This document shows positions 1 to 40,993 of a DNA stretch of 40,993 nt, piece by piece; positions within the stretch are counted from its first letter, which is position 1; every line of letters starts with the position of its first letter. The translations under genes were made by a program, and so were the position numbers. The notes below the pieces were generated by a model, which worked only from the letters and a program-made list of their open reading frames with translations, did not search any database and was not told where the DNA came from. Source of the DNA: Candidatus Woesearchaeota archaeon (GTDB lineage Archaea; Nanobdellota; Nanobdellia; Woesearchaeales; GW2011-AR4); NCBI GenBank assembly GCA_018303185.1, contig JAGVYR010000070.1, positions 1 to 40,993 of the forward strand. The letters run 5' to 3'.

Positions 1-464
1 CCTTCCATCAAAGGGCTGTCTTGGTTAGCTGTGCTGTAAACCTCTAATTTGCCTTTATTGGCAACAAGCCATGCCCATCCGCTTCCAAACCTTGCAGCAG
101 CAGCATTTGAGAATTCTTCCTTGAACTTGTCAAAGCTTCCGAAAACCTGATTTATTGCATCTGCAACTTTCCCCGAAGGCTGTCCGCCGGCATTTGGGAC
201 CATTACCTGCCAGAATAAAGCATGGTTGCTGTGCCCTCCGCCGTGGTTTCTTACAGCCATCCTTATGCTCTCAGGCACGTCATTGATTTTTTCAAGAATT
301 TCATTAACGTCCATTGGCTCGAATTTTGTCCCTTTTACAGCTGCATTCAGCTTATCAATGTAGGCCTGATGATGCTTCGTATGGTGTATCTCCATAGTCC
401 TTGCATCTATGTGCGGCTCAAGCGCATTGTAAGCATAGCTCAATTTTGGCAGTTCAAATGCCAT
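1..464 (-). CDS. sodA: Fe/Mn superoxide dismutase, C-terminus cut by window edge
   Basis: Reverse-strand translation [45 protein letters not shown]...[12 protein letters not shown]...FGSGWAWLV; classic Fe/Mn-SOD signatures. Confidence 0.96.
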
Positions 465-532
465 AATTCCACCTCCAGTTAACTATTGTTAATAGGGAAG
501 CATTAATGATATAAAAAACTTATGATATCCAA

Positions 533-697
533 GGCAGCGTTCAAAATGTAGGTTAGCAGCTAAAGGTGGGCCCATTCTATTTTTCCGGCAAAAGAGGGCA
601 GGGGGTCGCCCCATACGGGGATAACCGATACATCATGCTAAACAGCAATTGGGCGAAAGCTGCTAACCCGAGCGTCAGCGAGATTTTGAACGCTGCC
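533..697 (+). mobile_element. MITE-like structured repetitive element, copy A (TIR GGCAGCGTTCAAAAT / ATTTTGAACGCTGCC; 9-bp direct repeat GATATCCAA at 524-532 and 698-706)
   Basis: Perfect 15-bp TIRs immediately bounded by a perfect 9-bp direct repeat; inner core 551-668 shared with 5065-5182 and 12705-12823. Confidence 0.85.
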
Positions 698-714
698 GAT
701 ATCCAATAAAGAAT

Positions 715-2010
715 TCAGTTTTCTATCCTCATGTAAAATGGCTTTCCGTGAACCGGCTTTCCTTTATCGGTCTCCAGGCTTTCAAGCTCCTGCAGAGTCT
801 GCTGTATAGTGCCGAATTCCAGCGGCTCGTGTGTGATTATATTTGGCAGGCATTTGACTCCGTCAAAGATAACTTCATTGTCCATGCCTCCCCTCTGAAT
901 TGAGCTTTTTACATTCCATTTGTGCCTTACCAGAACACCCAGGGCATTGTACAATGCTCCCGGAAAGTGAGACAGGTAGAGCCTAAGGTATCCTTCAGTT
1001 CTGACTTTTTTATGGTCTGCTATCTTTGTGCCAGGACCGTCAAATATTATCTTCCTTGTTTTTTTCGACCTTATCATATCGGCTATCTTTAATACATCGT
1101 AATAGACTGAAAACGCTGTTGGCCCTTCTCCTGCACCTTTGCCGACATTGAAATACTCATCAAAAGGGGTCCCCTCTATCAGTATTGCATTGAACTCCTC
1201 GTTGACTTTTGCAAGGTGATGGTCGTTCCTTATTAGTGCGGGATTGACTTTCATGCTTATATCGCCTGCACTCGTTTTCTTAGCTGAGGCAAGAAGCTTG
1301 ACTGCATATCCAAGGTCTTTTGCATACCCTATGTCAGTGGGGGTTATTTCGGTGATGCCTTCGCAGTGCACATCTTCAGGCCTTATCCACTTTCTGAAGG
1401 CAAGAGAAGCCAGGATTGAAATCTTCTGGGCAGCGTCTTTTCCCGAAACGTCAAAAGCAGGGTCAGCTTCGGCAAAGCCTTTTTCCTGCGCAATCTTCAG
1501 CGCAGTGCTGTAGTCCATGCCTTCGCTCATCCTTGTCAGGATAAAGTTTGTCGTGCCGTTAAGTATTCCTGTTATGCTTCTTATTTCCCCGAAGCTCAGC
1601 TGCTCGAGAAGGGGGTTGATTATGGGTATTGCGCCCGCAACTGCGCCTTCAAATCCGATATTCACATTATGCCTTTCTGCTGCTGAGAATATTTCCATGC
1701 CATGCTCCGAGATGACAGCTTTATTCGCGGTAACAACATGCTTTCCGTTCTTGATGGAGCTAAGTATATATTCCAAAGCGGGATTGCAGCCTCCGGCCAA
1801 TTCGACAACAATATCTATCCCTTGGTTTTCAATTGCCTCCTTTACATCAGAGGACAGATTAGAAAATGCGACCTTCCTCTTCTTATTGAGATTTTTAACG
1901 ATAATTACCTTCAGGTTGATTCCTCTTGGCCTGTTTTTTTCAAAAAGCTTGACTAACCCGCTCCCAACAGTTCCAAAGCCTATGATTGCAACATTGACGT
2001 CCTTTTCCAT
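715..2010 (-). CDS. hom: Homoserine dehydrogenase
   Basis: N-terminal NAD fold VAIIGFGTVGSGL; GILNGTTNFILTRM; EADPAFDVSGKDAAQKISIL motif. Confidence 0.95.
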   Translation of the reverse strand: MEKDVNVAIIGFGTVGSGLVKLFEKNRPRGINLKVIIVKNLNKKRKVAFSNLSSDVKEAIENQGIDIVVELAGGCNPALEYILSSIKNGKHVVTANKAVISEHGMEIFSAAERHNVNIGFEGAVAGAIPIINPLLEQLSFGEIRSITGILNGTTNFILTRMSEGMDYSTALKIAQEKGFAEADPAFDVSGKDAAQKISILASLAFRKWIRPEDVHCEGITEITPTDIGYAKDLGYAVKLLASAKKTSAGDISMKVNPALIRNDHHLAKVNEEFNAILIEGTPFDEYFNVGKGAGEGPTAFSVYYDVLKIADMIRSKKTRKIIFDGPGTKIADHKKVRTEGYLRLYLSHFPGALYNALGVLVRHKWNVKSSIQRGGMDNEVIFDGVKCLPNIITHEPLEFGTIQQTLQELESLETDKGKPVHGKPFYMRIEN

Positions 2011-2121
2011 ATAATAACCATGCTGAAGTGTTCTTTTTAAATTTTCTTATAAAGCGGCAGATTACACAACCTTTTTATAGTCGCAAATATTCAGAAGCCA
2101 ATCTGAATCAGGGGTGAAACA

Positions 2122-2673
2122 ATGAACGCATTAACTATTACTGGTATAATACTTGCTGTAATCGCGCTTTTTATCATATTCCTTTACAACAGCCTCATAA
2201 GGCTGAAAAACCAGGTAAAGAACTCATGGGCTCAGATTGACGTCCAGCTAAAGAGGAGAACTGACCTTATCCCTAATCTTGTTGAGTCTGTCAAGGGCTA
2301 CATGAAGCACGAGAAATCAGTCCTTGAGAACATTACAAAGGCAAGGTCCGCAATGATGAAGGCAGACACGATTGAAGGCAAGGCGAAAGCATCTAACATG
2401 CTTTCCCAGACTTTAAAATCCCTGTTTGCCGTCTCAGAAAATTACCCGCAATTGAAAGCCAATGAAAACTTCCTCCAGCTTCAGGAGGAAATAACTGGCA
2501 CTGAAAACAAGATTGCATACTCTAGGCAGCACTATAATGACATGGTGATGCGCTTCAACATAAAGATAGAGACCTTCCCGAACAACCAGCTCAACAAGTT
2601 CCTGCATTTTACAAAAGAGCAGCAGTTTGAGGCGGCGGCGGGGGAAAGGAAAAACGTGAAGGTAAAGTTTTAA
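2122..2673 (+). CDS. lemA: LemA family protein
   Basis: N-terminal TM then YNSLIRLKNQVKNSWAQIDVQLKRRTDLIPNLVESVKGY, typical LemA. Confidence 0.95.
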   Translation: MNALTITGIILAVIALFIIFLYNSLIRLKNQVKNSWAQIDVQLKRRTDLIPNLVESVKGYMKHEKSVLENITKARSAMMKADTIEGKAKASNMLSQTLKSLFAVSENYPQLKANENFLQLQEEITGTENKIAYSRQHYNDMVMRFNIKIETFPNNQLNKFLHFTKEQQFEAAAGERKNVKVKF

Positions 2674-2694
2674 TTTCTTTTTTAGGTGTTTTCC

Positions 2695-3591
2695 ATGAGG
2701 GTGATGTTTGACGAAGTGAGGAACAACAATCTTAAGTCTTTGCTTCTTGTGTCATTGTTCATCCTTATTGTTGGCCTTTTGGGCGCCGTCATAGGTTTGG
2801 TATACGACAGCCTCGCTTTCGGCATATCAGTTGCAGTCATATTCTCCCTGATTTATTCAATGATTGGCTTTTATTCAGGGCAGGATATGATACTGGGGAT
2901 GACCGGAGCCAGAGAAGTCACAAAAAAGGAATTCCCTTACCTTTTCCACACCACAGAGGGCCTTGCCGTTGCAGCAAGCATCCCGACGCCAAAAGCATAT
3001 GTTATTGACGACTCTGCATTAAACGCTTTCGCCACGGGCCGCGACCCTGAACATGCTTCAATAACAGTCACGACAGGCCTTCTGAAAACAATGGACAGGC
3101 AGGAGCTTGAAGGCGTGATAGCGCATGAGATGTCCCACGTAAAGAACTATGACATTAGGTTCATGATGCTCACTGTTGTCCTTGTCGGAATTGTGACTCT
3201 GCTCAGCGACTTTCTTTTAAGGTCATTCCTTTGGGGAAGGGGAAGAAGCAGGGAAAAAGGAAATCAGGTGACAATTATACTCATAGTTCTTGGCTTTGTG
3301 CTTGCAATACTCACTCCTATAATAGGGCATCTTATCAAGCTGGCAATCAGCAGGAAAAGGGAGTTCATGGCAGATGCTGGCGGCGCCATTCTTACAAGAT
3401 ATCCGCCGGGACTTGCTTCAGCCCTGAAAAAAATAGCAAAAGACCCCGATCCCTTAGTGGACAGGGCCAACCGCGCCACAGCCCATCTTTTCATCTCAAC
3501 CCCTTTCAGGGACAATAAGGGCCTTATCACAAACCTTTTTTCAACACATCCCCCGATACAGGAAAGAATTAAAAGATTAGAGGAGATGTGA
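2695..3591 (+). CDS. htpX: HtpX-like M48 zinc metalloprotease (ORF may begin at 2686)
   Basis: HEMSHVKNYD zinc motif, multiple TM segments, follows lemA (common pairing). Confidence 0.95.
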   Translation: MRVMFDEVRNNNLKSLLLVSLFILIVGLLGAVIGLVYDSLAFGISVAVIFSLIYSMIGFYSGQDMILGMTGAREVTKKEFPYLFHTTEGLAVAASIPTPKAYVIDDSALNAFATGRDPEHASITVTTGLLKTMDRQELEGVIAHEMSHVKNYDIRFMMLTVVLVGIVTLLSDFLLRSFLWGRGRSREKGNQVTIILIVLGFVLAILTPIIGHLIKLAISRKREFMADAGGAILTRYPPGLASALKKIAKDPDPLVDRANRATAHLFISTPFRDNKGLITNLFSTHPPIQERIKRLEEM

Positions 3592-3675
3592 ACAGAATAA
3601 CCACTCCCGTATCCTAACACATATTTAATAAGCATAAGAGCAACATTTATTAAAAAGCAGATGTAAGGCTATAAA

Positions 3676-4122
3676 ATGGCAGATGCGGCACTCGGGATAG
3701 CTCCACAGAAAAAGCATTCACTTTTCGGCTCAAAGCCCCAGCAGTCTTTTGACTCTGTGGGAATGAGTGCCGACATGAATAACATGGGCCGCAGGCTGAG
3801 GCTTCTGGAAGAGTCCTTTACAAATATGAGGCGCTCAGTACAGGTTACAGAGGAGAATATCCTGCAGCACAACCGTGAGTTTTCAAAGGAGATTAAGTCA
3901 ATAAATTCCGAAATTGTTGAGATAAGGAATGAGCTTTCAGAGGTAAAAGACAGGATACTGCAGCTCATCACGGAATTGAAAGGCTCTGCAAAGCGGGAAG
4001 AAGTCAAGATACTTGAAAAATATATCAGCCTCTGGAACCCTGTGAAGTTTGTCACGCAGGCTGAAGTCGAGCGGATGGTAAGGGAGCTGATGGCAGAGGA
4101 AAAGAGCAGGAAATTTCAATGA
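3676..4122 (+). CDS. Coiled-coil protein of unknown function (possibly ArlCDE-like C-terminus)
   Basis: ORF with long heptad region and C-terminal ILEKYISLWNPVKFVTQAEVERMVREL; preceded by A/T-rich promoter. Confidence 0.75.
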   Translation: MADAALGIAPQKKHSLFGSKPQQSFDSVGMSADMNNMGRRLRLLEESFTNMRRSVQVTEENILQHNREFSKEIKSINSEIVEIRNELSEVKDRILQLITELKGSAKREEVKILEKYISLWNPVKFVTQAEVERMVRELMAEEKSRKFQ

Positions 4123-4127
4123 GTATA

Positions 4128-4201
4128 GGTTGGCGGCCAAAGGCGGTTCGAATAACAGCACGAGGCGAGCGATATGCAAAAAAGCGAGCCTTGCGACTAA
4201 C
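4128..4201 (+). repeat. Shortened derivative (copy B) of the 118-nt structured element
   Basis: GGTTGGCGGCCAAAGGCGG vs copy A GGTTAGCAGCTAAAGGTGG (transitions only); CGATATGCAAAA matches the CGATAC..GC.AAAC block; middle hairpin missing. Confidence 0.6.
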
Positions 4202-4313
4202 ATTGCAGGGCATATTAAAGATAACGGGCAGTTGGATAAAAAGGTATCAAAGCCAATCAGAGCAAAAGCTTTAAATTAGGAAAGCATAATAAAATCAAAA
4301 AAAAGAGGAAAAC

Positions 4314-5000
4314 ATGGCATTGTTCACTTTTAAGAAAAAGAAAGCGCCTTATGACCATCCGCCTGCTCCCGGCGGCCCGCCAATCCAGCAGGTCATGATG
4401 CTCAGGCAGCAGGGCGCCCAGGATTCTGAGATAATACAGGATTTGCAGAACCAGGGCTACAACTCCCAGCAGATATATGATGCGCTTAACCAGGCCGCTA
4501 TAAGCGGGCCGCAAAGCCAGGTCCCTGAATTCGACCCTAACATGATGGAGCAGGACTATGGAAATGCCCCAGGATTTGACATGGGCCAGCAGCAAATGCA
4601 GGACATGCCCCCTCCTGACTTTTCGCGGCAGCAGATGCCCCCTCCCATGCAGATGCAGCAGCAGGACAGGAGCGACAGGATAGAGGAGCTTGCCGAGGCA
4701 ATCATAGATGAAAAATGGAAAGAGATTACTCAGGACATCTCCAAAGTCATTGAATGGAAGGAAAAGACAGAATCCCGCATTACGAAGATGGAGCAGCAGC
4801 TTCTCGATTTGAAGCAGAGCATTGACTCATTGAACAGGAGCATTGTGCAGAAAATCGGCCAGTACGACCAGAACCTTACAGACGTGGGCACTGAAATAAA
4901 GGCTATGGAAAAAGTGTTCCAGAATGTCCTTCCTTCCCTGACGGAAAATGTCAACAGGCTCGAAAGGATGTCCAAAGGAGCTTCATCAGTGAAGAAATAG
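4314..5000 (+). CDS. Pro/Gln-rich protein with UBA-like helical segment and coiled coil
   Basis: QQVMMLRQQGAQDSEIIQDLQNQGYNSQQIYDALNQA followed by low-complexity MQQQ region and heptads. Confidence 0.75.
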   Translation: MALFTFKKKKAPYDHPPAPGGPPIQQVMMLRQQGAQDSEIIQDLQNQGYNSQQIYDALNQAAISGPQSQVPEFDPNMMEQDYGNAPGFDMGQQQMQDMPPPDFSRQQMPPPMQMQQQDRSDRIEELAEAIIDEKWKEITQDISKVIEWKEKTESRITKMEQQLLDLKQSIDSLNRSIVQKIGQYDQNLTDVGTEIKAMEKVFQNVLPSLTENVNRLERMSKGASSVKK

Positions 5001-5046
5001 TTTTTCTTGGGGATTATTATGTTCTATTAGTGGTCTTTTTAACAAG

Positions 5047-5206
5047 GCGTGCCTAAAAAATGGGGGTTGGCATCAATCCGTGAGCGTTTTGTCAAGTTTT
5101 CCATTAAATGCGGAAGGGGTCGCTCCATACGGGAGGGAGCCGCACATCACTAAAACAGCAAAGAAGCGAACCGATGTTAACCCACGAAGTGATTTTTTAG
5201 ACACGC
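5047..5206 (+). repeat. Structured repetitive element, copy C (outer imperfect TIR GCGTGCCTAAAAAAT / ATTTTTTAGACACGC)
   Basis: 14/15 inverted repeat outside; inner stem GGTTGGCATC/GATGTTAACC with two G-U pairs; GGGGTCGCTCCATACGGGAG block shared with copies A and D. Confidence 0.75.
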
Positions 5207-5254
5207 TTTCCTTGGCAACTTCTTAACGAACTGATTAAAAAAGAAATAAAGCCC

Positions 5255-5785
5255 CTAATGCCCGCCCATTCCGCCGCCTGCGAGCAGCGCTATAGTAAAT
5301 ACGGCCAGTGCCAGAAGGAACAATATTCCAAGCATTGTGGGATGGAAGAGTATTGTGGCTGTCTGGCTGTAATCGCGGCTGAAATCAGTGCTTGTCTCAT
5401 TATCTCCCGGGACTGTTATGCTCTGCCTTACCTGGACGCCTGCGCCGATAACGATGAAAAGCGCAACAACCACGAGCAGCAGGGTTTTGGTTCCTCCTCC
5501 AAAAGCCTCGAAATTGCCGCCAAACGCCCCTCCCGCCGCGGCAAGTATCATGACAAAAACCATGACAATAACAAGCCATGGAATTATCTTCACTATTATC
5601 TGGGTGGCAAGCTCTGAGGACACGACAAAAATTGCAAGAATTAATGGTATCAGTATGTTAAGGAACTGGTTTCCGCCAAGGGTCCTTGAGTACATCAGCA
5701 CTCCATACCCTCCAAGCCATACAAACAGGAATACAAAAATCTGCGAGAAATTCTGCAAAGCTGCTACATCAAGAAAGGTTGCCAT
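5255..5785 (-). CDS. Polytopic membrane protein, Gly/His tail (GGGMGGH)
   Basis: ORF with several hydrophobic segments; runs with 5807-6430 and 6474-7055 on same strand. Confidence 0.8.
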   Translation of the reverse strand: MATFLDVAALQNFSQIFVFLFVWLGGYGVLMYSRTLGGNQFLNILIPLILAIFVVSSELATQIIVKIIPWLVIVMVFVMILAAAGGAFGGNFEAFGGGTKTLLLVVVALFIVIGAGVQVRQSITVPGDNETSTDFSRDYSQTATILFHPTMLGILFLLALAVFTIALLAGGGMGGH

Positions 5786-5806
5786 TTTTTAATTGCTTTT
5801 TAATTG

Positions 5807-6430
5807 CTAATGGCCTCCATGGCCTCCTCCGCCGCCGAACAGTTCCTTGAGGTTTATGCCTAACCTCTGCATATTGGATGCCTTCTTGCTGGACTCTGAT
5901 CCTCCGGTGACGTATGCAATTATGACTCCGAACACAACCAGCATGACAACCACGGCAAGGGCATCATCCTGAAAAGTGTCGCCGAGCCATTGCGTAAAGC
6001 CTCCGTTCCCCCACCATCCTGCTGCGCCTCCGAATATCAGTATTATGCCGCCCACTGAAAAGAAGCCTATCCATCCCGGCATTGTAAGCCCCAGGTATAT
6101 CTTGTCATGGGCAAATATGCCAATCAGGATCATAAGGGAGACTAAAGCGACAACAAGCAAAGACACTGAGGGCAATGCTGCGTTTATCAACTCGACAGGG
6201 TCGTATCCTGTCGGCAAATCCCCTGTCACGTGAGGAATGACTACAAGAAGCGCGAATATTATGGCAAGGCCGGTATTCATGTTTCTCTGGTCTTCGCCAA
6301 GTATCTTCGTCTTCTCAAGAACTGCGAAAATCAGCGTGAATATCAGGAGGAAAGGGAGCAGTACGTCAGTAAGGCCCCACTGCTCAAGTATCTCGATAAA
6401 CCGGTCCAGTTTGAATGCTTCGCTTGCCAT
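5807..6430 (-). CDS. Polytopic membrane protein, paralog of 6474-7055, Gly/His tail (GGGGHGGH)
   Basis: Shared motif WGLTDVLLPFLLIFTLIFAVLEKTKILG with the next gene. Confidence 0.8.
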   Translation of the reverse strand: MASEAFKLDRFIEILEQWGLTDVLLPFLLIFTLIFAVLEKTKILGEDQRNMNTGLAIIFALLVVIPHVTGDLPTGYDPVELINAALPSVSLLVVALVSLMILIGIFAHDKIYLGLTMPGWIGFFSVGGIILIFGGAAGWWGNGGFTQWLGDTFQDDALAVVVMLVVFGVIIAYVTGGSESSKKASNMQRLGINLKELFGGGGGHGGH

Positions 6431-6473
6431 TTTAACACCCTCTTATTGGTTATTGCTTATTTAAACTTTATGA

Positions 6474-7055
6474 TTAATGGCTGCCAGAGCCTCCGCTGCT
6501 GCTGTGGCTGCCGCCTCCGGACTTGCCCGGGCTTTTAACTACCCATCCTATGAATATAACTATGACTACGAGCAGTATCACTGAGCCTACAATTTCGTTG
6601 CTGCCGCTGCCGCCCTGGAAGAAATTAAAGGCATCGTCAAGGAAGCCGACCGAATGCAGGAATATAACTGCAATTCCTATGAAAGTTATCACCATGAACA
6701 TGTCTTTCCAGCCGCCTGTGAGGAAAAAGCTCTTATCCTTTTCTTCATGGAATGCTCCCACTAAAAGCAGGAAAAGCACTATAAGGAGCAGCAAAACGAC
6801 AACATTTGAGGATATATCGGTTATTATCCCTACAAGCTTTGAAGACGCAACTGTGAGGAAAGCTATGACAAAAGCTACAACCGCATTAAGGTTTTTTCTT
6901 GTGTATTTGTGGTGCTCTATCTCCTCTACCCCAAATACCTTCGTCTTCTCAAGTATCGCAAACACTATGGAAAAGACGAGAAGGAAAGGAAGAACTACAT
7001 CGTATAAGCCTATATCTCCAAAAAACTCCAGCACTTCCCTGAATGGTGTCGCCAT
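6474..7055 (-). CDS. Polytopic membrane protein, paralog of 5807-6430, Ser/Gly/His tail
   Basis: Motif IGLYDVVLPFLLVFSIVFAILEKTKVFG; C-terminal SGGGSHSSSGGSGSH. Confidence 0.8.
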   Translation of the reverse strand: MATPFREVLEFFGDIGLYDVVLPFLLVFSIVFAILEKTKVFGVEEIEHHKYTRKNLNAVVAFVIAFLTVASSKLVGIITDISSNVVVLLLLIVLFLLLVGAFHEEKDKSFFLTGGWKDMFMVITFIGIAVIFLHSVGFLDDAFNFFQGGSGSNEIVGSVILLVVIVIFIGWVVKSPGKSGGGSHSSSGGSGSH

Positions 7056-7062
7056 CTTTTGT

Positions 7063-7208
7063 CAAAAACCACCAATTTCTGATTGGTGGCATAAATCTGC
7101 ATTACTATAAGCGGTTTTTGATGCTCAGAACTCCACGAAAATAGTGGTTTTCGAGCACAACAGATTCCACTTCTACCACTCATAGTTAAATGAGTGGAAT
7201 TCTGTTGT
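7063..7208. promoter_or_regulatory. Array of nested/competing inverted repeats upstream of membrane-protein operon
   Basis: CCACCAAT(7069-7076)/ATTGGTGG(7082-7089); CAAAAACC(7063-7070)/GGTTTTTG(7113-7120); CGAAAA/TTTTCG(7136-7153); ACAACAGATTCCACT(7157-7171)/AGTGGAATTCTGTTGT(7193-7208); CCACTCAT(7176-7183)/ATGAGTGG(7190-7197). Confidence 0.6.
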
Positions 7209-7368
7209 TTAAATAAAACTGAGAATGTTAATATATAAAGGTTTCGAAATGAGTTAGAGGAAATTGGGAAGATTAATTCTCACGCCACAAATGGCGCCGA
7301 ATTTTGTGCCTATCAAAATAATCCTCTTTGCAAAAACATTTATAAACACTCTACAGTTCTCCTGCAGT

Positions 7369-7896
7369 ATGCTTGACAAGGAAGAATTCACCAAGATTAG
7401 GAAGGAAATGGACGCTCTTGAGCAGGAAAGGGAGCATGTTATCCAGCTTTCAAGGGACATTATCTCGCTTTCAAAGAGGATAATATACAGCATCAACCGC
7501 GCTGAAATGAAGGAAGCTGCTTCTTACGCAAAGGAGATTGAAGCAAAGAAGAAAGAGCTTGACAAGGTAAAGGTAAGCCTTGATGTAAACATAAACAGGG
7601 TTGCCTATCAGGAGTACGTGGAAGCTGTTTCATACTATGAATACGCAGCCAAGGGCAGCATCCCCACGAAAGCAGCGCTGAAGGTTGAGACGGATGATTA
7701 CCTCATGGGCCTATGCGATCTTACAGGCGAACTTGGCAGGAAAGCGGTATATGAAGTCATAAAGGGCAATTTTTCAGAAGCGGCTAAGATAAGGGAGCTT
7801 GTAGATGAAATCCACGGCGAAGATACAATAAAATGGAACCTGCAGAAGATTGAAGATGTTATTTTTGACCTGAAGATGAAGGGAAAGCTCAAATGA
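7369..7896 (+). CDS. Archaeal translin-family protein
   Basis: MLDKEEFTKIRKEMDALEQEREHVIQLSRDIISLSKRIIYSINR...YQEYVEAVSYYEY...DLTGELGRKAVYEV; TATA tttataaac ~25 nt upstream of this ATG, so 7369 preferred over the 7264 ORF start. Confidence 0.88.
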   Translation: MLDKEEFTKIRKEMDALEQEREHVIQLSRDIISLSKRIIYSINRAEMKEAASYAKEIEAKKKELDKVKVSLDVNINRVAYQEYVEAVSYYEYAAKGSIPTKAALKVETDDYLMGLCDLTGELGRKAVYEVIKGNFSEAAKIRELVDEIHGEDTIKWNLQKIEDVIFDLKMKGKLK

Positions 7897-9650
7897 AATT
7901 CTCAAGGACGCATCACTGCAATGATTTAAGGAAAGAAGACATTGGAAAAGAAGCAGTCCTTATGGGCTGGAACCAGTCCAGAAGGGATCATGGCGGCATC
8001 ATTTTCATTGACTTAAGGGACCGCTACGGGCTTACTCAGGTTGTTTTTGACCCGAAGCACAACAAGGATGCCCATAAGCTTGCTGAAGGGATAAAGAGAG
8101 AGGATGTCATTGCGGCTAAAGGCAAAGTTCGGGCAAGAGGCCAGGGGCTTGAAAATCCAAACCTCGACACAGGCCAGATAGAGGTCATTGTTGACGAGCT
8201 TGAAATACTCTCTTCTGCTGATACTCCCCCGATTGAGATAGAGGACAGGAAAGAAGCGGGGGAAGACGCCCGCTTAAAGTACAGGTTCCTTGACTTAAGA
8301 AGGCCAAAGATGCAGAAGCATTTGCAGCTGAGGCACAATGCGGCACAGGCTGCAAGGGAATATCTAGATAATAATAAATTCCTTGAGATTGAAACTCCAA
8401 TGCTTGTCAGGGCTACGCCTGAAGGGGCGCGCGATTACATTGTTCCTTCCCGTGTCAATCCCGGGAAATTCTATGCCCTGCCTCAAAGTCCACAAATCTA
8501 CAAGCAGATATTGATGGCTTCAGGCTGCGACCGCTATTACCAGTTTGCGCGCTGCCTTAGAGACGAGGATTTGAGGGCAGACAGGCAGCCCGAGCACACC
8601 CAGATAGACTTGGAAATGAGCTTTGTGAAGCAGGAAGATGTCCTGAATATGGTCGAAGGGCTTTACAGGCATTTGATGAAAAAAGTTCTTGGCATTGAGA
8701 TTAAGGAAAAATTCTCCAGATTAAGCTATGACGAATCAATGCTGAAGTACGGCAATGACAAGCCGGACATAAGGTTTGGGCTTGAATTGTTTGATGTTAC
8801 AGGGATTGCGGCAAAGTCTGATTTTCAGGTTTTCAAGGGTGCTGAATTAATCAAGTGCATTAACCCGCCGGATAAATTTGGCAGGAATGAAATCGATTCT
8901 TTTATCCAGCTCTGCATACAGAACGGCGCAAAGGGCATGGCATGGATGCGCGTGACTGAGAAAGGTTTGGAAAGCAACATTGCAAAATTTTTCAATGACG
9001 ATATAAAAAAAGAGTTAATAGAAAAAACAAATGCAAAGCCCGGCTCTGTCTTATTTTTCATAGCTGACAAAAAAAAGATTGTAAACCAAGTGTTGAGCAA
9101 ATTAAGGATTGAGCTTGGAGAAAAGCTGGGCCTTATTGACAAAAAATCCTTTAAGTTCTGCTGGATTCTTGACTTCCCGATATTTGAATGGAATGACGAT
9201 GAAAGCAAATGGGACGCATGCCACCATATCTTTACCGCTCCAAAGAAAGAGCACCACGGCATGATTGAAAAAGACCCGGGCAATGTGAAGGCTGACCTTT
9301 ATGATTTAGTGCTGAATGGCGTTGAGCTTGGCTCAGGCAGCATCAGGGAGACAAACCCTCAGATACAGGAAAGGGTGATGAAAGTAATTGGCCTTTCGCA
9401 TGAAGAAGTCCAGAAGAAGTTCGGCTTTTTGATGGAAGCATTCAGGTACGGAACTCCGCCGCATGGCGGCATCGGGCTTGGCTTTGACAGGATTGTTGCA
9501 ATGATGTGCGGCTATAACGACATTAGGGAAGTGATTGCATTCCCGAAGAACAAGAACGCTGAATGCCCCATGGACGGCTCCCCTTCTGATGTTGAGGAGA
9601 AGCAGCTGAAGGAATTGAATATTAAGGTTGATTTGGTGAAGAAGAAATGA
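7893..9650 (+). CDS. aspS: Aspartyl-tRNA synthetase, bacterial type with GAD-like insertion
   Basis: 585 aa; YRFLDLRR, IETPMLVRATPEGARDYIVPSR, FRDEDLR-like CLRDEDLRADRQPEHTQIDLEMSF, GLGFDRIVAMM. Confidence 0.95.
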   Translation: MKFSRTHHCNDLRKEDIGKEAVLMGWNQSRRDHGGIIFIDLRDRYGLTQVVFDPKHNKDAHKLAEGIKREDVIAAKGKVRARGQGLENPNLDTGQIEVIVDELEILSSADTPPIEIEDRKEAGEDARLKYRFLDLRRPKMQKHLQLRHNAAQAAREYLDNNKFLEIETPMLVRATPEGARDYIVPSRVNPGKFYALPQSPQIYKQILMASGCDRYYQFARCLRDEDLRADRQPEHTQIDLEMSFVKQEDVLNMVEGLYRHLMKKVLGIEIKEKFSRLSYDESMLKYGNDKPDIRFGLELFDVTGIAAKSDFQVFKGAELIKCINPPDKFGRNEIDSFIQLCIQNGAKGMAWMRVTEKGLESNIAKFFNDDIKKELIEKTNAKPGSVLFFIADKKKIVNQVLSKLRIELGEKLGLIDKKSFKFCWILDFPIFEWNDDESKWDACHHIFTAPKKEHHGMIEKDPGNVKADLYDLVLNGVELGSGSIRETNPQIQERVMKVIGLSHEEVQKKFGFLMEAFRYGTPPHGGIGLGFDRIVAMMCGYNDIREVIAFPKNKNAECPMDGSPSDVEEKQLKELNIKVDLVKKK

Positions 9651-9737
9651 TGGAATTATATCCATAACTCCCCCCGCCGGTGCTGACAGATTTTTGGCAG
9701 TGCATTTTGGCCAAGTGAGCAGATTTTTTTCGTAATT

Positions 9738-10148
9738 TCACTTCTTAAGCTCATTCCTTAAGTCTTCCGTAGAATACACTTTAACTCTGTCCTGCTGCTT
9801 CAGCCTTTTGTCATTGGACCAGACAGCACACTTCAACTTCAAGGCAAGAGCCAGATACATCACGTCTTTTTCATCCGGAGAAAAATTTCCAGCTTCACTA
9901 ATAAGGTTAGAATAATCTTCTTTTGGAACAACTGTGATGATGTCCTTCAGCATGTGCATAATTTGGATGAATTCTTCTCTTGTTCTTGATGTTTTCCTAA
10001 GTATCATGCCTTCATATTTCAGAAATTCTTCAATGACAAATTCCGGGGCGCTTGGGATAATGTCCTATTCAAATATAATTTTTGCAGCCAAGCTATTTTT
10101 AATCAAGGCAGAAAAGAGCACATTTGCGCCAATAACTAAAAGCATCAT
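9738..10148 (-). pseudogene. Decayed VapC-like PIN-domain toxin with in-frame amber stop
   Basis: Frame from 10148: MMLLVIGANVLFSALIKNSLAAKIIFE*DIIPSAPEFVIEEFLKYEGMILRKTS...; TAG at 10067-10065; first PIN Asp replaced by Gly (VIGANVLF). Confidence 0.8.
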
Positions 10149-10369
10149 CTCGCCCTATGCTTTTTCATGGCTTTCTCGCTGACTTGCCTGCCGAACTCAA
10201 TGGCTTCTTCTTCACTTAAAGTGCTGTCTTTTGTAAATTCTTTGAACTTTTCCAGCATTAAAAGCTTCCTTTTTATTGCTTCTCTTGCCACTGCGCTCCA
10301 ATTTATATCTTGGAATATATCCATCTCTTGTTTCATTTCCTGCGGGATTGATAAGGTTATGCTTACCAT
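10145..10369 (-). CDS. VapB-like antitoxin
   Basis: 74 aa MVSITLSIPQEMKQEMDIFQDINWSAVAREAIKRKL; stop overlaps toxin start (ATGA). Confidence 0.8.
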   Translation of the reverse strand: MVSITLSIPQEMKQEMDIFQDINWSAVAREAIKRKLLMLEKFKEFTKDSTLSEEEAIEFGRQVSEKAMKKHRAR

Positions 10370-10432
10370 TTTTACCTCCGGTATATTACGTTTATTATGT
10401 GCAATACGTTTATATATTTAAACCTTTTGGTT

Positions 10433-10834
10433 TTATTCTTTCCCAGCCTTTCCCAAAAACTCCCTCACATCCTTCAATAGCTTTGTCGTAATCGTTTCGA
10501 AAACAACCCTGTCGTCTATCTTCCCGTACTGGTGCGCTATGATGTTCCTCATGCCCTTTGCATCCTGCATCCTTTTCATTAAAGCCTCATCAATAACTTT
10601 ATTCTCATTTAAAACATTGAAAGCATCCGCATCATCCTCGGGCAGCCTTAATTTTTTCAGCTTAATGAAAATAAATGCCAAATCCGTGACTGCCTCCATT
10701 ATCTTTTCCACGTACCTTTCGCAGGCTGCCTTTTTTTCCAGATTAAGATATTCTTCAAAGGTTGCAGGCAGTATTGAATCAAGCTCTTCAATGTACTTTT
10801 TTATCTCTGAAATCTTGTCATCAATCCTGCTCAT
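10433..10834 (-). CDS. hepT: HepT-like HEPN toxin (DUF86)
   Basis: RNIIAHQY = RX4HXY motif; overlaps the upstream nucleotidyltransferase gene. Confidence 0.88.
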   Translation of the reverse strand: MSRIDDKISEIKKYIEELDSILPATFEEYLNLEKKAACERYVEKIMEAVTDLAFIFIKLKKLRLPEDDADAFNVLNENKVIDEALMKRMQDAKGMRNIIAHQYGKIDDRVVFETITTKLLKDVREFLGKAGKE

Positions 10835-11421
10835 GCCTCTGCCTCAAAGATTTTTTCCATCCTTAAAAAATAATCATTAGATTTAAGATATTTCAAAGTA
10901 AAAGAAACATTGTCAAAATCCCTTGCTTTGTACAAAATCCTGTGCTTCCTTGCAATCTCCATTTTAAGCTTCTGAGGCAGAATATTGAAAACCTGCACAT
11001 CTGCCTTTTTGCTTACCTGCCCGGAAATCCTCATCCTGAATTTAGTGGCATCTTTCAGGGAGATTTCCTTCCTGAAAACAGCACATGCATCTATGTCAGA
11101 CCTTGAAGTAAAGGTATTGTCAGCAAAAGAGCCAAACAATAAAACTGCCTTAATATTATCTTTTAATTCATCTTCAAGAATTGCCTCCACTACATTGCCC
11201 ATTATTCTTTTGTTTTCCATATTTCTTTTCAAGTCAAAATCCTGCTCAAGTTTTGCCGCTTCCCTGATGAATTCCAGCTTGGGCCTTATGTCTCTTGACA
11301 GCCTGTTCCTTTCTGACTGTGTCAATCTTTGCCCTTCAACCTGCTTCATTGCTATCTCTATCTCTTTCTTTCCGAAGATTTTCCTTGCCCTTTCATCCGT
11401 TAAAAGTTCCTTCATAGACAT
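10831..11421 (-). CDS. mntA: MNT-like nucleotidyltransferase antitoxin with N-terminal extension
   Basis: LLFGSFADNTFTSRSDID matches GSX10DXD-type nucleotidyltransferase motif; ~85 aa N-terminal extension. Confidence 0.85.
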   Translation of the reverse strand: MSMKELLTDERARKIFGKKEIEIAMKQVEGQRLTQSERNRLSRDIRPKLEFIREAAKLEQDFDLKRNMENKRIMGNVVEAILEDELKDNIKAVLLFGSFADNTFTSRSDIDACAVFRKEISLKDATKFRMRISGQVSKKADVQVFNILPQKLKMEIARKHRILYKARDFDNVSFTLKYLKSNDYFLRMEKIFEAEA

Positions 11422-11504
11422 AATTATAACCTAAATAAAGGTTATTTATAAGTTTTTCGGTAAAAACTGAAACAATTAAATAATAGCAGCCTTCACTTTG
11501 AATC

Positions 11505-12062
11505 ATGCAAATCAACCTCATAACTTCAAACCCCGGAAAAGTCACTGAATTAAGCAGATATCTCGCTCCGGAAATAAAAGTCAACCACATAAGGCATGAA
11601 TACAGGGAATTAAGAAGCGACAGCACAGAGGAGATTGCAGAAGAAGCCGCAAAAAGGCTTGCCAATGAGCTGAAAAAAGCAGTTGTTGTCGAAGATTCCG
11701 GAATTTTCATAAACACATTGAAAGGCTTTCCCGGAACGTGCTCAAAATACGTACATGTCAGGATTGGGCTGAAAGGCCTCCTCAAATTGATGGAAGGCAA
11801 AAAAGACCGCTCCTGCTATTACAAGTCAGTATTGGCTTACTGTAAGCCCGGCAAAGAGCCAATTTCTTTTGCAGGGGAGGAAAAAGGCGCTATAGCGGAG
11901 AAAGAAAGGGGAAATTTCGGCTTCGGCCACGACCCTATATTCATACCTGAAAGCTCAAAAAGCACTTACGGAGAAATGAAAGACTGCCACGACAGGAAGA
12001 AGTTCAGGAGAATGGCTGCTGATAAGATGAAAGGATACTTCCTAAAAAATAAAAAACTTTAA
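11505..12062 (+). CDS. XTP/dITP pyrophosphatase (Ham1/RdgB family)
   Basis: ITSNPGKVTELSRYL ... VVVEDSGIFINTLKGFPGTCSKYV ... GNFGFGHDPIFIP. Confidence 0.95.
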   Translation: MQINLITSNPGKVTELSRYLAPEIKVNHIRHEYRELRSDSTEEIAEEAAKRLANELKKAVVVEDSGIFINTLKGFPGTCSKYVHVRIGLKGLLKLMEGKKDRSCYYKSVLAYCKPGKEPISFAGEEKGAIAEKERGNFGFGHDPIFIPESSKSTYGEMKDCHDRKKFRRMAADKMKGYFLKNKKL

Positions 12063-12100
12063 TAATCCTTTCAATAAGTCATGTTGCAGGGGGTGATTCA

Positions 12101-12679
12101 ATGCTTCAGAAAATAAGGGACTTGATGCAGGTTCAGGAAGAAATCTCAAAGATAAATGAAAAGCTGGGCACAACAGTAAATTCTGTAAATTCATTGAGCG
12201 CTCAGGTTGCATCATTGGCAGAAACAATACAAAGCAAAGCCAGTGAGCTAAGCCAGAAAAACATCGAATTCTACAAAAACTTCAATGAAAACATAAATTC
12301 AATGAAGAAAATCAGGGACAGCCTTGAAGAGGAGCTTTTTGAGTTTAAATTATTCAAGACACAGACCCAGCAGAAGATGATGCAGAAATTCGAGGAAGAG
12401 CTGGGAAAAGAGCTGAAAATTAATCTTGAATCCCTCAAGGCCGATGCAGAAAAATACAATGAACTGAAAGGCCAGATAAACAGCATCTCCTTCAAGGTAA
12501 ATGACCTTTCCGATGAGATTGGAAAATTCCTCAATATCAGCAGGCACATCAAGGAGAAAGACTTTGAGATGAACAGGTTTGCCCGCGATTTGCTTGCAAT
12601 GGACAAAGAAAAGCTGGAATTGATGAGGAAAGTGGACACTCTCCAGCGCCTTGTAGGAAGGATGAGAAGGGCTGTTTGA
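12101..12679 (+). CDS. Long coiled-coil protein
   Basis: 192 aa almost entirely heptad-like; no family recognised. Confidence 0.75.
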   Translation: MLQKIRDLMQVQEEISKINEKLGTTVNSVNSLSAQVASLAETIQSKASELSQKNIEFYKNFNENINSMKKIRDSLEEELFEFKLFKTQTQQKMMQKFEEELGKELKINLESLKADAEKYNELKGQINSISFKVNDLSDEIGKFLNISRHIKEKDFEMNRFARDLLAMDKEKLELMRKVDTLQRLVGRMRRAV

Positions 12680-12704
12680 TTATTTTTGTATTTTTACAGA
12701 TGAA

Positions 12705-12823
12705 GGTTAGCGGCATAAGGTGAGCGCACTTCATTTTTCCAGTAGGCAAGGTCAGGGGGACGCCCCATACGGGGCTTGACCGATACTTCGTGCAAAACAT
12801 TACCTGCGCGAAAGCCGCTAACC
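12705..12823 (+). repeat. Structured repetitive element, copy D (119 nt core, no obvious outer TIR)
   Basis: Terminal stem GGTTAGCGGC/GCCGCTAACC; CAGGGGGACGCCCCATACGGGG and ACCGATACTTCGTGCAAAACA shared with copy A. Confidence 0.75.
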
Positions 12824-12893
12824 GAAATCTCCTTGAGCCAACTTTTCAATAAACTTTTTAAACCACTGCCTATTCAGGACAGCCTGTGGGAGC

Positions 12894-13178
12894 ATGGAGA
12901 TAAACGAGTCTTTGATAAGAAAGGTAGCAGAGGTAGCCCGCCTTGAATTAACAGATTCTGAAATAAAAAAATTCACCCCCCAATTAAGGGAAGCACTTGA
13001 AAACTTCTCCAAGCTGCAGGAAGTAGACACCAAGGGTGTAAAGCCTTCATTCCAGCCTGTTGAGATAAAGAATGTGCTGAGGGAAGATGTTCCAAAGCAG
13101 TGCTTAACGCAGGAACAGGCGCTTTCCCAGACAAAGCACAAAAAAGACGGCTATTTCAAGGGGCCGAAGGTGGTTTGA
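12894..13178 (+). CDS. gatC: Asp/Glu-tRNA amidotransferase subunit C
   Basis: LIRKVAEVARLELTDSEIKKFTPQL; C-terminal LREDVPKQ..., typical GatC. Confidence 0.93.
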   Translation: MEINESLIRKVAEVARLELTDSEIKKFTPQLREALENFSKLQEVDTKGVKPSFQPVEIKNVLREDVPKQCLTQEQALSQTKHKKDGYFKGPKVV

Positions 13179-13778
13179 GTGAAAAAAACAGTCTTAGCAA
13201 TAGCAGTTCTCTTGATGATTTCCGCATGCTCAGTGCAGGAACCCGAGACAAAAAGTGGCGAGGCAAACCAAATGAAAAACCCGACAGCAGTATTAGACAC
13301 TACAGCAGGAACATTCAAAATAGAATTGTTTGAGGACAAATCCCCCATAACCGCGGGAAACTTCAAGAAGCTTGCAAGTGAAGGATTCTATGACGGAACA
13401 AGATTTCACAGGGTAATTGCAAACTTCATGGTGCAGGGCGGCGACCCTTTGAGCAAAGACATTTCTCAGGCAAGGCTCTGGGGCACCGGCAATCCTGGAT
13501 ATGCGATACAGGATGAATTCATCCAGGGGCTTTCAAACCTGAGAGGCACGATAGCAATGGCAAATTCAGGGCCCAATAGCGGAGGAAGCCAGTTTTTCAT
13601 TAACGTAGTGGACAACACATATCTTGACTGGGACAAGCCGCCAATGTCGAGCAAACATCCTGTTTTCGGAAAGGTAATAGAGGGCATGGAGGTTGTGGAC
13701 GCAATTTCAAGAGCGCAGACAGTGCCGGGAGACAGGCCTGCAAAGGACATTATTGTGAATAAAGTAACTATCCAATGA
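13179..13778 (+). CDS. Cyclophilin-type peptidyl-prolyl isomerase, predicted lipoprotein (GTG start)
   Basis: Lipobox MISAC; GFYDGTRFHRVIANFMVQGGDP; GPNSGGSQFFIN. Confidence 0.95.
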   Translation: MKKTVLAIAVLLMISACSVQEPETKSGEANQMKNPTAVLDTTAGTFKIELFEDKSPITAGNFKKLASEGFYDGTRFHRVIANFMVQGGDPLSKDISQARLWGTGNPGYAIQDEFIQGLSNLRGTIAMANSGPNSGGSQFFINVVDNTYLDWDKPPMSSKHPVFGKVIEGMEVVDAISRAQTVPGDRPAKDIIVNKVTIQ

Positions 13779-13966
13779 ATCAGGAAGAATACCTCAAGGT
13801 TTGCCCGCAATGCGGTTCAACAGAAATAAAGATACCTAATGCAGGATTGGATATAGGGATGTCAGTTCGGGATAAATGTGTTGAATGCGGAAACATCGGG
13901 AATTTTCCGGAGATATTAAAAGAGCAGTTGGATGAATTCAGAAAAGAACTAAAAAAATGGGCGTAA
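13775..13966 (+). CDS. Small zinc-ribbon protein
   Basis: 63 aa with CPQCGS...CVECGN, overlapping neighbours by 4 and 10 nt. Confidence 0.8.
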   Translation: MNQEEYLKVCPQCGSTEIKIPNAGLDIGMSVRDKCVECGNIGNFPEILKEQLDEFRKELKKWA

Positions 13967-15399
13967 AGGAATTCATTGAAAATGCGAAATCAGGAAGCAT
14001 AGACATAGTTGAACACACGCATCGCGTTTTAGATGAATCAAAAAAGCTTGCCAAAGAATACAATTATTTCAACACTGTCTCTGAGGAATTGGCTTTGGAA
14101 CTGGCAAACAATATAAAAAAATCAATAAAAAGCAAAGATTCAAGAATAAAAAATAAAAAGCTCTTCGGCCTGCCAATCTCGATAAAGGACTCTATCTGCG
14201 TCAAGGGCGTTGAGAGCACTGCGGGCTCAAGAATACTAAAAGGCTACAGGCCGCTGTTCAATGCAACCGTTGTCGAAAGGGCAATTAACGAAGGCGCAAT
14301 AATAATAGGAAAAACATCTCAGGATGAGTTCGGCTTTGGCTCTTTTTCAGTAAACATTGGCCTTGGGTTCAAAACTCCAAAAAACCCTGTCGACCCTGAA
14401 AGGAGCTGCGGCGGCTCGAGCGGAGGAGCCGCTGGATTGGCAAAAAAAGCATCTTTTCCGCACATTGCAATAGGGGAGAGCACCGGAGGAAGCATTGCAG
14501 AGCCCGCTTCCTTCTGCGATATTTTTGGATTGACCCCGACATATGGAAGAAACTCAAGGTACGGGAATATCGATTTCGGAAATTCTCTTGATAAGCTTGG
14601 AACATTAGGGAAGACATGCTATGACGTAGCCTTATTGGAAGAGGTGATTGCAGGCCACGACATCAATGATTCCACAACAATCAACGCTCCGGTGGACAGA
14701 TATTCTGATTTAAACAAAAAAAACGCAAAAAAAATGAGAATTGCCGTGATAAAGGAGTCTTTCACAGAAGGCCTTGGCCCTGCAGTTGAAAAAAAAGTAT
14801 GGGGAGGTATAAAGAAGCTTGAATCTGAAGGCATAAAATACGAGGAAATAAGCCTAGAGATGCCGATAAGATACGGCCTTGCAGCGTATTACATGATAGG
14901 CACTTCGGAAGCATCCACAAACCTTGCAAAATTCTGCGGCATGAGGTACGGGAATGAATCCGAGCTGGAGGGGAATTTCAACCAGTACTTCACAAAGATA
15001 AGAAGCTCTCATTTTTCAGAGGAAGCCAAAAGAAGGATTATCCTTGGAACTTTTGCAAGGATGTCCGGCTACAGGGACGCTTATTACATCAAGGCAATGC
15101 AGATAAGGGCTTTGATGACGCGGGAATACAAAAAAGCCTTCAAAAAATATGATGCGCTTGTAAGCCCTACTGTCCCTATTTTGCCGCCAAAATTCACAGA
15201 GATAGCAAAGCTCACTCCTCTTCAGAATTACATGATGGACGTAATGCTTGTAGGCCCTAATGTGTGCGGCTTGCCGCATCTTAACGTTCCTGTCGGATAT
15301 GAAAAAGCTCTCCCGGTAGGCATGCTCCTAACAGGAGACCACCTGCAGGAGAAGAAGCTATTGGAGCTTGGAAATTTGTTTGAGGTGGAAGATGTATAA
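13957..15399 (+). CDS. gatA: Asp/Glu-tRNA amidotransferase subunit A
   Basis: Amidase signature: LFGLPISIKDS, RSCGGSSGGAAGLAKKA, GESTGGSI. Confidence 0.95.
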   Translation: MGVKEFIENAKSGSIDIVEHTHRVLDESKKLAKEYNYFNTVSEELALELANNIKKSIKSKDSRIKNKKLFGLPISIKDSICVKGVESTAGSRILKGYRPLFNATVVERAINEGAIIIGKTSQDEFGFGSFSVNIGLGFKTPKNPVDPERSCGGSSGGAAGLAKKASFPHIAIGESTGGSIAEPASFCDIFGLTPTYGRNSRYGNIDFGNSLDKLGTLGKTCYDVALLEEVIAGHDINDSTTINAPVDRYSDLNKKNAKKMRIAVIKESFTEGLGPAVEKKVWGGIKKLESEGIKYEEISLEMPIRYGLAAYYMIGTSEASTNLAKFCGMRYGNESELEGNFNQYFTKIRSSHFSEEAKRRIILGTFARMSGYRDAYYIKAMQIRALMTREYKKAFKKYDALVSPTVPILPPKFTEIAKLTPLQNYMMDVMLVGPNVCGLPHLNVPVGYEKALPVGMLLTGDHLQEKKLLELGNLFEVEDV

Positions 15400-15700
15400 G
15401 TATGTCATCAGCATAATCCCTTTCATAATAGCGGGCTCACTGCCTTTTATTTTTTTGAAAGAAAAAAGGAAAGCGATTGCTTATACTCTCATAATATCAC
15501 TATGCTTCGGAATTTTATGGGATTTTTGGGCATCTTATCTTTCATTATGGGTATGGAATGACTCTGAATTGATAGGAAGGTTTTTAGGGCTGCCAATAGA
15601 AGATTACATGCTCGCTTTTTTCGGCACTGGGACAATAATTGCTGTTTATGAGATGGTAAAAAAATTGCTGAAAGGAAAAAAATGGCTCAGTATATTTTAG
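15392..15700 (+). CDS. Lycopene-cyclase-domain membrane protein (CrtYc/d-like), first of pair
   Basis: LWDFWASYLSLWVWNDSELIGRFLGLPIEDYM; start at MYKYV overlapping gatA stop. Confidence 0.8.
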   Translation: MYKYVISIIPFIIAGSLPFIFLKEKRKAIAYTLIISLCFGILWDFWASYLSLWVWNDSELIGRFLGLPIEDYMLAFFGTGTIIAVYEMVKKLLKGKKWLSIF

Positions 15701-15993
15701 TGCTGCTGGGGCTTGCATTGCCTTCCTTTTACTTTTTGGCGAGACATAAGGATAAAATCCCTTCATTCATTATTACAAGCGCCATAATGCTCATTGTTGC
15801 AGTTGTATGGGAAAGGCTTGCTTATCCTGGCCTTTGGGAATGGAATGATGCAAAAATGGTAGGCTGGCTCTTCGGGCTGCCTGTGGAAGAATACATTTTT
15901 GCTGTGCTTATCACTATATTCGTTTTGGGGGCTTATGAGGAAATAAATCTGAGGTTAAAGAAGAAGAAAGGAAAATCATTGAGGAAAGCTTGA
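15682..15993 (+). CDS. Lycopene-cyclase-domain membrane protein (CrtYc/d-like), second of pair
   Basis: VWERLAYPGLWEWNDAKMVGWLFGLPVEEYIF; overlaps first gene. Confidence 0.8.
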   Translation: MAQYILVLLGLALPSFYFLARHKDKIPSFIITSAIMLIVAVVWERLAYPGLWEWNDAKMVGWLFGLPVEEYIFAVLITIFVLGAYEEINLRLKKKKGKSLRKA

Positions 15994-15994
15994 A

Positions 15995-16336
15995 ATGATT
16001 GACACAACTTTGCTGGACGCCATAAAAGTGCTTGCGGACAAGGAAAGAAAGATAAAGGGGTACAAGAGGCGCATAAGGCTCAGGGGCATTGTCGCTGACA
16101 AAAAGCTGACAAGAAATGGGAACATATCCCTTATTGTGGAGAAGGATTCTGAAGAATATAGATTCACAGTCTTAAAATCGCATAAGGAGAGGTATGCGCT
16201 TGCGCACTCCTTCAGGGCAGGGAAAAGCGTCTCAATAGAGGGCATCCCTAAATTCAGGATGATAATCTGCACAAGGCTTAAGGTTGTTGATAAAGGAATA
16301 GAAAAAAACAGGCAGGCAAAGCTGATCTTGGCATGA
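15995..16336 (+). CDS. Small basic protein, possible OB-fold
   Basis: IRLRGIVADKKLTRNGNISLIVEKDSEEYRFTVLKSHKE..SVSIEGIPKFRMII; beta-rich pattern. Confidence 0.6.
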   Translation: MIDTTLLDAIKVLADKERKIKGYKRRIRLRGIVADKKLTRNGNISLIVEKDSEEYRFTVLKSHKERYALAHSFRAGKSVSIEGIPKFRMIICTRLKVVDKGIEKNRQAKLILA

Positions 16337-17241
16337 AAATGGACAAAAAATTAAGGCTATTGGCGGGGAAAGAGCATGAAGAGCTTGAAAATGCGCTTGG
16401 TTTTACCCATTACCTTGAGACCAAGGGCTTTGAAAACTTTAAGCCTGTGAAAGTGGACCACGATAAGCTTGTGAACGCATTCCTTGATTTTAACAAGAAA
16501 AATGCGGTTTCCGCAGTTATATTCCATGACGGCATTATCCATGATCTTCCTGAATTAGCTTTGGATGAAATCGAAAATAACCTCAGGCTGCTGAAAAACA
16601 ATAGGGGGATTTTTGCTTCTCCTGATGATGAGGACCTTGCAGTTAGCGTCGGGCTGTTTACAGAGGAGTATATGGCGGAATTCATGCAGGAGATAATCTT
16701 CTTTTCCGGAAAGAAAGAGGCTGTAGAACGGTTCTCTTCTGCCCTTAGCAGCTTAAGCATAAAGCATTTCCCTCCGGATCTTATTCAGAGCTTAAAAAAA
16801 AGCGGGCTGGTAGGCTATAATATGCCGAAAATAAAATTTGAAAGCCCTCTTCCTCCCGCCGAAAAGCCAAGAAAGCTCGGCAGAAATGAGCCTTGCCATT
16901 GCAGCTCGGGGATAAAATACAAAAAATGCTGCCTCGAAGCAGATATAAGGGAGGCAGGAAGCCCAAAAAAAGTATTAGATGCATATGAAATTTCGGGAGG
17001 CGGAAAAATGGAAGAGGAAAGCGAAGAAGGCTCTGAATTCTGGGAGGGAGGCTATTTTGCCGAGACAATGGGTCCCAAGGACATGGAGCAGAAAATGAGC
17101 ACCTTCCATATGAAGCATGATGAGGAGATGAAATATAACTGCAAGAAATGCGATAAAAGGATTTCAGCGCACAATAAGGATTGGCATAATGGGATGTGTG
17201 ATGGTTGCTTTGATAAAGCCTATTACAAGAGGGGGCAATGA
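16333..17241 (+). CDS. SEC-C motif protein with additional C-terminal zinc-binding module
   Basis: GRNEPCHCSSGIKYKKCC (SEC-C); CKKCDKRISAHNKDWHNGMCDGCFDKAYY. Confidence 0.85.
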   Translation: MKMDKKLRLLAGKEHEELENALGFTHYLETKGFENFKPVKVDHDKLVNAFLDFNKKNAVSAVIFHDGIIHDLPELALDEIENNLRLLKNNRGIFASPDDEDLAVSVGLFTEEYMAEFMQEIIFFSGKKEAVERFSSALSSLSIKHFPPDLIQSLKKSGLVGYNMPKIKFESPLPPAEKPRKLGRNEPCHCSSGIKYKKCCLEADIREAGSPKKVLDAYEISGGGKMEEESEEGSEFWEGGYFAETMGPKDMEQKMSTFHMKHDEEMKYNCKKCDKRISAHNKDWHNGMCDGCFDKAYYKRGQ

Positions 17242-17334
17242 TTGTCACTCGTCCAGACATTAATTGATTTCCATATTGAAAATATAACAGCATTGGGTAA
17301 ACTTTATATATCCAGAAAGGGAAATCAACATAGA

Positions 17335-17373
17335 ATGTATCTGATTACAGGCAGTATCCATTTATGGGGGTAG
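17335..17373 (+). CDS. Candidate 12-aa leader ORF MYLITGSIHLWG upstream of DUF5678 gene
   Basis: ATG lies ~29 nt after TATA tttatatatcc; stop 7 nt before the next ATG. Confidence 0.35.
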   Translation: MYLITGSIHLWG

Positions 17374-17380
17374 AGCTAAT

Positions 17381-17572
17381 ATGTACTCTGATTATGAGCG
17401 CTTAATCAAGATGGACCTTAGCCAGTATGCCGGAAAATGGGTGGCTGTCTGCGATTCAAAAATCGTGGCGGCAAATTCCAGCATAAAGCAACTAATTAAG
17501 GAATCAGAAGCCAAATGCGGCAAGAAGAAGCCAGTCATTACCAAAGTTTCTTCCACTGCAAGAATTCTCTAA
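17381..17572 (+). CDS. DUF5678-like small protein
   Basis: LSQYAGKWVAVCDSKIVAANSSIKQLIKESEAKCGKKKPVITKVS. Confidence 0.75.
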   Translation: MYSDYERLIKMDLSQYAGKWVAVCDSKIVAANSSIKQLIKESEAKCGKKKPVITKVSSTARIL

Positions 17573-17573
17573 G

Positions 17574-17696
17574 ATGGCCTTAAAGTACAAGTTCCACAAG
17601 GAAAAGCTAAAAGACGGCTCATCAGCCTTTAGGCCATTAGTACTTAAGATTGAGCTGAAGAAGACTGACTCCTTAAGAAGAAGGATATATTATTAA
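17574..17696 (+). pseudogene. 40-aa ORF, likely N-terminal remnant of clan AA aspartyl-protease-like gene
   Basis: MALKYKFHKEKLKDGSSAFRPLVLKIELKKTDSLRRRIYY*; directly follows DUF5678 gene; ends where an LDSGAD-type motif would be expected. Confidence 0.5.
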
Positions 17697-17724
17697 ATAT
17701 ATCCAGTGCATAGGCATACCTAGA

Positions 17725-19137
17725 ATGGACAAAACCAAAGAAATAATCATCGGCCTCGAAATCCACACGGAGCTGGATACAGCCACAAAGCTTTTTTGCA
17801 GCTGTCCGACAAAAGGAAGCGAGGAGCCCAATACAAGGACTTGCCCAATCTGCCTAGGCATGCCCGGCTCAAAGCCCTCCCTCAATAAAAAAGCGGTTGA
17901 ATTTGCTGTAAAATTGTGCCTTGCGCTGAAATGTAACATATCTTCTGAACTTATTTTCTCAAGAAAATCATATTTTTATCCTGACCTTGCAAAAAACTAC
18001 CAGATTACGCAATACGAACTGCCTCTTGGAAAAGAAGGGAAACTGGCATTAAGCTCGGGAAAAGAGATTGGGATTACAAGAGTGCATATGGAAGAGGACC
18101 CTGCGTCTTTAATCCACCCCGCAGGAATGCAGAATTCGCAGTATGTTCTTGTGGATTACAACCGCTCGGGCAACCCTTTATTGGAAATTGTCACAAAGCC
18201 TGAGCTTTCAAGCCCTGAAGAGGCCCGCGATTTCATGAAGCAGCTTATCACTGTCCTGTCATATCTTGAGATTTTCGACGAAAACAGCAGCGTAATAAAG
18301 GCTGATGCCAACATTTCAATAAAAGAGTCCGGCTTTGTAAAGGCTGAAGTGAAGAACATAACAGGCTTCAAAGAAATAGAGCGCGCATTAAACTATGAAA
18401 TCCTGAGGCAGAAAAAAGACTTCAAAGAAGGCAAAAAATTAGTGCAGGAGACAAGGGCATGGGATTCTGAAAAGGGCATCACATTCACATTAAGGAAAAA
18501 AGAGACTGAAGAGGATTACGGCTATATAATTGACACGGATTTGGTTGCAACAGAGATAACACAGGGCATGATAAAGAAGATAAAAGGCGAAATGCCGGAG
18601 CTTGCCCAGGACAAGGTGAAGAGATACACTGAAAAGCATAAAATCAGCAGGGAAGATGCATTAGTCTTATCGCAGGAAAAGAAGCTGGCAGAGCTTTTTG
18701 AAAAAGTCGCTGAAAAAATAGATCCTGTTCTCGCAGCAAGGTGGATAAGAAGGGAATTAGTCAGGGTAATTAATTATAATAAAATTTCTTTGAATGGCTT
18801 AAAAATTGATGAAACTCATCTTATTGGCTTGTTGGATTTGGTTGAAAAAAAGAAAATCACGGACAGTGTTGCCCAAAAGCTTTTGGAGGAATTGATAGAA
18901 AAGCCTTTTGATGTGAAGGAAAAGGTAAAAAAAGAAAAGCTTGAGGCAGTATCGGATGCAGGAGAGCTGGAAAAATTCTGCAAAGAGGCAATAGCAGAGA
19001 ACCAAAAGGCGGTAGAAGACTATAAGGCGGGGGAGGAAAGGGCATTGAACTTTATAGTTGGGCAGGTCATGAAAAAGACTAAAGGAAAGGCAACTCCGAA
19101 AGAAGTTAATGAGATTATAAAAAGCCTGATAAAATAA
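17725..19137 (+). CDS. gatB: Asp/Glu-tRNA amidotransferase subunit B
   Basis: IIGLEIHTELDTATKLFC, CPICLGMPGSKPSLNKKAVE, KSYFYPDLAKNYQITQYELP, HMEEDPASLIH. Confidence 0.96.
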   Translation: MDKTKEIIIGLEIHTELDTATKLFCSCPTKGSEEPNTRTCPICLGMPGSKPSLNKKAVEFAVKLCLALKCNISSELIFSRKSYFYPDLAKNYQITQYELPLGKEGKLALSSGKEIGITRVHMEEDPASLIHPAGMQNSQYVLVDYNRSGNPLLEIVTKPELSSPEEARDFMKQLITVLSYLEIFDENSSVIKADANISIKESGFVKAEVKNITGFKEIERALNYEILRQKKDFKEGKKLVQETRAWDSEKGITFTLRKKETEEDYGYIIDTDLVATEITQGMIKKIKGEMPELAQDKVKRYTEKHKISREDALVLSQEKKLAELFEKVAEKIDPVLAARWIRRELVRVINYNKISLNGLKIDETHLIGLLDLVEKKKITDSVAQKLLEELIEKPFDVKEKVKKEKLEAVSDAGELEKFCKEAIAENQKAVEDYKAGEERALNFIVGQVMKKTKGKATPKEVNEIIKSLIK

Positions 19138-19138
19138 G

Positions 19139-19468
19139 ATGTCAAAATCGCAAAATCCGTGGTATGTACTCGCTCAATTGGTAGCAGTATTATCTGGCGG
19201 ACTTTTTGTTGCAAGTGGAGTTTATGCAGGCTTATCCATGAATTTTCTTTTCTATAATAGTGATTTAATGAAAATTAGACTAGACTTATTGAGGAACAAT
19301 TACACTTATAATGAATCTATATTTAACGAAGCGTCTCGAGAAGTAGCCGAAAGCATTGTTCAGTCATTTGATTTACACAGAGTTTTGGTCTTTGGAGGTA
19401 CGGCCTTTATTATATTTGCACTGGTATTTTTTTCCATTGGATGGTTTAGTGAAAGGCAGGGTAGTTGA
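19139..19468 (+). CDS. Small two-TM membrane protein
   Basis: 109 aa with TM segments near each end; starts right after gatB stop. Confidence 0.6.
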   Translation: MSKSQNPWYVLAQLVAVLSGGLFVASGVYAGLSMNFLFYNSDLMKIRLDLLRNNYTYNESIFNEASREVAESIVQSFDLHRVLVFGGTAFIIFALVFFSIGWFSERQGS

Positions 19469-19489
19469 GTTTATGGTAAGATCTTCCTC

Positions 19490-19714
19490 CTACTCTTCCT
19501 TCCAGTTAGAAGAAGAAACTTTTATCTTACTGTCCTGTTCAGGAAAAACTTTCAATGACTTGTAATGCGCTCCTGTCTTCTCATTATACCCTTTATGGGA
19601 GCTGTCGCAGTAAGGCAGCCTTTTGCTCTGCCCGCATGTGCAGAAGCTGTACTTCCCTCCCGCTTTCACCTCAACCTCAACTGCCGTATCGGGCAATTCC
19701 TGCTTTTCTTCCAT
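19490..19714 (-). CDS. CDGSH-type iron-sulfur protein
   Basis: YSFCTCGQSKRLPYCDSSHKG. Confidence 0.9.
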   Translation of the reverse strand: MEEKQELPDTAVEVEVKAGGKYSFCTCGQSKRLPYCDSSHKGYNEKTGAHYKSLKVFPEQDSKIKVSSSNWKEE

Positions 19715-19724
19715 GCTTTCACCT

Positions 19725-20936
19725 TCAGCTTATGTCAATCTCAAGTATCCTGCTTGCTTCTTCCTTTATTTTCTTTTCATAATCCGGCTTTGTCATTCCT
19801 TCCGGCCTTTCCTGCAGCAAGATATTCATAAGTTCCTTCACAGCATGCGTTTCATCTTCAATTCCCGCCTTAATCTGCCCCAGATGCTCCCTGATAAGCC
19901 TCTCTTCAACATCCTCGACTGATTTCATGTCAACCTTTATTTCCTCAAACTCCTTTGTGTTAAGTGCATTTGTGTTTTTCATCACAAAATAAGCTCCCTT
20001 GTCCTGCAGCACAGAAAAAAGCTCCCTGAAATCAATATCAGTCGGCTTTCCCGAAGCCAGAGTTCCGTAAAGCCTTATCAGGATTATTGTATTGATGAAT
20101 TCTCTGCCCTTGACTGAGTTATTTAGCTCTTCCAAGACCTGCTCAGCGCTTTTATTCGTGCAGTCAAGCACTATCTTGTGTGTATTGTACACTTGTATCG
20201 GCTCCCATTTTGCTTTTCCATCTTCAACAATGTAAAAGCCCCCTCTTTCCAGCTTTTCAAGCTCGGAAAAAGAATTCGGGAACAAAGGCCCGGGATACGC
20301 AATCAGCCCGTAGCCTTCTATTTGCCTGTCCTCCACAATGTGGACATGGCCTCCGGCATAATAGTCAAACCCTTTTGGCAGTAAGGAGATTGGCTGTGAT
20401 ATTATATTTGCCATGTCTTTTGGCTTCAGCTCATCAATCCCGGAATGGAACATGAAAATTTTATAGCCTTTTTCCTTTTCCAGATGCCCTGTCTCAAGGC
20501 TCTCATAGTATCCTTTCTCAAGCCCGCCTCTTTTTCCCAAGATTCCGGTAATTTTTGCCCCTGTCTTTACATCAACAGTGAATTTCAGCCTTAATTTCTC
20601 ATTTACAACTTCGCCCTTCACTACATTAACAAAAAGCCCGGCTTCTTCAAGCACATCAAGCATCGTTCTCCCTGACGGGGAATAGTCATGGCTGCCTGGG
20701 ATTATGTATACCGGGATGTTATTTTCTTTCAGCTCCCTGAACTTCGAGACAACAGCCTTAAGGTTGTCTATCCTCGGCAAAGAAGTGTTGAATAAGTCTC
20801 CTGCTATAAGAATAAAGTCAACTTTCTCATGCGTGCATTTGTCCACTGCCCTTATGAAAGCCTCTGTGCTTATGTCCTTCAGCTTAGGGTCCCTCCAGCT
20901 GCCTATGTGGCAGTCAGCCATGTGTGCGAATTTCAT
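19725..20936 (-). CDS. mre11: Mre11-like DNA repair exonuclease
   Basis: MKFAHMADCHIGS, ILIAGDLFNTS, IPGSHDYSPSG, YYAGGHVHIVE metallophosphoesterase motifs. Confidence 0.93.
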   Translation of the reverse strand: MKFAHMADCHIGSWRDPKLKDISTEAFIRAVDKCTHEKVDFILIAGDLFNTSLPRIDNLKAVVSKFRELKENNIPVYIIPGSHDYSPSGRTMLDVLEEAGLFVNVVKGEVVNEKLRLKFTVDVKTGAKITGILGKRGGLEKGYYESLETGHLEKEKGYKIFMFHSGIDELKPKDMANIISQPISLLPKGFDYYAGGHVHIVEDRQIEGYGLIAYPGPLFPNSFSELEKLERGGFYIVEDGKAKWEPIQVYNTHKIVLDCTNKSAEQVLEELNNSVKGREFINTIILIRLYGTLASGKPTDIDFRELFSVLQDKGAYFVMKNTNALNTKEFEEIKVDMKSVEDVEERLIREHLGQIKAGIEDETHAVKELMNILLQERPEGMTKPDYEKKIKEEASRILEIDIS

Positions 20937-20945
20937 TTTTAATAC

Positions 20946-21446
20946 CTAATAAGCGACATGAAGTAGCATATTTCTAATTCTCTCAAGGTCTCCCAGTTCC
21001 CTATTAAAATCTTTAAACAAAGTATCCTCGAGAATTTTTTTCATGCTTGTTATAAAGGCAAGAAGTATGCGGTCTGTCTTTTCGCCCAAATCTTTTCTTA
21101 TTCTGGGATACTCTTGGATAAATTGCTCTATTCTGGCAATCAAAGGAGTAATATCATCTTTAATTTTCTTGATTATTATTGATTCCTGAAATCCTCTCAG
21201 CTCAGCCACAAACCTTTGCAGGTCATCAATAATCACAGACAGAGGCACTGGGCTTTTGGCTCTGCGATAAATAACTTCGATCTCCTTCTGAAGCTTCTCA
21301 TGCATCAATGACATTACTTTCTCGCTGTCTCCTAATTCGTTTGCCATATGGGCTAAATTTCTTGAAAAATATTTTCCCATCATTATGCTTTCATCTACTG
21401 CCCTAGCCAAGTTTAACCCCTCCGAATCCTTTCCTGACAGCAGCAT
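20946..21446 (-). CDS. Alpha-helical protein of unknown function between herA and mre11
   Basis: 166 aa ORF; start overlaps herA 3' end by up to 44 nt; alternate internal starts possible. Confidence 0.65.
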
Positions 21447-22938
21447 CCGGTTTTAAGTCCTTCCTCGCAAACTCATCAAACAGAGGGATTTTCACAGGCA
21501 GCGCGAACTTGGCGAAATTGCTTGTAACAAGCGCCTCTCCCTTGTCGAGAGACGCTATATTGCGGTCATCATCGCTTAAATCCTGCGAAGCGCTTTCAAT
21601 GATTGCCTGCCTCTCCGGCTTCATCTCTATCCCTAATATGATTTTAGTATTCATGTTCGCAAGAATCTGCCTTGGAATGAGGGAAGGCAGCTGCGTTATG
21701 GCAACCAATCCGACTTTGAACTTCCTTCCTTCGCGTGCAATTGTGGAAAAGATATTGTGCCCTGCCTCAAGCACTTCCTTGCCTAAAACGCGGGGCGCTT
21801 CTTCCAGAACAACAGAAATGACGGGCTTTCCATCCAGTTTTCCATTCATTTTATAGTGTCTATACTTGTTAAAAACCTCAGTTGTAATCAATGAGCCGAT
21901 CAGCAGCTCTACAGCGCCTGAGAAATTTGAAGTGTCTACAATCACAATCTTCCCATTTTCAAGCTCTCGGGCAATATCAGCAACAGTGCTCTCCCCTGCT
22001 TTAAGGTCAAACACTCCATTGCACGACAGGGCATTATTTGAGAAATCAAGGTCCAGAAGATATAGAAGCCTTCTTTTGACAACAACAATGCTTTCCTGCC
22101 TGAATGCATTTTCAATGGATAATTTTTTCTCGAGTATTATTGCCTCAATCCATTTTTCCCCGTATTCCTTGTAATAAAGATGGAGTGCCTGCCTCTGCGC
22201 GTCTGAAAAGTCCACAACGCCTTCAAAATGCTGCGGCCTCAATAATTCCAGATTAATCTTCAGGCTTCTTGCCCCAGGAGGCGCATTAGAGGGAGTGTAA
22301 TAGGCTATTTTTTCCCTGTTCGGATGGTCCTTAAGCCTGAAATTGTTTCTGCCGTAATATTCATCATGAGGGTCCAAAACCAGAATTCCGCAGTAATCTT
22401 CCTTTGCGGCGCTCCATAAGATGTTGGATATCAAAACACTTTTGCCTCTGCCCGTAGTGCCTGCAACAAGTATATGGTGGCTCATAACCTCTTTTCCTTC
22501 AAGGAATATGGGAACGTCCATTTCCTTGCTGCCAGACCTTAAATTGCCGATGAACAGGGGATTTTTGGGCTTTGTCAAAAAAGACAAATCTTCCTTGGTA
22601 ACTTCCATTATTGGAGAAAAGAAAGCAGGCATCTGCTTGCTGACAGCAGCCTTTCCATTCTTAATGACGGCTATGCTTTTCACATTGGCGAGCATGTAAT
22701 TCCTCAGCTTAGGGTCCATGAACTCAAAGTCGGTGTCATCCTCCAAGCTGTAGCCTGCAATCAGCTCGAGATTCTGCTGTGAAATCTGGCTCCCGTAAAG
22801 CAAATCAAAGACCTGCATCAGGATTTTGCTTCCGCCGGCATCAGCAACAAGAAGCTCCCCAAGCTCAAGATTCGCATTCTCCTTCTGCCTCACAAGAATC
22901 TTCCCAAACTCGCCTGAAATAACTTGCCCCTTTATCAT
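21403..22938 (-). CDS. herA: HerA-like helicase/ATPase
   Basis: [19 protein letters not shown] Walker [24 protein letters not shown] (minus strand) ~25 nt upstream of ATG. Confidence 0.92.
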
Positions 22939-23332
22939 GGAGCGGAGAATAGGGGATGATTTTATAAAGGTTTTTGAATTTCTTCATAATTCCGAGGATA
23001 AATTGGTGGTAATGACGATAGCAAGACCCAGGGAAAGATTGCATGAACAATTCGTACCAACTAAAGCTGATTCTGGTATAGTGAGGGTTGGCGAGCTCGG
23101 CTACGTAATATCTCGGTCATCTACAAATTGGGATCCAAGAGTACTTGGGAGGATAGAAAGAGTAATCGAAGGCAATCCTGTTAAGGGTATGAGAAATGTC
23201 GTCAAAATGGCTCATGGTCCTGGAGTAAAAGACAGGTTTGTGTCATACTCCGCGGTTACCAGAGAGGAAAATAAAGAAGTTCTTGAGTTATACTTAAGAG
23301 ATACACTCTCTCCCAGACCGTATGGAGGTTAA
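22937..23332 (+). CDS. Hypothetical protein divergent from herA; true start uncertain (22937 or 23011-23013 region)
   Basis: Open frame [47 protein letters not shown]...LSPRPYGG. Confidence 0.5.
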
Positions 23333-23334
23333 CA

Positions 23335-24033
23335 TCAATTCTTCCCCTTCAATTCCATCCTCATTATCTGCTCTATCTCGTCCCTTGAGACAGCGCATCC
23401 CTGCAGCTTGACTCCCCATAAAATTCCTTCAAGCAGCATCTTTTTTGAATCTGGAATTTCAGCAATATACTGGTCAAGCATGCCCATCTCATAAGCCATT
23501 GTGACAAGCTCAACGCTCCTAATCATCCTTATGCCTTTCGTGATTTTCGAAAACTCCTTTATGCTGCCTGAGTTCATCTTCACATTTGAGTGCAGCCTGT
23601 GCTTCAGTATGTTATGCAGCCTATCGGGATTCTCGACCATGAGCCTTGTTGTCCTCTCATCAACAACAACTGCCTGGCCTTCATGATGGATGCAGGAAGC
23701 GACCGCTGAAATTTCAGCCCTCTGCACTATCGTTATGTTATTCCCAAATGCATTAAATGAATTATTGGCAAACTCAAGCATCCTGTTCGTAAGCTCGTTT
23801 ATTTCCCTGCTGTCAACAATTTCAAAAGTGCCGTTGTTTATGTAATGCAGAACCTGAAGGGCTTCGAACTTGAACTTTTTTGTTGTCAGGGGCTTGTCTA
23901 TTATCTCCCTCTTCACATCTGAAGTTATGTGGAAATGCCCTTTAAACCTCTCTTTCAAAGGCTCAACTATGGACAGGAGGTTGTTGAGAGTGAGGCTTAT
24001 CAAAGGCCCTGTGTCAAATTCTATGGCCCTCAT
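23335..24033 (-). CDS. PIN-like domain protein
   Basis: MRAIEFDTGPLISLTLNNLLSI, later VVVDERTTRLMVENP; acidic positions typical of PIN folds. Confidence 0.65.
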   Translation of the reverse strand: MRAIEFDTGPLISLTLNNLLSIVEPLKERFKGHFHITSDVKREIIDKPLTTKKFKFEALQVLHYINNGTFEIVDSREINELTNRMLEFANNSFNAFGNNITIVQRAEISAVASCIHHEGQAVVVDERTTRLMVENPDRLHNILKHRLHSNVKMNSGSIKEFSKITKGIRMIRSVELVTMAYEMGMLDQYIAEIPDSKKMLLEGILWGVKLQGCAVSRDEIEQIMRMELKGKN

Positions 24034-24584
24034 CTGAAGAGCCCCCTTGCAAATTCCAGCCTTGACTTCATGTCAATTATTTCCGGCATGTCCTCGCTTA
24101 TGCTTGTCTTCCCGACATAGGACATGAGTTCCCACTGCGATATCCCCAGTATTTCTGCAGACCTTGCCATTGAAATGCCGTGCTCATACAGCTTGCTCCC
24201 TTTCTTAATCTGCGCCTGGCTTATCACTTCCTGGATGTAAAGCTTCAGCTTTGAGTCCACTTTGGAGATATAGTCAAACGCGTTTTTTATCGCCTTCGCG
24301 TAAGCATCGTCATCATTCCTCTCAAGGCTGCCTTTCGCTGCTGAAAGTACCCTGCTTATCTTTTCATAGTCAAACGCCTGCTGGTCCCTTTCAATGATTT
24401 TGGACATGGAGTACACAAGGATTGCGACTGAAACCGAGAATTCATCCTGAAACACAGAGGCATTATGGATGGTGTGGTTGCTCAGCTGCCTCATCTCAAC
24501 CGCATCGGATTCTTCCTTAACTTCAAGGAGCTTGAGCACTATTGAAAGCACAGCCAGAATGTCATTCTTTACCTGCTCCTGCAT
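24030..24584 (-). CDS. Helical protein with C-terminal HTH (UPF0175/antitoxin-like)
   Basis: YEHGISMARSAEILGISQWELMSYVGKTSI; overlaps downstream PIN-like gene by 4 nt. Confidence 0.65.
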   Translation of the reverse strand: MQEQVKNDILAVLSIVLKLLEVKEESDAVEMRQLSNHTIHNASVFQDEFSVSVAILVYSMSKIIERDQQAFDYEKISRVLSAAKGSLERNDDDAYAKAIKNAFDYISKVDSKLKLYIQEVISQAQIKKGSKLYEHGISMARSAEILGISQWELMSYVGKTSISEDMPEIIDMKSRLEFARGLFR

Positions 24585-24638
24585 GCATTAAAATCCGGAA
24601 AGGGCTTTTATAAAAGTTTTCTTTTTTGATTTGGTAAG

Positions 24639-24866
24639 GTCAACTTAAGGCCACCTGATGGCTTTTGCGAGGCAGGGTACTTGTCCTGATTAAGGCGAGG
24701 AACGGTTTTTTCTCAATAAAGGTTAAGGCAGCCGCCATTAATTTGAGGCTGAGGCAATAAACGCGTTCTGAAGCCAAGGAATGGTTTTTCTTCAATAAAA
24801 AATATCCAAGGTTCTATATGAAAATAAACAAAAAAACTGCCGAGCAAAATGGCGCCTTAAGCTGAC
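24639..24866 (-). repeat. Structured intergenic element with 13-bp terminal stem and internal ~30-bp direct repeat
   Basis: GTCAACTTAAGGC (24639-24651)/GCCTTAAGCTGAC (24854-24866), one G-U on minus strand; internal copies at 24691-24720 and 24771-24799. Confidence 0.5.
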
Positions 24867-24933
24867 AGTATTTGATGTTAGCAATAAATTATTTGAGAGA
24901 AAAGCGTAAAAACGGGCAATGTGAATTTTTCTG

Positions 24934-25881
24934 TCAGGCTGCAGTCAGTGATTTTTGCGTTTGCGGCAATCCAATTCCGGCTGGCCCTTCTGCTTGATAG
25001 TTAGCAGCCCGAGCAGAAATTGCCCTAGCTTTCTCAGGAACAATTTTTAATAGATATCCATGAATAGCATAATCAAAAGGTTTGTGGGCAAGCTGTAATG
25101 CCGGGTCAATTTTTACCCGTCCAAACTGCCCTAATGTCGGGTTCACTTCCACCCATCCGTATGGGTGCAGATGGCTCTTTGCCCACGTGTGAGGCGAATA
25201 CTCTCCATCTCTAAGCGCAATTCCACTCAAGGTCATAGTGGGTACCCCAAACGATTGTGCAAGAACTGTGTATGTATTCGCTATGGCCTCGCTACCGCCC
25301 AGCTGTCTACTAATTGTAGAATGGGCATCTTTATGTCTTGTAAACTGGGTTTCTTCTATATTTCTACCTATCCAATTTAGAATTCCTGAAATGATATAAA
25401 CAGGATTCCTTCTGTGCTCTGCAGGTAATCCCTTGCTAATCTCTTCAATAGCCTTTCTAAAATTTACAAAATTTTGATAATCATGTGCAGCCCCTATCAT
25501 GCCTAGATCAGCTCTTAAAAATTGTTCCAGACCACTATCGGTAAGCTCCTCTTGAGTAAGTTTGGCTACCTTACTTGGGTCTATTTCCCCCCTATAAAGC
25601 CCTTTCACACGTTCGTATGGTTTTCCTGCTTCATTACCCCCTCCATTTCTACTCCCATTTGCTGCCGTGATAAGTTGTGCAAGAGATTCAAGGCCAATAG
25701 GTTCAGTGTCCGTTAATCTTATTCTCACTAATGGAGTCTTATATGGCCCAATAAAACTCACAAAAGTATCTCCGCTTTCTGCTGGAAAAACATATGTTGG
25801 AAAGCCTGTTAGCAGAAAAGGCTTTGCATCCACACCTGTTTTTTGATGCCCATCAACTTCTAATTCAGCCATCAAGCCCAT
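24934..25881 (-). CDS. Transglutaminase-like fold protein, nucleophile Cys replaced by Ser
   Basis: QLGGSEAIANTYTVLAQSFGVPTMTLSGIAL...SPHTWAKSHLHPYGWVEVNPT. Confidence 0.7.
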   Translation of the reverse strand: MGLMAELEVDGHQKTGVDAKPFLLTGFPTYVFPAESGDTFVSFIGPYKTPLVRIRLTDTEPIGLESLAQLITAANGSRNGGGNEAGKPYERVKGLYRGEIDPSKVAKLTQEELTDSGLEQFLRADLGMIGAAHDYQNFVNFRKAIEEISKGLPAEHRRNPVYIISGILNWIGRNIEETQFTRHKDAHSTISRQLGGSEAIANTYTVLAQSFGVPTMTLSGIALRDGEYSPHTWAKSHLHPYGWVEVNPTLGQFGRVKIDPALQLAHKPFDYAIHGYLLKIVPEKARAISARAANYQAEGPAGIGLPQTQKSLTAA

Positions 25882-25995
25882 TATTATACAGCTAATATAT
25901 AAATATTACGTTTTAATATATTAATATACAAAAAGATATATTACTTCAAATCCTTTAAACCATGCAAAACCCATAGAGAAGATGATTATGAGCTC

Positions 25996-26023
25996 TAAAA
26001 TGGGCTCATTTTTGGCTGCTAAC
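25996..26023 (-). repeat. 5'-end fragment (copy F) of the 118-nt structured element
   Basis: Minus strand GTTAGCAGCCAAAAATGAGCCCATTTTA vs copy A GTTAGCAGCTAAAGGTGGGCCCATTCTA: 23/28 identical, all differences transitions. Confidence 0.55.
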
Positions 26024-26133
26024 TTTCATTTCAGGCAACACAAATCTATGATTGCAGCCTCACTAACCAAAATCGCAAATTATAAATACCTGCATCTTTC
26101 AAAACTTGAGAGGAGTTAAAAAAAGGTGCATGG

Positions 26134-26769
26134 ATGATAAGCATTTTCAGGAATTTTGTGAATAAAGTTCTCAGGAGCCTGTTCAGCAAGAAAAAGCATG
26201 TGAAGCTGGGGCTATACGGCCCTCCAAACGGCGGCAAAACCACCCTCGCCAATAGAATCTGCCAGGACTGGCTGGGGGAGGACATGGGCAAAGTCTCAAA
26301 CATAGCGCACGAAACCAGAGAGGTGCAGATAAAAGAGCAGATTAACATAAAAAACAGCGAAGGCAAGGAGCTCTCCTTCAATCTTGTTGACACTCCCGGC
26401 ATTGCCACAAAGATAGACTTTGAGGAATTCATAAGGGCAGGATTAAAGGAAAAAGAAGCCAAGCAAAGGGCCAAAGAGGCCACAAAGGGCATCATAGATT
26501 CCATCAAATGGCTTGATGAGATGGATACAGTGATAATAGTTCTTGACGCAACAAAAGACCCTTTAAGCCAGGTCAACATTACAATAATAGGCAATTTACA
26601 GGCAAGAAACATCCCGGTCATGATTGTGGCAAACAAGATAGACTTAAGGAAGGCTTCAATAAAAAAAGTGCAGTCTGCATTCCCCCAGTATGAAGTAATA
26701 GGCATATCTGCAAAGTTCGGGAAGAACATTGACCAGTTTTATGAAGCCCTGTTCGCCATGGCAGGATAA
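26134..26769 (+). CDS. Era-like small GTPase
   Basis: GLYGPPNGGKTTLANRI, LVDTPGIA, VANKIDLR, SAKFGKN. Confidence 0.93.
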   Translation: MISIFRNFVNKVLRSLFSKKKHVKLGLYGPPNGGKTTLANRICQDWLGEDMGKVSNIAHETREVQIKEQINIKNSEGKELSFNLVDTPGIATKIDFEEFIRAGLKEKEAKQRAKEATKGIIDSIKWLDEMDTVIIVLDATKDPLSQVNITIIGNLQARNIPVMIVANKIDLRKASIKKVQSAFPQYEVIGISAKFGKNIDQFYEALFAMAG

Positions 26770-26785
26770 AAAAGAGGTTTGACAA

Positions 26786-27172
26786 ATGAGCCTAACGATA
26801 CAATTTGTGCCCTACCACGAGATTGAAAGCCTTGGAAGCGCCAGAAGGGTCAAGAAGCTTATAGACATTGTTAAGGAAAACAAGATAGTGATGCTGCAGG
26901 GGCGCTTGAAGAAAGAGGAAGAAGCCGACCTGATTGCAATAACCATGGAAGAAATCGGCAGCAAATTCAAGGGCATTGAGCTTGCCGTTGTAAATCCGGA
27001 ATCCAAGGACGCACACATTTTCAACAAGATAAAGAACAACTTTTTCGGCATGATACTCGGGGACAGGCAGGGCTTGACTATAATAGGGCCAGCATCCGTA
27101 GTCAAGGAAATCAAGAAGGATCCGAACAAGATTGAATTGTATACCCAGGAATCAAGAAAGAGGAAAAAATAA
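26786..27172 (+). CDS. DUF2073 family protein
   Basis: Sequence and position next to Era-like GTPase and zinc ribbon match the conserved archaeal set. Confidence 0.85.
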   Translation: MSLTIQFVPYHEIESLGSARRVKKLIDIVKENKIVMLQGRLKKEEEADLIAITMEEIGSKFKGIELAVVNPESKDAHIFNKIKNNFFGMILGDRQGLTIIGPASVVKEIKKDPNKIELYTQESRKRKK

Positions 27173-27555
27173 TGCCTCACCAATGCGTTCGATGCAACAA
27201 TTTCTATGATGACGGCGCTAAAGAGCTTCTTAATGGGTGCCCGTGCGGCGGCAAGCTGTTTTTTTTCATAAAAAAGGAAAACCTTGATGCGATGCAGAAA
27301 GCCTCCGAGGATTTAAGCCTTTCAGATGAGGACAAGAAGCAGATTGAGAACGACGTCTTTGACATTGTCGGCAGCGAGATAGATGCCGGCCAGCCGGTCA
27401 TTCTTGATTTTGAGGCCATCAGGGTTGACAAGCCCGGAAAGTACAGGATTGACCTTGTGCAGCTTTTCAAGAAAGAGCCGGTCGTATTCCAGCTTGAGGA
27501 AGGCAAGTACATGATTGACCTTGTTGAAAGCTTTGACAGGTTCAGGAAGAAGTAG
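27172..27555 (+). CDS. Zinc-ribbon protein (DUF2072)
   Basis: MPHQCVRCNNFYDDGAKELLNGCPCGGKLFFF. Confidence 0.85.
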   Translation: MPHQCVRCNNFYDDGAKELLNGCPCGGKLFFFIKKENLDAMQKASEDLSLSDEDKKQIENDVFDIVGSEIDAGQPVILDFEAIRVDKPGKYRIDLVQLFKKEPVVFQLEEGKYMIDLVESFDRFRKK

Positions 27556-27560
27556 GCAAA

Positions 27561-27803
27561 ATGCCGGAATATTTTGTAGTTGTTCCTAAGCCCAAAAGAA
27601 AGGTTACTGCCAATGATATTGCAGCCATAGATGGCATTCTTGGAGCTTTTGATTTGATAGAGTATGATTTGATTCCAAACCCATTGGACGGTTCTTCTGT
27701 CAAATTGAAAATAATCAGCACGCCTCTTTATCAGGATAAGGAAAGCAGTTTTATAGATGCTATGCGAAAAATAGGTTATCTGGCAGAGAAATCCAGGCCA
27801 TAA
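27561..27803 (+). CDS. 80-aa hypothetical protein
   Basis: Open frame 6 nt after DUF2072 gene; stop abuts the convergent ychF stop. Confidence 0.55.
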   Translation: MPEYFVVVPKPKRKVTANDIAAIDGILGAFDLIEYDLIPNPLDGSSVKLKIISTPLYQDKESSFIDAMRKIGYLAEKSRP

Positions 27804-29000
27804 TCATTTCCCCGTCACAATCTCCACAACATCCCTGTGCTTCAGTGGATGGTCCTTGCCCACTGCTTTTTTTGTCCTTACATCAATAGCCTTGATAAAA
27901 TTCTTTCCCAGATCAGTGTGCAGCTTAAACGCAAAATCAAGTGCTGTTGTTTTTCCGGGCAATAAGAAGCAGTCAGGCAGCCTCCTTCCTTCGGAATCCT
28001 CAAGCTTTGAAACGCCCCCGGGAAATATGGCTATCATTCCCAATAAATTAAAAACAGCCCTGTCAAGAACATCCTGCACCCCTGTTGAGCCGTATTTTTC
28101 AAGAATATTTTTTCGAATGAATTCCAGCGCATTTTTTTGTTTTTCATTGAGTTTTGAAACATCTTTCATTGTAAACTCTTTTTCCCCTGGAATGTAATCT
28201 ATAATGCCTGCTCTTGCCGCCCCCTTCAGCGCCAATTCAGATTCTGCAGAGCACGCCACCATCATATGGCTTGGAAATTCCTTCTTCAGCCTTTCAAAAT
28301 TCGCCTGCGCCGTAGGAATGTCAATCTTGTTGCACGCAATTATCATGGGCTTTGTTATTTTTCTCAATTCCGTGGCAATTTGCTTCAATATTTCCCTGTC
28401 CCATTTCATTATGTCGGCAGGAAGGTTGAGCTTTGCAATCACGCCTTTTGCGATGTCTTCTGTAACTCCTAATCCGGTAAGGTGCGAAGCTACTGCCTTG
28501 TATGCCTGCGCATGCTCCTGGTTCACTTTTCTCGCAAACTTGTCCCATCCTTTCTCAATAAGCCTTAAAAACCACATATCGAGCTCAAATTCCAGAAAAA
28601 CAATGTCTTTGGCAGGATCGTGGCTTCCTGCTTCCACGGACTCTCCTTTCTCATTTGTGCTGCCCGAGCAGTCTATTATGTGCACAAGCGCATTTCCCTG
28701 GCTTAAATCATCTAGAAACTGGTTTCCCATGCCCTTGCCTTCATGCGCTCCGGGGACTAAGCCAGCCACATCCAGCAAGTCTATAGGGACAAACCTCCTG
28801 CTGTGGATGCAATACCCGAATCTTGGATTGCATGTCGTGTTAAACTCTTTGTCAGCGCATTCAACTTTTACAAAGCCTGTCCCGTGATTGGGCTTTATTG
28901 TAGTGAAAGGGTAATTTGCAATGTCCACCTCTGCAAGGGTCATTGCCTTGAAGAACGTGCTTTTTCCAGCGCTTGGCTTTCCAACTATGCCGATTAGCAT
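27804..29000 (-). CDS. ychF: YchF/Obg-like GTPase/ATPase with TGS domain
   Basis: IGIVGKPSAGKSTFFKA, LLDVAGLVPGAHEGKGMGNQFLDDL, C-terminal TGS. Confidence 0.95.
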   Translation of the reverse strand: MLIGIVGKPSAGKSTFFKAMTLAEVDIANYPFTTIKPNHGTGFVKVECADKEFNTTCNPRFGYCIHSRRFVPIDLLDVAGLVPGAHEGKGMGNQFLDDLSQGNALVHIIDCSGSTNEKGESVEAGSHDPAKDIVFLEFELDMWFLRLIEKGWDKFARKVNQEHAQAYKAVASHLTGLGVTEDIAKGVIAKLNLPADIMKWDREILKQIATELRKITKPMIIACNKIDIPTAQANFERLKKEFPSHMMVACSAESELALKGAARAGIIDYIPGEKEFTMKDVSKLNEKQKNALEFIRKNILEKYGSTGVQDVLDRAVFNLLGMIAIFPGGVSKLEDSEGRRLPDCFLLPGKTTALDFAFKLHTDLGKNFIKAIDVRTKKAVGKDHPLKHRDVVEIVTGK

Positions 29001-29048
29001 ATAAAGGAGAAACAGAAGTCTGTATTAATTGTTTTTGGTTTAATGGTG

Positions 29049-29360
29049 TTATAGACCTGTGGGAACAATTCGATACACACTGCCAACTAAAACAGGATTA
29101 TACCTGCTTCCATTCTTATCATATTTGCTTGCGGCTCTCGCATGCCCTGCAAGCGCCTCTTCTGGCGTTTCAAAGAATTCCATATCTTCTAGAAGTTTAT
29201 GGTCATGCCCTGCATCTGGATGGACCATTACATCCATACTAAAGCCATGATGCATGGGCTTAGTCTGGATTAAAACTTTTCCTGTGGGAGAGTTATTTGA
29301 AAGAACTACATTAACCAGGCCGTCTCCTCCGAATGTTGCCTTAACTACTTCAGAATCCAT
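29049..29360 (-). CDS. Hypothetical protein
   Basis: MDSEVVKATFGGDGLVNVVLSNNS...; start set at 29360, ~25 nt after minus-strand TATA cttttataaaag. Confidence 0.6.
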   Translation of the reverse strand: MDSEVVKATFGGDGLVNVVLSNNSPTGKVLIQTKPMHHGFSMDVMVHPDAGHDHKLLEDMEFFETPEEALAGHARAASKYDKNGSRYNPVLVGSVYRIVPTGL

Positions 29361-29503
29361 ATTCTTAAGGAAAATCACTTCTTTTATAAAAGTTGTTATT
29401 GTAATCATTAGAAAGTAGGAAATAGATAATTTCTGATATACTTTTTCCCATACCAGTATACAAAATAGAAATATTTAAATATACCAATCTCAATATTGCC
29501 AAT

Positions 29504-30139
29504 ATGAGTGGCCACAGAGAGCCTGTAGGTGAAGTGCCGGAAACCAGGATAAAGTACAAGGACGTGTTTTCTCTTAAAAATCTCTATATAATGATGCACG
29601 AGCTTCTCATGGAAGAAGGATGGGTTGGGCTTGGCACAGGCGGTAATGTAAAAGGCTATGAAATGCATGCAGATATAGAAACCCTATACTCAGAAAATGT
29701 CTACCAGAAAGGCGTCCATTCAGGCGGAAAGGAGATGTGGGTATGGTGGCGCACCCACAAAATCGGCATAGGGGAATTCAGCGGCTATTTTGAGAAAAGG
29801 ATGGATATAGACTGGCACCTCTCTTACGGCCAGGATGTTGAAGCGATTCATCAGGGCAAAAAAGTCAAGGTGCAGTCCGGCGAATTGGAGATGTTTTTCC
29901 GCGGAGAGATATTAGGAGACAAGGACGGGACATGGGGCCGCCACCCGGTCCTCAAGCATTTTCAGGACATTTATGAAAAAAGGATAATGTCCCAGGACAT
30001 AGACAAAATGGAGAAAGACTTATGGAGAGACATATACAGGATTTCATCAAAGATGAAAGCCTTCTTAAACATGAGAACGTTCCTCCCAATCTCAAAAGAG
30101 TTCCATCCAATGCTCTATGGTGCGGAAGGGGAGTTTTAG
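29504..30139 (+). CDS. Conserved-looking hypothetical protein
   Basis: 211 aa, high coding quality, Trp-rich; leaderless promoter upstream. Confidence 0.75.
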   Translation: MSGHREPVGEVPETRIKYKDVFSLKNLYIMMHELLMEEGWVGLGTGGNVKGYEMHADIETLYSENVYQKGVHSGGKEMWVWWRTHKIGIGEFSGYFEKRMDIDWHLSYGQDVEAIHQGKKVKVQSGELEMFFRGEILGDKDGTWGRHPVLKHFQDIYEKRIMSQDIDKMEKDLWRDIYRISSKMKAFLNMRTFLPISKEFHPMLYGAEGEF

Positions 30140-30243
30140 ATATATAAATCATGAGATGTGTGGGATATTATAATCTAATAATCATTCTGCTAATAAGTAG
30201 GTACTTTAGAAACATTTAAGATTTAGTGGGTATTCCCCAGTCT

Positions 30244-30594
30244 ATGCCATTACTTGCCATAAGGGAGACTGGACCGAGTTTTAAGCCGGGAGATTTTGTG
30301 TTGCATGTTGCCATAGAGAATATGGGCGAGGGTGTTGAAATAATGCCTTGGTCTCCTGAGCCGGGTGTCTATACATTTGAAACACGAGCATATCCTACAA
30401 CAGAAGATAGCACTCCGGAAGTTCGTCTTCATTTTGATTCATCCCGCCCGGAGATACTTTCAAAAGGTCAGATTGAACAATTGAGGGATTCTGATAAAGG
30501 TATAGCCGAGATACTTGAAAGAGTTGAAAACGGAAACTTGCCCGGCACGATGCAGGCGATTACTTTTATGGGCAGATATGTGGGTCGTGGATAA
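30244..30594 (+). CDS. Hypothetical protein
   Basis: MPLLAIRETGPSFKPGDFVLHVAIENMGEGVEIMPW...; ORF track start at 30226 (GTG). Confidence 0.5.
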   Translation: MPLLAIRETGPSFKPGDFVLHVAIENMGEGVEIMPWSPEPGVYTFETRAYPTTEDSTPEVRLHFDSSRPEILSKGQIEQLRDSDKGIAEILERVENGNLPGTMQAITFMGRYVGRG

Positions 30595-30679
30595 TTCGTA
30601 ATTATGCTGTTTTTGAGAGTAAATAAATGGTTTTAACATAAACTTTTATAAATGGGCAATTTTTCTTTTGTTGGTATAC

Positions 30680-30725
30680 GCCTCCGTAGCATACACGAAA
30701 GCAGGCTTTCGGTCGCTACGTAGGC
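30680..30725 (+). promoter_or_regulatory. tRNA leader hairpin GCCTCCGTAGC...GCTACGTAGGC whose 5' arm duplicates the tRNA 5' end
   Basis: Direct repeat GCCTCCGTAGCATA at 30680-30693 and 30729-30742; 30715-30725 complementary to both; inner CGAAAG/CTTTCG hairpin. Confidence 0.65.
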
Positions 30726-30728
30726 TTT

Positions 30729-30814
30729 GCCTCCGTAGCATAGTAGCTATTGCGGCAGACTTGTACCTATTGCAAGTTATCTGCAGGTCGAGGGTGCAAC
30801 TCCCTTCGGAGGCT
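30729..30814 (+). tRNA. tRNA-Thr(UGU) with 13-nt intron (30766-30778, CCTATTGCAAGTT) at 37/38
   Basis: Acceptor GCCTCCG/CGGAGGC, anticodon stem GCAGA/TCTGC, T stem GAGGG/CCCTT, discriminator U; spliced length 73; BHB helix CTTG/CAAG with 3-nt bulges TAC and TTA. Confidence 0.88.
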
Positions 30815-30871
30815 TATTTATGCTTATTGAATCGGATAGATTTTTATACTCTTTAATAGTAGCTACATAAA

Positions 30872-31366
30872 ATGGACCCGCCATATCAGTCAGGAATTAA
30901 AAATATTCAAGTTTACGATCCAGTGCCAGATGGCCTTGCAAAATCATTAGACTCTCTTCGAAAACATGGTTCTGCATTCGCTGTTGATGTTAGGGATGAA
31001 ATGTTTAGAAGGTTTCTCGATTTTCCCATTGGAAACGTTACTATGTCGACTTTTCTGTTCGATCCAGCTAAAGGATATTTTGTGCAAAATCCCGAGATTG
31101 TGGCAGTTACTTTCGCCAATGGCAAATTACACAGAGAGTACAACTGGGAGAGGTATAATTGCAGCTGGAAAACTGATCAGAAGCCACACATCATGAGTAT
31201 CAAACACAGCGAAAGAATCCAGACTGCTTTAATGCGGGAATTGATGAAAATTGAGCCTTTATTGCAATCGGAGGGATTTTTTTATAGGTTAGCCAGACGA
31301 AGCAAACAGCCTGAAGAAAGAACATTCCGTATAGATTCTCCTGAATTGGAAGGCATACTTTATTGA
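30872..31366 (+). CDS. Hypothetical protein
   Basis: 164 aa open frame after tRNA, TATA tttttatactc ~30 nt upstream. Confidence 0.6.
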   Translation: MDPPYQSGIKNIQVYDPVPDGLAKSLDSLRKHGSAFAVDVRDEMFRRFLDFPIGNVTMSTFLFDPAKGYFVQNPEIVAVTFANGKLHREYNWERYNCSWKTDQKPHIMSIKHSERIQTALMRELMKIEPLLQSEGFFYRLARRSKQPEERTFRIDSPELEGILY

Positions 31367-31439
31367 TTGTTAATATACTTATAGGTTATTTTTGTGAGTA
31401 AGCTTTTTATAATAGGTGCTGATACAAGAATATTTTAAG

Positions 31440-31910
31440 ATGGCAGACAAAATAAAGGAAAAATACGCGGAATTGGGGAAAAAATATAGCCTCCCGAAAT
31501 TCGGCGAGCTTGACAGCGCCTTTGAAATTTCCGGCATTGAGGACGGCAAGGTCTTTTTGCTGAGAAAGGCAATAGGCAAGATAGCCGAGAAAGTGGATTA
31601 TTATTCAGGGCTGCTGGAGCATTTCATGCAACCTGACCCCTCTTCCCTGTCAGGGATGCACGAACTGAAGTTCTTTTCAGAAGAGGAGAAGCTGAAGGTG
31701 TATTCTGTCTTTAAAAGGCTCATAAAGCTCAACAGGAGCGCGATTGAAGCGGACCTTTCACAGGATGAGAGGAAAGAGGCGGAATACATTAGCCTCTCGC
31801 TTGACGAATGGAAAAAGCTCCGTGAAGAGCTTATCCCAATTGTAAAAAAGATAAGGGAAAGCTGGGACAAGGATTCTGAAATGGAAGAAAAGCTGGGATA
31901 CTTTGGCTAA
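31440..31910 (+). CDS. Hypothetical helical protein
   Basis: MADKIKEKYAELGKKYSLPKFGELDSAFEIS...; overlaps adk start. Confidence 0.75.
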   Translation: MADKIKEKYAELGKKYSLPKFGELDSAFEISGIEDGKVFLLRKAIGKIAEKVDYYSGLLEHFMQPDPSSLSGMHELKFFSEEEKLKVYSVFKRLIKLNRSAIEADLSQDERKEAEYISLSLDEWKKLREELIPIVKKIRESWDKDSEMEEKLGYFG

Positions 31911-32601
31911 AATGAACATAATAATATTCGGCCCCAACGGCTCGGGAAAAGGCACGCAGGGGGACATGCTCCAGAAAAAGTACAGCGTGGAGCACATTGA
32001 GTCTGGAGTGCTTTTCAGGGAAAACATAGAAAAGAAGACTGAGCTTGGGAAAAAAGCGCAGGAGTATGTCTCCAAAGGCGACCTAGTCCCTGATGAGATA
32101 ACCATCCCTATGATACTGAACAGGCTAAAGGAATGCAAAAAAGGCTGGCTTCTGGACGGTTTTCCACGCTCTCCTTTGCAGGCAGAAAAGCTCCTTGAGG
32201 CGCTGGACAGGGAAAAGATGAAGCTGGATTATATTGTGGAAATAAAGCTTGACAGGGAAACAGCAAAGAAAAGGATTATGGGAAGGCGCCTTTGCGAAAA
32301 GAACAACAACCACACCAACAATGTGAATATGCCGAAAATCCTACCAAAAAGGCTTCATGACGGCAGCATTGTGTGCAGGATTTGCTCCAGCCCGCTGAAA
32401 ACAAGGCCTGACGACCAGGATGAGGCTGCAATAAACAAGAGGCATGGTATTTATTTTGATGAAAAAAGCGGCACAATGGCTGCAATAAGGATAATCAAAG
32501 GAAAGTCAGGGAATAAAGGCACAAAATACGTTCAGCTTGACGGCTCAAAAGCCATTGATGAAGTCAATGAAGAGATGCTCAGCAAGCTTTCAGGCAAATA
32601 G
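31903..32601 (+). CDS. adk: Adenylate kinase with atypical zinc-type LID
   Basis: IIFGPNGSGKGTQGDML, LDGFPRSPLQAE, GRRLCEKN...CRICSSPLKTRPDDQ. Confidence 0.92.
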   Translation: MAKMNIIIFGPNGSGKGTQGDMLQKKYSVEHIESGVLFRENIEKKTELGKKAQEYVSKGDLVPDEITIPMILNRLKECKKGWLLDGFPRSPLQAEKLLEALDREKMKLDYIVEIKLDRETAKKRIMGRRLCEKNNNHTNNVNMPKILPKRLHDGSIVCRICSSPLKTRPDDQDEAAINKRHGIYFDEKSGTMAAIRIIKGKSGNKGTKYVQLDGSKAIDEVNEEMLSKLSGK

Positions 32602-33600
32602 ATTTTCTATAAAGACAGTTGCATAGCATCCCTTGGGCAGGGCAAAGTTTATCCTCGCCTTTTTCTTTCCTGAATTAAGTTCATCATCTCCATAATCCGT
32701 GATTCTGAACCCGTCAGTCCCTATTACGGCAAGCCTCTGGTCACCCTCTTGGCTCCCATCTGGAAATTCTCTCAGTATGAAGTCTCTGAACCCTGTTTTC
32801 TCGCTGGACATTATATTTTCAACTATAGCTTCTATCTCATCTTCCTCGATTTCAGTGCCGAAGCCGACAATAGGCAATTTTTTGTCTTTTATTTTTGATA
32901 AGTCAAAATCATTGAATTTTATGTATTGCCTTAAAGCTTCATTGAAGATATAAGACTGGTATGCATGGATATAAAACCTGAAAAGCTTGATGGGGATTTT
33001 CCTCAAAGCCCCTGTAAAATCATTGCCTTCTTTTCTGAGATGCTCTGCAACTTTTTCAAAATGCCTGCCTTTTCCCCTAATTACCATCTCAGCCGCTTTT
33101 TTAAAGTCCTTCTTTATTATTGCCCTCCCAATTTCAACATTGTCCTTCCCGAACCTCTGCTCCCCGAAGAAGTTAGGCATCAGGATTTTTTTGAATTCGG
33201 TTTTTTTTAATTTTTCAGCCTCTTCACTGCTTAAATTCCTGATTATGATAAAAAACTCATTGCCCCAGTTGCTTCCGATATAAACTTCTTTATTCCCATT
33301 GCCGGCATGCGTGACTTCTATGTTTTCCAGCTTCAAATCCTCGAACTTTTCAATGTCTTTCCTTGAAATCCCATAAACGGAGATTACCTGCTCAGTGACC
33401 GCATTCCTGTCCTTGTTTCCCGAGAAACCTATCCTGTCCGCATCTATCCCTGCCGCTTTCGCAACCTGCCTTATCGCATCCATAGAATTATGGCCTTTCT
33501 TTTTCAGAAGGAAATAGAAATATTTTCCGCTCTTGTCCAGATTAAGGTTGTTGACTTCCTGCACTGCAAAGTCCTCAGGCTGCTGCTTTAGCTTGTACAT
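32590..33600 (-). CDS. truD: tRNA pseudouridine synthase TruD
   Basis: GFSGNKDRNAVTEQVISV catalytic motif, PNFFGEQRFGKDN. Confidence 0.95.
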   Translation of the reverse strand: MYKLKQQPEDFAVQEVNNLNLDKSGKYFYFLLKKKGHNSMDAIRQVAKAAGIDADRIGFSGNKDRNAVTEQVISVYGISRKDIEKFEDLKLENIEVTHAGNGNKEVYIGSNWGNEFFIIIRNLSSEEAEKLKKTEFKKILMPNFFGEQRFGKDNVEIGRAIIKKDFKKAAEMVIRGKGRHFEKVAEHLRKEGNDFTGALRKIPIKLFRFYIHAYQSYIFNEALRQYIKFNDFDLSKIKDKKLPIVGFGTEIEEDEIEAIVENIMSSEKTGFRDFILREFPDGSQEGDQRLAVIGTDGFRITDYGDDELNSGKKKARINFALPKGCYATVFIENLFA

Positions 33601-33631
33601 GAAGAAAATGAAGAAGTTTGATTATATAAAT

Positions 33632-34519
33632 TCAACTGAAGGGGTGGGTATTCTTGTTGACTTTTTGCTGGTAATTTCCCATCTTGATGGCCCATCCGTA
33701 CTCAAGCCCAACAATCATTTTTCTCCCAGATACAAGTCCGTACAATTCCTTATAATCGCTGCTGACCACAGGAAGACCGGAAAATCCTGGCTGTACAGAA
33801 CCCTTAAAAACAAAAAATTCTGCAGGATTGACTCCAAAAGCTTTTGCATATGAGTCATTCTCTAAGGACACCTCAAGCGCTTCTGCACTATTTCCTACTG
33901 GCCTTATTATTTTAAGTTGCGTTCCGGCTTTTAGCCTTGAGATATCTTTAATTTCCAATGAGCACGGAGGGAAGTATTCCAACATTTCGCCGGGCAATGA
34001 GAAAAGGTTCGTGTCGCTGCTTTCCATTTCTGAATGCGGGCGCAGCACGAAAAAGCCCATCTTTCTGAGCTGAGTGACCCTTTCTCCGATGTTATCTACC
34101 AAATCTTTAGCGGCAAGGTAATTATTTCCCTGCACAAAAGGATTCCGTAAAAATGTCATTCTGCCCCTAAGCCCATCATACTGTACTTTTTCTCGTGAAG
34201 TGCCGAAATAGCCATGGGAAGATACCTCATTCCCATTAACCACATGGTAAGGTGAAACAAAAACCGCACCCGGCAAGACAACACCATAACCTATGTTTTC
34301 CCAATAGAATATTCTTTTGTCTCTTTCAAAGATGTTAAGGGTGACAGTGAGGTGTATTGAATCGGCAACAGCCTCAAGATTGTTTCTTTTTGGTTCAGTT
34401 CTTTGCTCCCTGCCCCAAATAAATCTGTCAGGCTTTACGGGCACATTTTCGCGCAATTTCAAAGACGAGCATCCCGTCAATAGTGCCGCTGCTGCCAATA
34501 AGAATTGGCGACGTTTCAT
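33632..34519 (-). CDS. Predicted lipoprotein with trypsin-like protease features
   Basis: Signal MKRRQFLLAAAALLTGCSS; VSPYHVVNG (His) and KGSVQPGFSGLPVVS (Ser) motifs. Confidence 0.7.
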   Translation of the reverse strand: MKRRQFLLAAAALLTGCSSLKLRENVPVKPDRFIWGREQRTEPKRNNLEAVADSIHLTVTLNIFERDKRIFYWENIGYGVVLPGAVFVSPYHVVNGNEVSSHGYFGTSREKVQYDGLRGRMTFLRNPFVQGNNYLAAKDLVDNIGERVTQLRKMGFFVLRPHSEMESSDTNLFSLPGEMLEYFPPCSLEIKDISRLKAGTQLKIIRPVGNSAEALEVSLENDSYAKAFGVNPAEFFVFKGSVQPGFSGLPVVSSDYKELYGLVSGRKMIVGLEYGWAIKMGNYQQKVNKNTHPFS

Positions 34520-34573
34520 AGAAAATCAAAATAAGAGGGAGTTTATAAATTTTTTTTAATTTTATAGTAGTAA

Positions 34574-35563
34574 TTACTTGCTTACCATCTTTATCATCTC
34601 AACCATCCTTGCCGAGAAGCCCCACTCATTGTCATACCATGTGCACACTTTCACAAGCCTTCCGATGACTTTTGTGAGCTTGGAATCAAAGATTGAGGAG
34701 TGCGCATTGCCTATTATATCCGAAGAAACCAGTTCTTCTTCAGAATATTCGAGTATTCCTTTCAAATATGTATCTGCAGCTTTCTTGACAGCAGCATTCA
34801 CTTTTTCAACTGAAACTTCTTTCTTTGCTATGAAAACAAAGTCTGTCAAAGAGCCGCACGGTGTTGGAACGCGTACAGCCATCCCGTCTGCTTTTCCGCT
34901 TAAAGAAGGCACGACATCTCCAAGCGCTTTTGCAGCGCCTGTGCTTGTAGGTATTATGTTTACTGCAGCTGCCCTTGCCCTCCTTAAATCTTTGTGCGGC
35001 AGATCCAGTATGTTCTGGTCGTTGGTATAGCTGTGTATCGTAGTCATAAATCCGGATTCAATGCCAAATTCCTTTTCCATGACATCCACAACCGGGACAA
35101 GGCTGTTTGTGGTGCATGAAGCATTCGAAATAATGATTTTGCCCTTCGCCTTTGAGTCATTGCTTCCGCGAACAACCGTCTGTATGTCTCCGCCTTTTCC
35201 GGGGGCAGAAAGCAAAACCCTTTTCGCTCCTGCCTTGATGTGCTTCTGGCAGTCTTCCTCTTTTGTAAATCTCCCTGTGCTTTCAACAACAACATCAACC
35301 TTAAGCTTTGCCCAAGGCAGCTTTTCAGGCTCTTTCTCAGCCAAAACAAGCACTTTCTTTCCATTAACAGAAATAAAGCCCTCGCCAGCCTCAATCTTGG
35401 CATCAAAAATCCCATGCACAGAATCATACTTCAACAAGTGAGCCAGAGTCTTGGAATCTGTCAAATCATTCACTGCAACAATATTGATATCTTTCTCCTT
35501 AAAGCCCTGCCTGAAAACAATCCTTCCTATGCGCCCGAAGCCGTTGATTGCGACATTTACCAT
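34574..35563 (-). CDS. gap: Type I glyceraldehyde-3-phosphate dehydrogenase, bacterial type
   Basis: VAINGFGRIGR, SNASCTTNSLVPVV, WYDNEWGFS. Confidence 0.96.
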   Translation of the reverse strand: MVNVAINGFGRIGRIVFRQGFKEKDINIVAVNDLTDSKTLAHLLKYDSVHGIFDAKIEAGEGFISVNGKKVLVLAEKEPEKLPWAKLKVDVVVESTGRFTKEEDCQKHIKAGAKRVLLSAPGKGGDIQTVVRGSNDSKAKGKIIISNASCTTNSLVPVVDVMEKEFGIESGFMTTIHSYTNDQNILDLPHKDLRRARAAAVNIIPTSTGAAKALGDVVPSLSGKADGMAVRVPTPCGSLTDFVFIAKKEVSVEKVNAAVKKAADTYLKGILEYSEEELVSSDIIGNAHSSIFDSKLTKVIGRLVKVCTWYDNEWGFSARMVEMIKMVSK

Positions 35564-35688
35564 GTTTCCACCTTCTTTGAGCTAAAAAATATTCTTCAGG
35601 AAGCAGTACAAAAATCCATTGTTTAAAAAATTATTGAATTTCAGAAGAAAATAAAGCCAAGAAAAAGAAAAATAAAAAAATTGAGCAA

Positions 35689-36036
35689 TTACTTGCTCTT
35701 TGTTATGTCCCAGATCGCCCTCAAAGCCACGATTGCGGCTCCTGGAGCAACGAAAACAACTACTCCGTTAAGGAAAGTTGGGACTATTGTGCCTACTGCC
35801 GGTATCTCGCTAAGTATTGCGCTTAGTGAGGAAGCGCCGACAACAAAGGCAATTCCTGCAACAAGGAATGAGTTAACTTCTTTGTCAACCACATTAAGCA
35901 GCCCTACTACAATGCCTAATGCTCCTAAAATAAGCACTGTGGTTGTGCTTAGTGCCCCTGCCCATACAGAAGCAATTACTGCTATAACAAGGCCTGCATA
36001 GAAAGCCCATACTCCTACTTGGTCCATTTTCATCAT
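35689..36036 (-). CDS. Small polytopic membrane protein
   Basis: 115 aa, four hydrophobic segments; own promoter region upstream. Confidence 0.75.
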   Translation of the reverse strand: MMKMDQVGVWAFYAGLVIAVIASVWAGALSTTTVLILGALGIVVGLLNVVDKEVNSFLVAGIAFVVGASSLSAILSEIPAVGTIVPTFLNGVVVFVAPGAAIVALRAIWDITKSK

Positions 36037-36152
36037 TGTTCATTACACCCCCTATTTTAGGTTTTAATTCAATATAAAAATAAATTTCAGCTTATAAATA
36101 TTGCGAAAGTGTTTATATACTGGTTTTTATCATTCGGTGCTTCAAAAACTGG

Positions 36153-37865
36153 TTATTTTAGGGTTTGAAGAAACCGCTTCAGCGGCAAAGTGTTAGCTAT
36201 ATTTTTGCCTTCAGCCCACCCTCTCCTTGCGGTTGCAATCCCAAATTTAATGTTTGAAAGCTGCTCTGCTGAATGTGCATCTGTGCTTATCACTAATTTG
36301 ACGCCTACCTTTACAGCAACACGCACATTCACATCATTCAAATCAAGCCTTTCAGGGGAAGAATTTATTTCAAGCAGGGTTTTTGTTTCTTTTGCCTTAT
36401 CAAAAATCTTTGCCATATCAATATCATAAGGCGGCCTCTCATTTATTTTCCTGCCCGTAGGATGCCCTATGATGTCAACATGCTCACTTTCCATAGCTTT
36501 GACGAGCCTTTCAGTCATCTTATCCTTGGGATTTTTCAGCCCTGAATGGACAGATGCAACAACAACATCCATTCCTTTAAGGGCGGAATTGGGCATATCT
36601 AATCTTCCGGCAGAAGTTATATTTACTTCAGTGCCTTTCAGCACTGTTATTCCTTCCATCTTTTTATTCAGTTTGTCAATCTCTTTCCATTGCTGCCTTA
36701 TTCTCTTCTCGTCCAAAGCTCCTGCAATCTCAAGTCCGCCTGAATGGTCAGTTACGCAGATATATTCATGCCCTAATGCTTTTGCAGCCAATGCCATCTC
36801 TTCAATTGAATTTGCGCCATCACTCCATACAGAATGCATTTGTAAATCTCCTTTAATATCCCTGTAGCCTACAATCTTCGGCAGCTTTCCTTTCATTGCC
36901 ACATCAATCTCGCCTTCATCTTCCCTCAGCTCAGGCTCTATATAAGGCAGCTCAAGTTTCTTGTAACAGTCCTTTTCTGTTTTTGAAGCGAGCAGCTTGT
37001 TCGTTTTCTTGTCAAAAACGCCATACTCAGAAAGCTTCATTCCTTTTTTTATCGCAATCTTCCTTAGTTCTATATTATGCTGCTGGCTGCCTGTAAAATA
37101 CAGCAAAGCGGAGCCCCATAACTTATCCCCAATAACTCTTAAATCTACTTGAATCCCGTCTTCAAGAATTATTGAGCTTTTTGTATCCCCTTTAGCAAGT
37201 ATTTTTGATATATTCTGAAGTGAAGTGAAAAAATCCATTATCTTCCCCGGATTCTTGGAAGAAACAAGGATATCAATGTCGCCTATAGTCTCTTTCATTC
37301 TCCTTAAGGAGCCCGCAACCTCAATGTTTTGAATTTCTTTCAATGCCAAAAGCTTTTCTTTAATGTTTCCGGCAGCTATAAGCGCCTGCCCGAGAAGGTG
37401 CCTTTCTCCTGTATGCTTTGCAAATTCAATTCCTTTCAGGATGTTCTGCTCAACCTTCTCCCCAAGCCCTTCAATACTCCTTATTTTTCCTTCTTTAGCT
37501 GCCTTCTCAAGCTCTTTTATGTTTTTGACATTAAGCTGCCTGTAGAGCTTCATTATTGTTTTTGGGCCAAGGCCTGAAATCCTGTCCAGCTCTTCCAAAT
37601 TCACAGGCACTTCTTTCTTCAGTTGTCCAAGATACGCCAGCTTCCCTGTATCCAGAAATTCAGTTACTTTCTCAGTTATTGCCTTTCCCACTCCCGGGAT
37701 TTCACCAAGCCTGCCCTGCCTCTTTATCTCTTCAATATCCTCGCTCAGTCCTTCAATGACCAAAGCAGCTTTCCTGTATGCCCTTATCTTGAATACAATA
37801 TCGTCTTTAATTTCAAGATAGTCAGCAATCCTGTTCAGCAAGGCAGAGACTTCGTGGTTTTTCAT
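36153..37865 (-). CDS. polX: Family X DNA polymerase with PHP domain
   Basis: HhH region, GSLRRMKETIGDIDILVSS, FTGSQQHNIELRKIA, PHP motifs DLQMHSVWSDG, TDHSG, DAHS. Confidence 0.95.
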   Translation of the reverse strand: MKNHEVSALLNRIADYLEIKDDIVFKIRAYRKAALVIEGLSEDIEEIKRQGRLGEIPGVGKAITEKVTEFLDTGKLAYLGQLKKEVPVNLEELDRISGLGPKTIMKLYRQLNVKNIKELEKAAKEGKIRSIEGLGEKVEQNILKGIEFAKHTGERHLLGQALIAAGNIKEKLLALKEIQNIEVAGSLRRMKETIGDIDILVSSKNPGKIMDFFTSLQNISKILAKGDTKSSIILEDGIQVDLRVIGDKLWGSALLYFTGSQQHNIELRKIAIKKGMKLSEYGVFDKKTNKLLASKTEKDCYKKLELPYIEPELREDEGEIDVAMKGKLPKIVGYRDIKGDLQMHSVWSDGANSIEEMALAAKALGHEYICVTDHSGGLEIAGALDEKRIRQQWKEIDKLNKKMEGITVLKGTEVNITSAGRLDMPNSALKGMDVVVASVHSGLKNPKDKMTERLVKAMESEHVDIIGHPTGRKINERPPYDIDMAKIFDKAKETKTLLEINSSPERLDLNDVNVRVAVKVGVKLVISTDAHSAEQLSNIKFGIATARRGWAEGKNIANTLPLKRFLQTLK

Positions 37866-37973
37866 CGTTTTTGATTTGTTTTGGGATTATTTAATCTTTT
37901 CTCAGAAAAATTGAAATCATTTAGTAATGGTAAAAATTATAAAGCCAATGTTTAAAGAGCATATCCTATTACG

Positions 37974-38744
37974 ATGGGATTGGTTCACAAATATGATTCC
38001 GCTCAGGCGGCTGAATATTGCATAAGCAGGGGGCATTTTCTTAGATCAGCTGGCTTAGCTGCTTTAGGGATGGCTGTGTTTCCAGATAACACTCTGGAGT
38101 CTTTTGCTTCCAGCAAACCAAAATATGTAAAAATGGTAAGCAATGGCAGCGTAGGAGTGCAATTCTATAGCAAAAGAATTAGCGATAACTATGCAAAACA
38201 ATTCGACTGGGCAAAAGACGTGGATAAGAAAGGCTCAAAGCTTGGCAGGGGGTCAGGAAGCTATGCAGATATGGGAAATGCGGCCGGAAAGCCCGACAAT
38301 AAAGAAATAGCGCTGGGTTTTGGAGGCTACATTAAAGCTGAATTTGAAGGACCCATAATTGTAAAAGGGATTCCCGGACAGTTTGATCTGGCAGTAAGGA
38401 AAGGGAACAGCCACCTTGAAAATTTTTTAGTTGCGCTTGGAATTAAGCCTAATGCAGAATATCCGGATGGATTTAGGGAAGTGGGAATTTTCAGGAGAAG
38501 CCTTGATTTTTATTATAGTTCGCCAATGTCACAAAGCGCAGAACATCCTCTGCCCATGGAATTTAAAGACTCGAGAGACATTATTTTCATAAGATGCAGG
38601 CCGGATTTGAAAGGAATTTATTATTCTGTGCTGGTCATGGACATAGAAAATGAGGGTAAAGGCCACGCATTCCAGAATTCTCCCAATGCTGGGCCCGAAA
38701 TAGATGCGATAGGCGCCAATTTGCATCGCAGGTTATCCATCTAG
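37974..38744 (+). CDS. Predicted exported protein, degenerate Tat-like signal
   Basis: SRGHFLRSAGLAALGMAVFP; ALGFGGYIKAEFEGPIIVKGIPGQFDLAV resembles bacterial surface-protein segments. Confidence 0.65.
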   Translation: MGLVHKYDSAQAAEYCISRGHFLRSAGLAALGMAVFPDNTLESFASSKPKYVKMVSNGSVGVQFYSKRISDNYAKQFDWAKDVDKKGSKLGRGSGSYADMGNAAGKPDNKEIALGFGGYIKAEFEGPIIVKGIPGQFDLAVRKGNSHLENFLVALGIKPNAEYPDGFREVGIFRRSLDFYYSSPMSQSAEHPLPMEFKDSRDIIFIRCRPDLKGIYYSVLVMDIENEGKGHAFQNSPNAGPEIDAIGANLHRRLSI

Positions 38745-38788
38745 ATTTTTCCAAAACCTTAATATAACCGCTGTTCTTTGATTCCATA

Positions 38789-39574
38789 ATGCAACTCTGG
38801 CTCGACTTGCTCATTGTATTCATTCTCGGCCTGATAACAGCATTAGCCACAGGCCTTGGGGCGCTGCCTTTCTTCTTTGTAAAGCAATTGAAGCCTAAAT
38901 GGAACAGCTGGCTTTACGGAAGCGCAATAGGGATAATGCTTTCTGCCTCCATAATAGGCCTCATTCCGGAAGGGATAAAGGTAGGCGGCTCCGGGCAGTA
39001 TTCATTCCTCAGCTTTCAGGTGTCAAGGGCGGTTGCGGAAGTTTCCCTTGGGATTTTGATAGGCCTTATTTTCATTATCCTTGCCAATAGGCTTCTTCCC
39101 TCCCATAACCACTACTACAAATCCCTTATAGGCTATGATTCCAAAGCCCTTTTCATAACCATAAGCACATTGACGATCCACAGCTTTCCCGAGGGCTTTG
39201 CAGTCGGCACAGCCTATGCTGGCGATTTCAGGCTTGCCCTTCTGATATTCATCGCAATCTCAGTCCACAACATTCCCGAAGGGGTTTCTGTCTCAATTCC
39301 GTTGGCAGCTAAAGGCGCTTCAAAGTGGAAGATGGTGTGGCTCTCTGTTTTCACTTCACTGCCCCAGCCAATAGGTGCAGTAATCGCTTTCCTACTTGTG
39401 CAATGGATACACCCTCTGCTGCCCATATCCTTCGGCTTCGCTGCAGGAGCTATGATAACAATGGTTGCATGGAACATGATACCTGAAACATGGAAGCTGA
39501 ATCACAGGTGGCATTCAGCCTCGGGCTTTCTTGCCGGTTTTATGCTGATGTGGCTGATGATATTGTATATCTAA
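38789..39574 (+). CDS. ZIP family metal transporter
   Basis: TIHSFPEGFAVG, SVHNIPEGVSVSIPL motifs. Confidence 0.93.
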   Translation: MQLWLDLLIVFILGLITALATGLGALPFFFVKQLKPKWNSWLYGSAIGIMLSASIIGLIPEGIKVGGSGQYSFLSFQVSRAVAEVSLGILIGLIFIILANRLLPSHNHYYKSLIGYDSKALFITISTLTIHSFPEGFAVGTAYAGDFRLALLIFIAISVHNIPEGVSVSIPLAAKGASKWKMVWLSVFTSLPQPIGAVIAFLLVQWIHPLLPISFGFAAGAMITMVAWNMIPETWKLNHRWHSASGFLAGFMLMWLMILYI

Positions 39575-40011
39575 AAAAAATCCTTCAGGCTTTTGCTCCC
39601 ATTTAAAAATTTTTCAGCCTTCTCCAAAATGCTTTTGGAATTTTTAAAAGTTAATCTTTCCAAAGCTTCCCTGTAAGCCAGCCATTCAAAGCCTATGTGC
39701 TCAAATGAAATCTTAACTTCTTTTTCTTCTGTCCTTGCAATGAAAAAAACAACTTCCTTGCTAAAAGCCTTGCCTTCAAACTTGTAGAAATAATGGATGC
39801 TTTCCCTGAAAACCGGCAGGATTTCAATCTTTCCAATGCCGGCCTCTTCTTTCACTTCTCTTTTGGCAGTATCCTTTTCGCTTTCTCCTGCTTCAATATG
39901 CCCTTTGGGAAAATCCCAATGGCCGCCTTCATAGTGCAATAATAAGTAAAGCCTTTCCCTGTCCTGCCTGTACAGGACAGCGCCTGCGCTCTTTTCTTTC
40001 TCCATTTTCAA
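39571..40011 (-). CDS. NUDIX hydrolase
   Basis: GHIEAGESEKDTAKREVKEEAGI Nudix box. Confidence 0.93.
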   Translation of the reverse strand: MKMEKEKSAGAVLYRQDRERLYLLLHYEGGHWDFPKGHIEAGESEKDTAKREVKEEAGIGKIEILPVFRESIHYFYKFEGKAFSKEVVFFIARTEEKEVKISFEHIGFEWLAYREALERLTFKNSKSILEKAEKFLNGSKSLKDFF

Positions 40012-40071
40012 TGTAAAAAAGGCATTTTAAATAAAGTTTATCTTTATACAAAGTAAAGTTTTCATGTTTCA

Positions 40072-40224
40072 GCCGCACGCCACCACAAAGGCGGCTGATT
40101 CGGCATCCCGGATGGAGCAACCCCTGCCTCATCAGCGCCGGTGTGGCGTGCGGCGAAGCAGGGATTCCAAAGGAATGCCGAGCAGGTTTTCGCAGAAAAC
40201 CGTCGCACCGCCATAGCCGGTGCT
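40072..40224 (+). ncRNA. Candidate GC-rich structured ncRNA of unknown class
   Basis: GCCGCACGCCAC (40072-40083)/GTGGCGTGCGGC (40143-40154), inner GGCGGCTGAT/ATCAGCGCC, then ATTCC-GGAAT, GGTTTTC-GAAAACC, GCACCG-CGGTGC hairpins; TATA ctttataca ~25 nt upstream; T-rich end. Confidence 0.6.
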
Positions 40225-40339
40225 TTATATCTCAATAAAGTTTCCAACATTCCGCTTTCATTTATATAATTTATATATTTATTAAGCCCTGTATCCTGAA
40301 AAAAAGCAAAGATTTATATATTAGTATTCCTAAGGAAGG

Positions 40340-40440
40340 TTATAAGTCCCTAGTAAGGAATGGCAGTTTCTGGGCTTAATTGAAGCGAAAGAGGCATTCC
40401 TTGATATGTCCATCTGATTGGGCTAAAAGAGGGGGGTGTA
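40340..40440 (+). ncRNA. Candidate hairpin ncRNA upstream of tfe
   Basis: TATA gatttatatatt (~40311-40322); stem AAGGAATG/CATTCCTT with inner TTTC/GAAA and GCTT/AAGC; no long ORF. Confidence 0.45.
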
Positions 40441-40526
40441 GGTTGAAAAAGAGCCAAAATAGGCTGTATTATTCAATTTGCGCCAAAAATAACATTTAAA
40501 AGAAAACAACGAGGTAAAAAGGCAAA

Positions 40527-40993
40527 ATGAAGGTAACAAACACAAAAATTTTTGAGACAGTAAAGGAAGTTATTGGGGAAGATTCTGTGAAGATAGTTGA
40601 GTTCATAAAGGACAAGAAAAACATCTCTGATTTCAAGATAGCGGAGAAGACTTCTACGGACATTCACCAGACAAGGAACATTCTGTACAGGCTTTACAAC
40701 CACAACCTTGTCACTTACTACAGGAAGAAAGACAGGCAGAAAGGATGGTACATAAGCTACTGGACTTTCAACAGGAAGAGGGTCAAGGACATCATGTCCA
40801 ACCTCAAGGAAGAGAAGCTCCAGAGGTATGGAGACAGGCTTAAGAATGAAGAGGCAAATAAAGACTTGTTTTATATGTGCCCTAATGCATGTGTCCGTGT
40901 TAATTTTGACAAGGCGACTGACCTTGAATTCAGGTGCCCTGAATGCGGAAACATACTTAACCATCAGGATAACACAAAGACAATTGATTTCCT
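40527..40993 (+). CDS. tfe: Transcription factor E alpha subunit, cut by window edge
   Basis: N-terminal winged-helix region; C-terminal zinc ribbon CPNACVRVNFDKATDLEFRCPECGNIL. Confidence 0.93.
   Translation, partial: MKVTNTKIFETVKEVIGEDSVKIVEFIKDKKNISDFKIAEKTSTDIHQTRNILYRLYNHNLVTYYRKKDRQKGWYISYWTFNRKRVKDIMSNLKEEKLQRYGDRLKNEEANKDLFYMCPNACVRVNFDKATDLEFRCPECGNILNHQDNTKTIDF

Follow-up and report, generated by a model that had tools for sequence, protein, structure and literature searches.

The element at positions 533-697 of the window (the whole analysed stretch of 40,993 nucleotides from a Candidatus Woesearchaeota archaeon) was confirmed to be real mobile DNA and one copy of a large non-autonomous (MITE-type) family in Woesearchaeota. 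With a probability of roughly 0.86, the observations are explained by a MITE-type family that is mobilized in trans by an IS5 transposase, is targeted to sites upstream of promoters, carries a conserved fold and exchanges its TIRs. A first-pass annotation of this DNA did not recognise that the family ranges across the order, that TIRs are exchanged among IS5 lineages and that insertion takes place upstream of promoters at a fixed distance.

The Window Copy and Its Relatives

The MITE-type element is 165 bp long and has perfect 15-bp TIRs, with a perfect 9-bp duplication outside them (Table 1). These repeats had been described in the first-pass annotation, and all four segments were exact on re-reading. 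No ORF of at least 100 aa is present within the element, in agreement with the earlier statement that a 165-bp interior lacked a meaningful ORF; the length needed correction, however, as 165 bp is the size of the entire element, TIRs included, and the interior between the TIRs measures 135 bp. The G+C content of this interior is 53%.

Table 1. Coordinates of the element, its helices, neighbouring genes and further copies in the window.
Feature	Position	Strand	Evidence or remark
Fe/Mn superoxide dismutase gene, truncated at window end; targeted promoter	3-464	-	PF00081 1e-31, PF02777 3e-18
TATA box (TTTATA on minus strand) of superoxide dismutase gene	510-515	-	Start 18 bp beyond left TIR; matches family-wide 15-20 bp spacing
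Target-site duplication, left copy GATATCCAA	524-532		Exact repeat of 698-706
Left TIR GGCAGCGTTCAAAAT, 5' strand of outer helix P1	533-547	+	Perfect complement of 683-697
Helix P2, 5' strand GGTTAGCAGC	551-560	+	Pairs with 659-668; double compensatory changes in 8/10 pairs, 79 distinct sequences
Helix P3, 5' strand GCCCA, beside GA.GA tandem	570-574	+	Pairs with 650-654; double changes in 9/9 modelled pairs, family-wide
Apical hairpin P5, CCCC-ATAC-GGGG	609-620	+	RNAalifold and pair counts
Helix P3, 3' strand TGGGC	650-654	+	RNAalifold and pair counts
Helix P2, 3' strand GCTGCTAACC	659-668	+	RNAalifold and pair counts
3' hairpin CGAGC-GTCA-GCGAG, tandem G.A pairs	669-682	+	In G008, tandem G.A replaced by Watson-Crick CTTGC/GCAAG
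Right TIR ATTTTGAACGCTGCC, 3' strand of P1	683-697	+	Perfect complement of 533-547
Target-site duplication, right copy GATATCCAA	698-706		Exact repeat of 524-532
Homoserine dehydrogenase gene, other flank of element	715-2010	-	PF00742 8e-59
Decayed third copy in window, TIRs 13/14, duplication unclear	about 5047-5206	+	Covariance model 45 bits; TIR scan
Second interior copy in window, without recognisable TIRs	12704-12828	+	Covariance model 95 bits; TIR scan

The genome that contains the window (G000; 1.62 Mb in 76 contigs, about 91% complete) was searched by blastn with a 183-bp query, which matched 56 pieces at about 40 places, fragments included. Another copy in this genome is 91% identical to the window copy. 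Many copies have 9-bp duplications of their own (TCTATTTGG, TGAAAACGC, TGAAAAAAT, GTTTAAATT, GTTTTTCCA, and GTGGGTTAA; further perfect examples are GAAATTCAG and GAAACAATA). Because such a similar copy and so many related places were found, many of them with their own duplications, the presence of the element cannot be attributed to chance. Two copies of the same genome (L033, L038) are chimeric, with two TIRs of different types and no target duplications, as recombination between copies predicts.

A covariance model of the interior, from which the TIRs were left out (R1), had matches in 114 of 353 genomes and 83 of 220 genera of the order, with at least nine matches in many genomes. When genomes were sampled evenly across the phylum, 60 of 371 contained matches, and all but one of these (G467) belonged to the order. 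Copy numbers ranged from one to dozens per genome; most genomes of the order had no detected copy. Copies in other genera combine the same interior and 9-bp duplications with different TIRs. An exact scan of named genomes for a conserved 18-mer identified 20 contigs, of which 16 were assigned to Candidatus Woesearchaeota, one to Nanoarchaeota and three to bacteria; the bacterial matches lacked an R1 match and were dismissed as chance. Viral contigs showed no exact match to the 18-mer.

Evidence of Mobility

Among 97 copies from about 30 genomes, the flanking duplication was identical in 45 and one base off in 10, so that 55 copies matched at 8/9 positions or more. Cross-paired unrelated flanks reached this level in 0.6% of cases; as element ends were allowed to shift by a few bases in scoring, chance is more fairly put at about 5% at most. 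The congeneric genome G011 has an empty site for insertion L051 of G004, with a continuous alignment across the site. A second empty site in G011 is readable on one side, its right side having diverged.

These results bore out the earlier reading of a non-autonomous transposed element: further copies with target duplications occur in its own and in related genomes, and the contrary outcome that the first-pass annotation had envisaged, no other copies with duplications, was not found. An empty site, which it had proposed to look for in a sister strain, was observed in a sister species for another copy, the genus of the window copy being represented by one genome. As in MITEs, the elements are short, non-coding and bounded by TIRs, with duplications at several insertions, empty sites, and an autonomous element that has the same ends (see below).

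A Conserved, Covarying Fold in the Interior

The interior is a conserved, covarying multi-helix fold and not a transposase remnant, as had been surmised from the window copy alone. In the common plan, the TIRs form helix P1, which encloses P2 (GGTTAGCRGC/GCYGCTAACC), P3 beside a tandem-GA motif, P4, and an apical hairpin P5 built around AGGGG..CCCC-ATAC-GGGG; a 3' hairpin (CGAGC..GCGAG) is located between P2 and P1. The window copy folded more stably than all 200 of its dinucleotide shuffles on both strands (z -4.9 and -5.3). In 80 aligned matches, pairing-preserving double changes were detected in 29 of 32 pairs. The number of double-change cells was 369, versus 111 in shuffles, and none of 500 shuffles reached 369. 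After the pairing partner was moved by one column, about 40% of the cells were still paired, compared with 82% in register. An independent RNAalifold analysis of 24 full-length copies showed double changes in 23 of 36 pairs. P3 and P4 were partly misregistered in the automatic alignments, which makes the pair counts there conservative. Covariation in P1 counts for little as support for a fold, because matched TIRs are expected of any transposon.

The same fold could be a feature of the DNA, such as a cruciform or hairpin that forms in transposition or replication, with compensatory changes generated by template switching from one arm to the other. This possibility, which is compatible with the main explanation, was judged to have somewhat less than an even chance. 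It would fit P1, which consists of the TIRs and is obliged to match for transposition, and it would fit the lack of a strand preference by folding energy (31 versus 29 of 60). However, the tandem G.A motifs, the conserved loops and the stacking of several helices would be more usual in folded RNA, and wobble mismatches in P1, P2, and P5 favoured the canonical strand (28 G.T versus 7 A.C; as the copies are related, these counts are not independent).

Several structural variants were observed. At positions 594-620 of the window, runs of GGGG, CCCC, and GGGG permit two mutually exclusive hairpins; the three segments co-vary in the family, and a switch or alternative fold is possible. Some copies have extra hairpin modules within loops. 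In six copies of the window's genome (L011, L014, L021, L025, L038, L041), a module of 55-60 nt, GATTTGCCTGCGAGAACG...GTTCAGGTGAAGCGAG, occupies the loop of the 3' hairpin, and its occurrence across different TIR types points to a shuffling of modules, or to recombination, among the copies. Seven copies (L027, L028, L030, L034, L035, L037, L041) carry large hairpin cassettes (CCCAAGGTTTTAGGAAAACCTTG..., CGGAAAGCG..CTTTCCG) in the apical P5 loop, with the stem kept. An integron attC site was dropped as a candidate identity, since the GTTAGC/GCTAAC order of the element is reversed relative to attC.

Candidate Autonomous Partners

The candidate autonomous partners are IS5-family ISs of 877-909 bp, which have TIR types as in the elements and mostly perfect 9-bp duplications. 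They were first found by a TIR search of element-rich genomes, on a contig (G201:C39) that opens with GGCTCTGTCCTAAAT and on which the second TIR ends at position 887. The 281-aa transposase encoded by this contig scored above the cut-off for PF01609, and its best NCBIfam match was the IS5 model NF033579 (3.6e-36), with a score of 125 bits relative to a curated cut-off of 140. Ten transposases had invariant residues D100, D170, Y215, R218, E222, and K229, with the signature Y-(2)-R-(3)-E-(6)-K, and relatives were detected in 72 of the 353 genomes of the order. A search for relatives in the PDB gave no match at E <0.01. Perfect duplications flank the complete ISs L162 (GGCTCTGTCCTGAATC/GGTTTTATG), L183 (GGCTCAGTAGAAAGTC/ACACCAACA), and L204 (GGCTCTGTAGAAAGTC/CTTATAAGC).

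In genome G256, TIR GGCTCTGTCCTAAAT had 22 matches with at most one mismatch, and IS ends of this type were found there with duplications TGGGCAATC, GGAAAGAGC, and ATTCGGTTA. Six contigs of this genome (C18, C29, C64, C19, C23, C59; L141-L146) end within IS copies, about 85-98 bp in, and contig ends can be paired by these three 9-bp duplications, which could aid scaffolding of such MAGs.

No TIR pairs 0.8-2.5 kb apart were found in G004, G095, G087, G065, and G066. The assembly that contains the window includes no complete partner IS; its sole transposase relative is a distant ORF with 27% identity and without such TIRs. This absence may be due to the incompleteness of the assembly and to the breaking of assemblies by repeats. 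The first-pass annotation had placed the autonomous parent outside the window and had called for an IS with matching TIRs and 9-bp duplications. Both points agree with the present data, as partners were absent from the window and matching IS5-family ISs were found in related genomes. The shared ends and duplications suggest mobilization in trans by an IS5-like transposase.

Transposases with PF13737 (IS903-type) were rejected as partners: they occurred in few genomes of the order, their TIRs (GCTGTGTTGCATAATTA) did not match and their flanks lacked the TATA spacing described below. In the genome of the window, PF13737 was not found. IS903-like ISs L091, L092, and L099, of the same order, have TIRs such as TGCTGTGTTGCATAATTA and lack this spacing.

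Exchange of TIRs

The interior persists while TIRs change. Within one genome, copies with 87% identical interiors had TIRs that were 23-46% identical (L040/L039, L011/L015). Sister families with other P2 sequences use the same TIR types (L066, L067, L069, L071, L075, L043, and, in G157, L158). Their inner stems (GGTTGCCATC/GATGGCAACC, GCTGGTGCC/GGCACCAGC, GGTTTTGGTGCC) differ, and they have the same architecture and TATA-adjacent position. Similar interiors with dissimilar TIRs, together with TIR types common to sister families, indicated that the interior is not bound to a single IS, in contrast to what would hold for a deletion derivative. An ordinary MITE derived from an IS5 element by internal deletion would have its TIRs and duplication length in common with that element, as observed here. 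This origin is nevertheless highly improbable, as one interior was recognised in many genera in which TIRs and IS interiors differ, and as the IS ends beyond the TIR (e.g., GGCTCTGTCCTAAATCTTAAATAATAAATGCCCC in L140) are unlike the interior of the element.

Insertion at a Fixed Distance From the TATA Box

Distances between elements and start codons clustered near 45 bp, which prompted an analysis of TATA spacing. Counted outward from the TIR, TATA-like boxes started at 16, 17, 18, and 19 bp in 38, 23, 37, and 17 cases, respectively, and at other positions in 0-6 cases. On one side or both, 73 of the 97 elements had a TATA box starting at 15-20 bp, versus 2-14 in control windows of the same width (binomial 4e-41 relative to the control window with the highest count); the other 24 had no TATA match at the expected place. 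The spacing was found in 18 of 22 copies in the window's genome and in 47 of the 55 copies with good duplications. On the promoter side, the consensus consisted of the 9-bp duplication, followed by a BRE-like stretch of six A-rich bases and then by TTTATAAA.

Partner ISs had a box at 15-18 bp in 12 of 13 cases, including two more distant IS5 relatives (L191, L194); the exception, L140, has one readable side only. All eight sister-family copies examined had a box at 16-20 bp. The spacing in the elements and its recurrence in the partner ISs indicated insertion directly upstream of BRE-TATA.

A similar picture might result from survivorship if insertion were near random and selection purged copies inside promoters and genes, in line with the short intergenic regions of Woesearchaeota and the location of the elements between genes. 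Purging would, however, leave a broad upstream distribution instead of TATA starts concentrated at 16-19 bp. Moreover, the three IS903-like ISs, from another IS5 subgroup in the same order, had a TATA box at that distance in none of six flanks, a small sample. Survivorship was therefore considered improbable.

The promoter was on the left side of the element in 40 cases, on the right in 28 and on both sides in five, which indicated insertion in either orientation. Orientation relative to neighbouring genes was unbiased (17 versus 15). These data also bear on whether the interior is a host-functional RNA, such as a regulatory leader, terminator or ncRNA, spread by transposition and kept for the host. 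Strong covariation and conserved unpaired motifs would be expected of such an RNA. It would, however, have to be reconciled with the lack of orientation bias, with variable copy numbers and the many genomes of the order without a detected copy, and with insertion upstream of the TATA box, which leaves the element out of the RNA made from the targeted promoter. In Rfam, no family scored above its gathering score and none matched at an E-value <1. A host function was accordingly deemed very improbable. In the most likely reading, the fold probably serves the element's own mobility or retention as a single strand, not a host gene.

Proposed Mechanism and Implications

In the proposed mechanism, an IS5-family DDE transposase acting in trans would bind the 15-bp TIRs and insert the element with a 9-bp stagger, as suggested by the matching ends and duplications. 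The target, defined by the observed spacing, would be the 9 bp that immediately precede an archaeal core promoter (BRE and TATA), in either orientation. The transposase may recognise promoter-bound TBP/TFB or read the BRE-TATA DNA itself. Landing there would spare both coding sequence and core promoter, so that copies, presumably of low cost, could be tolerated and accumulate. The cargo would be the interior, a conserved multi-helix fold without transposase remnant that outlasts TIR changes, and TIR exchange may let one interior exploit successive IS5 lineages. A bolder version, in which an order-wide selfish structured RNA or ssDNA travels as a DNA transposon, swaps TIRs among IS5 transposases and is delivered by TBP/TFB to the upstream edge of promoters, so that it would be the archaeal equivalent of Ty3 and TnGBS but with active folded cargo, is possible but rather unlikely.

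If the main explanation is true, DDE transposases evolved a safe-haven strategy also on the eukaryote-like TBP/TFB machinery. A sharp, TATA-referenced site in archaea is common to autonomous ISs and gene-free passengers, and its guide is directly testable in vitro. A covarying interior that persists longer than the TIRs around it poses the question why a MITE would need a fold. In addition, about 40 repeats in a single small DPANN genome are explained by the family, which may be one cause of broken contigs in assemblies of this kind.

Comparison With Known Systems

The partner ISs resemble the IS903-like group of the IS5 family in PF01609, in their best match to NF033579, although below its curated cut-off, and in the Y-R-E-K signature. 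Their TIRs starting with GGCT.TGTT and their 9-bp duplications are reminiscent of IS903. They differ in being shorter (877-909 bp), archaeal and targeted to promoter-adjacent sites.

Like MITEs of archaea and bacteria (for a review, see PMC10969869), the elements are short, gene-free, TIR-bounded, intergenic and foldable, with target duplications. In contrast to these MITEs, they are not AT-rich, their interior is conserved order-wide and shows compensatory changes, their TIRs are exchanged and their spacing to the TATA box is exact.

Promoter-guided transposition is on record for yeast retroelements as well as for bacteria. Integration of the Ty3 retrotransposon is guided by TFIIIB to the edge of an initiation-factor complex. 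Ty3 is an unrelated retroelement, to which the woesearchaeal element would be comparable if TBP/TFB, hypothetically, acted as its guide.

The bacterial elements TnGBS/ISLre2 and ISKra4 are known to target the upstream side of promoters at a constant distance, which is 15-17 bp from the -35 box (PMC3942029). In the TnGBS paper, archaeal ISH6 and AT-rich targets were a matter of speculation only (PMC3942029). Both TnGBS and the woesearchaeal system consist of DDE elements whose insertion sites lie a constant distance ahead of core promoters, and in both, symmetrical inverted repeats go with insertion in either orientation (PMC3942029). TnGBS, however, uses sigma-A promoters and Mutator-like (IS256-related) transposases, whereas BRE-TATA and IS4/IS5-type transposases are involved here, and the specificity extends to a non-autonomous element whose fold is conserved. 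The woesearchaeal system thus works like the TnGBS/ISKra4 group without being a member of it. In the open-access literature, where absence is no proof, neither such targeting in archaea nor such a MITE family in DPANN was found to be reported. Within the literature searched, promoter-adjacent insertion is known from bacteria, and its archaeal, TATA-referenced form with a folded passenger appears to be new.
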